Shown here: positions 1-64,000 of the stretch, piece after piece
How the letters are laid out: each line of letters starts with the position of its first letter
Numbering within the stretch: position 1 is the stretch's first letter
NCBI RefSeq assembly: GCF_000021945.1
Contig: NC_011831.1
Coordinates: 3,485,353 to 3,549,352 of the forward strand
Direction: 5' to 3'
DNA length: 64,000 nt
Source of the DNA: Chloroflexus aggregans DSM 9485
GTDB taxonomy: Bacteria; Chloroflexota; Chloroflexia; Chloroflexales; Chloroflexaceae
Position numbers and translations under genes: made by a program
Notes under the pieces: model-generated
What the model was told of the DNA's origin: nothing
Database searches by the model: none
What the model saw: only the letters and a program-made list of their open reading frames with translations

Positions 1-426
1 GATCTGACACCGGAGTTTCTCGCCAGTCTGCCACCGGCAGTGCGCCAAGCACTCGAGCAAGGAGATGGCGCACTGTTGCAATTTGCAATTAATACGCTGC
101 CGACCGATCAGCAACAAATGGTCATCGACCGTTTATCTGCCATTGGCCTGATCAGCCTCGCCGAGAGCGCAGGAGATGCCAACCACGCTGTGCAACAGTT
201 TGAACCATTGTTACAAGCAATTGTGGCGGTGGCACGCGGTGATGAGAGCGAGCGGCCTGATGTCGAGCGCGCGTTGGATGATCTTGAACGCAAGGGTTGG
301 CGGATTCGCAAAGCCGTGCGTCAGATCTGGCAGGGTGAACGTCGCCGGCAGCGCCTGACCTACGGTCTCGATGAGGTTGATACGGCGATTGTGCATCGAA
401 TACTGGACTTACTGAATGCGCCGTAA
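1..426 (+). CDS. Unknown protein, C-terminal part (5' end outside window)
   Basis: The reading frame is open from base 1 and stops at 424-426, so this is the last 141 codons of a longer gene; the GTG at 40 is probably internal. The visible part is hydrophilic and mostly helical by eye, with charged stretches (ERALDDLERKGW, GERRRQR) and no membrane segment or recognisable catalytic motif. I do not recognise the family. It converges on the hydrolase gene with only 20 nt between stops. Confidence 0.6.
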   Translation, partial: DLTPEFLASLPPAVRQALEQGDGALLQFAINTLPTDQQQMVIDRLSAIGLISLAESAGDANHAVQQFEPLLQAIVAVARGDESERPDVERALDDLERKGWRIRKAVRQIWQGERRRQRLTYGLDEVDTAIVHRILDLLNAP

Positions 427-446
427 TCGTGCGCTGCTGCCGGCCG

Positions 447-1331
447 CTATCCGGCCAAAAATGACCGGAGCGCGGCAAGGGTCTCCGTCGGTGCCTCTTC
501 AGGCAGAAAATGCCCACCGGGGACACTGTGACCCTGCACATCGACGGCATAGTGGCGCCATACCTCAAGTACATTGTATTTCCGACCGACAAAGCCATCG
601 GCTCCCCAGAGCACCAACAACGGACACTTCACCTTGCGTCCGGCACGGACATCTTCATCATCGTGTGTGAGATCGATGCTGGCTGCTGCCCGGTAATCGG
701 CACAACTGGCAGCAATAGTGGCCGGATCACGAAAACAGCGCAGGTATTCAGCGACAGCATCAGTGGTGAAGGCGGTGGGTGTACGACCCCAGTGTGCCAG
801 CTTGCTCCGCAACCAGAACTCCGGATCGGCGCCGATCAGCCGTTCAGGGAGTGGTGCAGGTTGGATGAGAAAGAACCAATGGTAGTAGGCAGTGGCAAAT
901 TCGCGGTCGGCAGTAAGGTACATATGATGCGTCGGTACAATATCGAGCACGGCAGCGCGCATAATCCGATCGGAATGATCGAGACACATCCGATGCGTTA
1001 CCCGTGCCCCGCGATCGTGCCCAATGACGGCAAAGTGGGGAAAACCCAACTGTTCCATCAACCCCACCATATCGGCAGCCATCGCTCGCTTGCTGTAGGT
1101 GAGATGTGCGGAGTCATCGACCGGCTTGTCGCTATCGCCGTAGCCGCGTAGATCGGCAGCCACGATGGTAAACGACGCCGCCAATACCGGTGCAATCGCA
1201 TGCCACATCGCATGAGTTTGCGGATAACCGTGCAGTAACAACAACGGTGGCCCGCTTCCAGCGATGGCGCCGGCAATCGTTACTCCGGCAATTGTCTCTC
1301 GGAAGGACTGAAAACCGTTAAGGATCGTCAT
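447..1331 (-). CDS. Alpha/beta hydrolase of the fluoroacetate (haloacetate) dehalogenase type
   Basis: This 294-residue cytoplasmic hydrolase has the complete residue set of fluoroacetate dehalogenases. Visible are the oxyanion-hole HGYP at 34-37, nucleophile Asp106 in GHDRGAR followed by the carboxylate-binding Arg107 and Arg110, catalytic Asp130 (VLDIVPT), the halide-pocket pair His151-Trp152, a Tyr in ADYRA (213) and catalytic His274 in PGGHF. Spacing of Asp106 to Asp130 and to His151 equals that in the characterised Rhodopseudomonas enzyme as I recall it. The family cleaves haloacetates to glycolate by an ester intermediate (EC 3.8.1.3). An epoxide-hydrolase role is less likely because the HW pair and DRGxR are specific. 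Start is ATG 1331. It is divergent from the TAXI-TRAP operon. Confidence 0.82.
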   Translation of the reverse strand: MTILNGFQSFRETIAGVTIAGAIAGSGPPLLLLHGYPQTHAMWHAIAPVLAASFTIVAADLRGYGDSDKPVDDSAHLTYSKRAMAADMVGLMEQLGFPHFAVIGHDRGARVTHRMCLDHSDRIMRAAVLDIVPTHHMYLTADREFATAYYHWFFLIQPAPLPERLIGADPEFWLRSKLAHWGRTPTAFTTDAVAEYLRCFRDPATIAASCADYRAAASIDLTHDDEDVRAGRKVKCPLLVLWGADGFVGRKYNVLEVWRHYAVDVQGHSVPGGHFLPEEAPTETLAALRSFLAG

Positions 1332-1386
1332 TACACCGCCCTCAAATTCGTTGCGAAACTCTTTCCCACAATGTATTACAATCGAG

Positions 1387-1392
1387 TATAAT
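1387..1392 (+). promoter_or_regulatory. Possible -10 element of the TAXI-TRAP operon
   Basis: A perfect TATAAT lies 55 nt before the GTG start of the binding-protein gene, in the short divergent region between the hydrolase and the TAXI operon. No convincing -35 is found 16-18 nt upstream, so this is tentative. Confidence 0.3.
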
Positions 1393-1447
1393 CCATTTTA
1401 TCCAGCATCAGCGCAATCGTTGACTAACAACGAAAGGAGGAAACGAC

Positions 1448-2488
1448 GTGGTTTCACGCATGCGTGTGCTAGGCCTCTTACTGGTGGTGGCGTTAGTGAG
1501 TGCTTGTGGCGCTTCGCCCACCACCACTGCGCCTACGGCTGCTCCTGCCGGAGAAGCGCAACAACCTGCTCCTGCTCCTGCACAGACTCTTCGCTATGCT
1601 TTCGGTGGCGGTCCGGTGGGTGGCGTCTTTCAAGTGTATGCCGATGTACTCTCGCTGATTATTAAAGAGAAGGTGCCCGGTGTTGACATTACGGCAGAAG
1701 GCACCGGCGGCTCAGCCGAGAACTTACGCTCGGTTAATGCCGGTGATCGCCAGTTTGGGATTGTCTATTCGGGTGATGTGGCTCTCGGCGCACTTGGTCA
1801 ACTGCCCGACGATCCCACCGTCTACGATAAGGTGATGCCGGTAGCACCGCTGTACGGCGGTGTAGCCCACCTGGTAGTGTCGGAAGCCAGTGGCATTAAC
1901 TCGGTGAACGATCTCGTTGGCAAGCGGATTGCGCTTGGCAATGCCGGTTCGGGGGCTGCCTTGAGTGCTGAACGCTATTTCAAGGCGCTTGGTTTATTCG
2001 ACAAGATCCAGGTCGAATACCTTGGCTATTCGCAGGCAGCCGCAGCTATGGCCGACGGCCAACTGGATGGGTTCTGGGTGCTGGCCGGCTTCCCCAACGC
2101 TTCGGTACGAGAGGCGGCGGCGGCAACCAAGATTAAGCTGATTGACATCTACACGCCCGGTGTGGAAGGTGGCTTCTTCCAGCAGTATCCCTTCTACTCG
2201 CAGCGGATGCTGACCGGTGGCGCGTATGATGGTGTTCCTAATGACGTGCCGAGCTTCCAGGATACGGCGCTGTGGGTCGCTAATGCCGATGTACCAGAAG
2301 ACATCGTCTATCAAGCGCTAAAGGCGGTCTACCTCGAAGGTGGGTTGGATCGGCTACGCGAGGCGCATCCTTCGGCCAAGGAGATGGGGCTGGAAGTAGG
2401 CATTACCGGCATTGCCAATAAACTACATCCCGGTGCAGTTAAGTTCTGGACGGAGCAAGGCGTCCAGATTCCCGATAATCTGAAGTAA
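1448..2488 (+). CDS. TAXI-family TRAP transporter solute-binding lipoprotein
   Basis: This 346-residue protein is the extracytoplasmic receptor of a TRAP transporter of the TAXI class. It begins with a lipoprotein signal whose lipobox ends VSAC (Cys20), followed by a Thr/Pro/Ala-rich tether to about residue 45. The mature domain opens with the family hallmark (YAFGGGPVGGVFQVYA), then GTGGSAENLR, the typical ligand-site stretch of TAXI receptors. The GTG start is supported by AAAGGAGG eight bases upstream. The fused permease follows 85 nt downstream after a strong hairpin. TAXI systems take up organic acids or amino acids such as glutamate; the substrate here cannot be told from sequence. Confidence 0.88.
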   Translation: MVSRMRVLGLLLVVALVSACGASPTTTAPTAAPAGEAQQPAPAPAQTLRYAFGGGPVGGVFQVYADVLSLIIKEKVPGVDITAEGTGGSAENLRSVNAGDRQFGIVYSGDVALGALGQLPDDPTVYDKVMPVAPLYGGVAHLVVSEASGINSVNDLVGKRIALGNAGSGAALSAERYFKALGLFDKIQVEYLGYSQAAAAMADGQLDGFWVLAGFPNASVREAAAATKIKLIDIYTPGVEGGFFQQYPFYSQRMLTGGAYDGVPNDVPSFQDTALWVANADVPEDIVYQALKAVYLEGGLDRLREAHPSAKEMGLEVGITGIANKLHPGAVKFWTEQGVQIPDNLK

Positions 2489-2519
2489 ATAAGCGGCAAC
2501 GAGCGGCTGATGCGGGACG

Positions 2520-2546
2520 GGAGGGAGCGCCTACCCCGCTCCCTCC
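2520..2546 (+). promoter_or_regulatory. Intercistronic hairpin between TAXI receptor and permease
   Basis: A perfect 10-bp inverted repeat (GGAGGGAGCG at 2520-2529 and CGCTCCCTCC at 2537-2546, 7-nt loop) sits between the receptor gene and the permease gene. There is no long T tract. Such stem-loops commonly protect upstream mRNA or partly terminate transcription so that the receptor is made in excess over the permease; that role is inferred. Confidence 0.5.
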
Positions 2547-2573
2547 GATGTTGTTTCATCACAGGGGGTTGTT

Positions 2574-4727
2574 ATGGCTGACATCAAACAGGTAAATAGT
2601 GGCCCGCTACCCACAAGTGACGAAATCGATCAGGAAAAAGTTCGTCAATACCTTGAACAAGAAGAGAAACCAACCCGTGCCTTAGGCCGTTTTTGGGGCA
2701 CAGTAGTAGCCCTCATTGCGGTTGGGATGGCCGGTTTTTATATCTATACTGCTGGAACGCTCCCGGCGCCGGTACAGTGGCAGCGTGGTATCTATGTCAT
2801 GCTGACTTACATTCTCGTGCTGCTCCTCTACCCTGCCGTCGGCAAGAAGAGCCCTTTGCAACCGTGGTTGAACCGCTTGGCCGAGCGGATGCCGGCGCCG
2901 TTACGCACGATCATCATGCCGCGTGGTGGGCCGACGATTATCGATCTCGTGCTCATCGTGGTCACAGTGTTGGTCGTTGGCTATTTCATTCTGAACTATC
3001 CGGCGCTGCAACGACGGGCCGGCGCGTATAATCCAACCGACTTTACCGTCAGCGTGATCGGGTTGATCATCTCGCTTGAAATTGCTCGGCGCGTGCTCGG
3101 TTGGTCGATGACGCTGATCGGTCTCTTTTTCATCCTCTATCTGCGGTTTGGTTTTGTACTCTACGATATTCCCATTTTAGACACGTTTGCCCATCGCGGG
3201 CAGCCATGGCAGCGGGTGGCGACGGTGCTGTTCCTCGACCAAGAGGGTGTGTTTGGTGTGATGGCCAACGTGTTGGTCAGTTACGTCATTCTGTTTATCT
3301 TTTTTGGCGCCTTCCTCAGTAAAGCCGGCGCCAGTCGCTTTTTCATCGATCTGCCGCTCGCTTTAGCCGGGCGGAGTACCGGTGGACCGGCGAAGGTGGC
3401 CGTACTTTCATCGGCATTGTTTGGTTCGATTTCGGGAAGTGCAATTGCCAATACGGTGAGCACCGGTACCTTTACCATTCCGATGATGAAACGGGCCGGT
3501 TTTCGGCCTCACGTGGCCGGTGCGATTGAGCCATCAGCTTCGATTGGTGGAGCGTTTATGCCTCCGGTAATGGGTGCCGGTGCGTTCTTAATGTCGGAAT
3601 TGACCAATACACCCTACTCGGTGATTGTTGCCATCTCAATTGTTCCGGCGATCCTCTATTTTCTCTCAGTCTTGACAATGGTGCATTTCGAGGCTAAGAA
3701 GTTTGGTCTTACCGGTATTAAAACCGAGCAGACTGCGTGGCAGATCATCCGCCACGAGTGGTATCTTTCGCTGCCATTAGTGGTCGTTATCGTGATGCTA
3801 GCCCGTGGCTTCTCGCCTGGCTATGCCGCGTTCTGGTCGATCTTGTCGTGTATTCCGCTGATGTATCTGTTGCCGGAAAATGTGGCTGATTTTAAGAATC
3901 CGGCTGCCCAAGGTGGAACGCTCGTCAATGCGTTTTTACGTAGTACAGTGCGTGTGATCAAGACGATTAATGAAGCAATCCAAAAAGGTGTGCGCGATAC
4001 GTTAGTGATCGGCGCGACGGTCGGCGTGATCGGGATGATCGTCGGGACGATTTACGCTACCGGTGTCGGTCAGCGCTTCGCTAACATCATCGTCAGCTTG
4101 AGTGGTGGCAATATTTTAGCCGCTGTGGTGTTGATCGGGCTTGCTTCGCTATTGCTCGGCATGGGCGTTCCGGTGACGGCGTCGTACCTCATCACCGCCG
4201 TGATTGCGGTGCCAGCATTGACGAGTCTGGGAGTGGCGTTGTTGGCCGCGCACATGATCGTCTATTGGTTTAGCCAGGATAGCAACATCACGCCACCGGT
4301 GTGTGTGGCAGCGTATGCCGGGGCGGCGATTGCCGGCGCCGATCCGTGGAAGACGGGATGGACATCGTTTAAGTTTGCCAAGCTGCTCTATGTCATGCCC
4401 ATTCTCTTCGCCTTTACACCGGAAATTCTGATGATCGGTTCGAGTGGTCAGCCGCTCGTCGATGTAGAATGGAGTAAAGTGGCGATGTCGTGGTTCTCGG
4501 CCACGCTCGGTACGATTGCCTTCTCGGCGGTATCGATGTTCTACCTTGTGCGTAAGACGAAGTGGTGGGAATGGATTATCGCTGCGCTTGGTGCATTTCT
4601 CTGCTTCTGGCCGAGCTTACTGACCGATCTGGTCGGAGTGATGCTGGTCGGTGGGGTGTGGTGGTGGCAGTGGTACGATGTGCGCCGCCAGCGCCAGGCA
4701 CAGATGCAGTCAAGTATGGCTGATTAG
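2574..4727 (+). CDS. TRAP transporter fused 4TM/12TM permease (DctQM-type fusion)
   Basis: This 717-residue integral membrane protein carries the small (DctQ-like) and large (DctM-like) TRAP subunits in one chain, the usual arrangement for TAXI systems. The first about 45 residues are hydrophilic and charged; about 16 hydrophobic segments follow. The DctM core is recognisable from GSISGSAIANTVSTGTFTIP (about 280-300) and from GMGVPVTASYLI and SQDSNITPPVCVAAYAGAA further on. A hydrophobic C-terminal extension (about 630-705) ends in a short basic tail. Transport is presumably driven by an ion gradient. ATG 2574 is preceded by AGGGGG. Two XdhC-like genes follow within about 20 nt. Confidence 0.88.
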   Translation: MADIKQVNSGPLPTSDEIDQEKVRQYLEQEEKPTRALGRFWGTVVALIAVGMAGFYIYTAGTLPAPVQWQRGIYVMLTYILVLLLYPAVGKKSPLQPWLNRLAERMPAPLRTIIMPRGGPTIIDLVLIVVTVLVVGYFILNYPALQRRAGAYNPTDFTVSVIGLIISLEIARRVLGWSMTLIGLFFILYLRFGFVLYDIPILDTFAHRGQPWQRVATVLFLDQEGVFGVMANVLVSYVILFIFFGAFLSKAGASRFFIDLPLALAGRSTGGPAKVAVLSSALFGSISGSAIANTVSTGTFTIPMMKRAGFRPHVAGAIEPSASIGGAFMPPVMGAGAFLMSELTNTPYSVIVAISIVPAILYFLSVLTMVHFEAKKFGLTGIKTEQTAWQIIRHEWYLSLPLVVVIVMLARGFSPGYAAFWSILSCIPLMYLLPENVADFKNPAAQGGTLVNAFLRSTVRVIKTINEAIQKGVRDTLVIGATVGVIGMIVGTIYATGVGQRFANIIVSLSGGNILAAVVLIGLASLLLGMGVPVTASYLITAVIAVPALTSLGVALLAAHMIVYWFSQDSNITPPVCVAAYAGAAIAGADPWKTGWTSFKFAKLLYVMPILFAFTPEILMIGSSGQPLVDVEWSKVAMSWFSATLGTIAFSAVSMFYLVRKTKWWEWIIAALGAFLCFWPSLLTDLVGVMLVGGVWWWQWYDVRRQRQAQMQSSMAD

Positions 4728-4747
4728 TTTGCGGAGGGTGATGCACA

Positions 4748-5059
4748 ATGCACGATATTATTGACGCAATTGATCGCTGGCTGGCTCGTGGCGAACAAGT
4801 GGCAATTGCAACGGTTGTGCGCACGATGGGGTCATCGCCACGGCAAGTAGGGGCGAAGATGGCAGTCTCGTCAAGTGGTGCAATGGTCGGTTCGGTCAGT
4901 GGTGGTTGCATTGAGGGTGCGGTGTTTGAGGCCTGCCAGGAGGCAATCGCGACCGGGCAAGCGCGTCTCCTCCATTTCGGTGTCGCCGATGAGACGGCGT
5001 GGGATGTAGGACTAGCTTGTGGCGGTACGATTGATGTCTTGGTCGAGCCATTGCGTTAG
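4748..5059 (+). CDS. XdhC/CoxI-type molybdenum hydroxylase accessory protein, N-terminal domain only
   Basis: This 103-residue protein corresponds to the XdhC_CoxI domain: ATVVRTMGSSPRQVGAKMAVSSSGAMVGSVSGGCIEGAV, then LACGGTIDVLVEPL near the end. Members of this family help insert sulfurated molybdenum cofactor into xanthine or carbon monoxide dehydrogenase-type enzymes. Here the N-terminal domain is its own gene, with the Rossmann domain next door, 32 nt away, rather than in one chain. GGAGGG lies about 10 nt before ATG 4748. No hydroxylase structural gene is visible in the window, so the client enzyme is unknown. moaC, for molybdenum cofactor synthesis, lies 2 kb downstream on the other strand. 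Confidence 0.82.
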   Translation: MHDIIDAIDRWLARGEQVAIATVVRTMGSSPRQVGAKMAVSSSGAMVGSVSGGCIEGAVFEACQEAIATGQARLLHFGVADETAWDVGLACGGTIDVLVEPLR

Positions 5060-5091
5060 CGCCGTAGCCACTATCGGAGCGAGAAAGCAAG

Positions 5092-5814
5092 ATGGGTACT
5101 ATTTACGAATTGGTGCGTGATGCGGTACGCAACGGCCGCTCGTTAGCGACCATTACGGTGCTGGCGGGAGGGGCGGTTGGCGCGAAGATGGCCTGCACCC
5201 CGGACGGGCAGACGTTCGGTGATCTCGGCGATCCTACGCTCACGGCGCAGGCGGTGCAAGCAGCGTTACCGTTGCTGACGCGGGGCGAAACACAGACCGT
5301 CGCATTCTCGCCTGAGGTGACGATTTTTGTCGAGAGTTTTGTCCCACCACCAACGCTGTTTATGGTCGGAGGCGTGCATATCAGCATTGCTCTGGCCGCA
5401 ATGGCGAAGGTAGTCGGTTTTCGGACCGTCGTGATCGATGCCCGTGAAGCATTTGCGACCGACGAGCGGTTTGGTCATGTTGATGAATTGATCATCGCAT
5501 GGCCTGATGAGGCGTTAGCCGGGCGGCTCGATGCGCGCAGCAGTGTGGCGGTCCTAACCCACGACCCCAAGCTCGACGATCCGGCGTTGCGAGTCGCTTT
5601 ACGCTCGCCGGCGCGATACATTGGCGCGTTAGGTAGCTCGAAAACGCATACTCGCCGCCTCGAACGGTTAGCCGCCGAGGGATTCACGCCCGAAGAGCTG
5701 GCCCGTATCCACGGCCCAATTGGGCTACCGATCGGTGCAAAAACTCCCGAAGAAATCGCGCTAAGTATTCTCGCCGAAGTGGTGCAGGTTGCCCGCCAAG
5801 GCGGACACAAGTAG
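5092..5814 (+). CDS. XdhC-family protein with Rossmann domain
   Basis: This 240-residue protein has an N-terminal part resembling another XdhC_CoxI module (TITVLAGGAVGAKMACTPDGQ) and the XdhC Rossmann domain after about residue 85: LFMVGGVHISIALAAMAKVVGF, VIDAREAFATDERF, VAVLTHDPKLDDPAL, YIGALGSSKTHTRRLERLA and IHGPIGLPIGAKTPEEIALSI, all typical of XdhC C-terminal domains. It probably works with the preceding short XdhC-like protein in maturation of a molybdenum hydroxylase. Position in the operon after a TRAP transporter suggests that the client enzyme may use the imported substrate; that is inference. Confidence 0.85.
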   Translation: MGTIYELVRDAVRNGRSLATITVLAGGAVGAKMACTPDGQTFGDLGDPTLTAQAVQAALPLLTRGETQTVAFSPEVTIFVESFVPPPTLFMVGGVHISIALAAMAKVVGFRTVVIDAREAFATDERFGHVDELIIAWPDEALAGRLDARSSVAVLTHDPKLDDPALRVALRSPARYIGALGSSKTHTRRLERLAAEGFTPEELARIHGPIGLPIGAKTPEEIALSILAEVVQVARQGGHK

Positions 5815-5880
5815 TGGTTATGCCGGGGCAGACACAATCTCTGTCTCGCCGAGCAATTGTGGTGACGTGAGGAATAAACC

Positions 5881-6144
5881 ATGCCAATCCTTGATCGTCA
5901 TCAAGCGCGCTTGTTGTACGAAGGTGCCCAAGCGCTGGTGAGCGGCGATAAAGCGCGCGCCCGTGAACTGTTACTCGAATTGGTCGAGTTGAACGAACAG
6001 ATCCCGGAAGCGTGGCTTTGGTTGAGCGGTGCAGTTGATGATCCTGAGGATCAGCGGGTAGCTCTCGAAAACGTATTGGCACTCGACCCCGATAATCCCT
6101 ATGCGCAAGAAGGTCTTGCCTATCTCAATGCCCAATCGCGTTAA
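5881..6144 (+). CDS. Small TPR-repeat protein
   Basis: This 87-residue hydrophilic protein consists of about two tetratricopeptide repeats: a helix pair around ARLLYEGAQALVSGDKARARELL and a second around ALENVLALDPDNPYAQEGLAYL, the latter ending with the typical DPDNPYAQ signature. There is no signal peptide or other domain. It starts 66 nt after the XdhC gene on the same strand and may be co-transcribed. It is probably a protein-protein interaction module; the partner is unknown. The first G-rich repeat array begins directly after its stop codon. Confidence 0.7.
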   Translation: MPILDRHQARLLYEGAQALVSGDKARARELLLELVELNEQIPEAWLWLSGAVDDPEDQRVALENVLALDPDNPYAQEGLAYLNAQSR

Positions 6145-6148
6145 GTAG

Positions 6149-6350
6149 GGGACGCACGGCAGTGCGTCCCAACCTGGGCGGGGGACGCGGACGGGCGGCG
6201 GGGGGGGGGGGACGCACGGCAGTGCGTCCCAACCTGGGCGGGGGACGCGGACGGGCGGCGGGGGGGGGGGACGCACGGCAGTGCGTCCCAACCTGGGCGG
6301 GGGACGCGGACGGGCGGCGGGGGGGGGACGCACGGCCGTGCGTCCCCACA
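6149..6350. repeat. G-rich tandem repeat array 1 (four 57-60 bp units)
   Basis: Four copies of a unit begin at 6151, 6211, 6270 and 6327. Each opens with a hairpin (GGGACGCAC-ggca-GTGCGTCCC at 6149-6170 in the first copy) and continues through GGGCGGGGGACGCGGACGG into a run of about 7-11 G. The units differ mainly in the length of the G run. The array fills the space between two convergent genes (TPR protein and the 6359-6670 gene). Open frames across it in several frames are by-products of the repeat. The G runs could form G-quadruplexes. Confidence 0.9.
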
Positions 6351-6358
6351 TGGGTGGT

Positions 6359-6670
6359 TCAAATCTGTCCAACCCAATACGTATGCCGGTTCACCGTCAC
6401 CATTCCGCGTACCATAATGCCCTCAATCGGGATGACTTCTGCCTCGTTCACCAACACCAACGTTGGTTCTACCCCGGGGAATCGGGCTTTGTAGGCATTG
6501 ATCGCTGCGGCAATCTTCTGCGTTACCGGAGTTTTGGGATTGTCATCGTACCACATCAAAAAAGGTGGCTGCCGACGAAACGTGAGTTCGCTCGATTGGG
6601 CAGGTGTTGCCGTTGAATGGTTGATGGCAGCGGGCGGTGGGGTGGCCGGAGTTGATGATTTGCGCGCCAT
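6359..6670 (-). CDS. Hypothetical protein, 103 residues
   Basis: The protein has a low-complexity Pro/Thr/Ala/Ser-rich N-terminus (about residues 1-30) and a compact C-terminal part (about 35-103) containing FLMWYDDNPKTP, INAYKARFPG and PTLVLVNEAEV. No catalytic motif or membrane segment is seen and I do not recognise the family. AGAGAGACC lies upstream of the ATG at 6670. Normal codon usage and an ordered C-terminal half support it as real. It converges on the TPR gene across repeat array 1. Confidence 0.55.
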   Translation of the reverse strand: MARKSSTPATPPPAAINHSTATPAQSSELTFRRQPPFLMWYDDNPKTPVTQKIAAAINAYKARFPGVEPTLVLVNEAEVIPIEGIMVRGMVTVNRHTYWVGQI

Positions 6671-6690
6671 AACCGGTCTCTCTTTCTAAT

Positions 6691-6974
6691 AGCATCTCGA
6701 CAACGGTAGACGATAATGTCGCCGGTGAAGGCTGACTTTCTCAAGAAGTGACACACTCGTACAGAGTGGCCGTACCGGGAACGGCAGGGCACACTACGGG
6801 ATAGACTGACTTCCTCCAAGAGTGACACACCTTAGCGATCGTCGCGGTCTTAGCGTCTCTGCGTGCCCCCTTAGCGACGGTAGCGCCTTTGCGTTACCCT
6901 CTTAGCGTACCTGTCTTAGCGTCTTTTGCATACTCAGCGCCTTTGCGCTAGTATACCAGAACATATGTTCAACG
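6691..6974. repeat. Non-coding stretch with degenerate short repeats
   Basis: I see no gene here. The left part holds two copies of an AGTGACACAC-containing sequence (near 6744 and 6821). From about 6830 to 6950 a degenerate unit of about 20 bp built on CTTAGCG and CTTTGCG recurs about six times (for example CTTAGCGTCTCTGCG and CAGCGCCTTTGCGC). Similar CTTTGCGTCTTTGCG-like repeats occur in many environmental bacterial genomes; their role is unknown. Confidence 0.55.
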
Positions 6975-7493
6975 TCAAGCCGACTCCTCGCGCTGCCAGT
7001 CGCCGCTACGCCCACCTCGCTTAGCGATCAGTCGAATCCCGTCGATTTGCATGGTCTTATCAACGGCCTTGCACATATCGTAGATGGTCAGTGCCGCGAT
7101 ACTGACCGCTGTCAGTGCTTCCATCTCCACCCCAGTCTGGCCGGTGCAACGGACCGTCGCTTCGATCTCCAGTGCATTGCCTGCCGGATCAGGGGTAAAG
7201 TTGACGCTAGCATGGCTAAGGTTGAGAAGATGACATAAGGGGATCAGTTCGGCGGTGCGTTTTGCTGCCATAATACCGGCAACGCGCGCTACCGCCAACA
7301 CATCACCTTTTGGCATACCCCCACTCACAATCAGTTGAAGTGTCGCCGGTTGCATCACAACCCGCCCGCGAGCAATCGCTTCTCGCGCTGTAACTGCTTT
7401 GTTCCCCACATCAACCATTCGGGCCCGACCCGCAGCATCCAAATGGCTAAGTTGATCAATTGATCCGCTCATTTGTTCCCCTGATTCGCTCAT
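6975..7493 (-). CDS. moaC: Cyclic pyranopterin monophosphate synthase MoaC
   Basis: MoaC catalyses formation of cyclic pyranopterin monophosphate from the MoaA product in molybdenum cofactor synthesis. The chain shows [79 protein letters not shown] and IRLIAKRGG, all family hallmarks. The frame runs upstream to 7574, but the likely start is ATG 7493 (172 residues), preceded by AAGAGAGGA. A second ATG at 7472 with AGGGGA upstream is also possible; the two starts lie in a duplicated 21-bp segment. It is divergent from the mraZ-led cluster and isolated from other moa genes in this window. Confidence 0.92.
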
Positions 7494-7596
7494 TTGTTCC
7501 TCTCTTTCTTGCGGTATTCGTACAAATATTCTACTCGATCTCGACGTTTGGGCGGTTTGAAACCAAACTGTCATGGTTAGTAGATACTTTAATAGC

Positions 7597-7625
7597 TTGA
7601 AACCGCGGGGTATGTCGGCTATAAT
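7597..7625 (+). promoter_or_regulatory. Consensus sigma-70-type promoter of the dcw cluster
   Basis: TTGAAA at 7597-7602 and a perfect TATAAT at 7620-7625 are separated by exactly 17 nt. Transcription would start near 7632, about 60 nt before the mraZ GTG start and inside the run of MraZ boxes. Confidence 0.8.
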
Positions 7626-7680
7626 GTGGCAGCAGGTGGGGAAAAGTGGGGAAAAGTGGGAGCTTTTCCTTACAAGTGGG
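7626..7680 (+). promoter_or_regulatory. MraZ operator: GTGGG boxes phased every 10 nt
   Basis: GTGGC at 7626 and GTGGG at 7636, 7646, 7656 and 7676 are spaced by exactly 10 nt, with one empty position at 7666. In characterised bacteria MraZ binds short direct repeats of this kind (TGGGN with 5-nt spacers) just upstream of its own gene and represses the cluster. The boxes begin right after the -10 element, so binding would block initiation; the last box overlaps the probable mraZ ribosome-binding region. Confidence 0.85.
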
Positions 7681-7691
7681 AAGATTACACC

Positions 7692-8123
7692 GTGTTTTTA
7701 GGTACCCACGAGCATGCCATCGATGAAAAAGGCCGACTGGCAATTCCGGCACGCTTTCGGGCGGAGCTGGCCGGTGGCATGGTGCTTACCCGTGGTTTCG
7801 ACCGGTGTCTGCTCATCTTTCCACTACCGTTTTGGAGCGATCTCACCCGCCGGGTCAGCTCGTTGTCGTTGGTTGATGAAGATGCGCGCATGTTGCGCCG
7901 GCTACTCTTTGCCAGTGCCTCCGAGCAAGAGATGGATCGGCAGGGGCGTGTCCTTTTGCCCCAGAACCTACGCGAAATTGGCGGGTTGGTCGATCAGGCG
8001 ATCCTGATCGGGCTTGATGCTTTTATTGAGGTGTGGTCACCGGAACGCTGGCGTGAGGTCGAAGAGCGGCTGGTAAGTCAGGGGCCGCGCTTTGATGAAC
8101 AAATGCGGAAGTTGGGGATTTGA
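7692..8123 (+). CDS. mraZ: Transcriptional regulator MraZ
   Basis: MraZ is a double AbrB-like (SpoVT-AbrB fold) DNA-binding protein that forms a ring and represses the division/cell-wall cluster. The 143-residue chain starts [22 protein letters not shown], and the second copy of the motif is [18 protein letters not shown], as expected. The frame is open farther upstream, but the family starts at this point and the upstream codons lie within the promoter and operator, so GTG 7692 is chosen; GGGAAG lies 8 nt before it. It overlaps rsmH by one base. Confidence 0.93.
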
Positions 8124-9028
8124 TGGTGGTGACGTTCCAGCACGTACCGGTAATGGTGGCCGAAGTGGTTGCCGCACTTGCACCACGGCCCGGTGGTCGC
8201 TATATCGACGCAACGGTCGGTGGGGGTGGCCACGCGCTGGCAGTGCTGCAAGCAGCCCGGCCCGGTGGTCGGTTGCTTGGTATTGATGCCGACCCGGCGG
8301 CACTGGTTGCTACTGCCGATCGTTTGGCCGAGGCAGGTCTGCGTGAGCACGCGGTGTTGTGTCATGGTTCGTTCGCCGATTTGGCCGTGATCGCCGGTGA
8401 GACCGGCTTTATCAACGTTGATGGTATCTTGTTCGATCTTGGGGTGTCGTCGTACCAGCTTGATACACCGGAACGTGGGTTTTCGTTCGCCGCCGATGGT
8501 CCGCTTGATATGCGGCTTGATCCGACCCAAGGGCCAACTGCTGCCGATTTGGTCAATACCTTGAGTGAACGGGAATTAGCCGACGTTATTTTTCAATACG
8601 GCGAGGAACACGCGGCTCGCCGGATTGCCCGTGCGATTGTCGAACGCCGTCGTACTCAGCCGTTTCAGCGTACTGCCGATCTGGCAGCCGTGATCGCACG
8701 GGTTGTGGGTGGGCGCCGGGGGCGGATCCATCCGGCGACACGTACCTTTCAGGCCTTACGGATTGCCGTTAATCGTGAACTCGACCGGCTGGCTGCGGCA
8801 TTACCGCAGGCGGTTCATCTGCTCGCACCGGGTGGCCGGTTGGTCGTGATAAGCTTTCATTCGCTCGAAGATCGGATAGTGAAGCAGTTTATGCGTGCTG
8901 AAGCCGAGGGTGCAACCCCCCGCTTAGTGATCAATACCAAGAAACCGGTAGCGGCAACCGATGATGAAGTGGCGACCAATCCCCGAGCGCGCAGTGCAAA
9001 GCTGCGGGTTGCGACGCGGATTGTATAG
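8123..9028 (+). CDS. rsmH: 16S rRNA (cytosine-1402-N4)-methyltransferase RsmH
   Basis: RsmH (MraW) methylates N4 of C1402 in 16S rRNA. This 301-residue chain contains [13 protein letters not shown], the SAM-binding [35 protein letters not shown] and LDMRLD, and near the end [19 protein letters not shown] 8123 overlaps the mraZ stop (TGATG), suggesting translational coupling; a TTG at 8120 is also in frame. Length and motifs match full-length family members. Confidence 0.95.
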
Positions 9029-9057
9029 GGGTATTGGGTTGGGCAAGAGAGGAATGT

Positions 9058-9426
9058 ATGGCCGTCCGAAGCGAACAGATTCCTGCCATTCTGGGGCGTG
9101 TCCGGTTACGTCGGATCGATCTCTCACGCTACCTCCGCCTCGATGGGGCACGCTACATGTTGCTCCTGGCATTGATCTGCTGCCTACTCAGTCTGATCAC
9201 CCTTGTGCAGACCGGATTGGTGGCGCGGATGAATTATGAGTTGGTCGGGTTGCGTCAACAGCAGGTGCAGCTTACCCGTGAGTATTCGCGGTTGCAAGAA
9301 CAAATGGCCCGCGTGCAGTCGGTTGAAGCGCGGCTGAAGCGAGCCACCGAATTGGGTTTTCGTCAGCCGACCCCTGATCAGATCCGTTACGTTCGTATTC
9401 CACAGTTACCCGATCTCGATGAGTAA
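9058..9426 (+). CDS. ftsL: FtsL-like division protein
   Basis: This 122-residue protein has a basic cytoplasmic N-terminus, one membrane segment at about 35-55 (MLLLALICCLLSLITLV) and a periplasmic helical stretch with coiled-coil character (ELVGLRQQQVQLTREYSRLQEQMARV). Size, topology and position between rsmH and ftsI fit FtsL, which with FtsQ and FtsB activates the septal synthase FtsWI. Sequence conservation of FtsL is low, so the name rests mainly on context. AGAGAGGA precedes ATG 9058. An FtsB/DivIC family assignment is an alternative. Confidence 0.78.
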   Translation: MAVRSEQIPAILGRVRLRRIDLSRYLRLDGARYMLLLALICCLLSLITLVQTGLVARMNYELVGLRQQQVQLTREYSRLQEQMARVQSVEARLKRATELGFRQPTPDQIRYVRIPQLPDLDE

Positions 9427-9432
9427 CGACGT

Positions 9433-11241
9433 ATGGCTGCTACGACTCGCCGTTCAACATCGTCTGCGCCAACCACAACCGTCACCCCACCGGTTGGTCG
9501 GTTGGCTAGCTGGCGGCTGCACGTGTTACTACTGATCTGCCTCGCTATAGTGGTCGTTATCGCAGTACGGTTGGTCGATCTGCAGGTTGTGCGCAGTTAT
9601 GAGTTAGCAAGCAAAGCGCGCCTTGAGGTCGAAACACCGGTGCTGCTTGCACCGCGACGTGGTCAGATCACCGATGCGAAGGGCATTGTATTGGCGATGG
9701 ATGTGGAACGGCAGAGCCTGTTTGCTGTTCCACCGCAGGTGCCGGCGGAACGAAAAGCTGAAATTGCGCTACTCGTGGCCGGTATGACCGGCGTTCCCGC
9801 CGAGTCGGTTCTGTCGGCATTGCGCTCTGATCGCCAATGGGTGCGCTTGGCTCGTTGGCTCGAACCGGAGGTGGCAGAACAGCTTGCTGCCCTGGACTTA
9901 CCCGGCCTCCGCTTAGTGTACGAGCCGATGCGGTTTTATCCGCAAGGTATGACTGCGGCGCATGTGGTTGGCGCGATTAACCTGAACGGTGAAGGCATTA
10001 GCGGGATCGAGGCCTTCTACGATCGGCTATTACGGGGTTCTGAAGGGAAGATTGAAGGTGAGTTTGATCCTGCGCGGAATCCGATTGCGACCAGCCTTTC
10101 GCGTACCTTACCACCACAAAATGGCGCCGATCTGCAATTGACAATCGATCCGTTTATTCAGCAGGTTGCCGAACGTGAACTCAAACAGGCCATTGATGAA
10201 CAGAATGCCGATGGCGGCTCGATCCTGGTGCTCGACCCGCGGACCGGTGCCATCCTTGCGATGGCGAATTGGCCATTCTTTGATCCCAATCGTTGGCAAG
10301 ACTATCCACCGGAAATCTACGGTCGCAATCCGGCCATTGGGACGGTCTATGAGCCGGGAAGTACGTTTAAGATGATCACCGCTAGCGCTGCACTCAGTTC
10401 GGGGGCAGTGACGACTACGACCACCGTTGATGATCCGGGATGGGTGGTACGTTACGGTACCACGCTGAGGAATTTTGATGGTACGCCATACGGAGCACTC
10501 ACGCTGGGTGGGATGCTCTACTATTCAAGCAATGTCGCGGCGTTGCAGTTTAACGAACTGACCGGGCCGGAAGTCTTCTATCGCACCCTAACCCGCTTCG
10601 GTTTCGGTCAACCAACCGGAGTCGATTTGGCCGGCGAAGAGAGTGGGATTGTCAATTTCTACGGTAGCCCCGGCTACAACCCACTGACCTTTTTGGTCAA
10701 TGCTTACGGCCAGGCGATTTCGGTGACGCCCCTCCAGTTAGTGCAGGCGGCAGCAGCCATTGCGAACGATGGGGTGATGATGCAACCTTACGTGGTACAG
10801 CGGATATGCCGTGATGGTGATTGTGTGCAGACCACACCACGGGTTGCCGGGAAACCGATTGAGCCGGAGGTGGCCGGTGCTGTGCGTGAGATGTTGGTAG
10901 ACTCGGCCAATCACTATGCACCGGTAATCTGGGGACGGCGTACCGGTAATTGGAGTGATCAATGGTTGGTCCCCGGTTATCGGGTTGCTGCCAAAACCGG
11001 TACCGCTTCAATTCCTTTGCCCGGTGGTGGTTACGACCCGACCTACACGATCGGTTCGGTGTTGGGGATTGCACCGGTTGATGATCCGCGGTTTGTCGTG
11101 CTGGTGAAAATTGACCGGCCTAAGCAGGATACGCTCGGTGTCTTGACCGCCATTCCGGTCTACTACAACGTCGTTGATCAATTACTGCGTTACATCCATC
11201 TCCCTCCCGATCGCACCCTGGTAAGTCCGGGGCAACCGTAG
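9433..11241 (+). CDS. ftsI: Class B penicillin-binding protein (FtsI/PBP3-like transpeptidase)
   Basis: This 602-residue membrane-anchored D,D-transpeptidase cross-links septal peptidoglycan. A basic N-terminus leads to a membrane helix at about 30-48. A dimerisation/pedestal region follows (PRRGQITDAKGIVLAMD at about 74). The transpeptidase domain contains all three motifs: STFK with the acylated Ser310, SSN at 365-367 and KTGT from Lys521. There is no PASTA domain after the catalytic domain. It starts 6 nt after ftsL. Its partner glycosyltransferase FtsW is encoded about 5 kb downstream in the same cluster. Confidence 0.93.
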   Translation: MAATTRRSTSSAPTTTVTPPVGRLASWRLHVLLLICLAIVVVIAVRLVDLQVVRSYELASKARLEVETPVLLAPRRGQITDAKGIVLAMDVERQSLFAVPPQVPAERKAEIALLVAGMTGVPAESVLSALRSDRQWVRLARWLEPEVAEQLAALDLPGLRLVYEPMRFYPQGMTAAHVVGAINLNGEGISGIEAFYDRLLRGSEGKIEGEFDPARNPIATSLSRTLPPQNGADLQLTIDPFIQQVAERELKQAIDEQNADGGSILVLDPRTGAILAMANWPFFDPNRWQDYPPEIYGRNPAIGTVYEPGSTFKMITASAALSSGAVTTTTTVDDPGWVVRYGTTLRNFDGTPYGALTLGGMLYYSSNVAALQFNELTGPEVFYRTLTRFGFGQPTGVDLAGEESGIVNFYGSPGYNPLTFLVNAYGQAISVTPLQLVQAAAAIANDGVMMQPYVVQRICRDGDCVQTTPRVAGKPIEPEVAGAVREMLVDSANHYAPVIWGRRTGNWSDQWLVPGYRVAAKTGTASIPLPGGGYDPTYTIGSVLGIAPVDDPRFVVLVKIDRPKQDTLGVLTAIPVYYNVVDQLLRYIHLPPDRTLVSPGQP

Positions 11242-11380
11242 GAGGACAGCATGTTGGTCAACACGCTCTCATCCTGCTATCAGGTAGGACGATGGTGGCA
11301 CAGCCAAAGAGGACAGAAGGGAGATGCTATAATGGCCTCCATAATGCGTGCAGCGCACATATTGGCTGTGGGAGGGTGTG

Positions 11381-12844
11381 TTGATCAGGCTCGACAACTT
11401 ATTGTACGCAGTACAACCACGTGCGACGCGGCAAGTGGTTCATATACCACCGTCGTGGGTCGACCGGCAGATCGGTCCGGTCGTCGTCGATTCGCGCGAG
11501 GTGACGCCGGGATCGCTCTTTGTGGCGCTAACCGGCGAACGTACCGATGGACATTTATATTTACCCGATGTTGTGGAACGCGGTGCGGCCGCTGCACTCG
11601 TTTCGCCGGCGAAATTGGCGGCATTGGCGCCGGATTGGTCGGCGGTGGCTCGGCCATGGCGGCTGATCGAGCCGAGTGACGGTAGCGCATTGGCGACTGT
11701 GCCGCCGGAAGCGTGCCTCTTCATCGCTGTAGACGACCCGCTCTGTGCATTGCAGCGCGCGGCTGTCTACCATCGGCGGATGTTCACGCCAACGGTGATC
11801 GGTATTACCGGTAGCGTGGGCAAGACCTCGACGAAAGAGGTCGTCGCGGCTGTGATAAGCCAGCGGCTACGTACCTTAAAAAGCCAACGGAGCTTTAATA
11901 GCGATATAACATTGCCGGCTACTTTGCTCGGGTTGACTGCCGACCATCAAGTCGCAGTGCTCGAGATGGGGATGTGGGCGGCGGGCGAGATCCGTTTTCT
12001 GGCGGCATTAGCCCGCCCTCACATCGGGATTGTGACGAATGTTGGCCCGTCGCATTTGGAGCGATTGGGCAGTATCGAGGCGATTGCCAACGCCAAGGCT
12101 GAATTGCCCGAATCGCTTCCACCCGATGGCTGGTGTATCCTCAATGCCGATGACCCGCGCGTCGCGGCGATGGCTAAGCGCACGCCGGCGCATGTGGTTA
12201 CCTACGGCTTTGCACCGCACGCCGATGTGCGTGCGGTGGAGGTTATCAGCCATGGCTTATATGGGATCGAGCTGACCGTTTCGTACCAGGGTGAGCAGCA
12301 CCATCTACAGACGCCACTGATTGGTCGTCACCATGCCTACACCACGTTGGCTGCAATTGCCGCCGCATTGGTGGTAGGGCTAGACTGGGAAGCGATTGCT
12401 GCCGGTTTGCGCGATCCTGGTGAACGGTTGCGCTTGCGGGTTGTGAACGGGCAGCAAGGGGTGACGATCATCGATGATACTTACAACGCCGCGCCGCTTT
12501 CAACCATTGCTGCCCTCGAGGTGTTAGCTGAGACACCCGGTCGCCGGATTGCCGTTTTGGGTGAAATGCTGGAGTTGGGTTCGGCTACCGAAGAGGGACA
12601 CCGACAGGTCGGTGCGGCGGCGGCGCGAACGGCCGATCTGTTGGTGGCGGTTGGGCGCCAAGCCCAGACGGTAGCTGCCGCAGCACGGGCAGCCGGTATG
12701 GCGGAGGCGCAGGTTATCGTGTGTGCCGATAACGATGCAGCGATAGACCGATTGCGCTCGCTTATCCAAGCCGGTGATTGCCTGCTTGTTAAGGGTTCGC
12801 GCGGGGTGCAGATGGAGACCATCGTCACTGCACTGCAAGGTTAG
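11381..12844 (+). CDS. murF: UDP-N-acetylmuramoyl-tripeptide--D-alanyl-D-alanine ligase MurF
   Basis: MurF adds D-Ala-D-Ala to the UDP-MurNAc-tripeptide in the cytoplasm. Motifs visible: VVVDSREVTPGSLFVALTGERTDGH near the N-terminus, ATP-binding GITGSVGKTSTKE, NSDITLPATLLG, GMWAAGEIRFLA, TNVGPSHLERLGS, IIDDTYNAAPLS and GEMLELG. TTG 11381 gives the family-typical start MIRLDNLL and has GGAGGG four bases upstream; GTG 11378 is too close to that site. A short reading frame with its own AGGAGG starts at 11251 in another frame and overlaps murF; I regard it as spurious. murE, normally next to murF, is missing. Confidence 0.92.
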   Translation: MIRLDNLLYAVQPRATRQVVHIPPSWVDRQIGPVVVDSREVTPGSLFVALTGERTDGHLYLPDVVERGAAAALVSPAKLAALAPDWSAVARPWRLIEPSDGSALATVPPEACLFIAVDDPLCALQRAAVYHRRMFTPTVIGITGSVGKTSTKEVVAAVISQRLRTLKSQRSFNSDITLPATLLGLTADHQVAVLEMGMWAAGEIRFLAALARPHIGIVTNVGPSHLERLGSIEAIANAKAELPESLPPDGWCILNADDPRVAAMAKRTPAHVVTYGFAPHADVRAVEVISHGLYGIELTVSYQGEQHHLQTPLIGRHHAYTTLAAIAAALVVGLDWEAIAAGLRDPGERLRLRVVNGQQGVTIIDDTYNAAPLSTIAALEVLAETPGRRIAVLGEMLELGSATEEGHRQVGAAAARTADLLVAVGRQAQTVAAAARAAGMAEAQVIVCADNDAAIDRLRSLIQAGDCLLVKGSRGVQMETIVTALQG

Positions 12845-12913
12845 CCGGTTATCGTATGGTGATGGTGGTGCGTCAGACAAGGTAGTTCATCCGATCACCA
12901 CAGGAGCAGTTGT

Positions 12914-14017
12914 GTGAGTGTTCTTCGTGCAGTACTCGTACAAGATATGGCGCGTGCCTTGTTGCTCGCTGCCGCAGCGTTTATCTTGACCTTGATCGTC
13001 GGTGGGTGGTGGGTACACTTTGCCCGCAAACACAAGTTGGGGAAGCGGATTCGACCGGATGGTCCCCAGAGCCATCTCGTGAAGGTGGGCACTCCAACAA
13101 TGGGCGGAGTAATGATCGTGAGCACTGTGGTGGTCTTGACCGTCCTCTTTAATCTGGTCGATCGCTGGTCGATGTTGCTACCACTGGGTGTCATGATCAG
13201 CTTCGCCGTGTTAGGCGCTATCGACGACTGGCTCTCGCTGACCGGTACCCGTTCTAAAACCCACGGTTTCACGGTACGGTTTAAGTTTTGGATAATGACG
13301 GCAGTGGCGTTTGTGGCCAGTTTAGCCCTCTATCTTCCACAACCTTACGGTCTTGAGCACGAAGGTCTGGTACAGATACCCTTTGTCGGCGAGGTCAATA
13401 TTGGGTTGTGGTTCATCCCGATCGCTGTCCTGATTATTGTGTTTATCTCCAATGCCGTCAATATTACCGATGGGTTAGATAGTCTGGCCGGTTGGAATCT
13501 GACCCTGTCGTTTGGCGCTTATGGTGTCATCACGTTCCTTGCTGAGCCGCGCTTGACCAATCTCATGGCCTTCTGTTTTACCGTGGTCGGGGCGTGCGCC
13601 GCATTTCTCTGGTACAACGCTTATCCGGCCCAAGTGTTTATGGGGGATTTAGGGGCGTTGTCGTTGGGGGCAACATTGGCCGTCGTCGCACTACAGTCGC
13701 AGCAGTGGATCCTCTTACCGGTCATCGGGATTGTCTTTGTGGTTGAAGCGCTCTCGACGCTCATCCAAACCGGCTATTTTAAATGGACAAAGTGGCGCTA
13801 TGGCGAGGGGCGGCGGGTGTTTAAGATGGCGCCACTCCATCACCATTTTGAATTGCTCGGCTGGAGCCAACCACAGGTAACCCAACGTTTCGTCTTAATC
13901 GGGACGGTTGCGGCGATGGTGGGGATTTCATTGGCATTGATCTTCGGTTCACCGCAGTCACAGACCCAGGTCGATCAGCCGGCGATGATAGTGCAAGAGA
14001 CTGATGGGGTTCGGTAA
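12914..14017 (+). CDS. mraY: Phospho-N-acetylmuramoyl-pentapeptide-transferase MraY
   Basis: MraY makes lipid I at the cytoplasmic membrane by transferring phospho-MurNAc-pentapeptide to undecaprenyl phosphate. The 367-residue polytopic protein shows QSHLVKVGTPTMGG, AIDDWLS, SNAVNITDGLDSLAGW, MGDLGALSLGATLA and the C-terminal PLHHHFELLGW loop, all diagnostic. GTG 12914 has AGGAG about 8 nt upstream. The stop TAA overlaps the murD ATG by one base. Confidence 0.95.
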   Translation: MSVLRAVLVQDMARALLLAAAAFILTLIVGGWWVHFARKHKLGKRIRPDGPQSHLVKVGTPTMGGVMIVSTVVVLTVLFNLVDRWSMLLPLGVMISFAVLGAIDDWLSLTGTRSKTHGFTVRFKFWIMTAVAFVASLALYLPQPYGLEHEGLVQIPFVGEVNIGLWFIPIAVLIIVFISNAVNITDGLDSLAGWNLTLSFGAYGVITFLAEPRLTNLMAFCFTVVGACAAFLWYNAYPAQVFMGDLGALSLGATLAVVALQSQQWILLPVIGIVFVVEALSTLIQTGYFKWTKWRYGEGRRVFKMAPLHHHFELLGWSQPQVTQRFVLIGTVAAMVGISLALIFGSPQSQTQVDQPAMIVQETDGVR

Positions 14018-15405
14018 TGAAAGTTGGAGCACGAGTACTGGTCATGGGGTTAGGCGTGCATGGCGGTGGGTTGGGGGTCGCTCGTTGGCTGTTACGCCGA
14101 GGAGCTGAGGTAACGGTGACCGACCTCGCTTCGCCTGAGGCGCTGGCTGACTCGATTGCCCGCCTTGACGCTTTTGCCGCCGAATTGGGGAAACAGGTGC
14201 GGTATACGCTGGGTGAGCATCGGGCTGAAGACGTGTGTTCTGCCGATATGCTGGTAGTGAATCCGGCGGTACGCCCCGATTCGCCGTGGCTGGCACTGGC
14301 ACGTTCGTGCGGCATCCCCATTGAAACAGAAATGACCCTCTTTTTTCGTGCATGTCCGGGTCCTATCCTCGGTGTGACCGGTACCAAAGGTAAGACGACC
14401 ACTACTCTCCTGTTAGCCGAGATGATCCGACAACGCTACCCCGACACTGTTGTCGCCGGCAATTTACGGGTTTCGGCGCTTGAGTTGCTCGATCAGATCG
14501 GGCCTCAGACGCCGGTGGTGCTGGAACTGAGCAGCTTTCAGCTCGAACGGCTCGGTGAGGCACGATGTAGTCCATCGTATGCACTGCTGACGAATGTGGG
14601 TGTCGATCATCTCAATTGGCACGGTTCGTTAGCTGCCTACGTCAATGCCAAGCGGCAGATTATGGCTCATCAGGGGCCGGACGGGGTGGCAGTACTGCCG
14701 TTGGCACAGGCACAGGAGTGGGGACAGGGGCGACCGGGAGTGATCAGCTATAGTCTCACCGACCCGACTGCTGATGCGACGATGACCGACGATGGCGTGT
14801 TGCGCTATCGCGATGTCGAGTTGTTCCATCGCTCCGATCTACGGTTACCCGGCGATCATAATGCGGCGAACGCCTTAGCTGCCGCCGTGCTCGCCTACCG
14901 GTTTGGGATCGATCCGGCAGCAATTGTAGCCGCACTGCACCGGGTGACCGGCGTTGAACATCGGCTCGAGCTGGTAACGATTATCGATGGTGTGCGCTAC
15001 ATTAACGACACGACTGCTACCAACCCTGCGGCCACAGCCGCTGCATTAGCGACGGTAACAGGTCCGGTGGTACTCATCGCCGGCGGGGCTGACAAAGACC
15101 TCGACCTGCCGGCGTTGGCGGCCACGATTGCCGAACGTGTAGCAGCAGTTGTGCTGTTGGACGGCAGTGCCACACCGCGCTTACAAGCCTTGCTGCGGTC
15201 GTACAAGCCGACGTTACCGGTCCACGGGCCGTTTGATAATCTAAGCACAGCCGTACAGACAGCACGTGGGTTGGCACAAGCCGGTGGTGCAGTGTTACTT
15301 TCGCCCGGATGCGCGAGTTTCGGAATGTTTCGGAACGAATTTCATCGTGGTGAAGCGTTTCGCCGTATCGTGCGCGACTTGGCCGCCGCTCACGCCGGGG
15401 AGTAG
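14017..15405 (+). CDS. murD: UDP-N-acetylmuramoylalanine--D-glutamate ligase MurD
   Basis: MurD adds D-glutamate to UDP-MurNAc-L-Ala. The 462-residue chain begins with a Rossmann-like domain (VLVMGLGVHGGGLGVARWL), followed by VNPAVRPDSPW, the P-loop GVTGTKGKTTT, ELSSFQLE, TNVGVDHLNWHGS, GDHNAANALAA, HRLELV, YINDTTATNPAATAAAL and LSPGCASFGMFRNEFHRGEAFR. These cover the three domains of a complete enzyme. It overlaps mraY by one base and is followed 3 nt later by the rhomboid gene, so translation is probably coupled. Confidence 0.95.
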   Translation: MKVGARVLVMGLGVHGGGLGVARWLLRRGAEVTVTDLASPEALADSIARLDAFAAELGKQVRYTLGEHRAEDVCSADMLVVNPAVRPDSPWLALARSCGIPIETEMTLFFRACPGPILGVTGTKGKTTTTLLLAEMIRQRYPDTVVAGNLRVSALELLDQIGPQTPVVLELSSFQLERLGEARCSPSYALLTNVGVDHLNWHGSLAAYVNAKRQIMAHQGPDGVAVLPLAQAQEWGQGRPGVISYSLTDPTADATMTDDGVLRYRDVELFHRSDLRLPGDHNAANALAAAVLAYRFGIDPAAIVAALHRVTGVEHRLELVTIIDGVRYINDTTATNPAATAAALATVTGPVVLIAGGADKDLDLPALAATIAERVAAVVLLDGSATPRLQALLRSYKPTLPVHGPFDNLSTAVQTARGLAQAGGAVLLSPGCASFGMFRNEFHRGEAFRRIVRDLAAAHAGE

Positions 15406-15408
15406 GTT

Positions 15409-16224
15409 ATGACCCGTCCACCTGATGAGTCTGATGAGATTGAAGCCTTTTTACGCCGGGCTGAACGTGAATTTGGTCGTCGCCCCGACTTGGAGGAGAA
15501 CACGCCACCACCACCGCCGCGTCCTGCGATCCCGCGACCGGTTGTAACCTACAGTCTGCTCTGGATCATCGGAATTGTCTATCTCTTGAGTTGTGTGCTC
15601 AGTGGTTCGTTCTTTCAGCCTACGTTGTCGGTGCTGGTCGTTTTGGGAGCAAAGGTCAACGAACGGATCGCTGCCGGTGAGGTATGGCGCTTGCTGACGG
15701 CAACCGTTCTGCACGCAAATCTCATTCATATCTTTTTTAACGGCTATGCACTTTCGGTATTGGGGCCGGAGACCGAGCGGTTTTACGGGCACGTTCGTTT
15801 TCTGGTGTTGTACCTACTCAGTGGTGTGGGTGGTAGTATCGCATCGTATGCGCTCTCGTCGGCACCGGCAGTTGGGGCAAGCGGGGCTATCTTCGGCTTG
15901 ATCGGCGGCTTAGGCATGTTTTACTACCTCAACCGACAGGTATTGGGTCAGTTCGGTCAAGATCAGGTACGTGGGATTGTCGCAATTGCCGTTATCAACT
16001 TGCTGATCGGTTTTGCTGCCCAAGGCGTCATCGATAACTGGGGGCATCTGGGCGGATTGGTCAGTGGTGTAGTGGTGAGTCTTGCGCTCTCTCCTCGACT
16101 CACCATCGATTCGCGATTTTTTCCACCATTACTGATTCGTCGTTTTCCGCGGCAAGGCTGGCTCTGGGTGACAGCATTTACCTTAGGTATGATGGTGTTG
16201 GTGCGCTTGGTGCAGCCGGCGTAG
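15409..16224 (+). CDS. Rhomboid-family intramembrane serine protease inside the dcw cluster
   Basis: This 271-residue protein has a charged, proline-rich cytoplasmic N-terminus (to about 45) and about six or seven membrane helices. The catalytic dyad is visible: Ser158 in GASGAIFG and His213 in WGHLGG, and the HIFFNGYAL stretch fits the rhomboid HxxxN helix. Rhomboids cut membrane proteins within or near the bilayer. It starts 3 nt after murD and 30 nt before ftsW, so it is embedded in the cell-wall operon, which is unusual; an envelope or division substrate is an inference from position only. Confidence 0.88.
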   Translation: MTRPPDESDEIEAFLRRAEREFGRRPDLEENTPPPPPRPAIPRPVVTYSLLWIIGIVYLLSCVLSGSFFQPTLSVLVVLGAKVNERIAAGEVWRLLTATVLHANLIHIFFNGYALSVLGPETERFYGHVRFLVLYLLSGVGGSIASYALSSAPAVGASGAIFGLIGGLGMFYYLNRQVLGQFGQDQVRGIVAIAVINLLIGFAAQGVIDNWGHLGGLVSGVVVSLALSPRLTIDSRFFPPLLIRRFPRQGWLWVTAFTLGMMVLVRLVQPA

Positions 16225-16254
16225 GTGCGATGGTGGGGCAGAGGAAGATAGACT

Positions 16255-17529
16255 ATGAAACATAACCACGATAGAGCTGTTGCACACTCCCTGTTTGACC
16301 GTACCACGCATCCACCGGATCGGGTGTTGTTAGCCGCAGTGTGTGGCCTGACGGTGTTTGGCCTGGTGATGGTCTACAGCGCTAGTTTCGTTGAGGGAAC
16401 AGTGCTGTATGCCAACCCAGTTTACTACCTGTTGCGGCAAGCTACCGGGGCGATAATCGGGTTGGTGGCAATGCTGGTGGTTCAGCGGATCGATTATCGG
16501 GTCTGGCAACGCTACTCGATTCACCTCATGGCGGGAACGTTGCTCTTGCTACTGGCCGTTCTTATCTTGCCGGCAAGTATGACCGAAGTGAACGGCTCGC
16601 GGTCGTGGATCCGTTTCGGTGAAGGGTGGCTTGGCATTTTTAGTATCCAGCCCTCAGAATTTGCCAAGCTGGCGATGATCATTTACTTTGCCCACTGGCT
16701 TTCGCGGCGCAGCCATCGGCTCGGCAATGTGACGTATGGCTTGGCACCCTTCGCCGTTATCCTCGGCTTTATCTGCGGGTTGGTTATGTTGCAGCCCGAT
16801 CTAGGAACGACAATCGTGATGGTTTTGATCGGTGGCGCCATTTTCTTTGCGGCAGGAGCGAATCTGTTGCATGTCGGTGGGGCGGCGTTGCTGGCGATTA
16901 CCGCGTTTTGGGCGCTGATTGTCACCTTCCGTAGTAATCGATGGGAAGCCTTCCTTGATCCGTGGTCACGGGCAAGTACCGAAGGGTATCAGATCATTCA
17001 TTCACTCTACGCTTTCGGCAGCGGTGGCGTCTTGGGGCAAGGCATTGGCATGAGCCGGCAAAAATACCTCTGGCTACCACAACCACACACTGATACAATT
17101 TATGCTATTGTCGGCGAAGAGTTGGGGTTGTGGGGAACAATCGCGGTTTTGCTGGTATTTGTCATCATTGCAGTCCGTGGGTATCGGATCGCTGCGCGCG
17201 CACCGACACCATTCGCAGCACTTGTCGCGGTAGGGATTACATCGTGGTTGGTGTTTCAGGCTTTTATTAATATTGCAGTGACGACCGGGTTAATTCCGTT
17301 TACGGGGTTGACATTACCGTTTCTGTCGTATGGAAGCTCGTCATTGATTAGTTGTCTGGTCGCAATCGGGATCCTGTTAAACATTTCGCGCCATGTCGAT
17401 CGGTCATCATCAGTTACTCCAACGGCAAAGTACCGTCAGCGCACCGAGCATGCCACGGCTTATCCTCTCGGGTGGCGGGACTGGCGGGCACGTCTATCCG
17501 GCGCTAGCAGTCGCCGAAGCTCTCGCTGA
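16255..17529 (+). CDS. ftsW: SEDS-family septal glycosyltransferase FtsW
   Basis: FtsW polymerises lipid II at the septum together with the class B PBP. The chain has about ten membrane helices and shows FGLVMVYSAS, NGSRSWIRFG, SIQPSEFAKLAMI, MLQPDLGTTIV, QGIGMSRQKYLWLPQPHTDTIYAIVGEELG and LPFLSYGSSSLISC, which separate FtsW from RodA only weakly; position favours FtsW. The reading frame extends to 17529 with a basic tail of about 45 residues after the last helix, overlapping murG by 80 nt. A preceding AGAGGAAG lies 10 nt before ATG 16255. Confidence 0.93.
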   Translation: MKHNHDRAVAHSLFDRTTHPPDRVLLAAVCGLTVFGLVMVYSASFVEGTVLYANPVYYLLRQATGAIIGLVAMLVVQRIDYRVWQRYSIHLMAGTLLLLLAVLILPASMTEVNGSRSWIRFGEGWLGIFSIQPSEFAKLAMIIYFAHWLSRRSHRLGNVTYGLAPFAVILGFICGLVMLQPDLGTTIVMVLIGGAIFFAAGANLLHVGGAALLAITAFWALIVTFRSNRWEAFLDPWSRASTEGYQIIHSLYAFGSGGVLGQGIGMSRQKYLWLPQPHTDTIYAIVGEELGLWGTIAVLLVFVIIAVRGYRIAARAPTPFAALVAVGITSWLVFQAFINIAVTTGLIPFTGLTLPFLSYGSSSLISCLVAIGILLNISRHVDRSSSVTPTAKYRQRTEHATAYPLGWRDWRARLSGASSRRSSR

Positions 17530-18589
17530 ACGGGCACACGTGGTCTATGTGGGAAGTGTCGGGGGGATGGAAGAGCGGATTGTCACCCAAGAGAGCACAC
17601 TTCCCTTCCGGTCATTACCGGCGGCTGCGGTTCGTGGGCGAGGGCCGGTGCAGGTCGCCCGATCGCTGCCGATCCTCATGCGTGGGATCGGGGCAGCACT
17701 CGCGTTGCTACGACGTGAGCAACCGGCAGCCATTTTGGGTACCGGTGGCTATGTCTGTGTGCCACTGTTTGTGGCTGCTAAGCTGCGACGTGTGCCAACA
17801 ATGATCTATTTACCCGATGTGGTGCCGGGGTTGGCCGTGAAGGTACTAAGCCGAATCGCCGACGTCACGGCGGTCAATGTGAGTGATGCGCTACCCCGCT
17901 TAGGGTTGTATGAAGGGCATCCCCGGGCGATGGTTACCGGGTATCCAGTGCGAGCTGAACTGTTTTCTACCGACCGTGAGGCGGCACGGGCCGCATTTGG
18001 GATCGCACCCGATCAGCTCGTGTTGTTAGTGTACGGTGGGAGTCGGGGAGCGCGGAGTGTCAATCGTGCGATTGCTACCCTCTTGCCGTCGTTGTTGCCG
18101 CTCTGCACGATCATTCACGTGTGTGGGCGCGAAGGCGATCATGTTTGGTTAGAGGCGACTGCTGCCCAGCTCGAACCTGAGCTGCGTGGACGCTATCTCC
18201 TCTTCCCTTACCTTGCCGGCGGTAGTGCTCAGAGTATGACGGCAGCGTTGGCGGCGGCTGATGTGGCTGTCTGTCGGAGTGGCGCTTCGACTCTCGCCGA
18301 ATTGCCGGCGGTTGGCTTGCCGGCAGTTCTTGTGCCCTATCCGTATGTTCATCAAGATGAAAATGCCGATTATTTGGTGCAACGGGGGGCGGCGATGAAG
18401 GTCGCCGATCATGCGATGCTCGGGGATGGTGATCCGACCGATGGGCCATTGGCACAGGCGATACGTACTCTTCTGAGTGATGTGGTGATGCGGGAACAAA
18501 TGGCGGCGCGCAGTCGCGCGCTCGCTCGTCCTGATGCGGCGCAACGATTGGCTGACGCACTGATTGACCTTGCGAGGAGTTCAGCATGA
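17450..18589 (+). CDS. murG: UDP-GlcNAc--undecaprenyl-pyrophosphoryl-MurNAc-pentapeptide transferase MurG
   Basis: MurG converts lipid I to lipid II on the cytoplasmic face. Visible are LSGGGTGGHVYPALAVAEAL at the very N-terminus, GTGGYVCVPLF, GGSRGARSVN, AADVAVCRSGASTLAEL and PAVLVPYPYVHQDENADYL, all family hallmarks. ATG 17450 matches the usual family start (379 residues). An in-frame ATG at 17393 would add 19 residues. Neither has a ribosome-binding site, and both lie inside the ftsW tail, so MurG is probably made by coupled re-initiation. The stop overlaps the next ATG (ATGA). Confidence 0.93.
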   Translation: MPRLILSGGGTGGHVYPALAVAEALAERAHVVYVGSVGGMEERIVTQESTLPFRSLPAAAVRGRGPVQVARSLPILMRGIGAALALLRREQPAAILGTGGYVCVPLFVAAKLRRVPTMIYLPDVVPGLAVKVLSRIADVTAVNVSDALPRLGLYEGHPRAMVTGYPVRAELFSTDREAARAAFGIAPDQLVLLVYGGSRGARSVNRAIATLLPSLLPLCTIIHVCGREGDHVWLEATAAQLEPELRGRYLLFPYLAGGSAQSMTAALAAADVAVCRSGASTLAELPAVGLPAVLVPYPYVHQDENADYLVQRGAAMKVADHAMLGDGDPTDGPLAQAIRTLLSDVVMREQMAARSRALARPDAAQRLADALIDLARSSA

Positions 18590-19230
18590 TTGAGCAATGG
18601 ATGGTGCTCCCCCTTGCCCAGACTGCGATTACGGTCAATCTTAACGGTTTGGCGCTCTTGCTGATTCTGATGGCGATTGGTGGTTATGCCGGTTATCAGC
18701 AAGGGATGCGTAATGTGTTGACGGTGGCACTTTGGACGATCATCGCGTATGTGACGTGTGTGCAAGGTGGTACGTTTGTGGTTGATGTGATCAACCGGCT
18801 CTGGGTGAATGCGCCGCGTTTTGTCGCATTCCTGATCGGGAATGACCCAACCCTGGTACCACCGCTTGATCCTCTGATCACGCCGGGTTTTCAGGTGCCG
18901 CTGTTTTTTCGGGCTATGGCGTTTATTGCCTTGATCTTGTTGGGGAAATATTTCGATAGCAAAGCAGCATGGAAGGGGCCGCCAAAGGAGAGGTTGGCGC
19001 GTCCGCTCGGTTTATTCGTAGGGGCACTGATTGCCTTACTGTGGACAAATGCAACAGTAGTGTTCTGGCGTGAATTTATTACCGGTGGCGGAACATTTGA
19101 GGGACCAATTGCGACGTTTCTTAATGTATTGCCCGATGTCAGTCTGCTGCTGCCATCGCTGATTGCGATCTTCTTTATGATTTTAGGGTTATTGATCTTG
19201 TTTAACTTTCCGAAGGTCTGGAAGCCGTGA
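18586..19230 (+). CDS. Unknown polytopic membrane protein embedded between murG and murC
   Basis: This 214-residue protein has about five hydrophobic segments: around 22-40 ([18 protein letters not shown]), 45-65, 105-122 ([17 protein letters not shown]), 145-162 ([15 protein letters not shown]) and 188-210 ([19 protein letters not shown]). The [12 protein letters not shown] start and overall layout recall CvpA-like colicin-V-production proteins, but the similarity is too weak for a name. It overlaps murG by four bases (ATGA) and murC by four bases (GTGA), so its synthesis is tightly coupled to precursor enzymes. A role in envelope growth or division is inferred from that position. Confidence 0.85.
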
Positions 19231-20651
19231 GTCACTATCACATTGTGGGTATTGCCGGAGCAGGGATGAGCGCGATTGCCCACCTCTTGCTCGATCAGGG
19301 GCATACGGTCAGCGGTTCGGATCTGACGACGAACCGGGCAACCGAGGCACTCGCCGCGCGCGGGGTACGCATTTGGCAAGGCCATGATCCGGCGTATGTA
19401 CGTGGGGCTGATGCGGTATTGGCAACCGCCGCGATTCGTGGTGAACATCCTGAACTGACGGCGGCGGCTGCGCTGGGTATCCCCCGCCTGAGCCGCGCCG
19501 ATCTGTGGCGCGAATGGTCGGCCCAGCGACCGGTGATTGCTGTTGCCGGTACCCACGGGAAGACAACGACCAGTGCGATGACGGCGTTGGCGTTGCGAGG
19601 TGGTGGGGTAGCATGCGGTTTCTTGATCGGCGCCGATGTACCGGCATTGGGTGGTAGTGCGCAGTGGGGCGATCCAACGGCGCCGTTGGTGATCGAGGCC
19701 GATGAGTATGATCGTGTGTTTCTGGCGCTGACGCCGGCAATGGCAATCGTTACGAATGTGGAGTGGGATCATCCGGATATCTATCCGACGGCAACCGACT
19801 ATGCCGCTGCATTTGCCGAGTTTGCCGCGCAGGTGCGCGATCGGCGGCGGTTGCTGTTGTGTGCCGATGATCCCGGTACGGCGGCGCTCGATGTCGACGG
19901 TCAGGCCCGCTGGTATGGGATCGATGAGCAGATTGCCTGTGATCCGGTGTCGTGTCGGTTGGCACCGCTCGACTGGACGGCCAGTCGTGTGACGGTAACT
20001 GCCGAGGGACAGCAATTTGATCTCTGGTATTACGACCGACGCACGTTTGCCCGTCGGTTTGCCCTGATGGTGACGCTGGCAGTGCCCGGCATCCACAATG
20101 TGCGGAATGCGACAGCAGCATTGGCAGCAGCGGCGCTATGGGGGGCCGATCTGCAAGCAGCCGGAGCGGCATTGGCTACTTATCGCGGGAGTAGCCGGCG
20201 GTTTGAGGTCTATGGTGAAGTGGCCGGGGTAACGGTGATCGATGATTATGCGCACCATCCTACGGAAGTGCAGGCAACAATCGCGGCAGCCCAGCAACGC
20301 TACCCCGGTCGACGGGTAGTTGTCTATGTACAACCGCATACCTTTAGCCGTACCCGCAGTCTGTGGGAACGGTGGCCGGAAGCGTGCCGCGCTGCGGCGA
20401 TAGTGTCGATCGGTGATGTTTATCCGGCCCGCGAACAGGGCGATCCGGTGGCGCTCGCTACCGAGTTGGTTGCCTATCTCGTGGCGTATGGGGTAGTTGC
20501 GCACTATGGCGGCGGGATTGCTACCGCAGCAGAGCGATTGGTGGCGTTGATCCAACCGGGTGATGTGGTGTTGGTGCTCGGTGCGGGTGATAGCAATCGG
20601 GTGGCAGCGATGGTGATTGCGCAGCTTCAGCGTGTGCAAGCGGAGGCATAG
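19227..20651 (+). CDS. murC: UDP-N-acetylmuramate--L-alanine ligase MurC
   Basis: MurC adds L-alanine to UDP-MurNAc, the first step of stem-peptide assembly. The 474-residue chain has [21 protein letters not shown] at the N-terminus (Rossmann domain), [15 protein letters not shown] (P-loop), [63 protein letters not shown] and [14 protein letters not shown]. All are hallmarks of a full-length enzyme. The GTG start overlaps the preceding stop. murB follows directly with no gap. Confidence 0.95.
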
Positions 20652-21545
20652 ATGAAAGAATCCTTGCCAATCACCCTCCGGCCCAATGAACCAATGTCGC
20701 GCCATACCTCGTGGCGGGTTGGTGGGCCGGCGCAGTACTATGCCGAACCAACCACGCCCGATGAGGCGATGGTGTTGGCGGCATGGGCTATGACCCACCG
20801 GTTGCCACTGATTTGGGTTGGGCGTGGTACTAATCTGTTGGTACGTGATGAGGGGTTTGCCGGAGTGATCGCTTCCTATCGCGGCCAACGTTGGGCGTTG
20901 CACGAGCACGGTGAGACGGCGGAATTGTGGGTTGAAGCCGGGACCCCGATGGCCGGTACTGCCCGTCGGTTGGCGGCGATGGGGTGGGCCGGGCTTGAGT
21001 GGGCCGAGGGTTTGCCCGGTGCGATTGGTGGTGCGATTGTGGGGAATGCGGGGTGTTATGGTGGTGATACGGCAAGTGTGCTGATCGATGCCGAGCTGTT
21101 GCTCAACGGCAGTGAGCGAGTAGTCTGGCCGGTAACCGAGCTGGGCTATGCCTATCGGGAGAGTATTCTTAAACGTCCGGGGGCTGATGGTGTCCCGCCA
21201 CTCGTGTTAGCAGGACGCTTCCGTCTGCATCGTGCCGATCCGAAGGTATTGATGGCGCGGATAGGCGCGATTGCCGCCGAACGGAAACGGAAAACACCGG
21301 CGGGAAGTTCGTGTGGTAGCGTGTTCAAAAATCCACCCGGTGATAGTGCCGGTCGCTTGATCGAGGCGGCAGGCTTAAAAGGGACACGTGTTGGTGATGC
21401 CGAGATTAGCCCGATCCATGCTAACTACATCGTTAATCGTGGTCAGGCACGGGCCGCCGATATTTTGACATTGATCGAACTCGCGCGCACGACGGTAGCC
21501 GAACAGTTTGGGGTGATGTTGCAGTTGGAAGTGCGTGTTATCTAG
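20652..21545 (+). CDS. murB: UDP-N-acetylenolpyruvoylglucosamine reductase MurB
   Basis: MurB is an FAD enzyme that reduces UDP-GlcNAc-enolpyruvate to UDP-MurNAc with NADPH. The 297-residue chain contains [72 protein letters not shown], and the catalytic-serine stretch [28 protein letters not shown]. The size indicates a type II enzyme. It starts one base after the murC stop. A low-G+C gap of 144 nt follows, the largest break in the second half of the cluster. Confidence 0.95.
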
Positions 21546-21585
21546 GTTTCGATAGAGGAGACGGCGTAGAAAAAGGTTTCAAAAA

Positions 21586-21668
21586 ACGATCGTCATAAAC
21601 AAAAATGATACGAAAAATTGTTAATATAGTACCGTTTTTTAAATGACGATCATCATCACGATCGTCAT
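21586..21668. promoter_or_regulatory. AT-rich region with repeated ACGATCGTCAT boxes before ddl
   Basis: ACGATCGTCAT occurs at 21586-21596 and again at 21658-21668. The second copy forms a perfect 9-bp inverted repeat with ATGACGATC at 21643-21651 (8-nt spacer). Between them lies an AT-rich stretch containing TTAATATAGT (21621-21630), a possible -10 region. The arrangement suggests a regulated internal promoter for ddl-ftsQ-ftsA-ftsZ; the factor is unknown. Confidence 0.45.
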
Positions 21669-21689
21669 ACGCAGGTGGAGGGATCGCCA

Positions 21690-22778
21690 ATGAGCAAGCC
21701 AATCACAATTGCCGTCATTTTTGGCGGTCAAAGTGGCGAACACGAAGTATCGCTCGTGTCGGCGCATGCCGTGATGAGCAATCTCGATCCGGATCGCTAC
21801 CACATTGAAGCGCTTGGGATCGGTAAAGATGGCCGCTGGTGGCATGGTCCCGGTGCGTTGGCGATGCTCATGGCAGCCGCCGATCCGGCCCGTTTACCGG
21901 CCAGTGCGACAATGGTTGCTCCCGGCCCGGTGCGCGAACTTGGTCGTGTGGGCGAACCGGGTTGGTCGTTGCCTCCCGCTGATGTCATCTTCCCGGTGCT
22001 GCATGGTCCTTATGGTGAAGATGGGACTATTCAAGGTCTCTTTGAACTGGCCGGGCACCCTTACGTTGGGTGTGGAGTGGCGGCAAGTGCGGTAGGGATG
22101 GATAAGGCATTCATGAAGGCTGCGTTTGCGGCTGCCGATTTGCCGATCTTACCGTGGGTGCTGGTGCGTCGGCATGAATTGGCCGCTCTTGAGATGGTCT
22201 GTGAGCGGATAGAGGCAACGTTGCACTTCCCGTTGTTTGTTAAACCGGCCAATTTAGGGAGCAGTGTGGGGGTGAGTAAGGTCCGTGATCGAGCTGAACT
22301 GATCACCGGCTTGCACGAAGCTGCCCGTCATGACCGACGGATCGTCGTGGAGCAGGGCATTTCGGCGCGCGAAATAGAAATCTCGGTATTAGGAAACGAA
22401 CACGTTGAGGTGAGTATTCCCGGTGAAATTATTCCTGCCGGTGAGTGGTACGACTACCACGCGAAGTATATCGCCGGTGGTTCACAGACGATAGTACCGG
22501 CGGCATTAACCGAAATGCAGATTGCACAGGTGCAAACGCTCGCCAAACGCGCGTTTCAAGCGATCGATGGGGCTGGGCTGGCCCGAGTGGATTTTCTCCT
22601 TGACCGTGAACAAGGCACGCTCTGGTTGAACGAGGTCAATACCATGCCCGGCTTCACTCCGATCAGTATGTACGCCAAAATGTGGGAGGCTAGCGGCTTG
22701 CCCTATCCACAGTTGCTCGACCGACTAATCGAGTTGGCATTGGCTCGGTCGGCGCGTGCCGGCTACGTAAAGGTGTGA
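21690..22778 (+). CDS. ddl: D-alanine--D-alanine ligase
   Basis: Ddl makes D-Ala-D-Ala for MurF using ATP. The 362-residue chain shows VIFGGQSGEHEVSLVSA, FPVLHGPYGEDGTIQGLFEL, YVGCGVAASAVGMDKAFMK, FPLFVKPANLGSSVGVSKV, GEIIPAGEWYDYHAKY, ARVDFLLD and LNEVNTMPGFTPISMYAKMWEASGL, covering the ATP-grasp fold. Tyr in the omega-loop (YDYHAKY) and the overall pattern fit D-Ala-D-Ala rather than D-lactate specificity; that is tentative. ATG 21690 has GGAGG about 9 nt upstream; a GTG at 21675 is less likely. It overlaps ftsQ. Confidence 0.94.
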   Translation: MSKPITIAVIFGGQSGEHEVSLVSAHAVMSNLDPDRYHIEALGIGKDGRWWHGPGALAMLMAAADPARLPASATMVAPGPVRELGRVGEPGWSLPPADVIFPVLHGPYGEDGTIQGLFELAGHPYVGCGVAASAVGMDKAFMKAAFAAADLPILPWVLVRRHELAALEMVCERIEATLHFPLFVKPANLGSSVGVSKVRDRAELITGLHEAARHDRRIVVEQGISAREIEISVLGNEHVEVSIPGEIIPAGEWYDYHAKYIAGGSQTIVPAALTEMQIAQVQTLAKRAFQAIDGAGLARVDFLLDREQGTLWLNEVNTMPGFTPISMYAKMWEASGLPYPQLLDRLIELALARSARAGYVKV

Positions 22779-23599
22779 CGATGGAATACAATCCGCCAAA
22801 TACACGCGAACGCATTGCTGCGCGCCGGCAACGGTTACGCCAGCCTTCGTCCGAACCGGCAATCCCCGGGTGGCGGCGACGGTTCATTGACGGCTTGCAG
22901 AGTGGGCGGATAGTAAGCGGTGCCGTGTTTGTGGTTAGTTGCCTGGCACTCTTCTACGTCCTCTTTAGCAGTCAATTCCGTGTGCAAACGGTCGAGGTGG
23001 TTGGGGTTGAGTTTCTCAGTCCAGAACGCATTGTCAATGCCGTCCCGTTGCGCGGGTGGCCGATCTGGCTGATCGATGAAGAACAGGCGGTGGCCCCGTT
23101 GCTCCGCAGTCCCTTTGTCGAACACGCTCGGCTCAGTCTGATCTTACCCGATCGAGCACGGATCGTGATTGTCGAGCGCCAGCCGGTGATCTATTGGCGT
23201 AGCGGTGGGGTTGATTATCTGGTGGACCGCCAAGGGTTCGTGATTGAACCGGCTACAGTCGCGCCGCCGGCAGATGCGTTGGTGATTGTTGACAGCTCCA
23301 ATCTGCCGGTTGAGCCGCAGATGCAGCTCGACCCTGATGCGTTAGCGTTAGCCCGCGAGCTGGCGTGGCGATTACCAAACGAATTAGGCCTTCGTCCGGC
23401 TCAGATCGGCTGGGATTTTGGCTTGGGCGTCTTTATTCGGACCGAACAAGATCAAATGGTGGTTTTTGGACGGAGCGAGCGCCTTACCCGTAAATTAATG
23501 ATCTTGGCGTATCTGCTTAACGACGGTACGCCGTTTACCTATTTGGATTTACGACCGATGAACCCTTTTTATCAGAACCGCACCGACGGTAGGTCGTAA
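22775..23599 (+). CDS. ftsQ: FtsQ-type division protein with POTRA domain
   Basis: This 274-residue single-pass protein has a basic cytoplasmic N-terminus, a membrane helix at about 47-66 (VSGAVFVVSCLALFYVLF), a POTRA-like domain (FRVQTVEVVGVEFLSPERIVNAVPLRGWPIWLID) and the FtsQ beta domain (ARIVIVERQPVIYWRSGGVDYLVDRQGFVI). It links the cytoplasmic ring to the FtsWI synthase through FtsL/FtsB. GTG 22775 overlaps the ddl stop (GTGA); ATG 22781 is an alternative start. ftsA follows 30 nt downstream. Confidence 0.88.
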   Translation: MTMEYNPPNTRERIAARRQRLRQPSSEPAIPGWRRRFIDGLQSGRIVSGAVFVVSCLALFYVLFSSQFRVQTVEVVGVEFLSPERIVNAVPLRGWPIWLIDEEQAVAPLLRSPFVEHARLSLILPDRARIVIVERQPVIYWRSGGVDYLVDRQGFVIEPATVAPPADALVIVDSSNLPVEPQMQLDPDALALARELAWRLPNELGLRPAQIGWDFGLGVFIRTEQDQMVVFGRSERLTRKLMILAYLLNDGTPFTYLDLRPMNPFYQNRTDGRS

Positions 23600-23629
23600 G
23601 CTGCGGCTCCGGTAGGCAGTGAGGCAACT

Positions 23630-24874
23630 ATGGCACGTACCATGGCACGAACCATTGTCGGTATAGATGTTGGTACAAGCAAAATCTGTACCATTGTCGG
23701 CCAGGCCGGCGATGGTCGGCGACTGAATATTCTCGGTGTGGGGACGGTGCCCAGCCGAGGGATTGATAAAGGTGTGGTTGTGAATATTGATGACGCAGCT
23801 TCGGCCATCGAAACAAGTATCGAAAAGGCTGAACGTGCGAGTGGTTTTCGGATCAACCATGCCTTTGTCGGCATTGCCGGTCGCCATATTTCATCGCTGA
23901 ACAGCCGTGGGGTTGCAGCAGTGCAGAATCCCGATGGTATATCGCGGCAAGATGTGGCCCGCGCTATCGAAGCGGCGCAGGCGGTAGCATTACCGACTCA
24001 GCGGGAAATCATTCATATCATTCCACGCGCCTACGTTATTGATGGTAACGAAGGTATTCGCGACCCGATAGGGATGAGTGGGTTACGACTAGAAGTAGAA
24101 ACCCATATCATCACCGGCGAGGCAATGGCGATCCAAAACCTGATCCGCAGCGTGGAACGAGCCGGTGTGCAGATTGACGATCTCGTGTTGCAACCGTTGG
24201 CAGCAGCGGAAGCCGTGCTTAGCGATGAAGATAAAGAGCAAGGAGTTATGCTGATTGACATCGGTGGGGCGACGACCGATCTTGCGATCTTTGCCCATGG
24301 CGGGGTGTGGCATACCGGTGTGATACCGGTTGGTGGGCAGCACTTTACCAACGATATCGTCTATGTGCTGCACACACCACCCAACACCGCCGAATATCTC
24401 AAACTGCGCTACGGCAGTGCGCTGGCCGGCAACCCACCGGCGCCGGATGATGAGAGTGATCTGATCGATGCTGACACGCTAACGGTCGGCGAAAAACAGC
24501 GGATCAGTGCGCATTTACTCAAACAAGTGTTGCAGGCACGCGCCGAGGAATTGATCGAGTTGATCGTCGCCGAAGCGCGACGGAGCGGGTACGATGGTAT
24601 GTTGCCGGCCGGGATTGTTTTGACCGGCGGCGGTGCGCAGCTCAACCGGTTTGATGAGCTACTCCGCGAAGATTTGGGTTTACCGGTCCGAATCGGGATT
24701 CCCGGTGGTTTGGGTGGCGTTCACGACGCACTCGACTCACCGGCATATGCGACCGCAGTAGGGCTTTTGCGGTGGGGAATGCGGTATGGTGGGCGGCCAC
24801 CTGAGCAAACTCCATCTGATGATATGACATTGTACGAGCGCTTCCGCCGCTGGGTGCGCGAATTGTTGCCATAA
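23630..24874 (+). CDS. ftsA: Cell division protein FtsA
   Basis: FtsA is an actin-like ATPase that tethers FtsZ to the membrane. The 414-residue chain has [15 protein letters not shown], a SHS2/1C region ([20 protein letters not shown]), [28 protein letters not shown] and [11 protein letters not shown]. It ends with a short amphipathic basic helix ([13 protein letters not shown]), the expected membrane-targeting sequence. ATG 23642 is an alternative start. ftsZ follows after 22 nt. Confidence 0.95.
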
Positions 24875-24896
24875 TCACCACCAAGGAGGTTCGCAC

Positions 24897-26081
24897 ATGG
24901 TTGACCGAAGCAGTAATGGCTTCTCACTCGAAGATTTTGCTCAGATCAAAGTTGTTGGTGTTGGCGGCGGCGGCAGCAATGCAGTAGATCGCATGATTGC
25001 CGCCGGGGTGCAGGGGGTTGAGTTCATCACCGTTAATACCGATGTGCAGGCATTGATGCACTCGTTAGCACCGGTACGCATCCGGATCGGTGACAAACTA
25101 ACCCGCGGTCTTGGCAGCGGTGGTAATCCGGTCATCGGTCAAAAAGCTGCGGAGGAAAATCAAGAAGACATTTACGAGCAGTTGAAGGGCGCCGATATGG
25201 TCTTTGTTGCCGCCGGTATGGGTGGTGGCACCGGTACCGGTGCCTCACCAATCATCGCCGGTATTGCCCACGATCTCGGTGCATTGACGGTTGGTGTTGT
25301 GACCCGTCCCTTTACGTTTGAAGGGAATCATCGGCGTAAAGTAGCCGAAGCCGGAATTGAGCAGTTGCGCCCGGTGGTTGATACATTAATCGTTATTCCG
25401 AATGATCGCCTGTTGCAGACGGCCAGTAAGAATACGACGTTCCAGCAGGCTTTCATGATGGCCGATGATGTATTGCGTCAAGGTATTCAGGGCATCTCCG
25501 ACCTGATCACGCAGCGTGGTCTGATTAACGTTGATTTCGCCGATGTTAAGACCATTATGGCGCAGCAGGGTTCGGCGTTGATGGCAGTTGGTTATGGGAA
25601 AGGCGATACTCGTGCGCTTGATGCGGTGAATCAGGCGATTGCCAGCCCCTTGCTCGAGGTGAGTATTGATGGCGCGAAGGGTGTCCTCTTCAACATCACC
25701 GGTGGTGAAGATTTGGGAATTATGGAGGTCTACGAGGCGGCTGATATTGTGGCGAAGCAGGTCGATCCTGATGCCAACATTATCATCGGTGCGGTAATCG
25801 ATCCGAACTTCCCGCCCGGCGAGATCAAGATTACACTGATCGCTACCGGTTTTGATGTCAACCGCAATAGCAACGTGCAACGCACTCGTTCGTACCCGAC
25901 GGCAGCGACAAGTACTGGCCAAGCGACGGGCCAGATCGGTGGGCCGTCGGCGCAGCGGCCTAAGCAGCCGACACCGCCGCCGACGCAGCCACCGGTGCAA
26001 CCGGTGCGTCCGGCCATTTCAAACGATGATCTCGACATCCCGCCTTTCTTGCGTGGGCGCGACCGTAATCGGCAACGGTAA
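24897..26081 (+). CDS. ftsZ: Cell division protein FtsZ
   Basis: FtsZ is the tubulin-like GTPase of the division ring. The 394-residue chain shows [30 protein letters not shown] (tubulin signature GMGGGTGTG), [36 protein letters not shown] and [19 protein letters not shown] Pro/Gln/Thr-rich linker (about 320-375) leads to a conserved C-terminal peptide ([12 protein letters not shown]), the binding site for FtsA and other partners. AAGGAGG precedes ATG 24897 with ideal spacing. It is the last gene of the cluster; repeat array 2 begins about 40 nt after the stop. Confidence 0.97.
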
Positions 26082-26119
26082 AAAATGCACGGTACGAACC
26101 GGCGGCAAGGATGGTACAT

Positions 26120-27626
26120 ACGTCGGTCACAGGGGGTAGGGGCACGGCATCGTCGCGCGGGTGTGGGACAAAGACGCGGGGGCACGGCATCGTCGCGCGG
26201 TAGGGGCACGGCATGCCGTGTCCCTACATATGGGTCGGTGGTGCCGGGGCACGGTATCCGCCGTGCGGGTGTGGGGCGGTGGTGCCGGGGCACGGCATCG
26301 TCGCGCGGGTGTGGGACAAAGACGCGGGGGCACGGCATCGTCGCGCGGTAGGGGCACGGCATGCCGTGTCCCTACATATGGGTCGGTGGTGCCGGGGCAC
26401 GGTATCCGCCGTGCGGGTGTGGGGCGGTGGTGCCGGGGCACGGCATCGCCGTGGGTGTTGTGGGGCGGTAGCGTCGGGGCACGGTATCCGCCGTGCGGGT
26501 GTGTCGATGACGTAGGGGCACGGTATCGTCGCGCGGTAGGGGCACGGCATCGTCGCGCGGGTGTGGGACAAAGACGCGGGGGTATGGCATCGTCGCGCGG
26601 TAGGGGCACGGCATCGTCGTGCGGGTGTGGGGCGGTGGTGCCGGGGCACGGCATCGCCGTGGGTGTGTGGGGCGGTGGTGCCGGGGCACGGCATTGCCGT
26701 GCGGGTGTGGGGCGGTGGTGCCGGGTTACGGCATCGCCGTGGGCGTGTGGGGCGGTGGTGCCGGGGCACGGTATCCGCCGTGCGGGTGTGTCGATGACGT
26801 AGGGGCACGGTATCGTCGCGCGGTAGGGGCACGGCATCGTCGCGCGGGTGTGGGGCGGTGGGGCCGGGGGCACGGCATTGCCGTGCGGGTGTGGGGCGGT
26901 GGTGCCGGGGCACGGTATCCGCCGTGCGGGTGTGTCGATGACGTAGGGGCACGGTATCGTCGCGCGGTAGGGGCACGGCATGCCGTGTCCCTACATATGG
27001 GTCGGTGGTGCCGGGGCACGGTATCGTCGTGCGGGTGTGGGGCGGTGGTGCCGGGGTACGGCATCGCCGTGGGTGTGTGGGGCGGTGGTGCCGGGGCACG
27101 GCATCGCCGTGCGGGTGTGGGGCGGTAGCGTCGGGGCACGGTATCCGCCGTGCGGGTGTGTCGATGATGTAGGGGCATGGCATCGTCGCGCGGTAGGGGC
27201 ACGGCATGCCGTGCCCCTACATATGGGGCGGTGGTGCCGGGGGTACGGTATCGTCGTGCGGGTGTGGGGCGGTGGTGCCGGGGCACGGCATTGCCGTGCG
27301 GGTGTGGGGCGGTGGTGCCGGGGCACGGCATCGCCGTGGGTGTGTGGGGCGGTGGTGCCGGGGCACGGCATTGCCGTGCGGGTGTGGGGCGGTGGTGCCG
27401 GGGTACGGCATCGCCGTGGGCGTGTGGGGCGGTGGTGCCGGGGCACGGCATCGCCGTGGGTGTGTGGGGCGGTGGTGCCGGGGGCACGGCATCGTCGCGC
27501 GGGTGTGGGGCGGTGGTGCCGGGGCACGGCATCGCCGTGCGGGTGTGGGGCGGTGGTGCCGGGGCACGGCATCGCCGTGCGGGTGTGGGGCGGTGGTGCC
27601 GGGGGCACGGTATCCGCCGTGCCCCT
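26120..27626. repeat. G-rich repeat field 2 (about 40-bp units with palindromes), 1.5 kb
   Basis: Several dozen variants of a unit of about 40 bp fill this stretch; the core is GGGGCGGTGGTGCC, GGGGCACGGCATCGCCGTG, CGGGTGT. Four 28-bp palindromes interrupt it, at 26200-26227, 26348-26375, 26967-26994 and 27193-27220. The last is perfect (GTAGGGGCACGGC, AT, and its complement); the others have one mismatch. Higher-order blocks repeat as well. The field fills the gap between convergent ftsZ and the CysRS-like gene. The long proline/arginine-rich frames on both strands are repeat artefacts. No gene is seen. Confidence 0.93.
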
Positions 27627-28827
27627 ACTTATCGCGCAACGTAAACCCTAGCATCAACGCCAAATCGCGCACCGTCGCCTGAGCCGTGCTGACATCACGG
27701 CCCTCGGCGGCAGCATCGATGATCATGCCGGCCATCGCATGCAACGACGCCAACGCAGCCGGTGTATCGAGATCGTCATTCATTGACGTGATGACATCAG
27801 AACGGCCACGGCTCACATCGAGCGGGCTATGGGTGCCACCGGTCAGGCTCAGTGCGTGACGGAGGTCGGCAGCGTACTGTTCGTAGCGAGCGACCGCTTC
27901 GCGTCGGTAATCGAAATCTTCCCGATAATGCTCGCTCAGCAAATACCACCGGAGCGCATCGGGATGATGCATCTGCAACGCATCACGGGCGAAGACCAAA
28001 TTGCCCAACGATTTACTCATCTTCTCACCATCGAGCCAGACTAAGCCCACGTGCATCCAGATACGGGCAAACGGTCGCTTGCCAGTGGCCGATTCGCTCT
28101 GTGCAATTTCACACGAATGGTGCGGAAAGATCAGATCGGCACCACCACCGTGAATATCGATCTGTTCACCGAGGTAGCGGATCGACATAGCGCTACACTC
28201 AATATGCCAACCGGGTCGCCCCAAGCCCCATGGGCTTTCCCACTTGGGTTCGTCGGGGTTGCCCCGTTGCCAAAGCACGAAATCGAGCGGATCGCGCTTG
28301 TTGGGGTCATGTGGGTTATTGCCCCGCTGATTAGCAATCGAAAGCAGCTCGGCATAACCCATACGCGCCATGCGGCCAAAGTCAGGATCGGTTTGGATAC
28401 TGAAATACACGTTGCCGTCAACTACATACGCATGACCGAGTTCGACCAGTCGCTCGATAATGGGGATCATGATCGCAACTTCTTCACTCACCCGCGGAGC
28501 GAAGGTTGGCGGCAAAATATTGAGGTCGGCACAGTCGGCTCGCAATTGAGCAATTTGTCGTTCGGCCAGTTCGTACCAGTTCACCCCATCACGACGGGCA
28601 CGCTCGAAGAGAGGGTCATCTACGTCGGTGATATTCTGACAGTACGTCACCGTTGCGCCCTGCCGGCGTAAGTAGCGGACCAGTACGTCGAAGACGATGA
28701 AGGTGCGAGCATGGCCCATATGGGTGGTATCGTAGGGAGTAACCCCGCACACGTACAGTGTGACCGGGCGGTCGGTGGGCGGCGAGAATGGTTCCCGGAT
28801 GCGGGAGAGAGTACTAAACAGTTGCAT
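27625..28827 (-). CDS. cysS: Cysteinyl-tRNA synthetase-like class I enzyme, short form (MshC-like length)
   Basis: This 400-residue enzyme has the class I catalytic core of cysteinyl-tRNA synthetase: HMGHA (36-40, HIGH motif), KMSKS (269-273) and the zinc ligands Cys27, Cys211 (WHIEC), His236 or 237 and Glu240. A DALR-like helical region (about 305-370) follows, but the chain ends at LMLGFTLRDK, lacking the about 60-residue C-terminal anticodon-binding part of typical CysRS. TPYDTTHMGHA also resembles MshC, the mycothiol Cys:GlcN-Ins ligase of similar length, more than the usual TVYDYAHIGHA. It could be a minimal CysRS or an MshC-type ligase; I favour CysRS family. Start ATG 28827 has AAGGA upstream. 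Confidence 0.8.
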   Translation of the reverse strand: MQLFSTLSRIREPFSPPTDRPVTLYVCGVTPYDTTHMGHARTFIVFDVLVRYLRRQGATVTYCQNITDVDDPLFERARRDGVNWYELAERQIAQLRADCADLNILPPTFAPRVSEEVAIMIPIIERLVELGHAYVVDGNVYFSIQTDPDFGRMARMGYAELLSIANQRGNNPHDPNKRDPLDFVLWQRGNPDEPKWESPWGLGRPGWHIECSAMSIRYLGEQIDIHGGGADLIFPHHSCEIAQSESATGKRPFARIWMHVGLVWLDGEKMSKSLGNLVFARDALQMHHPDALRWYLLSEHYREDFDYRREAVARYEQYAADLRHALSLTGGTHSPLDVSRGRSDVITSMNDDLDTPAALASLHAMAGMIIDAAAEGRDVSTAQATVRDLALMLGFTLRDK

Positions 28828-28989
28828 ACCTACGTGTCCTTAACTGATACGCTCAGGCATAACATTCGTAATGCCTGCTCTTATGGTATCACCAATTATC
28901 ATTTCGGCGAAATAATGACCAGGCACATGGATAGCAACCAGGACACCGGGATTGCCGACCGATAGGAGCGTCTAGTGTAGTTCCGCCGT

Positions 28990-29433
28990 CTACGGTGTGG
29001 CAATAGGTACCCTGGCAGCAATCTCAGGCGCCACCTCAAGCACAGTAGCCGACATCCATCCGGTTTGACCGTCGGGTAAGCGGACGATGTACCAGTTGGC
29101 CCGTTGGCCTTCGAGAAGAACTTCGGTATCAACCGGAACCACGGTCACAATCGGAAAGGAGGTACCGGGGCCACTGCGCATGTTCGCCGTGGTAGCGGCT
29201 CGCCCGATAAATTGGGCAGTAGTCGGTGTGGCAGTTGCCGATGGTCCCAGAATAATCGTCACCGGTGAGCGGGTAGGTTGCGGTGTGACCGGGGTCACAC
29301 TTGGGAGGCGGGGTAGCGTTGGGAAGGGGCTTGGGGAAGGGGGCAACGCGGCACTGAAATCGAGGCAAGCGGTGAGCATAGCGGCACAGCTTAACCATAC
29401 GCAACACCAAAGCGTGAGCGTCTGCGGTTTCAT
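28990..29433 (-). CDS. SH3-domain lipoprotein
   Basis: This 147-residue protein has a lipoprotein signal ending MLTAC, a Pro/Thr/Ser-rich spacer of about 45 residues and a bacterial SH3-like domain (TTANMRSGPGTSFPIVTVVPVDTEVLLEGQRANWYIV, DGQTGWMSATVL). Such domains bind cell-wall or other extracytoplasmic ligands. ATG 29433 has AAGGA upstream; a TTG two codons earlier is less likely. It is followed on the same strand by the CysRS-like gene and preceded by the tRNA pair. Confidence 0.8.
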   Translation of the reverse strand: MKPQTLTLWCCVWLSCAAMLTACLDFSAALPPSPSPFPTLPRLPSVTPVTPQPTRSPVTIILGPSATATPTTAQFIGRAATTANMRSGPGTSFPIVTVVPVDTEVLLEGQRANWYIVRLPDGQTGWMSATVLEVAPEIAARVPIATP

Positions 29434-29539
29434 AGGCAATTCCTTGTCAAGCGACGTATCCTACCTGTATCATACCAAATCGGGATAGCAGCGGCGGGTT
29501 GGTACCGCCTGCTCTGGTCTCGACGGCTGAAAAACGGTA

Positions 29540-29568
29540 AAGCGCCTATGCAACAAGCATAGGCGCTT
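29540..29568 (-). terminator. Hairpin terminator downstream of the tRNA pair
   Basis: AAGCGCCTATGC (29540-29551) pairs perfectly with GCATAGGCGCTT (29557-29568) around a 5-nt loop. Read on the minus strand it lies 7 nt after tRNA-Pro and is followed by TTTACCGTTTTT, consistent with intrinsic termination of the tRNA transcript. Confidence 0.75.
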
Positions 29569-29574
29569 CTTGTT

Positions 29575-29651
29575 TGGTCGGGGCGAGTGGATTTGAACCA
29601 CCGACCTCCGCGACCCGAACGCGGCGCTCTACCAGGCTGAGCCACGCCCCG
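29575..29651 (-). tRNA. tRNA-Pro (anticodon CGG)
   Basis: A 77-nt cloverleaf is read on the minus strand. The acceptor stem CGGGGCG pairs with CGCCCCG, the D-arm is GCTCAGCCTGGTAGAGC, the anticodon stem CCGCG/CGCGG encloses loop TTCGGGT giving anticodon CGG, and the T-arm is GGTGGTTCAAATCCACT. The 3' CCA is encoded (29575-29577). It lies 21 nt downstream of tRNA-Leu in the same transcript. Confidence 0.95.
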
Positions 29652-29672
29652 TCGAAGAACGGTGTTGTCGGG

Positions 29673-29760
29673 TGGTGCCGAAGGTGGGACTTGAACCCAC
29701 ACGGGGGTTGATCCCCAGCGGTTTTTGAGACCGCCGCGTCTGCCATTCCGCCACTTCGGC
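29673..29760 (-). tRNA. tRNA-Leu (anticodon CAA)
   Basis: An 88-nt class II tRNA is read on the minus strand. Acceptor stem GCCGAAG pairs with CTTCGGC, the anticodon stem GCGGT/ACCGC encloses loop CTCAAAA giving anticodon CAA, a long variable arm (TGGGGATCAACCCCCGT) follows, and the T-arm is GTGGGTTCAAGTCCCAC. CCA is encoded at the 3' end (29673-29675). Confidence 0.95.
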
Positions 29761-29901
29761 GCGACAGAGCAGATTATAGCAGCGATTGCGTCGTTCGTCA
29801 AGGCATCGGTGATTGGCGTGCGATCGATGCCGGTGCAGAATAAGTGTGCCCCATGTAACAGTGGTATAATTGGCGTAGCACAACGTACATCACGGACGAC
29901 A

Positions 29902-31287
29902 ATGGTCATGTTTGATCGGTTGGCTGACAACCTGACGGTATGCGGGCAGAACGATTCGTATACCATCCTCAACCTGATCGGGCGAGGTGGCATGGGTGCG
30001 GTCTATCGCGTGCGCCGGGCCAGTGATGGTAGCATTTGGGCGCTGAAGGAGATGCGACCTGCCGGTGAGGTGACTGCCGAAGAGTTGGCTGAAGCGCGCC
30101 AGCTCTTCCTGCAAGAGGCTGAATTGCTGCGTTCGCTCTCTTTCCCCAACTTGCCGGTCGTGATCGATCTGTTCGAGTATGAAGGTCGTCCGACGATGAT
30201 CATGGAGTTTGTGCCGGGCAAGACGCTTGAGGCAATGATTCGCGAGGCGAATGCACCGATGCTCGAACAGCAAGTGATCGGCTATGGGATCCAACTCTGT
30301 CGCGTATTACACTATCTGCATACCCGTCAGCCGCCGATTATCTATCGCGATCTCAAGCCGGCCAATGTGATCGTTACCCCCGATGGCGTGCTCAAGTTAG
30401 TCGATTTTGGGGTAGCCCGTAAGCACAAAGTCGGTAAATCGAAAGATACCATTGCAATGGGGTCGGCTGGGTATGCGCCACCCGAACAGTACGGCAAAGG
30501 GCAGACCGATGCTCGCTCGGATATTTATGCGCTCGGGGCGACGATGCTGCATTTGCTGACGGCGATGCCGCCGGTGCCGTTGCAGCCGCCGCGGAAGGGT
30601 GAAATTATGCGGATCAACCGTTCGGTTACACCGGAGACCGAGGCAATTATTATCCGTGCGATGAACCTTGAGCGCGAGAAGCGGTTTGCGACTTGTGCCG
30701 AACTTGAGCAAGCGTTGCATAAACGGCTGAAGTCGCCGTTTGTCGATCCTACCCTACACATGGCACCGTTGCCGCCGATCAAACCACCGGGAGCAGAGCA
30801 GGTTCCGGTGGCGGTGCCATTGCCGCCATCCGCACCGCAACCACCGGTTGGGCTGGTGTGTGAGCGATGTGGCCGGCTGAACAAAGTACAGGCGCGATTT
30901 TGTGCCGGTTGCGGTGCCCCTCTTCACCAGGGCGCACCGGTGGTTGGTACCGAAAGACCGACTGTGCCATCGGCACGACTGATCGTGCGTTCGCCTTATC
31001 GCACGTGGGAGGTAAAACTCGATCATAAGCTAGTACGGATCGGTCGGCGCGATCCGCGTCAAGCCCATTTCCCCGAATTAGATTTGGCAGAACACGACCG
31101 TGGTATCGCCTCGCGCTTGCACGCTATCATCGAGCGACGGGGTGATCAGTATACGCTGACCGATCAGCAGAGTACCAACGGCACTCAGATTAACGGGAAG
31201 TTGATCCCGCCGCGAGTGCCGCAACCACTCAAGTCGGGTGATCTGATTAAGATCGGTGATGTAGAGATGGAGTTTCGGTGGAACTGA
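29902..31287 (+). CDS. Serine/threonine protein kinase with zinc ribbon and FHA domain
   Basis: This soluble 461-residue kinase has an N-terminal Hanks-type domain: glycine loop GRGGMGAVYRV, ATP-anchoring Lys in WALKEM (about 48), YRDLKPANV (about 148), DFGVARKH (about 168) and SAGYAPPEQYG. A zinc ribbon follows (CERCGRL and CAGCGAPL, about 320-345), then a C-terminal FHA domain (RIGRRD, SRLHAIIERRG, STNGTQING, about 365-455) that would bind phosphothreonine. No membrane helix is seen. ATG 29902 is chosen (29908 also possible) because the longer frame runs through tRNA-Leu; a TATAAT at 29865-29870 would start the mRNA just upstream. It overlaps purQ by 10 nt. Confidence 0.88.
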   Translation: MVMFDRLADNLTVCGQNDSYTILNLIGRGGMGAVYRVRRASDGSIWALKEMRPAGEVTAEELAEARQLFLQEAELLRSLSFPNLPVVIDLFEYEGRPTMIMEFVPGKTLEAMIREANAPMLEQQVIGYGIQLCRVLHYLHTRQPPIIYRDLKPANVIVTPDGVLKLVDFGVARKHKVGKSKDTIAMGSAGYAPPEQYGKGQTDARSDIYALGATMLHLLTAMPPVPLQPPRKGEIMRINRSVTPETEAIIIRAMNLEREKRFATCAELEQALHKRLKSPFVDPTLHMAPLPPIKPPGAEQVPVAVPLPPSAPQPPVGLVCERCGRLNKVQARFCAGCGAPLHQGAPVVGTERPTVPSARLIVRSPYRTWEVKLDHKLVRIGRRDPRQAHFPELDLAEHDRGIASRLHAIIERRGDQYTLTDQQSTNGTQINGKLIPPRVPQPLKSGDLIKIGDVEMEFRWN

Positions 31288-32042
31288 AAGCTCTGATTCT
31301 GCGTGCTCCCGGTATCAACCGTGATACCGATGCGGCACTGGCGTGTGAGTTGGCCGGTGCCCGCCCTGAACGGATCCACGTTAATCGCTTGGCCGAAGGA
31401 TCGATTCGCCTGGCGGATTATGCCTTGCTCGTCATTCCCGGTGGTTTTTCGTATGGCGATCATCTGGGGGCAGGGCATTTGTTGGCGGTTGACCTTATTC
31501 ATCGCCTCGGTGAAGAACTCGAACGCTTTGTAGCCGATGGTCGCCCGGTGATCGGCATCTGTAATGGTTTTCAAGTATTGGTCAAGGCCGGCCTGTTACC
31601 CGGCCCGCCACGTCAATCGCCGCAGGTGACGTTAACAACCAACGAGTCTGGTCAGTTTGAGTGCCGTTGGGTGCATCTTGAGCCGGTACCTACCAGTCGC
31701 TGCCTGTTCACGCGCGGTATTGAGCAACCGATAGAGGTGCCGGTGGCGCACGGTGAAGGTCGGATTGCGGTGCGTGATGAGGCGACACTCGCCGAACTCG
31801 AGGCGAATGGTTTGGTCGCGCTGCGGTATCTCGGCGAGGAATATCCGGCTAATCCGAACGGATCACCGCATCGAATTGCCGGGTTGTGTAATGCGCAAGG
31901 GAATGTGCTCGGTCTCATGCCGCACCCTGAAAATGCTGTGCTACCACATCAGCACCCACGGTGGACCCGCGAACCGGTTCGGCGTGAAGGAGATGGGTTG
32001 CAGATTTTTCGCAATGCGGTGCGGTATGCAGCATCGTTGTAA
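31278..32042 (+). CDS. purQ: Phosphoribosylformylglycinamidine synthase subunit PurQ
   Basis: PurQ is the glutaminase subunit of FGAM synthase in purine synthesis. The 254-residue class I amidotransferase has FSYGDHLGAGHLLA, catalytic Cys95 in GICNGFQVL, VPVAHGEGRIAV, YLGEEYPANPNGS and MPHPENAV with the catalytic His. The length is above the short Bacillus type but within the range for the two-subunit enzyme. The start overlaps the kinase gene; purL and purS are not in the window. Co-transcription with a kinase and lgt looks like a housekeeping cluster rather than a pathway operon. Confidence 0.88.
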   Translation: MELKALILRAPGINRDTDAALACELAGARPERIHVNRLAEGSIRLADYALLVIPGGFSYGDHLGAGHLLAVDLIHRLGEELERFVADGRPVIGICNGFQVLVKAGLLPGPPRQSPQVTLTTNESGQFECRWVHLEPVPTSRCLFTRGIEQPIEVPVAHGEGRIAVRDEATLAELEANGLVALRYLGEEYPANPNGSPHRIAGLCNAQGNVLGLMPHPENAVLPHQHPRWTREPVRREGDGLQIFRNAVRYAASL

Positions 32043-32089
32043 GGTGATTGCGACACTGCTGATGGGCAGTGGGATGGAGTGGAACGATT

Positions 32090-33007
32090 ATGGTACTCTA
32101 CCCGCCTGATGACCCGTTTCTGATCAGCTTTACGCTGTTCGGGTTGCCGATCGTTGTGCGTTGGTACGGCGCGATTATTATGACCGGTGCGCTCATTGCA
32201 GCGTTACTAGCCTCACGTCGTGCCGTTGCTCGTGGCTACCATCCCGATCACGTCTGGAATCAGTTGATGCTAGGATTGGTGCTCGGTATTGCCGGTGCAC
32301 GGATATATTATGTGGCTTTTGAGTGGGAACGCTTTGCGCCGAACCCGTGGAGTGTCTTTAACCTGACGACCGGTGGGATTGCTATCCACGGCGCCATTAT
32401 CGGGGCGTTGCTCTCTACGGTAATCTATACCCGTTATGCCGGGTTGCCTTATTGGGATTGGCTCGATGTCTGTGTGCCGGGTTTTTTACTGGCCCAGAGT
32501 ATTGGCAGGTGGGGAAATTTCTTCAACCAAGAAGCCTATGGCCGGCCAACCGATTTGCCGTTCGGGTTGCGGATTGATCCAGAGTACCGGGTACCACCTT
32601 ATAATGATCTGACGACCTACCCGATCACGACCCTCTTCCATCCGACGTTTCTGTATGAGTCGGTCTGGAATCTGGTTGGGGTGGGAATATTGCTCTGGCT
32701 CGACCGCCGCTTTGGTCGGTTGGCGCCGCCCGAACGGCGGCGGCTCAATCCGGGTGATCTGCTGTTTTTGTACGGGATCATCTATTCGAGCGGACGGTTC
32801 TGGATTGAAGGCTTGCGTATCGATAGTTTGTGTGCGAACGGGGTTGGTGGTTCGTGCGAGGGTAGTATTCGGGTGGCGCAGTTGGTGAGTATGGTGGCGA
32901 TTGTGGTCTGTGGGGTATTGATCTTCCTCAATCACCGGCGACCGTTCGCCGGTACCCCGACGGTGAGGCCTGATGGTGATGCGTCTCCGGTATCAGAGGC
33001 GCGTTGA
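32090..33007 (+). CDS. lgt: Prolipoprotein diacylglyceryl transferase Lgt
   Basis: Lgt transfers diacylglycerol from phosphatidylglycerol to the lipobox cysteine of prolipoproteins in the membrane. The 305-residue polytopic protein has VRWYGAIIMTGALIAALLA, GLVLGIAGARIYYVAFEW, TGGIAIHGAIIGALLS, the signature QSIGRWGNFFNQEAYGRPTDLPFGL, HPTFLYESVWN and SSGRFWIEGLRID. ATG 32090 is preceded by GGAG; an in-frame GTG at 32069 is less likely. Predicted substrates in this window include the TAXI receptor and the SH3 lipoprotein. Confidence 0.93.
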   Translation: MVLYPPDDPFLISFTLFGLPIVVRWYGAIIMTGALIAALLASRRAVARGYHPDHVWNQLMLGLVLGIAGARIYYVAFEWERFAPNPWSVFNLTTGGIAIHGAIIGALLSTVIYTRYAGLPYWDWLDVCVPGFLLAQSIGRWGNFFNQEAYGRPTDLPFGLRIDPEYRVPPYNDLTTYPITTLFHPTFLYESVWNLVGVGILLWLDRRFGRLAPPERRRLNPGDLLFLYGIIYSSGRFWIEGLRIDSLCANGVGGSCEGSIRVAQLVSMVAIVVCGVLIFLNHRRPFAGTPTVRPDGDASPVSEAR

Positions 33008-33033
33008 GTTAACATAATGATTATACATTGATG

Positions 33034-33068
33034 GCCGGGCCGGCAGTTATTGCTGTGCCCGGCTTTAC
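33034..33068 (+). terminator. Hairpin terminator after lgt
   Basis: GCCGGGC (33034-33040) pairs with GCCCGGC (33057-33063) with inner partial pairing, followed by TTTACAT. It lies 27 nt after the lgt stop, between lgt and the converging glycosyltransferase gene, so it could end transcription on the plus strand. Confidence 0.6.
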
Positions 33069-33139
33069 ATCTCTCTACATAAGGTGACTGGCAGCAGGTG
33101 GGTGAGGAGTGCGGAGGTACTACTCTGTATGCCGTTAGT

Positions 33140-34183
33140 TCAGTCGTCATCCCTACCCAACAACCGCGCGTAGAGTTGCCGAAAGCCCTTGCCAAGCGGG
33201 CCGTAGGCAAACTTCGCCACGACCTTCTCACGACCGTGCTCACCGAAACGGCGGCGCAGTGCGGCATCTTCACCTAATATCCGTACCTTCTCGGCATAAC
33301 CGGCGACATCATCGCGGGCGACCAAAAATCCATTCAGACCATCGTCAACCACCTCAGGCAGAGCGGCGACGTTCGTCGTCACCACCGGGCGGCCACAGGC
33401 CAATGCTTCTGCCGGTGCGATGCCGAACCCTTCGAGCCGCGAGGGGAAGAGCAGGATGTCGCAACTCTGGTAAGCCGCCACCAGCCCGGCGCGGTCGGGT
33501 GAGCCAATCGGGATCATCCGTGGATGGGGTGGACCGGTATCGCGTCCTTGAAATCCACCGGTGTAGTAGAGGGCATAATCGGCGGGTAAACGATCCATAA
33601 TCTGGGGAAGCAGGTCGAACCCTTTCCGGCGAGTACGATTGCCGACAAACAACAATCGAATGCGGGCATCGCTCGGTGGGAGACCATCGTTGCGACGCGC
33701 CATTCCCGGCGGTGGAACGAAGACATCGGTGTCAATCCCGTCGTAGATCAGGACGGTATCGCGCCGACCGTAAGTCAGTGCAACCATCCGTTGGGTATAG
33801 CGACTAACACAGACAACCGCATCGGCATACGCGATGGAGAGGCCGTCGTAGCGCGATTCGACCAGTCGGTAGAAAAGGCGTTGGGCGAATGAGCTATACG
33901 GTTGTAACGCCGGATCGGTGGTGAGATGGTGGACGGTTGTGACCACCGGGCGTTCGTAGTTGCGCAGGCTAAATGCGACGCGCGAGCGGCCTTGCACAAT
34001 GTCGAACCGACGGACAATATCGGCGGGGAGGGTAGCGGGAATGAGCATCGGGAGAAAATTGTACAGTTCGGGTAAACGCAAAAGTTCGGGCGCCAAACCG
34101 GTACGCCTGACTGCACGGGTGATGTTCTGAATGCCGAAATCAACACCACCACGACCGAGTGGTGAGATAAAGAGTGGACGCAT
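33140..34183 (-). CDS. Glycosyltransferase family 4 enzyme
   Basis: This 347-residue GT-B glycosyltransferase has the family-4 layout: N-terminal acceptor domain with GGVDFGIQNITRAVRR, a DAVVCVSRYTQRMV segment, IRLLFVGNRTRRKGFDLLPQIM (donor domain start, about 175) and the ExxxxxxxE motif FPSRLEGFGIAPAEALACGRPVV. It probably transfers a sugar from an NDP-sugar to a lipid or polysaccharide; neither substrate can be told. It starts at ATG 34183 and follows the GNAT gene on the same strand by about 130 nt. Confidence 0.85.
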   Translation of the reverse strand: MRPLFISPLGRGGVDFGIQNITRAVRRTGLAPELLRLPELYNFLPMLIPATLPADIVRRFDIVQGRSRVAFSLRNYERPVVTTVHHLTTDPALQPYSSFAQRLFYRLVESRYDGLSIAYADAVVCVSRYTQRMVALTYGRRDTVLIYDGIDTDVFVPPPGMARRNDGLPPSDARIRLLFVGNRTRRKGFDLLPQIMDRLPADYALYYTGGFQGRDTGPPHPRMIPIGSPDRAGLVAAYQSCDILLFPSRLEGFGIAPAEALACGRPVVTTNVAALPEVVDDGLNGFLVARDDVAGYAEKVRILGEDAALRRRFGEHGREKVVAKFAYGPLGKGFRQLYARLLGRDDD

Positions 34184-34311
34184 AGCACGGTTCCTATTGT
34201 CTGGCCAAGATTATGCAGCGTGCTACGGCGGGGCTTGTTTGCATACCGCTGTAGCGCCAACGATTGTAACAGGATTTTGCGACGGTGAACGTGGGAGGGT
34301 GGCGGCGAGCG

Positions 34312-35484
34312 TCACCAATAGTCACCACAAAACGGTGGTAGGCCGGCCAGTGTCTGTTCGAGGAGGGTCAAGGCTGCGCGTTGGTATACGGTGAGCAAGC
34401 CAAAAGCGGCGGCGGTGCGTGGGCGCAGGTAGCGACTGAGGAGCTGACCGAGGGTACCGCTGGTGCAGGCGAGATCGACAGTATCGTGGTCGAGACGACT
34501 GACGGTTGTTTGGCCGTCGTACCATTCAATCTGGTAGCAACCGGCATTGTCGTTGAGCCAGTCATCGGCAACTTGGATACGCAGCCGACCATTGACCGTA
34601 GCAAAGGGATACAGACTTAACAAGCGGGTCACATCGAGTACTCGTTGCATAAACAATGGTACCACCGTTGTCGGCGCAGGAGCTGGCAACAGTGCATTTA
34701 GTGGAGCATCGATAGGGGTGGTAATCTCGGCGGCGACGATCTGGTCGGCGTGCGACGCGATAAAGACAAAGAGTTGCGCGCGTGCGAGCGGGTCGAGCGC
34801 GACAATATCGCGGCAGACGAGGCGATCACCGTCGCTCCTCCGTTCGAGGCGGTAAATCAGGTACGAACGCCCGTTACTATGTTCATCACGCCAGATATAG
34901 GCGGAATACGGTTCACCGTCCCATGTTTGTAACACATCGATCTGCCACCATGTGCGGTCGCGCACGAGGAGGCCATAACGTCCACGCAAGGCACCGCGAT
35001 AGATAGCGTCAAGCTCTTCGATCTGGTCAACGCCGACCGGATGATAGCTACCGGGGGCGGGGGTAAAGGCACGCAAATGAGCCGGTGTGGGTTGCACCAG
35101 CCGCCGTTCGCCGGCCAATGCCCACCCCAACCGATGATAGAAATCGGCGTGAAAGGGATACAGCAACGCCAACACTGCACCACGTTCGCGCAGTTCATCG
35201 CAAGCAGCGCGCAACAGACGCTGAGCGTACCCACGGCGTCGGTGCTGCGGCCAGGTTGCCACACTTCCCAGCGCGCCAACCGGCAACTCGCCGTGGCCGG
35301 CCTGCATCTGGAACGGCATAATCTGCAATTGCGCAACATGCTCGCCATGTACGAACAAGCCGCGCAGTTGCGCGATTACCTCCGGTGTGTAACGGCTACG
35401 GTGATATTGACGGGCAAAAGCGTAGCTATCTAGCGCCCAGAATTGCTCGAAATCGGTTGGGGTAAGTGGTCGGTAGGTTATCAT
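34312..35484 (-). CDS. Eis-like GNAT N-acetyltransferase
   Basis: This 390-residue protein has the tripartite layout of the Eis family: a first GNAT domain with the acetyl-CoA loop VATWPQHRRRGYAQRLLRAA (about 75-95) and FYHRLGWALAGERR, a second GNAT-like domain, and a C-terminal SCP2-like domain (FATVNGRLRIQVADDWLNDNAG, about 295-390). Eis members acetylate amines such as aminoglycosides or lysines in mycobacteria; the natural substrate here is unknown. It lies 15 nt downstream of the methyltransferase gene and probably belongs to the same minus-strand operon. Confidence 0.82.
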   Translation of the reverse strand: MITYRPLTPTDFEQFWALDSYAFARQYHRSRYTPEVIAQLRGLFVHGEHVAQLQIMPFQMQAGHGELPVGALGSVATWPQHRRRGYAQRLLRAACDELRERGAVLALLYPFHADFYHRLGWALAGERRLVQPTPAHLRAFTPAPGSYHPVGVDQIEELDAIYRGALRGRYGLLVRDRTWWQIDVLQTWDGEPYSAYIWRDEHSNGRSYLIYRLERRSDGDRLVCRDIVALDPLARAQLFVFIASHADQIVAAEITTPIDAPLNALLPAPAPTTVVPLFMQRVLDVTRLLSLYPFATVNGRLRIQVADDWLNDNAGCYQIEWYDGQTTVSRLDHDTVDLACTSGTLGQLLSRYLRPRTAAAFGLLTVYQRAALTLLEQTLAGLPPFCGDYW

Positions 35485-35499
35485 CGTGCGTAATACCCA

Positions 35500-36567
35500 T
35501 CACGCTCGCGGTTTTTCCACCAGGATAAAATAACTACCGCAGCGCATCCAACCGAATAACCAGAGATCAAGTTCCATCAGCAGCGTAACCGCTAATAGAG
35601 CATAATACACCGGACCCTTCTGGCGTAAATAGCCACGCATCCGGCGACGAGCGCGAATCTCACGGGCCGTCCCGGCACTCACCCGCGCCGGGACATCGGT
35701 GGTAGGTGTGCGTCCACGTACCCGCCCGATCACCGCCTCACCGAGCTTCATCAGCACATGTTCGACAAACGTTGTAAACAGGCTATTCCAGAACACCACC
35801 TTCACCGGACGCAAGCCGGCCCGCTCGAAGGCGGCTACCACATCTTCCCATGTGGCGAGCGCTTTGATGTGATCGGACTTCCGCAGCTTTTCACGTTCAA
35901 AATCGTACACGCCGGCCTTCACAAAGAGCCGTCCGATCTTGCGACTGACATCGATCAGCGGTTGGATCGGTGACCGCTCACGGGTGTTCGAGAAGGCCAA
36001 CATACGCCCGCCGGGCCGCAGCACACGTGCGGTTTCGGCCAGATACGCATCGATCACCGGGAGCGGAAAATGTTCGAGAATATCGATGGCAAACACCTTA
36101 TCGAAACTGTTATCGGCGAACGGCAACACCCGTGAGTCGGCTTTCACCAGCGTCACCGTGCGCACCGCCTCATCGGCAAAGAGGGTGGCCGGGTCAGAGC
36201 CAACCATCAGCCCAACATACTTCGCATTCCAGACCGCATACTTGGCGGTTCCACAACCGTTATCAAGCACCACATCGGTCTTGCGCCAGCGCATCAGCCG
36301 GCGGAGTGTGCGGTCGCGCACGCCTGCCGCGAGCAAGGGTGGAGCCAGTTCACGATAATCGAGTTCGGCGGCCAACTGCTCTTCATCGGTAACATACTTC
36401 GAGACGTAATCGAAGGCAGCACCGCGTGGCATCAGATCGAGATACCCATCGCAGAACGGGTAATACGCCTGGCAGCGCGGACAGCGCAGGCCGTGATCTT
36501 CGACGATAAGCGGACGCAAGCCGCAGGTCGGGCAGCGTAAGAGCGGAAAAATGCGGTGATCGATCAT
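35500..36567 (-). CDS. SAM-dependent methyltransferase with Trm112-like zinc N-terminus
   Basis: This 355-residue protein has an N-terminal zinc-finger region of the Trm112 type (LRCPTCG and LRCPRCQAYYP) and a class I methyltransferase domain (DVVLDNGCGTAKYA, DSRVLPFADNSFDKVFAIDILEHFP, VLRPGGRMLAFSN). A C-terminal hydrophobic stretch (about 315-345) may associate with the membrane. This fusion is common in glycan or lipid-modifying loci; the substrate is unknown. ATG 36567 overlaps the stop of the upstream gene (ATGA), which decides the start over a TTG six codons earlier. Confidence 0.83.
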   Translation of the reverse strand: MIDHRIFPLLRCPTCGLRPLIVEDHGLRCPRCQAYYPFCDGYLDLMPRGAAFDYVSKYVTDEEQLAAELDYRELAPPLLAAGVRDRTLRRLMRWRKTDVVLDNGCGTAKYAVWNAKYVGLMVGSDPATLFADEAVRTVTLVKADSRVLPFADNSFDKVFAIDILEHFPLPVIDAYLAETARVLRPGGRMLAFSNTRERSPIQPLIDVSRKIGRLFVKAGVYDFEREKLRKSDHIKALATWEDVVAAFERAGLRPVKVVFWNSLFTTFVEHVLMKLGEAVIGRVRGRTPTTDVPARVSAGTAREIRARRRMRGYLRQKGPVYYALLAVTLLMELDLWLFGWMRCGSYFILVEKPRA

Positions 36568-37019
36568 GGTGATGGTGGAATCCAACGCCGGTTAATCTCA
36601 GCGGCGAGGATGCTATCAAAGAGTAACAAAAAGAGACCCTGAACGAAAATCCCGGCGCCCATACCACGGCGGTCGGCGCGTTCGCCGGCCGTGCGGAACA
36701 GCCACAGACCACTCGCGATGTAGAGGAGGTCAAGACCGGCATTGATCAACAAAATCGTGCGAAACCGTTCGGCAGCCGCGTGTGCCGCCGATTCGTCGAG
36801 GTCACCGGCGACCAAATCTTCGGCTTTGAGCAGCGCTTGCCGCCGACCAACGATGGCCAGTAGCCAATCGATAGCTCCCCAACTGAGCGCTTGCAAACCG
36901 AAGTGACGCCAAAAACCGGGTATGAGCGTCAGAATGGTGCCACCGATGACGTTGCCGAGGCCCCATTGCTTGAGTGGCTTAAGCGCGTGATATTGGAAGG
37001 CAAAAAAGTTATCGTTCAT
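36564..37019 (-). CDS. Unknown membrane protein, 151 residues
   Basis: The chain has about four hydrophobic segments: about 20-38 (LGNVIGGTILTLIPGFW), 42-60 (LQALSWGAIDWLLAI), 88-108 (ILLINAGLDLLYIASGLWLF) and 118-140 (GMGAGIFVQGLFLLLFDSI). I do not recognise a family with confidence. ATG 37019 is chosen because conserved-looking sequence begins there; no good ribosome-binding site is seen, but a TATAAT on this strand (37059-37064) lies about 40 nt upstream. It is the first gene of the minus-strand run and overlaps the methyltransferase gene by four bases. Confidence 0.7.
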   Translation of the reverse strand: MNDNFFAFQYHALKPLKQWGLGNVIGGTILTLIPGFWRHFGLQALSWGAIDWLLAIVGRRQALLKAEDLVAGDLDESAAHAAAERFRTILLINAGLDLLYIASGLWLFRTAGERADRRGMGAGIFVQGLFLLLFDSILAAEINRRWIPPSP

Positions 37020-37134
37020 ATTGGTATTGTACCAACTCGTTTCAACTAGCCCACGACCATTATACCCGGTTTGCGCCAATTGGCGGCAGCGTGGTGAACG
37101 GCTCACGGTAACCGGTTGAGGCGTGAAATGACTC

Positions 37135-37163
37135 TTGACCGGCGACTACGCGCGTTGTATAGT
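37135..37163 (+). promoter_or_regulatory. Promoter P1 upstream of methanethiol oxidase
   Basis: TTGACC at 37135-37140 and TATAGT at 37158-37163 are spaced by 17 nt, a near-consensus housekeeping promoter. It lies about 220 nt before the ATG at 37382, leaving a long untranslated leader. Confidence 0.6.
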
Positions 37164-37292
37164 TGACGTATCACACGATTGCAACTGCATATCTCCGGTG
37201 AGGGAGGGCTGGCTCGTTGGCGAGCTTAGTTGGTGATCGTCGTGTATCCCTCGTCGCTTGACCGGGGTCGGTGACGTATATTCAACGAAATA

Positions 37293-37321
37293 TTGACTTT
37301 CTTGCCTGACAAAGTTATATT
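37293..37321 (+). promoter_or_regulatory. Promoter P2 upstream of methanethiol oxidase
   Basis: TTGACT at 37293-37298 and TATATT at 37316-37321 are also spaced by 17 nt. With P1 this gives two tandem promoters before the same gene. Transcription from P2 would start near 37328, about 55 nt before the start codon. Confidence 0.65.
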
Positions 37322-37381
37322 ACTATCGGCGGTCGGTACTCGAGCAGACGAGCGGCTTTGTACAGAGAGGGAGGTCTTGTT

Positions 37382-38773
37382 ATGGCAATTTGGCGGCCTG
37401 ATCCAACATTTTACCCATCACCACGGATGGCAACGAAAGCACCCCCAGAAGCGTTAGCGTATGTTGTGCGGCTCAACTCGCAACGGAATGGTCAGCCTGA
37501 TGCAATGTGTGTCGTGGACGTCGATCCACAATCGTCGACATTTGGTAAGGTGGTGGGGGCCACGGAGATGCCCTATACCGGTGGTGAGCTTCACCATTTT
37601 GGCTGGAATGCGTGCAGTTCGATGCTCTGCCCTAACGCTCCCCATCCGCACGTCGAACGGCGCTATCTGGTTGTGCCGGATATTCGCAGCTCGCACATCA
37701 CCATTCTCGATATCAAAGAAAATCCAACCCAACCAACCGTTGTGAAGGTCATTGAACCGGACGTATTGTTCGAGCGTACCGGCTATGCGCGCCCACACAC
37801 CGTCCATTGTGGACCCGATGGCATCTACATCTCGGCGTTGGGAAACCCTGAAGGTGAAGGGCCGGGTGGTATTTTTATTCTCGATCACGATACGTTTGAG
37901 GTCCTGGGGCGTTGGGAGATCAACCGCGCCGACCAGTATCTCCATTACGATTTCTGGTGGCACCTCGGCCACGATACGTTGATTACCAGCGAGTGGGGTA
38001 CTCCGCGGATGGTCGAGAGTGGTGTGTTGGGTGAGGAATTGCTCGCTGGCAAGTACGGTCATCGCATTCACCTGTGGGACCTGCACCGACGTCGTCACGT
38101 CCAGACGCTCGATCTTGGGGCCGAGCATCAAATGGCTTTGGAGCTACGTCCGGCGCACGATCCGACGAAAGCGTATGGTTTTCTCAACTGTGTAGTGAGT
38201 CTGAAAGACTTGTCGGCATCGATCTGGCTCTGGCATCGCCATAACGGTTCTTGGCAGATCCAGAAGGTCATTGAGATACCGGCTGAACCGGCCAGCGCAG
38301 ATCAACTGCCGCCGATCCTCCAACCGTTTAAAGCAGTGCCGCCGCTGGTTACCGATATCAATCTGAGTGTTGACGATCGCTTTTTGTACGTGTCGTGCTG
38401 GGGTACCGGCGAGTTGCGCCAGTACGATGTTAGCGATCCTTTCCACCCGAAGTTGACCGGTGTGCTCCAGATTGGTGGGATCGTCCGCCGTGCCGGTCAT
38501 CCGGCGACAACAGGGCCGCTCAACGGTGGACCGCAGATGGTCGAGGTCAGTCGTGATGGTCGGCGGGTCTATTTCACCAATTCACTCTATTTGTCGTGGG
38601 ACGAACAGTTCTATCCTGACGGTATCAAAGGGTGGATGGTGAAGGTTGATGTTGATCCGCAGGGTGGTATGCAATTCGATCCCAATTTCTTTGTCGATTT
38701 TGGTGATCAGCGGGTGCATCAAATTCGTTTGCAGGGTGGTGATGCGTCAAGCGATTCGTATTGCTTCCCATGA
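37382..38773 (+). CDS. Selenium-binding protein 56 family / methanethiol oxidase
   Basis: This 463-residue protein belongs to the SBP56 family, whose characterised members oxidise methanethiol to formaldehyde, hydrogen sulfide and hydrogen peroxide with a copper centre. Visible hallmarks are VVGATEMPYTGGELHHFGWNACSSMLCPNAPHPH (the CSS site and metal-binding histidines), SHITILDIKENP, RPHTVHCGPDGIYISALG, GPGGIFILDHDTFEVLGRWE, YDFWWHLGHDTLITSEWGTP, FLYVSCWGTGELRQYDVSDP and YFTNSLYLSWDEQFYPDG. A strong GGAGGT precedes ATG 37382. No signal peptide is seen. A His-rich membrane protein gene follows after 43 nt. Confidence 0.9.
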   Translation: MAIWRPDPTFYPSPRMATKAPPEALAYVVRLNSQRNGQPDAMCVVDVDPQSSTFGKVVGATEMPYTGGELHHFGWNACSSMLCPNAPHPHVERRYLVVPDIRSSHITILDIKENPTQPTVVKVIEPDVLFERTGYARPHTVHCGPDGIYISALGNPEGEGPGGIFILDHDTFEVLGRWEINRADQYLHYDFWWHLGHDTLITSEWGTPRMVESGVLGEELLAGKYGHRIHLWDLHRRRHVQTLDLGAEHQMALELRPAHDPTKAYGFLNCVVSLKDLSASIWLWHRHNGSWQIQKVIEIPAEPASADQLPPILQPFKAVPPLVTDINLSVDDRFLYVSCWGTGELRQYDVSDPFHPKLTGVLQIGGIVRRAGHPATTGPLNGGPQMVEVSRDGRRVYFTNSLYLSWDEQFYPDGIKGWMVKVDVDPQGGMQFDPNFFVDFGDQRVHQIRLQGGDASSDSYCFP

Positions 38774-38816
38774 TGACACAGGATCGGGCATTGTGATGCA
38801 ATAGCGGAGGTGAGGC

Positions 38817-39485
38817 GTGGATCAGGCCACTCCTTGGATTTGGCTTTCGCTGTTTGGGCTTGGTTTGTTTCACGGCCTCAACCCGGCGATGGGCTGGTTG
38901 TTTGCCGTGGCGTTGGGGTTGCAAGAGGGGCGGGCGCAAGCGGTTATTGCGGCGATGGGGCCGATCGCCATTGGTCATGCGGCAGCAATTGCGGTGGCAG
39001 CCTTCGTGACGACCCTGCTCGGCTATGCGTTACCGACGGATGCCTTGCTCGTGTTAACCGGTGTCGTCTTGTTAGGGTTTAGTGGGTGGCGGCTACTGGC
39101 ACGCTTTCGCCATCCCACAACCCGCTTTCGTGCCGGTGCGCAAGAGTTGGCGTGGTGGTCGTTTCTGATGGCTACGGTGCATGGGGCCGGTTTGATGGTG
39201 GCTCCCATTCTTGCTGCCATGAACACTTCGCATCATGCGATGCACGCCGGGCATGGGCATCACGCGCCGGCTATGAGCGATTCGTTGATCGGTGCGACGC
39301 TGGCCGTTGTGGTACATACGCTGGGTATGTTGTTGGCGATGGCAGTGCTGGCCCTGATCGTGTACCGGGTGGCCGGTCTGGAGATCCTGCGGCGGGCGTG
39401 GATCAATACCGATCTGATTTGGGTGACGGTCCTCATTGTGACCGGCGTGGTTGCAGTTGGGTTGGGTTTCTGGAACATCGTCTGA
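38817..39485 (+). CDS. Polytopic membrane protein with His-rich loop, putative metal transporter
   Basis: This 222-residue protein has about six membrane helices. FHGLNPAMGWLFAVALGLQEG and SFLMATVHGAGLMVAPIL occupy equivalent places in two halves and recall nickel/cobalt or LysE-type transporters. A loop at about 140-153 is strongly histidine-rich (TSHHAMHAGHGHHAP), suggesting transition-metal binding. It follows the methanethiol oxidase gene by 43 nt with its own GGAGGTG before GTG 38817, so a role in supplying copper to that enzyme is a reasonable inference; nothing in the sequence proves the metal. Confidence 0.7.
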   Translation: MDQATPWIWLSLFGLGLFHGLNPAMGWLFAVALGLQEGRAQAVIAAMGPIAIGHAAAIAVAAFVTTLLGYALPTDALLVLTGVVLLGFSGWRLLARFRHPTTRFRAGAQELAWWSFLMATVHGAGLMVAPILAAMNTSHHAMHAGHGHHAPAMSDSLIGATLAVVVHTLGMLLAMAVLALIVYRVAGLEILRRAWINTDLIWVTVLIVTGVVAVGLGFWNIV

Positions 39486-39508
39486 GGTGAGGGCGTCCAC
39501 TCGGCATC

Positions 39509-41482
39509 TCAAGGTTTTGTATGCCAATCCCACCATAGTTGCGCCAACAGCCGTACCAATTCACCCAACCGCTGCCAACGAAGGTACAGTCGGCGCCATG
39601 GCGGGGCAATCCGGCTTTCGAGGTGGTCGAGGTGCAGGGCAAAGATTGCCCGTAACAACCGATGACCGGCGCGAGCGGAGTGGGGCACGTAGCGTGTGGC
39701 CCAGTCGAGGAGTTCGGCGTAGGTAGCACGGGCGGTCACGATGGCTTGACGTTGGCGGGCCGGTGGCGCGCGGCGGGCTTGTACGACCGCGGCCTCTTGG
39801 CGGGCTGCGAAGTAACGGAGCACCAATGCACTCGCCGTCCATTCAGCGATGTCACCGGCGAGCGCTGCTTGTTCGGCGTGAGCGCTACGGCGGGCTGCCG
39901 CGAGCGCTGTTTCCCCCGCATGCAGCGTGTCCAGCGCGTCGTGAAGAGCAACGAGACGTTGTTCACAATGCGGTGGCGGAGCATCGTAGCCATCGAGGAG
40001 ATCACGTGGCGGTTGGGTTATCGGATCACGTGTCAATCCGAGCTGTTGTCGTTGTACTTCGGCGGGAGTGATGTTGAGAGTGCGCTGCCACGCCGTGGTC
40101 AACTCGGCGTAGGCACAATCGAGCAATGTTGCCGTCGTTGGCGCACGGACGGCAGCGTATTCGCGGCGCAGCACGATGGGGTCATGTTGTGGGTTCCACG
40201 CCAGTGCGGCGAAGCTGTACGGATTGGGGCCGGGTGCCAACCATGGCCGGTCGCCGGTGAGTAGTACATATACACCGTCAAGGCGCCACTTGTGGTAAGC
40301 GCGTAGGTCGGCAGCGATAATCTCACCGAGCGGCGGTAAGGTCGATTTGAACAGGATGCCGTCGAGATAATATTCGAACACACCGGCACCGGCGGGAAAG
40401 GTGGTGCGCAGTGCTGTGATGGCATCGGCGAGCGGTCCATTGATCGGATGCTTGCTGTCACCGATCCCGACGGCATACGAACGGCGACGTGGGGCAATGA
40501 GCAGCTCAACGTTAGCTGCCGGTGTCATCTGTTGGGGTGGGGCAAACGTGTCATGGTACGCGAGATAGGCAAGGCGCGCGTGTGGGTTGGTTTCGGCCAG
40601 AGCTTTTGCCATCACATTCACCAGCAACAGCGACTGGTCGGCAGGCGATAAGCCGGCACACTGCGGGCACGCACACCAACCACCTGCAAGGCGATCATCG
40701 GGCCAGAGATGGTAAACCGCTGCCGCAGGCTCGGCACGAAACCATTGCTTGGCCCACGCATAGACGAGGTTTTGTGTAGCCGAATTGGTGGGGCAAGGGT
40801 TACCATTGGCGACACGCCGGCGACCATCGTACCGAAACAGATCGGGTTGCTGTCGAAAAAGTCGACGTGGAATAGCGGCGGTGAGGTGATGTCCTCCGAT
40901 TTCAAGACGTAAGCCCCGTGTGTGCATCAATGGCCAGAGCCGATTGCGGTATGATTGCCACGTGCGCTGGCGGCACGCTCCTAGTGGCATGCCATGATCG
41001 GCGATGGTGTGGATGAAGATGGTATTGAGGCGGACACGCGCCGCCCACTCGATCCACGCTTCACCTTGGGTCAGAAAAAGATCGTGCCCGATGACCAACC
41101 CGCGGCGGGCAAATGCCGGCTGTTCGGCCACGGTAGTGGTAGGGAAGGTGATGGTGGACGGGTGGGGTACGTATTCATCGGCGGGTCCGGGGCCAACCCA
41201 GCGCCATCCTAGCGTTTCGAGCAGGTGATACACGGCATAGAGCAAACCACGTGGCCCTTCGCCGATCAACGTAAGGCCATGCTCATCGGCAATGCGCACG
41301 AAACCATCACCGTCGCTACCGTGGCGCAATGCGAGGCGCCGGTCATCGGCATAACCGGTGATGTTCAGGGCGGGTCCACCCATACGCTGAATAGCGCGAC
41401 GCAATTCTTGGGCTGCCAATTGTGCAGTGGGATGTTCGCTGGTTAGTTCGATAACCCACCGGCTCGTGAGGTGATGATCCAT
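39509..41482 (-). CDS. Large DUF4838/glycoside-hydrolase-like protein
   Basis: This 657-residue protein resembles DUF4838 proteins, a relative of alpha-glucuronidase-type glycosidases. The N-terminal part carries an accessory domain of the GH67-N type (TAQLAAQELRRAIQRMGG, LYAVYHLLETLGWRWVGPG). The central TIM-barrel-like part contains NTIFIHTIADHG, LRLEIGGHH, VYHLWPDDRLAGGWCACPQCAGLSPADQ and AYLAYHDTF, the WPDD..CxCxxC stretch being typical of DUF4838. The C-terminal third is helical. No signal peptide is seen with ATG 41482, which has AGAGGA very close upstream; a start farther upstream is possible. Substrate unknown. Confidence 0.75.
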   Translation of the reverse strand: MDHHLTSRWVIELTSEHPTAQLAAQELRRAIQRMGGPALNITGYADDRRLALRHGSDGDGFVRIADEHGLTLIGEGPRGLLYAVYHLLETLGWRWVGPGPADEYVPHPSTITFPTTTVAEQPAFARRGLVIGHDLFLTQGEAWIEWAARVRLNTIFIHTIADHGMPLGACRQRTWQSYRNRLWPLMHTRGLRLEIGGHHLTAAIPRRLFRQQPDLFRYDGRRRVANGNPCPTNSATQNLVYAWAKQWFRAEPAAAVYHLWPDDRLAGGWCACPQCAGLSPADQSLLLVNVMAKALAETNPHARLAYLAYHDTFAPPQQMTPAANVELLIAPRRRSYAVGIGDSKHPINGPLADAITALRTTFPAGAGVFEYYLDGILFKSTLPPLGEIIAADLRAYHKWRLDGVYVLLTGDRPWLAPGPNPYSFAALAWNPQHDPIVLRREYAAVRAPTTATLLDCAYAELTTAWQRTLNITPAEVQRQQLGLTRDPITQPPRDLLDGYDAPPPHCEQRLVALHDALDTLHAGETALAAARRSAHAEQAALAGDIAEWTASALVLRYFAARQEAAVVQARRAPPARQRQAIVTARATYAELLDWATRYVPHSARAGHRLLRAIFALHLDHLESRIAPPWRRLYLRWQRLGELVRLLAQLWWDWHTKP

Positions 41483-41673
41483 ATCCTCTGTTCGTTGTAG
41501 ATGTAGACGGTGACCGGCTCGCTCAGATGAACACAAACCCTCAACCGAATTAATGTCGGCGATATTATAGCAATCTCGCTCCAGGCAGACGGTATCCCAA
41601 TTCAGTTGTATTAAAATTAGTTGCATGGTAGACAAATTTCTGGTGAGCGGCTACAATGCAGGCAAACACCCTG

Positions 41674-41689
41674 TATGCTGCGCAGCATA
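41674..41689. promoter_or_regulatory. 16-bp perfect palindrome before glycogen phosphorylase
   Basis: TATGCTGCGCAGCATA is fully self-complementary and lies about 16 nt upstream of the putative -35 of glgP, in the divergent gap between the DUF4838-like gene and glgP. It may be an operator. Confidence 0.35.
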
Positions 41690-41704
41690 TGTGCCTATAT
41701 GAGG

Positions 41705-41734
41705 TTGGCAGCCATTGTACGCATTCTGTATCAT
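41705..41734 (+). promoter_or_regulatory. Putative promoter of glgP
   Basis: TTGGCA (41705-41710) and TATCAT (41729-41734) are separated by 18 nt. The start codon lies 48 nt downstream of the -10. The 41483-41781 gap contains no gene. Confidence 0.5.
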
Positions 41735-41781
41735 GCCGGTAACATCGGTCGTTTGATTAATCTATATGATGTGAGGAAACC

Positions 41782-43932
41782 ATGCTGCGGTTTGAACACG
41801 AGATTCTGTTCACTCCATGTCCCGAACGGATTGCTCGGCTTCGTGAACTTGCCTACAACCTTTGGTGGACGTGGCATCCCGAAGCGCAAGACCTTTATCG
41901 TTCTATCGACCCAGAGCTGTGGGAGCTGGTGTATCACAACCCAGTTGAGTTCTTGCGCGATGTACGTCAGCGCAAACTTGAGGCTGCTGCCAACGATCCG
42001 GCCTATCTGAAGCGGTACGATGCGGTACTCAAGAGCTTCGACAGCTACATGCGGTCTGAAAAGACGTGGTTCAGAAAGAATTATCCCGATGCGAAAGACA
42101 CGTTGATCGCATATTTTAGTGCCGAGTTTGGCCTCCACGAAAGCCTACCAATCTACTCAGGCGGTTTGGGCATCTTGTCGGGCGATCACATCAAAGAGGC
42201 TAGCGATATGGGCATCCCACTGGTCGGCGTTGGCTTTATCTACCCGCAGGGCTACTTCCGGCAACGCATCGACCCTAGTGGTTGGCAGCACGCCGAGTAC
42301 AACAAGCTCAATTTTGCCGATGTACCGGCGCTACCGGCGCTCGATCCCGACGGACGTGAGGTGGTGATCGAGGTGGAATTACCCGGTCGCACGATCTACG
42401 CCAAGGTCTACAAGTTTCAAGTTGGTCGGGTTGAGCTGTTGTTGATGGATACCGACATCCACCCGAACAGTCCACAAGATCGCGAATTATCGGCGCGGCT
42501 CTACGGTGGCGACCAAGAGATGCGTATTTCGCAAGAGTTGGTGCTTGGTGTAGGTGGTGTGCGGGCGCTGCGTCGTCTCGGTTATAAACCGACGGTCTGG
42601 CATATGAATGAAGGGCACTCCGCCTTCCTTGTGCTCGAACTGTGTCGCGAATTGGTGGCGCAGGGGTACAGTTTTGACGAGGCGATGGAGCAGGTCAAGG
42701 CGCATTGTGTGTTCACGACCCACACCCCGGTCCCCGCCGGTAATGATGCCTTCCCGCTGCCGATGATCGAGAAGTTCTTCTGGAGTTTCTGGCCGCAACT
42801 CAACCTCACCCGCGATGAGTTTATGAATCTGGCTTTGCAAGAGCAGCAATGGGGATCGACCTTTGCAATGACGGCGCTGGCACTGCGCTTTTCAGCTTAT
42901 CGCAATGGGGTGAGCAAATTGCACGGTCATGTGGCACGCGGCATGTGGCAGTGGCTCTATCCCGGTCGTTCGCAAGATGAGGTGCCGATTACCTCGATTA
43001 CCAACGGTGTGCATACGGCAACGTGGCTGGCGCCGGAGATGCGTACACTCTATACCTCGTATTTGGGCAAGAACTGGGAAGAAAACCTCGATGATCCGCA
43101 TATGTGGCGGAAGGTATACCAGATTCCCGATGAGACTTTCTGGCGGACCCATCAAAAACTGAAGAGTGATCTGATCGCGTTCAGTCGCCAGCGTCTCCAA
43201 CAGCACTACATCCGCTTGGGCATTCCGGCGCCGGTTTGGCCGGTGTTGGAAGAGGATATTTTGACGATCGGCTTTGCCCGTCGGTTTGCGACCTACAAGC
43301 GGGCGACATTGCTGTTTAAAGATATTGAGCGACTGAAATACATCTTGAACCGGCCCGGTAAGCCGATTCAGATTATCTTTGCCGGAAAAGCGCATCCTAA
43401 GGATGATCCGGGCAAACAGTTTATCCAAGAGGTCTATCGTCTCTCGATGCAGCCGGGGCTGGCCGGGCGGATAGTGTTCCTCGAAGAATACGATATTGCG
43501 GTGGGGCGAGCACTGGTGCAAGGTGTCGATGTCTGGCTCAACAACCCGCGTCGCCCTTACGAGGCGAGTGGCACAAGTGGGATGAAGGCCAGTCTCAACG
43601 GTGCGCCTAACTGTTCGGTACTCGATGGCTGGTGGCCAGAAGCGTACAATGGGCGCAACGGTTGGGCTATCGGTGATGAGCGTGAGTATGCGAACCAAGA
43701 CGAGCAGGACTGGAACGATGCGCAATCGCTCTACCATCTGCTCGAACACGAGATTGCACCCCGCTTCTACGATCAGCGCGATGCCAATGGGATTCCGGTA
43801 GAGTGGATTCAGATTTGCAAGGAGGCAATTGCGACAGTAGCACCAATCTTTAGCACGCGCCGGATGTTGGCCGAATATCTGCGCGAGATGTATATGCCGG
43901 TGGCAGTGCAAGGTGCAATGCCGCAAGCCTAG
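41782..43932 (+). CDS. glgP: Alpha-glucan (glycogen) phosphorylase
   Basis: This 716-residue GT35 enzyme releases glucose 1-phosphate from glycogen. The N-terminus (ARLRELAYNLWWTWHPEAQDLY) is the DUF3417-type opening of the short phosphorylase subfamily. Further hallmarks are AYFSAEFGLHESLPIYSGGLGILSGDHIK, VWHMNEGHSAFLVLELCREL, FTTHTPVPAGNDAFP, TNGVHTATW, FARRFATYKRATLLF, IFAGKAHPKDDPGK, VWLNNPRRPYEASGTSGMKASLNGAPNCSVLDGWW with the PLP-binding Lys in SGMKA, and NGWAIGDE. Its presence points to glycogen storage. It has its own promoter; the next gene starts 193 nt later. Confidence 0.93.
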   Translation: MLRFEHEILFTPCPERIARLRELAYNLWWTWHPEAQDLYRSIDPELWELVYHNPVEFLRDVRQRKLEAAANDPAYLKRYDAVLKSFDSYMRSEKTWFRKNYPDAKDTLIAYFSAEFGLHESLPIYSGGLGILSGDHIKEASDMGIPLVGVGFIYPQGYFRQRIDPSGWQHAEYNKLNFADVPALPALDPDGREVVIEVELPGRTIYAKVYKFQVGRVELLLMDTDIHPNSPQDRELSARLYGGDQEMRISQELVLGVGGVRALRRLGYKPTVWHMNEGHSAFLVLELCRELVAQGYSFDEAMEQVKAHCVFTTHTPVPAGNDAFPLPMIEKFFWSFWPQLNLTRDEFMNLALQEQQWGSTFAMTALALRFSAYRNGVSKLHGHVARGMWQWLYPGRSQDEVPITSITNGVHTATWLAPEMRTLYTSYLGKNWEENLDDPHMWRKVYQIPDETFWRTHQKLKSDLIAFSRQRLQQHYIRLGIPAPVWPVLEEDILTIGFARRFATYKRATLLFKDIERLKYILNRPGKPIQIIFAGKAHPKDDPGKQFIQEVYRLSMQPGLAGRIVFLEEYDIAVGRALVQGVDVWLNNPRRPYEASGTSGMKASLNGAPNCSVLDGWWPEAYNGRNGWAIGDEREYANQDEQDWNDAQSLYHLLEHEIAPRFYDQRDANGIPVEWIQICKEAIATVAPIFSTRRMLAEYLREMYMPVAVQGAMPQA

Positions 43933-43991
43933 TCGCCGTGTCGGATGCCGTTGGTGGTGTGCTCGATCAACGGTGCGTAGCCGCTTGTGGA

Positions 43992-44009
43992 GGCCTGGTA
44001 TGCCAGGCC
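43992..44009. repeat. Intergenic hairpin after glgP
   Basis: GGCCTGG (43992-43998) and CCAGGCC (44003-44009) form a 7-bp stem around TATG. There is no T tract. It could end or stabilise the glgP mRNA, and its plan (a GC-rich stem around a short TA-containing loop) resembles the palindromes in the G-rich arrays. Confidence 0.45.
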
Positions 44010-44125
44010 CTCATAGCGACGGTAGTACGTGCAGTAGGGCATACACGGCAGGAGGACGAGGGCGGGCCGGGGTTGGGGTGGAAGGTGATGGGAGGGTAGC
44101 TCACCTTGTATCGTAAATTAGTGCT

Positions 44126-44932
44126 ATGTATCTATCGCAATCCAACCTTCTCTCTCAACCCTGGTCGTGGCTGGTCAACGAAGTCTATCGAAGATTGGTG
44201 GATCATTTTGGCCCACTGTATGGTCCACGGACCGTGCATCCGTGGTGGCCGATTATCAGTACCGAACCGCAGCTTGAGATGGTCATCGGTGCAGTGCTGG
44301 TACAACAGACACGCTGGGAAACGGTTGAGGATGCGATCGCCCGCTTGCACGCTGCCGGTTTGATCGATCTCGTTGCGTTGGCGCAGGCCGATGCCGGTGA
44401 GTTGGCACGGCTGATCTATCCATGTGCTTTTTATCAGCAGAAGGCAAACGGCTTGATCGCCTTAGCCCGGATTGTTCGCGAGCGTTACGGCGATCTGGCG
44501 ACTCTGTTGCGCCTTCCTGCCCCGATGCTGCACACCGAACTCTTGCAATTGCCACGGATTGGGCCAGAGACGGCAGATGTGATTATGCTCTATGCCGGTG
44601 GGTATCCACGTTTTGTCGTTGATGCCTATACCCGGCGGATTTTTGCCCGACTGGCGCCCGATCGGTTGGCTTGGGAACGGGCTAGCTACGTGCAGGTTCA
44701 ACAGACCATTGCCTCCGCATTGCCTGTCGATCCGGTGCTGTTGGCCGATCTCCACGCCCAGTTGAACGAGCTGGCTGTGCGCTACTGTCTGGTACAGCCG
44801 CGTTGTGATGGCCCGCCTTCACGACGAATCTATTCGCGCCAACCCGGTCGCAACAGTTTTCTCGACCGGAATGATGGTTGTCCGCTGCGTGAGATATGTA
44901 GGTGGTATCGGAGTCAGGGGCGGGCCGAATAG
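44126..44932 (+). CDS. Endonuclease III-related HhH-GPD DNA glycosylase with interrupted Fe-S loop
   Basis: This 268-residue protein belongs to the endonuclease III superfamily, nearest to the endonuclease III-related/MagIII group. Visible are IGAVLVQQTRWETVEDAI, the helix-hairpin-helix LPRIGPETADVIML and the catalytic Asp in FVVDAYTRRI. The Lys of bifunctional endonuclease III is replaced (GPETA), so it is probably a monofunctional glycosylase, perhaps for alkylated bases. The four cysteines of the 4Fe-4S cluster are present as Cys221-x5-Cys227 and Cys252-x5-Cys258, but 24 residues separate the middle pair, where two are normal. No ribosome-binding site is visible at ATG 44126. Confidence 0.85.
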   Translation: MYLSQSNLLSQPWSWLVNEVYRRLVDHFGPLYGPRTVHPWWPIISTEPQLEMVIGAVLVQQTRWETVEDAIARLHAAGLIDLVALAQADAGELARLIYPCAFYQQKANGLIALARIVRERYGDLATLLRLPAPMLHTELLQLPRIGPETADVIMLYAGGYPRFVVDAYTRRIFARLAPDRLAWERASYVQVQQTIASALPVDPVLLADLHAQLNELAVRYCLVQPRCDGPPSRRIYSRQPGRNSFLDRNDGCPLREICRWYRSQGRAE

Positions 44933-44966
44933 GCACCGAGTCGTTGAAGCAGCAATAGGCACTGTT

Positions 44967-46142
44967 ATGCATTCATCTTCTCCCCTCACCGTCTTTCTGG
45001 TGTTTTTGCGCTTAGGGCTGACCTCCTTCGGTGGGCCGGTGGCCCATCTTGGTTATTTTCGGAGTGAATTCGTCGAACGACGGCGTTGGCTTGATGAGGC
45101 GACCTTTGCCGACCTGATCGCGCTGTCCCAATTTTTGCCCGGTCCGGCCAGTAGCCAGGTAGGTATTGCGATTGGGACGATGCGTGCCGGGTTGCTTGGT
45201 GGGCTAGCAGCGTGGCTCGGCTTCACGTTACCATCTGCTCTGCTGATGATCGGGTTTGCGTATGGCGTGAGCGTCATTGGCGATCCGGCTAGTGGTTGCT
45301 TGCACGGGCTGAAGCTGGTAGTGGTGGCGGTCGTTGCTCAGGCGGTGTGGCAGATGGGCCAACGGCTTTGCCCAGATCGCTTGCGGGTGAGTATGGCAAT
45401 ACTAGCCGCGCTGGTGTTGCTGATCTGGTCTGACGCATTGGTGCAACTCGTGGTGATCGGGTTGGGTGGATTAGTTGGTTGGCGGCTGTTGCGTCTACCG
45501 GTACCAGGCGGCCTTGTGGTTGCCTCACCGATTCGTCCACGTACCGGCTTTGCTTTTGCCGTGATGTTTGTCATTTTGCTCGTCGGTGCAGGACTGCTGG
45601 CACCGCTGAGCGACAACGCAACGCTGCGCTTTCTGGCCGGGATGGTGCGTACCGGTTCGCTCGTCTTTGGTGGTGGGCATGTTGTGTTGCCCCTCCTTGC
45701 CCCGGTCGTGGTTGGCACCGGTTTGATGAGTGCTGAAACATTTATCGCCGGATATGGTGCGGCTCAAGCGGTACCGGGGCCTTTGCTCAGTTTCAGTGCC
45801 TATCTGGGCGCGGTAGCGGCGGTTTCACCGGGTGGTTGGCTGGGTGGGATGTTGGCGCTCATCGCGATCTTCATACCCTCGTTCTTGCTCATCTGGGCTG
45901 CCTTACCGTTTTGGGCTGCCTTGCGCGTGCAACCGGTAGCTCAATCAGTGTTGGCCGGGGTGAATGCCGCCGTCGTGGGGATTTTGTTGGCAGCACTGTA
46001 TCAGCCGGTCATCACCAGCGCGATTCGTGGTCCGACCGATGTCGCACTGGCGCTCGGCGCCTTCGCGGCGTTGCACGTGTGGCGCCTACCACCGTTGGTC
46101 GTAGTAGTCGCGTGCGCTGCTATCGGGGCCATCGTATGCTAG
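44967..46142 (+). CDS. chrA: Chromate transporter, two-domain ChrA type
   Basis: This 391-residue membrane protein has two homologous halves. The first shows FLRLGLTSFGGPVAHLGYFRSEFVERRRWLDEATFADLIALSQFLPGPASSQVGIAIG, the second MVRTGSLVFGGGHVVLPLL and GYGAAQAVPGPLLSFSAYLGA. These are the conserved FGGP and PGP motifs of the CHR family, which exports chromate in proton- or sulfate-linked fashion. The frame extends upstream into the glycosylase gene, but the family start is ATG 44967, 35 nt after that gene. Confidence 0.9.
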   Translation: MHSSSPLTVFLVFLRLGLTSFGGPVAHLGYFRSEFVERRRWLDEATFADLIALSQFLPGPASSQVGIAIGTMRAGLLGGLAAWLGFTLPSALLMIGFAYGVSVIGDPASGCLHGLKLVVVAVVAQAVWQMGQRLCPDRLRVSMAILAALVLLIWSDALVQLVVIGLGGLVGWRLLRLPVPGGLVVASPIRPRTGFAFAVMFVILLVGAGLLAPLSDNATLRFLAGMVRTGSLVFGGGHVVLPLLAPVVVGTGLMSAETFIAGYGAAQAVPGPLLSFSAYLGAVAAVSPGGWLGGMLALIAIFIPSFLLIWAALPFWAALRVQPVAQSVLAGVNAAVVGILLAALYQPVITSAIRGPTDVALALGAFAALHVWRLPPLVVVVACAAIGAIVC

Positions 46143-46211
46143 ACCGAAGGTAGCGCTGCCTAAAGCTATGCGTTCCGCGGCGAAACGGTTCATCGTAGTG
46201 GATGGGCAATC

Positions 46212-47075
46212 CTACTCCGCCGATAATCCTGCTCCCCACCGCATCACCGCTATCACTTCAGCCTGGCCGACCGGTCGTTGTCCGCGCTCAATGGCCGTCC
46301 GCAACTGCGTGAGCTGTTCACCGGATGGAACACTGGCTTGACGTGCGAGCCAGAGGTTGAGCGCTTCGACGTACAGAGCGGTGAGATCGGTCGTATCGGC
46401 GACATTGGCCGTCAGCTCGGTCAGGGTCATCTGGAGACGACCACGCGCTGCCGGCCAGTCAATGACATCCGGCATTGCTTGAATGGCGTCGATCAAGCGT
46501 ATAGCGCGTTCGCAAATCACTTGTCGTTCGGAGGGCGGCGGCGGCGCAGGTGCTTCTGGTTGGACGAGCGGTTCTGAAGGCGATGGCGTCGGAGCAACCG
46601 GAGCTACTGCTTCACCGTGCAGCAGCGCGACGAGTCGCTCATAGCCGGCGCGTAGCAACGATTCCATTTCGCGGGTGTAGTGGAGCCACGCACCGATCTG
46701 CATCCCTGCCGGATCGGGAATATCGCGCGCGCGGTCGGCTAGCTCACCGAGCGATGTAACGTTCGCCTGTGGATAACGACTGCGTAAGACACGGGCAATC
46801 CCACTATCGACGGCGATCAGGATGTCGGCTGCATTTACCAGTTCTTCGGTGAGCGAGCGCGCGGTGTGGTTGTTGTCGGTCATACCAAACACGGCTAGCG
46901 CATCGCGCGCCATTGGTTGTAACGGTTCGTCGTCGTGACCAACGACGCCGGCAGAAGCGATCTGCCACGCATGGCCACGCTCCTGCGCTAAGCGGCGAAG
47001 GAGCGCAACGGCAATCGGTGCTCGCCCGGTGTCGGCGGCGCCAACGATTAAAATGGTTGGTTCCAAGTGTGACAT
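46212..47075 (-). CDS. Low-molecular-weight phosphatase-fold protein lacking the catalytic cysteine, with C-terminal extension
   Basis: The first about 150 residues match the low-molecular-weight protein tyrosine phosphatase/arsenate reductase fold: ILIV followed by the P-loop position, SAGVVGHDDEPLQPMARDAL, DILIAVDSGIARVLRSRYP and RDIPDPAG. The P-loop, normally CxxxxCRS, reads GAADTGRA (12-19): Cys12 and Cys17 are both Gly, while Arg18 and Asp121 of the DP motif are kept. It is therefore probably inactive as a phosphatase. A Pro/Glu-rich linker (about 160-185) leads to a helical C-terminal domain of about 100 residues that I do not recognise. Start ATG 47075. A binding or sensing role is inferred. 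Confidence 0.8.
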   Translation of the reverse strand: MSHLEPTILIVGAADTGRAPIAVALLRRLAQERGHAWQIASAGVVGHDDEPLQPMARDALAVFGMTDNNHTARSLTEELVNAADILIAVDSGIARVLRSRYPQANVTSLGELADRARDIPDPAGMQIGAWLHYTREMESLLRAGYERLVALLHGEAVAPVAPTPSPSEPLVQPEAPAPPPPSERQVICERAIRLIDAIQAMPDVIDWPAARGRLQMTLTELTANVADTTDLTALYVEALNLWLARQASVPSGEQLTQLRTAIERGQRPVGQAEVIAVMRWGAGLSAE

Positions 47076-47608
47076 ACGAGTACGCTACCGATCTCAACGT
47101 GTGCAAGCGCGCACACGATTCTTGCTCGTCCCGAACGTGGTTCGCATCTGACGGGCGTAACGTTTCGTCGCCCAAACCATACCCAAATCGGACACATTTG
47201 ATCCCTGATTCACCGATCGGGTGCGGAGAGACCGGCACAACGCCGTTCCGCCGCAGGGATCTGCACAGGCGCTCAAGATACCTTGCTGCATCTGTTTGCC
47301 GGTCGGCGCTGGAGATTCGTGTATCCAGGGCACCACCGCTTGCGCACGCATGCGCAGGAGACGGATGCCAGATCACGGTACCGGTTGGCCGTTGCGCGAC
47401 GGGAAACGGACGGTTGCCGCGCTTACCCCATCTGGTCCGCGATACCGTGCTGATTGGCCCACGTGCTCCGTTGCATGGTGAGGGTCACGGTTCACGTGAG
47501 TAGATGGTCCCACGGTACAGTACGATGTTGTCAACCGAGACAACCCTCCGTACATACCACCATCACGCTTCCCTCTGCCCGCATTGTACCACGGTCCGAG
47601 TGCTTCAT

Positions 47609-47637
47609 TTGATTGTTTTAGCGGTTTATGGTATCTT
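47609..47637 (+). promoter_or_regulatory. Putative promoter of the M23 peptidase gene
   Basis: TTGATT (47609-47614) and TATCTT (47632-47637) are spaced by 17 nt. Transcription would begin near 47644, giving a leader of about 180 nt. Confidence 0.5.
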
Positions 47638-47674
47638 GCCACTGTGCCGTATCGAAGATGATATAGGCAACATA

Positions 47675-47759
47675 TGTCATATACCTTGCTGTATATGACA
47701 CAGCACTCCGCGACAGGACCAGGCTCGTCCTGTCTCATCGTCGCACTATGGTGCGACGA
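47675..47759 (+). promoter_or_regulatory. Three consecutive perfect hairpins in the M23 peptidase leader
   Basis: Stem 1 is TGTCATATAC/GTATATGACA (47675-47684 and 47691-47700, 6-nt loop). Stem 2 is GACAGGA/TCCTGTC (47712-47718 and 47728-47734, 9-nt loop). Stem 3 is TCGTCGCAC/GTGCGACGA (47738-47746 and 47751-47759, 4-nt loop). They lie between the putative promoter and the start codon. Stem 1 could equally be a DNA operator. Confidence 0.5.
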
Positions 47760-47823
47760 CGCGATTCCGTGTTGAATGACGTTTGCCCTCGTCTGGGCAA
47801 CGTCCGGAGGAGAAACAATCGAT

Positions 47824-48969
47824 ATGTCGCTGCATTCGACGCGCCGGCAATACGCTCTGAGAGCGTTAGGCTGGTTGATCGCCGTGATGCTGACGTTCGT
47901 CACTCGACCGTGGCCGGTCGCCGCTGCTCCCACCCTCGTTCTCCCCACTCCTCCCGGCGAACCTTGGCGGATTATTCAAGGCTATGCTTGCGGTACTCAC
48001 AATGGCTGGGATCGCTATTCGCTCGATGTAGCCCAAGTCAATGGGCCAACCTATAACGCTCCAATCCGGGCTGCTGCTGCCGGTACGCTCTGGCACTGGG
48101 AAGCGCGGAGCGGAACGATAATCCTTTTCCACGGGGATAACTTCTTTACGATGTATACCCATCTTAGTCGTCCGGTGACGACCGAACGTGGCTACGCTTT
48201 TGCTGTAGGCGACGTGCTTGGCTATGCCGGGGATCGCGGTTCGCCCGGTATTCCACATCTCCACTTTACCGCCTACACCGCCAGCGCAAACGGGTGGAGT
48301 GGACGACAATCGGTACCGCTACGGTTTGCTGAAGGCTATGACCTGCCGGAAATCGGTGGTTGTAATCAGCATGGTGGTACAATCTTGACTGCGATGTCGC
48401 TCCAAGATCCGCAAGTAACGTTTAGCAGTGTGGCGTTACCGGCAGGATGGTACAACGTTGATCACCAGATCGATTTTAGCGTGACGTGGGGTGGCGGCGG
48501 GCTGAGTCAAGCGTGGGATAGCGAGCCGCCTGCCGATGGGCCGATGTTCCCCGGCGCTTACGATGGTTATGCGCGCCTATCCGATATGGGGGAGGGTTGG
48601 TATACGCTCTATGTGCGTGCGTGGGGGCTTGATGGTCGTCAGACGTTAGCGCGCTATGGGCCGGTAGGGTATGATGTTTCACCACCGGTATTGCATGTCA
48701 CGCCGAGTAGCTCGACCCTTCCGGCTAACCAATCGGTAATCCTGACATGGCCTGCTGCCATCGATCCGCTCTCTGGAGTAGCCGGTTATCGCCTATACCT
48801 TGGCCCCGATCCTGACGGCGAGAGTGAATGGTTTGAGGTTGAACCAAGGGTGGCCATACCGCCGTTGGCACCCGGCACGTATGTTTTACGGGTAAAGCCG
48901 ATTGACAATGCAGGTAACGTAGGCGCGTGGCAGACGGTGCAGACCGTTGTGGTGACGCAGCACCCCTAG
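47824..48969 (+). CDS. Secreted M23-family peptidase with C-terminal beta domains
   Basis: This 381-residue exported protein has a signal peptide (basic start, hydrophobic core at about 11-25, likely cleavage after VAAA, about 35). The M23 (LytM-like) metallopeptidase domain has its full set of residues: zinc ligands His59 and Asp63 (HNGWD), catalytic-site His113 (YTHL), and His145-x-His147 (HLHF). Two beta-sandwich-like regions follow, the last resembling fibronectin type III (about 300-380, SGVAGYRLYLGPDPDG, KPIDNAGNVGAW). It probably cuts peptidoglycan cross-links. ATG 47824 has GGAGGA upstream. It converges on the L,D-transpeptidase gene 19 nt away. Confidence 0.85.
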   Translation: MSLHSTRRQYALRALGWLIAVMLTFVTRPWPVAAAPTLVLPTPPGEPWRIIQGYACGTHNGWDRYSLDVAQVNGPTYNAPIRAAAAGTLWHWEARSGTIILFHGDNFFTMYTHLSRPVTTERGYAFAVGDVLGYAGDRGSPGIPHLHFTAYTASANGWSGRQSVPLRFAEGYDLPEIGGCNQHGGTILTAMSLQDPQVTFSSVALPAGWYNVDHQIDFSVTWGGGGLSQAWDSEPPADGPMFPGAYDGYARLSDMGEGWYTLYVRAWGLDGRQTLARYGPVGYDVSPPVLHVTPSSSTLPANQSVILTWPAAIDPLSGVAGYRLYLGPDPDGESEWFEVEPRVAIPPLAPGTYVLRVKPIDNAGNVGAWQTVQTVVVTQHP

Positions 48970-48988
48970 CTTCACGCCTGTCGGTCGC

Positions 48989-50119
48989 TCACTGTCGCAC
49001 GATCACCGGTGTTCCGACCGGCGCCCAATTGTAGAGCCACGCTGCGGGCACGAGGGGAAGATTGATACAGCCGTGGCTCCGGCGTACACCGGTGCCGAAC
49101 TGATTGTGCCAGTAGGTGCCGTGCAGGGCTACTCCACCGACAATGTACATCGCGTGAGGTACTTTTGGCACCAGCCAACACTCGCCGCCGAGACAGCCGC
49201 GCATCGTCTGTTCGCGCACTTTGGCGTAGATACTAAAGGTGCCAACCGGTGTATTAAAGCCATCGCGTCCGGTTGAAACCGGTGCGTCGAAGATGATGCG
49301 ACCATTTTCAAGGGCATAGAGCCATTGATCACTTAAATCGACGATGATGAGCTTGTCGCCTGAGGGTGCCACCGGCTGAGCGGGTTGCACGGTCGGTTGA
49401 GCCGGTCGGGGTGTAGGTGCTTTTGGAAGCGGTGGCGGAGTGACGGTGGGTGGTGGTAGTTCCTGTACGTGACCGTTGGCGTCGACCGGTACCGCGTTTC
49501 CGGCTGCGACCGGACGCAAATCGATCCCGCGTAGACGGGCGAGATCGCGGCCTATATCACCGACCTGCACCGTCTTGGTCGGGGAGGCCGAACGGGGATC
49601 GACTTCGAGCCGTGCGCGTTCAAAGTACTGTACCTGCTGTAACGTACCACCGATGTATTCCCAGCGCGGTTCGCTAATCGGCAAGCCAAAGACATCGATC
49701 CCACCGTGTGCTTCCCAAAAGGCAAGAAACGGTGGCCCTATGGTATAGCCGGTCTCGGTGAAATAGCGCCGTTCAGGCGCTTCACGCACAGCGTGCGGCG
49801 GGAGTGGAAACGAACGACCCAACGCTGCGGCATACTCGGCACCTACTCGTCCGCGGAGGATGGCGTTGTGGTACGCCGGATGCAGCTCAAGCCGACCGCG
49901 CTCGAAGTACTGTACGATCAGATCGCCGTCACGGAACGGTTGGCTGATCGGCTGGCCAAGCGTTAATGCTCCCTCGTCTTCACGCCATGCGCTCAGAAAG
50001 CCATACGTATCGTCAAGTCGCTGGCCGGTAGCCACAAAGTAGAGGGCATTGCTCTGCGCAGAGAGCGGTGTGCCGATCAGCGCCAGCACTATTCCCAAAA
50101 CCATCCCGATCAGTCGCAT
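48989..50119 (-). CDS. Exported L,D-transpeptidase (YkuD domain)
   Basis: This 376-residue protein has a signal peptide (to about 22), two copies of a short module containing GxPIS and QYFERxRLExxP (about 55-85 and 135-165), a Pro-rich linker (about 205-245) and a YkuD domain (about 250-376). The catalytic motif is SHGCIN with Cys351, preceded by the ALHGTYW histidine. Such enzymes form 3-3 cross-links or attach proteins to peptidoglycan. In a Chloroflexus-like wall the acceptor diamino acid may be ornithine, which would be unusual; that is inference. Confidence 0.88.
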   Translation of the reverse strand: MRLIGMVLGIVLALIGTPLSAQSNALYFVATGQRLDDTYGFLSAWREDEGALTLGQPISQPFRDGDLIVQYFERGRLELHPAYHNAILRGRVGAEYAAALGRSFPLPPHAVREAPERRYFTETGYTIGPPFLAFWEAHGGIDVFGLPISEPRWEYIGGTLQQVQYFERARLEVDPRSASPTKTVQVGDIGRDLARLRGIDLRPVAAGNAVPVDANGHVQELPPPTVTPPPLPKAPTPRPAQPTVQPAQPVAPSGDKLIIVDLSDQWLYALENGRIIFDAPVSTGRDGFNTPVGTFSIYAKVREQTMRGCLGGECWLVPKVPHAMYIVGGVALHGTYWHNQFGTGVRRSHGCINLPLVPAAWLYNWAPVGTPVIVRQ

Positions 50120-50232
50120 AGGTACCCCGTTTCTCTGCGATCTACGGCTGCTTCTCCTGTATTATACGAGTGGCTGAGCTGTGGTACCATAGGAAGAGTG
50201 ATACCAAATAGAAGCGCTATCAAGGAGAGGCT

Positions 50233-51337
50233 ATGTTAGCTGAATTGCACGAAGAATTGGAAACCATCCGCGAGCGCTTTGCTAACTTGCGAGGGCATCT
50301 TTGACTTAGCGGCGAAACAGGCCGAGATTGAACAACTTGAAGTCCGGGCTTCCGATCCTGAGTTGTGGAATACACCGCGCGTCGCCCAAGAGTTGATGCA
50401 GCGGCTGACACGGCTGAAAGAAGAGGTGGCGCTCTGGAATGATCTCGACCACCGGATGACCAGTCTGGCCGAGCTGATCGAGTTGGCCGAGCAAGAGGGT
50501 GACGAGTCGCTGGCGGCCGATCTTGCCGCTGAGTTGCGCGCAGTGCAGCGTGAGGTAGCCCAGCGCGAGCTTGAGATCTTGCTCAGCGGTCCTTATGATG
50601 ACCGTGATGCGTTTTTGTCGATCCAAGCCGGCATGGGCGGCACCGATGCCCAAGATTGGGCAGCGATGCTGCTGCGGATGTACACACGCTGGGCAGAACG
50701 GCGTGGGTATACGGTGAACTTGATCGACCTGAGTGAAGGTGAAGAGGCCGGGATCAAGAGTGCAACCATCGAAATCCGTGGGCCATACGCCTACGGTTAT
50801 GCCCGGGCCGAAGCCGGTGTTCACCGACTGATCCGGCTATCACCGTTCAACGCTGCTCATACGCGCCAAACCAGCTTTGCCCGTGTCGAGGTTATGCCCG
50901 AAGTGGATGACGCACCAGAGGTTGAGATTAAGCCGGAAGACCTACGTATTGATGTCTTTCGGAGTGGCGGTCATGGGGGGCAAGGCGTCAATACCACCGA
51001 CTCGGCAGTACGGATCACCCACTTACCGACGGGCATTGTGGTGACCTGCCAAAATGAGCGTTCGCAGATTCAGAACCGCGAAACGGCGCTGCGGGTTTTG
51101 CGGGCGCGTCTCCTCGAACGCGAATTGCAGCGGCAGGCCGAAGAGCGTGCTCGTTTGCGCGGTGAATATCGTGAGGCGGCGTTTGGTAATCAGATGCGTA
51201 CCTACTATCTGCACCCGTCAACGCTCGTTAAAGATCATCGCACCGATTACGAAACGAGCAATGTGCAGGCCGTACTCGATGGTGAGATCGATCCGTTTAT
51301 TGAAGCGTTCTTACGTGCAAATGTACGGGAGTCATGA
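50233..51337 (+). CDS. prfB: Peptide chain release factor 2, programmed +1 frameshift
   Basis: RF2 terminates at UGA and UAA. Translation starts at ATG 50233 (AAGGAGAG upstream) and meets an in-frame TGA at 50302-50304 after 23 codons. The slip site CTT TGA C with an upstream Shine-Dalgarno-like GAGGG three bases before CTT is the classic autoregulatory +1 frameshift: reading continues with GAC at 50303, so the product is joined from 50233-50301 and 50303-51337. Downstream motifs are GGTDAQDWAAMLLRMY, the stop-recognition SPF (RLSPFNAAHTRQTSF) and the peptidyl-hydrolysis GGQ (SGGHGGQGVNTTDSAVR). The stop overlaps the start of the HIT gene. Confidence 0.95.
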
Positions 51338-51849
51338 TGGAGATCAAGTATACGCCGTGGCGCATGCGCTACATCAAGCGGGGTGATACTGCTGATGAGG
51401 GGTGTGTCTTTTGTGCGATGGCCGCTGCCGATGGTCGTGATGATGCCGAGCGATTAGTGCTTTATCGAGGGCGGCAGTGTTTTGTGGTGATGAACCTCTA
51501 CCCCTACAACACCGCGCATCTGATGGTTGTGCCGTATATGCATGTCGCCGATCTTACGACACTTGATAGTACAACGGCGAACGAACTCTTTTGGCTCACT
51601 CAGCGGAGTGTTGCGATCATTCAGGCCGAATACGCCCCGCATGGGTTCAACCTCGGTATGAATCTTGGTCGGGTCGCCGGGGCCGGAATTGCCGATCACT
51701 TGCACATGCACATTGTGCCGCGTTGGAGTGGCGATACCAATTTTATGCCGGTGATTGGTGATACCAAGCTGATCCCCGAGGCGTTGAACGAGACGTATGA
51801 CCGGTTACGACCACACTTTGCCGCTCTCAGCTTAGCGTCCGATCAATAA
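51334..51849 (+). CDS. HIT-family nucleotide phosphorylase/hydrolase
   Basis: This 171-residue protein has the histidine triad HLHMH at 122-126 followed by IVPRW, an N-terminal CVFC (24-27) that may bind zinc, and NLYPYNTAHLMVVPYMHVADL. It resembles Ap4A phosphorylase-like HIT proteins that act on dinucleoside polyphosphates or adenylated compounds. ATG 51334 overlaps the prfB stop, so the two are co-translated. Its 3' end overlaps the 3' end of the response-regulator gene on the other strand by 23 nt. Confidence 0.88.
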   Translation: MMEIKYTPWRMRYIKRGDTADEGCVFCAMAAADGRDDAERLVLYRGRQCFVVMNLYPYNTAHLMVVPYMHVADLTTLDSTTANELFWLTQRSVAIIQAEYAPHGFNLGMNLGRVAGAGIADHLHMHIVPRWSGDTNFMPVIGDTKLIPEALNETYDRLRPHFAALSLASDQ

Positions 51850-52198
51850 TGTCGATGAGATGCTGAACCTCGAACGGTTTTTGAAGGATGACGGCACCTT
51901 CGGCTTCAAGGTCGGCAAACCACGGTTTGCGGCTCAGAGCAGTCATCAGGATGATCGGGATACCGTCGTCTTGGAGGCGTTCTTTGATGCGTTGAAACGT
52001 CTCGACCCCATCCATATTGGGCATCATAATATCACTCAACACCAGGCTCGGTGAGCATTGGTTGAGCAGGCGGAGGCCTTCTATACCGTCACGAGCAAGG
52101 ATGACGTCGTAGCCGGCGTTGCGCAAGGCAATCGACAAGATGCTTTGGAGGTTGAGGTCATCGTCAATGATAAAAATGGTACCTTTGCTTGCTGCCAT
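51827..52198 (-). CDS. Stand-alone response regulator (CheY-like receiver)
   Basis: This 123-residue protein is a single receiver domain. The acidic pocket is IIDDD (12-14), the phospho-acceptor is Asp56 in LSDIMMP, with Thr86 (MTALS) and Lys107 (LQKPF) completing the active site. There is no output domain, so it acts by protein-protein contact. No histidine kinase gene is in the window. The start is ATG 52198. The tail-to-tail overlap with the HIT gene is 23 nt. Confidence 0.92.
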   Translation of the reverse strand: MAASKGTIFIIDDDLNLQSILSIALRNAGYDVILARDGIEGLRLLNQCSPSLVLSDIMMPNMDGVETFQRIKERLQDDGIPIILMTALSRKPWFADLEAEGAVILQKPFEVQHLIDIIDRTLS

Positions 52199-52333
52199 AT
52201 GCGTTCCTGTATATCCTGCTGTAGTTGGGTACTTGGAAGTCGAGTGAACACGTCGGTGTAGCGTTGAGCGCCATTATACCAGAGAGTGACAAGATACGTG
52301 GTAATCTTAGTGTGACAACAAGGAGCGATTGTC

Positions 52334-52783
52334 ATGAGTCGTCCGGTGCCGGCAGTACTGGCCGAATATCCGTTTCATTACCCAATCGAGGTGCGGTTTC
52401 GCGATCTCGATGCGCTCGGCCATGTGAACAATGCCGTCTACGCAACCTACTGTGAGTCGGCGCGGATTGCCTATTATCAGCGGTTAGTTGGTGGTTCGCT
52501 CGATCGATTAGGTATTATTTTGGCCGAGCAGACGATCCGCTACAAAGCGCCGGCCCATTTCGGTGATGAGCTGCTGGTCGGTGTGCGGGTGGGTCGGATC
52601 GGCAGTAAGAGTTTTACGATGGAGTATGCGATTGCCCGTCTTGGCGATGGCGCGCTAATTGCGACGGCACTGTCGGTGTTGGTAGCTTACGATTATGCCG
52701 CCGGACGGAGTGTGCCGGTGAGTGATGAATTCCGGGCACGGGTTATCGAGGTACAAGGTGGGTTGCCTGAATCGTTGTCATAG
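52334..52783 (+). CDS. Acyl-CoA thioesterase, 4-hydroxybenzoyl-CoA thioesterase type
   Basis: This 149-residue hot-dog-fold protein has RFRDLDALGHVNNAVYATYCESARIAY, where Asp26 and the GHVNN segment are the hallmark active site of the 4HBT/YbgC group, and IRYKAPAHFGDELLV. It probably hydrolyses acyl-CoA; the chain-length preference cannot be told. AAGGAG lies 9 nt before ATG 52334. It stands alone, converging on the BTAD-protein gene across repeat array 3. Confidence 0.88.
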   Translation: MSRPVPAVLAEYPFHYPIEVRFRDLDALGHVNNAVYATYCESARIAYYQRLVGGSLDRLGIILAEQTIRYKAPAHFGDELLVGVRVGRIGSKSFTMEYAIARLGDGALIATALSVLVAYDYAAGRSVPVSDEFRARVIEVQGGLPESLS

Positions 52784-52869
52784 GGGCATCCTGCCGAGGA
52801 GGGTACATGGCGGTGTGCCCTACGACGGGGGGCGCTTTGCACCCTCTGCTTCGTTGCGTGTGTATGCGC

Positions 52870-53184
52870 GAGCCGCACCGGTGGGGCGGTTGGGCGAGCC
52901 GCACCGGTGGGGGGTGGGCGAGCCGCACCGGTGGGGCGGTTGGGCGAGCCGCACCGGTGGGGGGTGGGCGAGCCGCACCGGTGGGGCGGTTGGGCGAGCC
53001 GCACCGGTGGGGGGTGGGCGAGCCGCACCGGTGGGGGGTGGGTGAGCCGCACCGGTGGGGGGTGGGCGAGCCGCACCGGTGGGGGGTGGGTGAGCCGCAC
53101 CGGTGGGGGGTGGGTGAGCCGCACCGGTGGGGGGTGGGTGAGCCGCACCGGTGGGGGGTGGGTGAGCCGCACTGCCGTGCGGCT
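52870..53184. repeat. G-rich tandem repeat array 3 (about 13 units of 24-26 bp)
   Basis: The unit is GAGCCGCACCGGTGGGG followed by GGTGGGC or CGGTTGGGC, 24 or 26 bp, repeated about 13 times head to tail. The last copy changes into a hairpin AGCCGCAC-tgcc-GTGCGGCT (53165-53184). The two lengths mix in the first half; the second half is uniformly 24 bp. It lies between the convergent thioesterase and BTAD-protein genes. There are no unique spacers, so it is not a CRISPR. The 52784-52869 flank holds no gene. Confidence 0.93.
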
Positions 53185-53194
53185 TTACTTTGTG

Positions 53195-54190
53195 TTATTG
53201 GATCAATTCGTGATAGAGCTTCACCACCGGATCGTCGCGTTTGCGGCGAGGGTTGATCCCGGTGACGGTCAGGTAGCGTTGATAGGCACGTTGCATCTCG
53301 ATCGGTAGGCCAAGCCGGTGGTTTGCCCGCAACAGCCAACTGACGACGGACGCAGCCCTTGGCTCCAGGGTGAGAATGCGCTGACAGTATTGAATGCACT
53401 GTTGGTCATTGCCGTTGGCAAATGCATCTGCGGCTAATCGCTCGCCGGCAATGACGGTCTTACTCAAGAGGTTCGCTGCCCGTTCGGCAGCCCACCGCTG
53501 CGCACCGGCAACCCCTTCCATATACGGACCATCGTACAAGTCGAACACATATTGCAAAAAGGGAATGGCAGCGCTCAGGCCTTGTTCGGTGATGGTTTGC
53601 ATTGCTAGCTCGAAGGTATGTTCAAGCAGATCGGCGTCGCTTCGGTAGAGGTCGGAGTTGAGCATACAGCGCTGCCGGTCGGTAATGAGGAGTTGGTTGG
53701 CAAGCGTTTCACCGCCAACCTGCTGGAGCACTTGGCGTAATGCAGTAAGGGTACGGGCAAGGCTGCTGGCGCTGGCTTCGCTATCCCACACTGCCGATGC
53801 AATTTCGCGACGGGAAGCACCACGGGCGCCCCAGTGGACGAGGTAGGCGAAGATGCCTTGCACTTTGCGTCCACCCGCACGCCCAGTTTCACTTTGACCC
53901 CATTCCTCAGCTTTGATCATCCGGCTATCGATGAACACTTGAAACTCGCCAAGACAGTGGACGTACACGCCACGGAAAGGGCGTAGTTCGATGCGCAGAC
54001 CACTGATCTCGCTGATGTGGCGTAGCGCTATCTGTGCTTGTTCACTAAGCTCAGGATCGTCGAGCAGACGACGTAAGTACGTGAGGGCACGGTTGCCGTA
54101 ATGGGTCAGGAGAATGGTCGTAGCTTGCCGACGAACCAGCGGGTCGGCATGGGTCAATAATGGCAGATAGAGCGTGACTGGATTCGACAT
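53195..54190 (-). CDS. HEAT-repeat / winged-helix / BTAD regulator-like protein
   Basis: This 331-residue protein starts with HEAT-like helices (about 5-65: LLTHADPLVRRQATTILLTHYG, ALTYLRRLLDDPELSEQAQIALRHI). Then comes a winged-helix DNA-binding-like region (about 78-180: VHCLGEFQVFIDSRMI, KVQGIFAYLVHWGARGASRREIASAVWDSEASASSLARTLTALRQVL) and a bacterial transcriptional activator (BTAD) tetratricopeptide domain (about 190-330). This resembles SARP-type regulators, but with HEAT in front. It starts 4 nt after the stop of the degenerate-helicase gene on the same strand, so the two form one operon. Confidence 0.82.
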   Translation of the reverse strand: MSNPVTLYLPLLTHADPLVRRQATTILLTHYGNRALTYLRRLLDDPELSEQAQIALRHISEISGLRIELRPFRGVYVHCLGEFQVFIDSRMIKAEEWGQSETGRAGGRKVQGIFAYLVHWGARGASRREIASAVWDSEASASSLARTLTALRQVLQQVGGETLANQLLITDRQRCMLNSDLYRSDADLLEHTFELAMQTITEQGLSAAIPFLQYVFDLYDGPYMEGVAGAQRWAAERAANLLSKTVIAGERLAADAFANGNDQQCIQYCQRILTLEPRAASVVSWLLRANHRLGLPIEMQRAYQRYLTVTGINPRRKRDDPVVKLYHELIQ

Positions 54191-54194
54191 ACCG

Positions 54195-56936
54195 CTACTC
54201 TTCTACCCTATCATGACGCTCTTCAGGAGGAAGGCGACGTACAACACTGACAGACGGATCGATCCGTAGTTCGCCGTGTTCATCGAAGTCGACGATCAAG
54301 ATTTCGCGGTCGCCGTTCACCAGGCTAAGACGGACTTTGCCTGCACCATATGGCATACAGATGATGCGTTCACCAGGGTGAAAGCGCGGTTCAAAGGTTG
54401 AATTACCGGAAGCCGGCGCCTCGCTACGGCGCGGTGTTTCCGTTTCGAGGCGTGAACGCCTTTGGCGCAGGCGGGCCAAGATGGCTTCAGCATCAGGTAC
54501 GGTTGGCTCTTCGCTTGGCGCTGCGGGTGGTGTTTCCGGCTCAACCCGTGTTAGCGATTGTGGTTGGTGAGCATTGGAACGCGGTGGTACCCGGTCAGGT
54601 GGACGGCTGTGTCGGTTGCGGGTGTGGCCGGTAGCGCGATTTGGACGCAGTGGTTCAGCACGCACCGGTGGGTCGGGTGTGCGCGTCGGCGGGTCGGGCG
54701 TGTGCGTTGGCGGGTCAGATGCACGTGTCGGCGGGTTGGGCGCGTGTATCGGTGGGTCAGGCGTGCGCGTTGGCGGGTCAGATGCACGTGTTGGCGGGTC
54801 GGGCGTGTGCGTCGGCGGGTCGGATGCACGTGTTGGCGGGTCGGGCGTGCGCGTCGGCGGGTTAGTAGAGCGTGTTGGGGAAGATTGTGCCCATGGCGGG
54901 AGGGCAATGGTCATATCAACCTCGCCGCCCAACACGGCCAACAACCAATCCATATCGGCACGGGCAAGCGGCTCAAACAGCGGGTCAAGTCGTTGATCGA
55001 GGGCAATGTCGTAGGCGAGCGGCAATATCGTCTCTAACTGCTCGTAGAGCCATGCCGCAAGACCATTGCCATTCGGTTGGGCATCGATCAGATAAAGATA
55101 GTTATTGTCTGGATCGTAAGCCGGAACACAATCTTCCAAACGGGCTAACGTCTGCACTGCAATCGCTGCTGCACACGACCAACCGACTAACTGACCGGTC
55201 ACATTCAGGGGACGATTGAGCTGAATCCAAACCGCCGGACTATACCATTGGGATGTGAACGGTTCCGATAATGTCCGTTCTTGCACGGTATTGCGACTAT
55301 TGTACTCGCGGTAGGCGTAGGTTGTCTCTTCAATCATCACACGCCCCCAAGCCAGCCGTGGTCCATGACCACTCTGTTTACGTCGTAGCTCACGCTGACC
55401 CCATTCATTGTGGATGTGTACGCGACAGCGACGTAGGGGAACGGTACGCCGACCGCTGTCGGCAACAAGCTGTACGGTGGCCTGCTCTTCATCCCAAGCA
55501 ATTACTCGCTGATCGCCGCGTAGTGGAGGGAGCGCAGCCCCGACAAACGCCCAGCGCCCCGCGATTGAAGGATCAGCAGTACCGATCGGTTGTCCTTGCT
55601 CATCAAGGAGAAAGAGTGGATCGGTACCGGCAGCGTGCAGATCGAGCGGGATGTAGGGGTCAATCTGCGTGCCCGGTAGCCAGAGCGGTGGCTGATGAGG
55701 GAGGCGTTGGAGATAGCGGCGTGCTTCCAGCCGTTCGACCGTCGGGGTGAGTTGCCATTGCTGTATTTCTTGCTGGCGCAGTGGTTGTTCGTTAGCGGCG
55801 CAGACCAAATGCAGTGCGGTCACGAATGAGTTGGTCGGCGCCGGTGGCCAGACAGGAGGCTGAAGCAAAGGCCACGTTGCCAGATCGGTCACTGCGAGTC
55901 GTTGCAGGGCCGGCTCGCTGATTCCACGTCCAAGGAGCAGGATCACCAGCATCGCTTCACTGCTCAAGGCAGCAGAAAGCTGTACGGTGCCGTTGTCAGC
56001 ACCGGTGACGATCTGCACGTGGGCCGGTAACGGGGTGGTCCCAACACTCAGTGCATCCTTGGCAAATGCTCGCAGGGTACCGATCTCAAACCGGTTCGCA
56101 ACCAGACGAACGTTTGCACCGGCAGTGACAAGAGCGTCGGCTAACCGCATAATCTCGCGTTGACGGTCGCCATCGCTCTGCCAGAGCGCGAGGGTCGTTG
56201 CCGGATGGGGCAAATCGGCGACTGGGGTGATTCGCCATTCTTGACCGCTGAGCAGTTGCAAAGCAGTTTCGGCGCCGCTCACCGGAGCCACCGAGCCGCC
56301 TAACAAAGGGGGGTGCGGGGCCAACCGTGTAGCGCGCAATAATGCCATACTAAGGTGGCCGGCAGCTATGCCATAGTACGTGTGCAGATCGGGAATGGCG
56401 ATCATCCGAAGGCGTGACCAAAAATAACGCCAGGCGCGGTCGTGAAAGCGGAGGAGCGAGCTGTGTAGTTCTGGTAGCGTAGTGATGACGAGGCGGGAAG
56501 TCGGCGCTATCCGGCGGTTGGAGCCATTGGTAGCCGTGATGGCGATGGGCGGACGAAGAGAATGGGCTAGTGCCGTAGCTTCGCGCTCGTGGAGGAGTGC
56601 TTGATCGGGATCGGCGGCAATGAGCAGCGCTGTTGCCGATGGTTCGTGATGGAGTAGGTCAAGTACCAGCAGGTGCAGACTCGCGCGACTAAGCATGCCG
56701 GTGCCGGTGATCGCGAAAGCGGTTCCGCGGCGGAGGGCGGCGAGCGCAGTGGATTGGGCTTGAAAGAACGGTAAGCCGACTACATCTAACCATGCATCTT
56801 TCAGCGCCGGGGCGATCGTGAGATGGCTAATCCGCACACCGGCCCGGCCAGGCACGTGGTGCAGCGCGATCAGGGGCGATGGTTTTCGTCCAGATCGTTC
56901 GGCCAGCATCTGCAAGATTTCGATAAAGTCGCTCAT
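54195..56936 (-). CDS. MrfA/YprA-like helicase-family protein with degenerate motor motifs
   Basis: This 913-residue protein follows the plan of MrfA/YprA helicases. The Q-motif region is FFQAQSTALAALRRG; the Walker A position (78-86) reads GTGMLSRAS, without the GKT/GKS lysine; the Walker B position (about 181-186) reads IPDLHTYY in place of IDEVHTYR. LVITTLPELHSSLLR also aligns by eye. The middle has the family's FLLDEQGQPIGTADPS and MIEETTYAYREY blocks; the C-terminal DUF1998-like part (LYLIDAQPNGNGLAAWLYE) lacks the cysteine cluster. A DPPTR-rich repeat linker (about 690-760) and a Tudor/KOW-like domain (FHPGERIICMPYGAGKVR, about 850-905) follow. ATG 56936 has no ribosome-binding site, but TATAGT lies just upstream, suggesting a nearly leaderless mRNA. 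Confidence 0.75.
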   Translation of the reverse strand: MSDFIEILQMLAERSGRKPSPLIALHHVPGRAGVRISHLTIAPALKDAWLDVVGLPFFQAQSTALAALRRGTAFAITGTGMLSRASLHLLVLDLLHHEPSATALLIAADPDQALLHEREATALAHSLRPPIAITATNGSNRRIAPTSRLVITTLPELHSSLLRFHDRAWRYFWSRLRMIAIPDLHTYYGIAAGHLSMALLRATRLAPHPPLLGGSVAPVSGAETALQLLSGQEWRITPVADLPHPATTLALWQSDGDRQREIMRLADALVTAGANVRLVANRFEIGTLRAFAKDALSVGTTPLPAHVQIVTGADNGTVQLSAALSSEAMLVILLLGRGISEPALQRLAVTDLATWPLLQPPVWPPAPTNSFVTALHLVCAANEQPLRQQEIQQWQLTPTVERLEARRYLQRLPHQPPLWLPGTQIDPYIPLDLHAAGTDPLFLLDEQGQPIGTADPSIAGRWAFVGAALPPLRGDQRVIAWDEEQATVQLVADSGRRTVPLRRCRVHIHNEWGQRELRRKQSGHGPRLAWGRVMIEETTYAYREYNSRNTVQERTLSEPFTSQWYSPAVWIQLNRPLNVTGQLVGWSCAAAIAVQTLARLEDCVPAYDPDNNYLYLIDAQPNGNGLAAWLYEQLETILPLAYDIALDQRLDPLFEPLARADMDWLLAVLGGEVDMTIALPPWAQSSPTRSTNPPTRTPDPPTRASDPPTHTPDPPTRASDPPTRTPDPPIHAPNPPTRASDPPTHTPDPPTRTPDPPVRAEPLRPNRATGHTRNRHSRPPDRVPPRSNAHQPQSLTRVEPETPPAAPSEEPTVPDAEAILARLRQRRSRLETETPRRSEAPASGNSTFEPRFHPGERIICMPYGAGKVRLSLVNGDREILIVDFDEHGELRIDPSVSVVRRLPPEERHDRVEE
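54660..54875. repeat. Coding minisatellite in the degenerate-helicase gene
   Basis: About nine in-frame copies of a unit of about 24 bp (minus-strand protein unit close to TRTPDPP or TRASDPP) encode the proline-rich linker. The plus strand reads as variants of GGCGGGTCGGGCGTGTGCGTC and GGCGGGTCAGATGCACGTGTC. The two variants alternate, giving a higher-order period. The repeat keeps the frame and is likely to vary in copy number. Confidence 0.8.
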
Positions 56937-57095
56937 CGCCACAAACTATATATGCGGTCCAATGGCTTGCCAACGATTGACCGAAGCGCAATGCCCTTCC
57001 GTCAACCTGTCAATATGGTGATTGTAGCATGCCTGTCGACCATCCATCAGCAGCGTGGTATACTCCTGTCGGTTCTGCCTGGTGAGGGATATTCT

Positions 57096-57923
57096 ATGCG
57101 TTCACGATGGTTGCGAGTCAACGGCTATCAACTCCATTGGATCGAAGCGGGCCGCGGACCGGCAGTCGTATTGTTGCACGGGTTTGCCGGTTCGTGTGCC
57201 GATTGGGAACCAACCGTGCTGTGGTTGGCAGAACAAGGCTATCGCGCATTGGCCGTGGATGCACTGGGCTTTGGCCATTCCGAAAAACCGGTTCACGCGC
57301 CATATGGCCTGGCATTGCAGAGCGACCTATATGCGGCGTGGTTGACCGCACTCGGTATTGCACGGGCGGCGTTTGTTGCTCATTCGATGGGTGGCAAGTA
57401 TGCGTTAGCAACGGCAATTCGTCATCCGGCACGGGTAGCGCGTTTGGTGTTAGTCGCTACCGATGGCTTTGTCAACCCGTCGCCATTGACGATTATCGGT
57501 GGTTGGCCGATGCTTGGCGAGGCGATCCTCTGGCTTTCGGCGCATCCGGCGGTGGTCCGCGCCTTTTTAGCCGCTGCGTTTCACAACCCTGAGCCATACG
57601 TGACGGCAGACCTGATCGAGCGTGGGCGGGCAGCGATTAGTGGAGCGGCCAATCGACGGGCATTGACTGCTCTTAGCCGACGTTATACGGCGACCGATCT
57701 TGGTCTAACCGGATTGCGCGCCCGCCTACACGAGATTCGGGTTCCCACCTTGCTGATTTGGGGAGCACACGATCGTATCTTTTCCTTACAGTATGCGACC
57801 ACTGCTCATCGTGAACTTCCGTGTTCGCAACTGGTGGTGATACCGCATTGCGGTCACTTTCCGCATATCGAGGCGGTGCGTCCGTTTCGCGGTGTACTCA
57901 GTGGGTTTTTAGCTTCACTCTGA
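57096..57923 (+). CDS. Alpha/beta hydrolase
   Basis: This 275-residue soluble hydrolase has the oxyanion HGFAGS, DALGFGHSEKP, the nucleophile elbow AHSMGGKYA (Ser about 95), LLIWGAHDRI (acid) and PHCGHFPHIE (His). It fits the broad alpha/beta hydrolase group of esterases and C-C hydrolases; the substrate is unknown. The frame is open into the divergent gene, but ATG 57096 has GAGGGA upstream and the conserved N-terminus. It reads away from the degenerate-helicase gene. Confidence 0.88.
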   Translation: MRSRWLRVNGYQLHWIEAGRGPAVVLLHGFAGSCADWEPTVLWLAEQGYRALAVDALGFGHSEKPVHAPYGLALQSDLYAAWLTALGIARAAFVAHSMGGKYALATAIRHPARVARLVLVATDGFVNPSPLTIIGGWPMLGEAILWLSAHPAVVRAFLAAAFHNPEPYVTADLIERGRAAISGAANRRALTALSRRYTATDLGLTGLRARLHEIRVPTLLIWGAHDRIFSLQYATTAHRELPCSQLVVIPHCGHFPHIEAVRPFRGVLSGFLASL

Positions 57924-57963
57924 GGTACGATTTACGCACCGCCGTACCAACACGCGGGTAAGG

Positions 57964-58740
57964 TTATAGGTTGCTTCTCGGTATTATCACTATGAGCGGG
58001 TGGGGAAAGTCGCGGCGGAACGTTGTACCGTGCAAGCGATCACGACGCAGAAACGTAAACTCCATCGTCGGTGGAATAGCAATGTTGCCGAGCCGAACGA
58101 TGTTGCGACAGTTGTTCGGGTGAATATGGACACAGGCGTGGCTTTGCAAAAGTTTGACAAAGGCTCGGCTGGCAGTGTGAAAAAACCACTTATTCCACAA
58201 CTGATCGAGATGATGAAACTCGATAATCATAATCCGAAACCGCTGAAGAAGGTCCGGTGCAGTAGCTAAAAGCACTTCGTATTCAGACCCCTCAATATCC
58301 ATTTGCAACAGAAGATCACCGGTCGCATCCGCCGGCAATTCTTGGGTCACCCAATCGGCCAGCGTAAGATACTGCCCATCGCTCATTGCACCGATAAACA
58401 CCTTGCGAAAATGAAACGCCGGGTGATGGGTCGCCGGTCCTTCCACCGATGCATCGGCCATATATACTTGCATGCCACGCTCAGCACAGGCTAACTCAAA
58501 CGCAGAGACGTTCCCGACACCGGGTGAAAAACAGGCCTGAATGCCCTGTAAGTCATCGGGAACGACGTACCCACCATCACCGCATGGCCCCAACCGGATC
58601 AAAGGGGTTGGTGGAGCTAATGGATGAAGTTGTTTGATCAGCGCTTGCACCCGTTCAGGTGGAGTGAGGTTGGTTGGAAACATGCAAAACGGTGCGCAAA
58701 GCTGAATCAGTTGCTGTAAGACAGTACGTTTGAACGTCAT
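57964..58740 (-). CDS. FkbM-family methyltransferase
   Basis: The protein (258 residues from ATG 58740, or 276 from 58794) has the FkbM layout: LIRLGPCGDGGYVVPDDL, FSPGVGNVSAFELACAERGMQVYMADAS (SAM site), TGDLLLQMDIEGSEYEVL and FRIMIIEFHHLD. The LGxxxDGGYVVPDDL start is typical of the subgroup that modifies surface sugars. AGATAGGG lies before 58740, which I prefer. No glycan-synthesis genes adjoin it, so the acceptor is unknown. Confidence 0.85.
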   Translation of the reverse strand: MTFKRTVLQQLIQLCAPFCMFPTNLTPPERVQALIKQLHPLAPPTPLIRLGPCGDGGYVVPDDLQGIQACFSPGVGNVSAFELACAERGMQVYMADASVEGPATHHPAFHFRKVFIGAMSDGQYLTLADWVTQELPADATGDLLLQMDIEGSEYEVLLATAPDLLQRFRIMIIEFHHLDQLWNKWFFHTASRAFVKLLQSHACVHIHPNNCRNIVRLGNIAIPPTMEFTFLRRDRLHGTTFRRDFPHPLIVIIPRSNL

Positions 58741-58817
58741 TGCCCTATCTGCATACAATCGGTGATAGCTTGATTGTAGCAAGGCGGCTATCATATCGTC
58801 AATTTACAACATCGTTA

Positions 58818-59150
58818 TCAATGTACTTCAACTCTTGACAAAAGATTCAGAATAATAACACCTATAATGATAAATCCGATGCCTACCATTGCCCATATAT
58901 CGGGTTGTTGACGGTAGAGAACCCACGCAATGGCCGTAATGAGGATAATCCCAATTCCCGACCAGATCGCGTAGGCGATACCGACCGGAATAGCTTCTAA
59001 GGCAAGCGACATCGCAAAAAATGAAATGGCATACCCTACTACGACCATAATCGAGGGCCATAAACGAGTGAAACCGGCACTGGCCTTCAGCGCCGATGTT
59101 GCCATCACCTCAAATAAGATAGCAATAAGTAGATAGATCCAGTACTTCAT
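58818..59150 (-). CDS. Small multidrug resistance (SMR) family exporter
   Basis: This 110-residue protein has four membrane helices of the EmrE/QacC type. The essential membrane-embedded Glu14 is in LFEVMATSALKASAGFTRLWPS, and YAIWSGIGI is the conserved central motif with Trp. The match is closer to drug-exporting EmrE than to the guanidinium exporter Gdx/SugE group, judging from TSALKASxGFTRLWPS. It works as a proton-coupled dimer. A second ATG one codon earlier (59153) is possible. About 130 nt separate it from the LysR gene, on the same strand. Confidence 0.92.
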   Translation of the reverse strand: MKYWIYLLIAILFEVMATSALKASAGFTRLWPSIMVVVGYAISFFAMSLALEAIPVGIAYAIWSGIGIILITAIAWVLYRQQPDIWAMVGIGFIIIGVIILNLLSRVEVH

Positions 59151-59278
59151 CATTGTCTCCTTGAGGTATCAATAGTAGAAATACAAAAAAGAACATAGCA
59201 GCCCACTGAAAGCGCATTCGCTTCAGGCCCCTAGGTGTAGATCGAGGAGGCAGAAGTCGGTATCGGTTTGAGTCGCGC

Positions 59279-60160
59279 TTAATCAGGTGCAGCAGGGTTG
59301 GGGAGGACGAGTTTCAAGAGAGGGTTGGGAAACCGGCGCGCGATCGTAATCGCACAAAACGTCTCGACGAGGCCGGGGAGCACGGCATATTCGACCAACT
59401 TCCCACTGTCTAATTCATCTTTCACCACAATCGGCGGTATAACGGTTAACCCGCTATGCTCGCGGGCCACAAGACGTATCATCGCCATATCGTCAACTTC
59501 GGCCACGATATGCGGTCTGATGTTCCATTGCTCCATCAGGGCGTCGAACCCGGTACGGATCGTTGATTCCGGGGTCGGAACCACCAACGGCTCAGTCTGC
59601 AACAGCACATCTAGTGGGGTTTGATAACGATCTGGCCGTGGATGACCGATCAAACCGACCGGCTGGGTATCGATGACATACACAATCCAAGGTGCAGCAT
59701 GATCGCGGGGTGGCACCACATCCGATAGCACTACGTCGAGATCGTACAACCTGAGACCGTTGAGTAGTTCATCGAGGGTGCCTGAGCGGATGATCACTTT
59801 ACAACCGACGTCGAGGAGCAGTGGACGCAAAAAGCGCACCTGAAAGTTGCGCGAGAGCGTTGCCAGCGCACCGACACGCAATACCTGCTGCTGGGTTTCA
59901 TTCAGGCGACCAAATGTACCGAGGAGTTCGTCGCCTTTAGCAAAAATCTCGTCGGCAAAGTTCAGCGCAATGTGGCCCGCTTCGGTCAGGACGAGCCGCC
60001 GACCTACCCGCTCGAACAGTGGTTGCCCCAGATAATCTTCGAGCGCGCTGATCTGCATCGAGAGCGCCGATTGAGCGATGTTGTGTTTCTTGGCGGCACG
60101 GGTGAGGTTGCCTTCGTGTGCCACAATCCAGAAGTAACGAAGGTGATGATAATTTAACAT
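59279..60160 (-). CDS. LysR-family regulator (NhaR-like), divergent from dabBA
   Basis: This 293-residue protein has the LysR winged helix-turn-helix at 1-65 (NYHHLRYFWIVAHEGNLTRAAKKHNIAQSALSMQISALEDYLGQPLFERVGRRLVLTEAG) and an effector domain from about 90 (VLRVGALATLSRNFQVRFLRPLL). The N-terminal pattern is that of the NhaR subgroup, which senses sodium or pH in E. coli. Here it is divergent from dabB-dabA, with a LysR-type inverted repeat between them, so it most likely controls the inorganic-carbon system; the signal is unknown. Confidence 0.88.
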   Translation of the reverse strand: MLNYHHLRYFWIVAHEGNLTRAAKKHNIAQSALSMQISALEDYLGQPLFERVGRRLVLTEAGHIALNFADEIFAKGDELLGTFGRLNETQQQVLRVGALATLSRNFQVRFLRPLLLDVGCKVIIRSGTLDELLNGLRLYDLDVVLSDVVPPRDHAAPWIVYVIDTQPVGLIGHPRPDRYQTPLDVLLQTEPLVVPTPESTIRTGFDALMEQWNIRPHIVAEVDDMAMIRLVAREHSGLTVIPPIVVKDELDSGKLVEYAVLPGLVETFCAITIARRFPNPLLKLVLPNPAAPD

Positions 60161-60245
60161 ACACTGTTCCGGTCACGGATCGTACAGCTTATCTCCCCTC
60201 AGTATGCCAGATGATCGATACCTCCGCAATGACTGTTCTTACGAT

Positions 60246-60264
60246 TGTTCTTTTAAAACGAACA
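60246..60264. promoter_or_regulatory. LysR-type binding site between regulator and dabBA
   Basis: TTGTTC and GAACAA flank 9 nt (60245-60265 including outer bases), giving the T-N11-A form typical of LysR sites. It lies about 85 nt from the LysR start and about 105 nt from dabB. A weak promoter (TTTACT 60285-60290, TACTAT 60308-60313, 17-nt spacer) follows toward dabB. ATTGAAATCGAGG occurs twice in tandem at 60327-60339 and 60341-60353, the second copy running into the dabB ribosome-binding site. Confidence 0.5.
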
Positions 60265-60365
60265 AATTAAGATAATACATATATTTTACTGATTGATAGC
60301 GCTATGCTACTATCCAACTGTCGATTATTGAAATCGAGGTATTGAAATCGAGGAGGTTCGGTAGT

Positions 60366-61940
60366 ATGGATGGTTTGCTGGCGCTTCTCGCGTATCTCGT
60401 GCCCCTCTCACCGGTGATGGTAGCGGTGTTGGCGATGTTGAGGCTTTTGCCATCGGTTGAATTGACCTTTCAGCTTGGGCGAGCCGTCAGCGTCGCTTCG
60501 TTTGGTTTGATGGTGATATTGGGCGTGGTCGTTGTTCTGCATGGTCCGCTGGTGAGTCCATTGATCGGCATTGGTGAGGTGGGGCTGTCGCTGCGTCTCG
60601 ATGCGCTCAGTGTGATGATGTCGTTGTTGGTTACGTTCCTCGGTTCAGTGCTGATCCAATTTAGCCGTAATTACCTCGATGGCGATCCACGTCAGCAGCT
60701 CTTTTTTATCCGTTTGTACGTGACTATCAGCACCGTGTTGTTGATGGTGCTGGCCGGTAATCTGTGGCAGTTGGTTGTGGCGTGGGTGGCGACTAGTCTT
60801 GCGCTGCATACCCTGCTTGTCTTTTACCCGGAACGCGCGCAAGCCATTCGGGCAGCGCGGAAGAAGTTTTTCGTTGCGCGGATCGGTGATGTCTGTCTGA
60901 TCATCGCGGCTGTGTTGCTGGCGCAGACCTTCGGTACAACCGATCTTGGGATGTTGCGTGAGGCCGCAGTGAACGCGCTGGCTGCCGGTATTGCACCAAC
61001 CGGTGCGGTCGTTGGGGCGCTGTTGATCGTGGTTGCTGCAACGCTGAAGTCGGCGATGTTCCCGTTCCACGGCTGGTTGCTTGAAGTGATGGAGACACCG
61101 ACACCGGTGTCGGCGTTGCTGCACGCCGGTTTGCTGAATGCCGGTACTTTTTTGGTCGTGCGGTTTGGTGAACTGGTCTTTTTGAATCCGGCGGCGTTAG
61201 TCTTCTTGATTGTCGTGGGTGGTTTGACTTCGATTATTGCTTCCTCAGCGATGATTACCCAGAGCAGTGTTAAAGTGTCGCTGGCCTATTCGAGTGCAGC
61301 GCACATGGGTTTTATGCTGATGCTATGCGGTTTTGGTGCGCATACGGTGGCGATTATGCATCTCATTGCCCACTCGTGCTACAAGGCCCATGCCTTCCTT
61401 TCGTCGGGTAGTGTAATCGAGTACGTGCGTAATACCGGTGCCCAAAAGCTTAATCAGGTGCCGCATCCGTTTGCTTTGCTGGCGAATATGGCGGTGGCAG
61501 TGCTGATGTTTTTAGCTGTGGCAACTGCCATCGGGATCGATATCACCAAGCGCCCGGCTGAGACGGCAATGGTCACGATCTTTATGACTGCCGTGGCTTA
61601 TCTGTTGGTAAAGGGGACGACCGGCAAAGCTCCGTTGTTTGTAATCAGTCGCACGGTAGGTATGGCCGCGCTCGTGACACTGGCATTTTTTGCGCTCGAG
61701 GTGATAGCCGAGGCTTTACTGAGTAGCGCGGTCGCCGTCTATCCGCCACTCGATCCGATCACGTGGGTGGCAGTTGTGATGGCTGTCGGCGCGTTCATTA
61801 TCGTGATGGTTCTGAGTTCCTACTTGCCTGCGCTTACCCATCGACCGGCGTGGCGCGCGTTCTATGTCCATCTCAAACACGGCTTTTACGCTAACGCGAT
61901 GTTCGACCGTTTGCTCGATACCTTCCGAATCGCTCGTTAG
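60366..61940 (+). CDS. dabB: DabB-type proton-conducting membrane subunit of inorganic-carbon transporter
   Basis: This 524-residue protein is a relative of the complex I antiporter-like subunit NuoL, as is DabB of the DAB carbon-accumulating complex. It has about 13-14 membrane helices with the conserved core: VLAGNLWQLVVAWVATSLALHTLLVF, KSAMFPFHGWLLEVMETPTPVSALLHAGLLNAG, FLVVRFGEL, QSSVKVSLAYSSAAHMGFM and LIAHSCYKAHAFLSSGSVI. There are no other complex I genes beside it. AGGAGG precedes ATG 60366. dabA follows 105 nt downstream, and the pair defines its role: DabB is proposed to supply cation-gradient energy to DabA. Confidence 0.9.
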   Translation: MDGLLALLAYLVPLSPVMVAVLAMLRLLPSVELTFQLGRAVSVASFGLMVILGVVVVLHGPLVSPLIGIGEVGLSLRLDALSVMMSLLVTFLGSVLIQFSRNYLDGDPRQQLFFIRLYVTISTVLLMVLAGNLWQLVVAWVATSLALHTLLVFYPERAQAIRAARKKFFVARIGDVCLIIAAVLLAQTFGTTDLGMLREAAVNALAAGIAPTGAVVGALLIVVAATLKSAMFPFHGWLLEVMETPTPVSALLHAGLLNAGTFLVVRFGELVFLNPAALVFLIVVGGLTSIIASSAMITQSSVKVSLAYSSAAHMGFMLMLCGFGAHTVAIMHLIAHSCYKAHAFLSSGSVIEYVRNTGAQKLNQVPHPFALLANMAVAVLMFLAVATAIGIDITKRPAETAMVTIFMTAVAYLLVKGTTGKAPLFVISRTVGMAALVTLAFFALEVIAEALLSSAVAVYPPLDPITWVAVVMAVGAFIIVMVLSSYLPALTHRPAWRAFYVHLKHGFYANAMFDRLLDTFRIAR

Positions 61941-62045
61941 TCTGCTGTAGGCCAGGATGCCAAATGCCCAACGACGCGGCGCTAACCATTGCACCTTACC
62001 GGTTGCTGTGTGCCGATAACGATACGACAACAGGAGAAAGTCACG

Positions 62046-64000
62046 ATGACGATGGTTGAGACTAACATCAAGACAATGTCGGTGTTCGCTAATCCCACTC
62101 CGACGCTATCACGCGAAGATATTGCTGACGCAGTACGGCGTGCCGAGCAGCGGATTGCGCCTCTCTGGCCGTTACGCAATTTTGTCGCAGTAAACCCTTA
62201 CCTCGGTTTGATCGATCACTCATTTGCGCAAGCCGCCCATGTGTTGGCTTGTCGGGCCGGCGCCCGGATGACGTTGCCGCGCTCGTTTTATGCGCAAGCA
62301 ATCGCATGTGGTCGGATTACCGATGACGATCTCGCTGCCGCTTTGGCGGAGGGCATTCCCTTCCGCAATGCGCCGGAGACGGTTGCCGCTTTAAAGGCGT
62401 TTGCCCGCGACAATGCACCAGAGCCGGTAGGCAATGTCCTGCCAACGGTTGCCGATCTGGCGGCAAAGGTGACCGGCAGCAATTGGTCTACAATCGTAAC
62501 CGACTCCATCTCGAACTGGGCCGGTGCGTACTTCGATCAAGGTCAATCGTACTGGCGCTCACCGTGGGCGAAGCTGCCGGCATACGAGGCGTGGCGGGCC
62601 GAAGCAGCGTTTGATCGCACACCTCTGGTGCGTGGTGCGCGCGCTTTTCATCGTGTGTTGCGCGCTATGCCCGGCACCGCAGCCGAGACGATCGCCGTTG
62701 CGATAGAACAGTTGCAGGTTCCGGCGACCGGTTTGGAGGCGTATCTCCATCGGTTGTTGCTTTCAATCCACGGCTGGGCCAGCTATGCCCGCTATCTCCG
62801 TTGGGAAGCAGAATTGTATGGTGGTCACGATAAGACGCTGACCGATCTGCTGGCCATTCGGCTGGTATGGGAAGTGGCATTGTGGCAGAGTTTTGCCCGC
62901 GATGGGGTCGCCGCTGCGTGGGAGCGGTCGATCGATGAGATGCGCCACGGGCAAGACGACGACGAGTATAAGCGTGTGCTAGGTGGTGATCTGTTGCTGC
63001 AACGAGCATTTGAGTACGCTTACCGGCGCCAATTGTTTGCGCAACTCGGTGTGGCAGCACCGGGCACGCCCGTAACCCGCAAGCGCGTGCAAGCCGCTTT
63101 CTGCATTGATGTGCGCTCTGAGATCTTCCGCCGGGCGCTTGAAACAGTGTCTGGCGAGATCGAGACGATAGGCTTCGCCGGATTTTTCGGTTTTCCAATC
63201 GAGTACATTCCATTGGCCGAGGTGGAAGGTGGCGCCCAGTGTCCGGTTTTGCTGACACCACAATTCGTTATTACCGAATCGGTTGACGGTGCTACGCCAT
63301 CTGAAGTGGAAGCGGCCATCACCAAGCGCGCGATGCGTCAGCGTGTGGCTAAGGCGTGGCGTATGTTCAAATTTGCTCCGGTCTCGTGCTTTGGTTTCGT
63401 AGGGCCGGTTGGTTTGGCCTATGTGCGCAAATTGCTGCTCGACACGCTGGGCATAACCCGCCCGGTGCCGCATCCGGCAACCTTCGGTCTTGATGGACAA
63501 ACGCGCGCACGAGTTAAGCCGAGCCTCGAACCGCGCCCGTTCAATGGACGACTGATCGGCATGTCGCTCCCACAGCGGATCGCTGCCGCAGCCGGCGCGC
63601 TTAAGGCGATGTCACTGACCGACAACTTTGCCCGGATCGTACTATTGGCCGGTCACGGCTCGACTACCGTCAATAATCCACACGCGACCGGTCTCGACTG
63701 TGGCGCGTGTGGTGGGCACACGGGCGAGGCGAACGTGCGGGTCGCCGTGCAGATTCTCAACGATCCGGCGGTGCGAGCCGGTCTGCGCGAGCACGGAATC
63801 GTTATTCCCTCCGACACGGTATTTGTAGCCGGTCTCCATGACACGACGACCGATGATGTGACCATCTTTGACAAGGGTGATATTCCGGCCAGCCATGCCG
63901 ATGATCTCCAGCGGTTGGAACGTGATCTGGTCGCCGCCGGTCGGTTGGCGCGGGCCGAGCGGGCAGCCCTGCTCAACGTCGACCGCAACACCGATATTGA
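62046..64000 (+). CDS. dabA: DabA, inorganic-carbon transporter subunit (DUF2309), cut by window end
   Basis: The frame is open from ATG 62046 (GGAG upstream) to the last base, 651 codons, so the 3' end is missing. DabA is a beta-carbonic-anhydrase-like protein that, with DabB, converts CO2 to bicarbonate in one direction in the cytoplasm. The family opening PLWPLRNFVAVNPYLGL is present, and the four zinc/catalytic residues are intact: Cys353 and Asp355 (FCIDVRSE), His537 (AGHGS) and Cys552 (LDCGACGG). Known members are often about 800 or more residues, so perhaps 150-250 residues lie beyond the window. Confidence 0.93.
   Translation, partial: MTMVETNIKTMSVFANPTPTLSREDIADAVRRAEQRIAPLWPLRNFVAVNPYLGLIDHSFAQAAHVLACRAGARMTLPRSFYAQAIACGRITDDDLAAALAEGIPFRNAPETVAALKAFARDNAPEPVGNVLPTVADLAAKVTGSNWSTIVTDSISNWAGAYFDQGQSYWRSPWAKLPAYEAWRAEAAFDRTPLVRGARAFHRVLRAMPGTAAETIAVAIEQLQVPATGLEAYLHRLLLSIHGWASYARYLRWEAELYGGHDKTLTDLLAIRLVWEVALWQSFARDGVAAAWERSIDEMRHGQDDDEYKRVLGGDLLLQRAFEYAYRRQLFAQLGVAAPGTPVTRKRVQAAFCIDVRSEIFRRALETVSGEIETIGFAGFFGFPIEYIPLAEVEGGAQCPVLLTPQFVITESVDGATPSEVEAAITKRAMRQRVAKAWRMFKFAPVSCFGFVGPVGLAYVRKLLLDTLGITRPVPHPATFGLDGQTRARVKPSLEPRPFNGRLIGMSLPQRIAAAAGALKAMSLTDNFARIVLLAGHGSTTVNNPHATGLDCGACGGHTGEANVRVAVQILNDPAVRAGLREHGIVIPSDTVFVAGLHDTTTDDVTIFDKGDIPASHADDLQRLERDLVAAGRLARAERAALLNVDRNTDI

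Follow-up and report, generated by a model that had tools for sequence, protein, structure and literature searches.

A Putative Pseudo-Helicase of MrfA/YprA Descent with a PcrA/UvrD-Like Tudor Domain in the Order of Chloroflexus

The Gene and Its Domain Organization

The window, that is, the whole stretch of 64,000 nucleotides analyzed here, comes from Chloroflexus aggregans DSM 9485 (contig NC_011831.1, positions 3,485,353 to 3,549,352). On its minus strand, positions 54195..56936 are occupied by a gene for a predicted pseudo-helicase derived from MrfA/YprA and carrying a C-terminal Tudor domain, with 913 amino acids (aa) counted from an ATG. The longest open reading frame on this strand (54195–56942, 915 aa) starts with a GTG codon at 56942. 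As the near relatives start with MSD, the ATG at 56936 is preferred, in agreement with the limits drawn in a previous reading of the window made without database searches (hereafter the sequence-only reading). Residue numbers refer to the 915-aa frame, and 2 has to be subtracted to count from the ATG. A near relative in C. islandicus matches at 68% in the best segment.

All the features of the locus lie on the minus strand. The protein begins with a RecA1-like domain (56172..56936, to residue 257), over which the profile alignment with MrfA extends from residue 41 to 257. NCBIfam TIGR03817 (DECH_helic) matches at residues 59–257 with E 4e-22, its 78.2 bits being below the curated cut-off of 874.1. 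Another frame of the same genome, 1698 aa long, is partially matched by TIGR03817 (E 1.9e-28). According to column counts in the alignment, the Walker A position corresponds to GTGMLSRAS, without lysine (residues 80–88, 56679..56705), and the motif II position to PDLH instead of DExH (residues 184–187, 56382..56393). A shortened RecA2-like remnant without motifs V and VI, traced by profile and alignment, follows at 55848..56171. It precedes a WHD_HRQ1-like winged-helix region (55701..55838), where the invariant residues of the core are densest, and an MZB-like region (54993..55142) in which a PGGxG block is kept and the zinc cysteines are lost. The next segment, a proline/arginine-rich repetitive linker (54501..54872, approximately residues 691–814), varies in length among relatives, and 21/42/63-base repeats are found at 54666–54878; the DPPTR-rich linker described in the sequence-only reading is thus real. 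Ahead of the Tudor domain lies a short conserved helix, PDAEAILARLRQRRSR (54423..54500), delimited by conservation and helical in a low-confidence model. The Tudor domain itself, of the PcrA/UvrD type on the basis of profile comparisons, covers 54228..54419 (residues 842–905). Four bases downstream of the pseudo-helicase gene, at 53195..54190, a domain search identified a gene encoding a HEAT-like region (below cut-off) and a BTAD domain.

Homology to MrfA/YprA

When the window protein alone was compared with PDB, MrfA/YprA was found at E 3.5e-5. A profile of 30 homologues matched MrfA (6znp) at E 7.3e-44 in two aligned blocks, and this was the sole strong match, nothing else in PDB falling below E 0.2. 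At E ≤ 0.1, Pfam WHD_HRQ1 was detected in 29 and MZB in 27 of 30 family members; for the window's own copy the respective values are 7e-4 and 0.037, both below the gathering scores. Five residues of the winged helix are invariant (N371, A382, A383, E385, and P387). These profile and Pfam matches indicate that homology to MrfA spans RecA1, the latter half of RecA2, the winged helix, and the MZB region. The sequence-only reading had recognized the domain order and several blocks of MrfA/YprA and had named a profile search as the check; the strong match obtained upholds it, at a level far above chance.

Like MrfA/YprA (PDB 6znp), the pseudo-helicase comprises RecA1, a remnant of RecA2, an HRQ1-type winged helix, and an MZB-like region in like order. 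Conversely, it has no Walker A or B, no motifs III, V, or VI, and no zinc cysteines, its RecA2 is shortened, and it possesses an extra linker and Tudor domain.

Loss of the Motor Motifs

Motif residues were counted in an alignment of 53 homologues and 16 intact relatives of 700 aa or more; every sequence came from a Chloroflexota genome. None of the 52 homologues readable at the motif I lysine carries this residue (one further row is gapped at the column), and no GK[ST] occurs within 12 columns of motif I among the 53, whereas SGK[TS] is present in 16/16 intact relatives. As one row (L013) has an RKT near motif I, in a neighboring register, this loss is not wholly exceptionless. The motif II aspartate is found in 0/53 homologues; the intact relatives all display DExH. 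At motif VI, the column of the first arginine is a gap in 53/53 rows and that of the second a gap in 52, the remaining row having an F. The intact relatives also share a cysteine cluster after PGGxG (C-x-C-x2-G-C-P-x-C in 14 of them, with a longer spacing in two). This four-cysteine zinc cluster is absent from the pseudo-helicase family, in which a cysteine pair within 90 residues from the PGG block was read by script in a single row out of 53 (L039). The three losses announced by the sequence-only reading, namely the Walker A lysine, PDLH for DEVH at Walker B, and the C-terminal cysteine cluster, are therefore all confirmed. Further losses, which it had not seen, affect motifs III, V, and VI in the aligned homologues, and RecA2 is shortened: approximately 45 residues separate the two aligned blocks, versus approximately 95 in MrfA.

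After these counts, 20 further regions were fetched as a second sample, eight from the order and 12 from elsewhere in the class. The eight proteins of the order are all devoid of SGK[ST] at motif I, of DExH, and of the cysteine cluster; the GKS of one of them (L142) is at residue 679, outside motif I. Seven carry the C-terminal signature, which is absent from L145 (804 aa). Outside the order, 11/11 readable MrfA homologues retain all three features (SGKT, DExH, and the cysteine cluster) and lack the signature; the twelfth region (L135), whose longest frame is another gene, was left out. The motif losses are thus common to all the homologues of the order that were examined, 53 aligned and eight fetched later, as the sequence-only reading had proposed to verify among orthologues.

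Of 92 columns that are near-invariant in the intact set, 29, including motif residues, are retained by three or fewer of the 53 rows and 35 by the majority. Within the pseudo-helicase family, 27 of the columns conserved at 90% or more are common to the intact set and 31 are not so shared. The winged helix and the PGGxG block are rich in such shared columns. This clustering suggests that the fold has been maintained while the engine was lost. As judged from these alignments, the protein is almost certainly a pseudo-helicase of MrfA/YprA descent from which the residues for ATP binding and hydrolysis, the arginine finger, and the zinc site have disappeared.

Distribution and Selection

The pseudo-helicase was matched in 60 of 61 genomes (that of C. 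aggregans and 60 relatives), in 45/45 good assemblies, and in 28 of 29 genera. With contigs taken as they stand, the tail alone matched in two genomes (G016 and G023), and the tail together with a weak core match in a third (G035). In a search of the class, the order is represented by 82 genomes, of which 79 gave a match at E ≤ 1e-20 and 74 at E ≤ 1e-100, as counted from the listing; the three without a match at E ≤ 1e-20 are 60–76% complete. Among the other genomes of the class, 0/76 reach E ≤ 1e-100 and 18 match at all, in the manner of MrfA, with a best E value of 3.3e-35. For these counts, 41 unlisted genomes without a match were assumed to lie outside the order, since the listing is ordered by kinship. 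In a sample of the phylum, matches at E ≤ 1e-10 were obtained in 127 of 201 genomes; those listed from outside the order are partial.

When 40 rows of the family were placed in a phylogeny with 16 intact relatives, a fully supported branch (100/100) set the family apart. A single clade of pseudo-helicases is the natural reading of this tree; it is not a forced one, because the tree is unrooted. We estimated dN/dS ratios by a Nei–Gojobori script. For 13 pairs drawn from three of the four families, they lie between 0.032 and 0.226, one pair having a dS of about 1.5; a pair of intact MrfA gave 0.132. Compared with six congeners, the window copy shows ratios of 0.12–0.15 in five cases, with dS of 1.45–1.81, near saturation; for the sixth, dS is saturated and there is no value. 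On this sequence evidence, purifying selection maintains the pseudo-helicase, which is almost universal in the order of Chloroflexus. The sequence-only reading had allowed for a single decaying copy. Its presence in 60/61 genomes, dN/dS of 0.03–0.23, and the lack of any homologue with intact motifs among those of the order speak for the conserved pseudo-helicase that this reading had envisaged, which is upheld at the sequence level.

The C-Terminal Tudor Domain

The tail has the consensus RFxxGDRIxCLPYGxGxVxxSRxxDGRExLxVxFPxxGELxIDPxVSxVR. At least 55 residues of the domain are present in 41 of the 53 rows, several of the others stopping at contig ends, and 36 of these 41 rows were used to build a profile. 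Against PDB, this profile retrieved 11 sequences at E ≤ 10. All are weak matches (E 0.0046–0.6); nine are of the CarD or PcrA/UvrD type, and CarD-type entries occupy the top rows (best E 0.0046). When the members were searched singly against Pfam (E ≤ 5), PcrA_UvrD_tudor (PF21196) was found with 8 of the 36 (best E 0.0021), CarD_TRCF_RID with six, and DUF3553 with two. The window's own tail alone retrieves no Pfam family at E ≤ 5; the Tudor/KOW-like C-terminal domain that the sequence-only reading had reported is nevertheless real, being visible by profile and not in the Pfam search of this copy.

In the 4.68-Mb genome of C. aggregans, the tail profile has one other significant match, the Tudor domain of the organism's own PcrA (E 1.2e-5). 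PF21196 finds the same site, and this PcrA matches TIGR01073 (pcrA) with E 3e-257, though under the cut-off. Aligned by hhalign with 19 PF21196 Tudor domains of the order, the tail profile gave 96.9% (E 1.4e-10), versus at most 6.0% in 100 column-shuffled control runs. The comparison with a stretch of the organism's own Mfd gave 34.5%; as a single Mfd sequence is set there against a profile of 19 Tudor domains, the two values are no fair pair. Sequence versus sequence, the tail profile scores 22.0 bits with the own PcrA and −1.0 with the own Mfd. Because the own-genome match, the hhalign comparison, and the bit scores all favor PcrA, we regard the tail as very probably a Tudor domain of PcrA/UvrD descent. 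An RNA polymerase interaction domain of the CarD/Mfd type was considered as its nearest kin and is placed behind PcrA/UvrD by the bit scores and hhalign. These CarD and Mfd domains share with the tail a weak profile resemblance (E 0.0046–0.05 for CarD-type entries) and differ in that the tail profile prefers the own PcrA to the own Mfd.

As in PcrA/UvrD (PDB 5dma), a homologous Tudor domain is located at the extreme C-terminus, behind a long and poorly conserved linker. In PcrA/UvrD it sits on an active SF1 helicase, whereas here it sits on an SF2 pseudo-helicase and the H681 and K712 positions are changed. This would also suggest that the Tudor domain of PcrA/UvrD can be transferred as a portable module.

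Candidate Docking Partners

According to two studies, the PcrA Tudor domain of Bacillus and Geobacillus is carried by a long, disordered linker and binds RpoB at a hairpin tipped by TGE, as well as the same motif in UvrB (PMC8318588; PMC5397179). In these studies, binding to RNA polymerase depends critically on a lysine of PcrA, K712 in Geobacillus and K727 in Bacillus (PMC5397179; PMC8318588). With the helicase interaction motif pattern taken from the part of PMC8318588 consulted, we found one strict copy in the organism's own RpoB (VDPNTGELI) and one in its UvrB (LDPLTGEVL), and none in its PcrA or in the part of Mfd read. The RpoB copy, near residue 609, falls within what looks like an insert ahead of the YLSADEED block. 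It would serve the organism's own PcrA in any case.

A tail of the docking type suggests that the partner is a protein, either RNA polymerase or UvrB; the sequence-only reading had named neither. By analogy with PcrA, such docking may be proposed as a reasoned guess, for which we would put the chances slightly below even. Another possibility, somewhat less likely, is that the Tudor domain of this pseudo-helicase grips a different partner, such as a protein of the ribosome or of RNA processing, in a role outside transcription and repair. With the register placed by us, the K712 position is L, I, or V in all 36 tails and the H681 position C in all 36, within a new C-x-P-[YHWF]-G signature (in the PcrAs of the order, the K712 position is mostly K, and R in the own PcrA). 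These substitutions argue for a different partner, as do the 31 core columns conserved at 90% or more in the family and not so shared with the intact set. Conversely, the nearest domains by profile are the PcrA/UvrD and CarD Tudors, and the aromatic W684 position is occupied by Y, H, W, or F in 36/36 tails of the same register. In that register, the L714 position is I, V, or L, again in 36/36.

Genomic Context and Structure Models

The HEAT+BTAD gene follows the pseudo-helicase gene at the five loci of the genus with sequence there (L001 and L054–L057), contigs ending at two others (L005 and L007). At loci outside the genus, blastp (E ≤ 1e-8) found no such gene. The downstream neighbors differ from family to family; by sequence reading, we take them to include an enoyl-CoA hydratase, a carboxylase, an inositol-phosphatase-like protein, and others. 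Because of this variation, no operon logic can be transferred between families. Upstream, many loci of the family have a divergent gene for what is presumably an alpha/beta-hydrolase, again by sequence reading, which probably reflects plain synteny. At the loci compared, no neighbor is common beyond the genus, and there is no hint of repair or transcription.

Structure models of the window protein and close relatives, based on alignments of four and three rows, have a pLDDT of 37.2 for the core and 55.5 for the Tudor domain. A Foldseek search with the Tudor model of pLDDT 55.5 returned 168 matches at E ≤ 10, none of them at E ≤ 0.001.

Discussion

Having lost the ATP motor and gained a docking-type tail, the protein probably serves as a scaffold rather than as an engine. 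The explanation that we favor, with a probability of about 0.5, is an adaptor that would act without ATP while tethered to RNA polymerase or UvrB. The Tudor domain, on its long and probably flexible linker, would dock the protein to one of these partners. The dead core, folded around the winged helix and the MZB-like block, would, with no need for ATP, bind either nucleic acid or a repair protein, and the tethered adaptor would act in transcription-linked DNA repair or R-loop handling. Nucleic acid binding by the core seems somewhat more likely than not; the structural DNA- or RNA-binding role put forward in the sequence-only reading is a plausible proposal.

Besides a different Tudor partner, other readings have to be weighed against this adaptor. 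A regulatory or dominant-negative subunit pairing with intact MrfA would fit the common fold family and the presence of both proteins in some genomes of the order. However, MrfA-type helicases (E ≤ 1e-30) were detected in 15 of the same 61 genomes, 10 of the 45 good ones, and none of the eight of the genus, versus 60/61 for the pseudo-helicase. The latter can therefore hardly be a partner of MrfA, and this distribution mostly refutes the idea, which we consider very unlikely. Hardly more credible is a cryptic ATPase using unconventional residues: the RKT of row L013 might be cited in its favor, but it is opposed by the joint loss of motifs I, II, III, V, and VI and by the deletion that has removed the arginine-finger segment. 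A place in an anti-phage system is just as improbable. It is brought to mind by the YprA homologues central to DISARM, Dpd, Druantia, and ARMADA, as given in the consulted portion of a survey of the YprA family (PMC12458937). PADLOC recorded no match to a defense system, the pseudo-helicase is near-universal in the order, and its neighbors are not common beyond the genus. Finally, a decaying gene on its way out would account for the loss of every motor motif and for the broken copies in some draft assemblies (split over three frames in G022, stops flagged in G018 and G036), but frames open in the great majority of genomes, in four families, together with dN/dS of 0.03–0.23, refute it.

Pseudo-helicases as such are already known, although few bacterial ones appear in the literature searched. 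In yeast, the helicase-like Utp25 of the SSU processome is reportedly termed a pseudo-helicase by its authors (PMC9539457); it belongs to eukaryotic ribosome assembly and is likened to the present protein by its label alone. The PriA of Deinococcus radiodurans is described, in the sections consulted, as a pseudo-helicase that has lost ATPase and unwinding activities (PMC4504706). PriA and, as predicted from its sequence, the present protein are both bacterial repair helicases that became inactive in one lineage, and PriA has kept DNA binding and contact with a partner according to those sections. PriA belongs to another family, and it retained its partner DnaB whereas the pseudo-helicase described here gained a putative docking domain. 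The consulted portion of the YprA-family survey mentions inactivated nuclease domains in YprA proteins and no YprA helicase without its motor (PMC12458937). In the open-licence literature searched, we found neither an MrfA-derived pseudo-helicase nor an account of the Chloroflexota protein. What is new, as far as sequence comparison goes, is a descendant of MrfA that fails the defining tests of MrfA and bears a Tudor domain of PcrA/UvrD type.

One can now ask directly whether RNA polymerase or UvrB is bound by a motorless SF2 core carrying a PcrA-type Tudor domain, and whether losing the pseudo-helicase raises damage sensitivity or R-loops. More tentatively, the order might have a dedicated ATP-free transcription-repair adaptor. 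An ancient copy of MrfA would have lost its motor, acquired the PcrA Tudor domain of its own lineage, and outspread MrfA, and it might recognize damaged or displaced nucleic acid while riding RNA polymerase or UvrB. In the order of Chloroflexus, a pseudo-helicase is commoner than active MrfA; it has lost its motor and would have gained a docking domain for which partners have been described in other organisms.

Neighborhood of the pseudo-helicase gene

Four bases downstream of the gene for the MrfA/YprA-derived pseudo-helicase, on the reverse strand, lies a gene encoding a protein with HEAT-like and BTAD domains (window 53195-54190). This gene adjoins the pseudo-helicase gene at five loci, all of them in Chloroflexus. 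A 24-base tandem repeat (52868-53172; 12.5 copies, 95% match) is located between two convergent genes, and several of the long ORFs listed for the window are translations of this repeat. Elsewhere in the window, positions 26001-28000 show a G+C content of 0.70, compared with approximately 0.56 on both flanks, and a GC skew of 0.27, against about 0.06-0.11 on both flanks.

Homologs, RpoB motif, and distribution in the order

Three pseudo-helicase homologs of family f2 (loci L040, L042, and L043) lie in open frames of 1299, 1561, and 1301 aa, respectively, versus 915 aa in the window. The RpoB of C. aggregans (L127) carries a strict helicase interaction motif, VDPNTGELI, at about residue 609 of the open frame, within an apparent insert that precedes YLSADEED. 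The same genome also encodes a 1698-aa frame with a partial match to the helicase family TIGR03817 (L103, G000:C1:3155000-3165000; E 1.9e-28). Across 61 genomes (C. aggregans and 60 relatives), the pseudo-helicase is near-universal, whereas MrfA-type helicases are patchily distributed in the order, being found in 15 of these genomes at E <= 1e-30.
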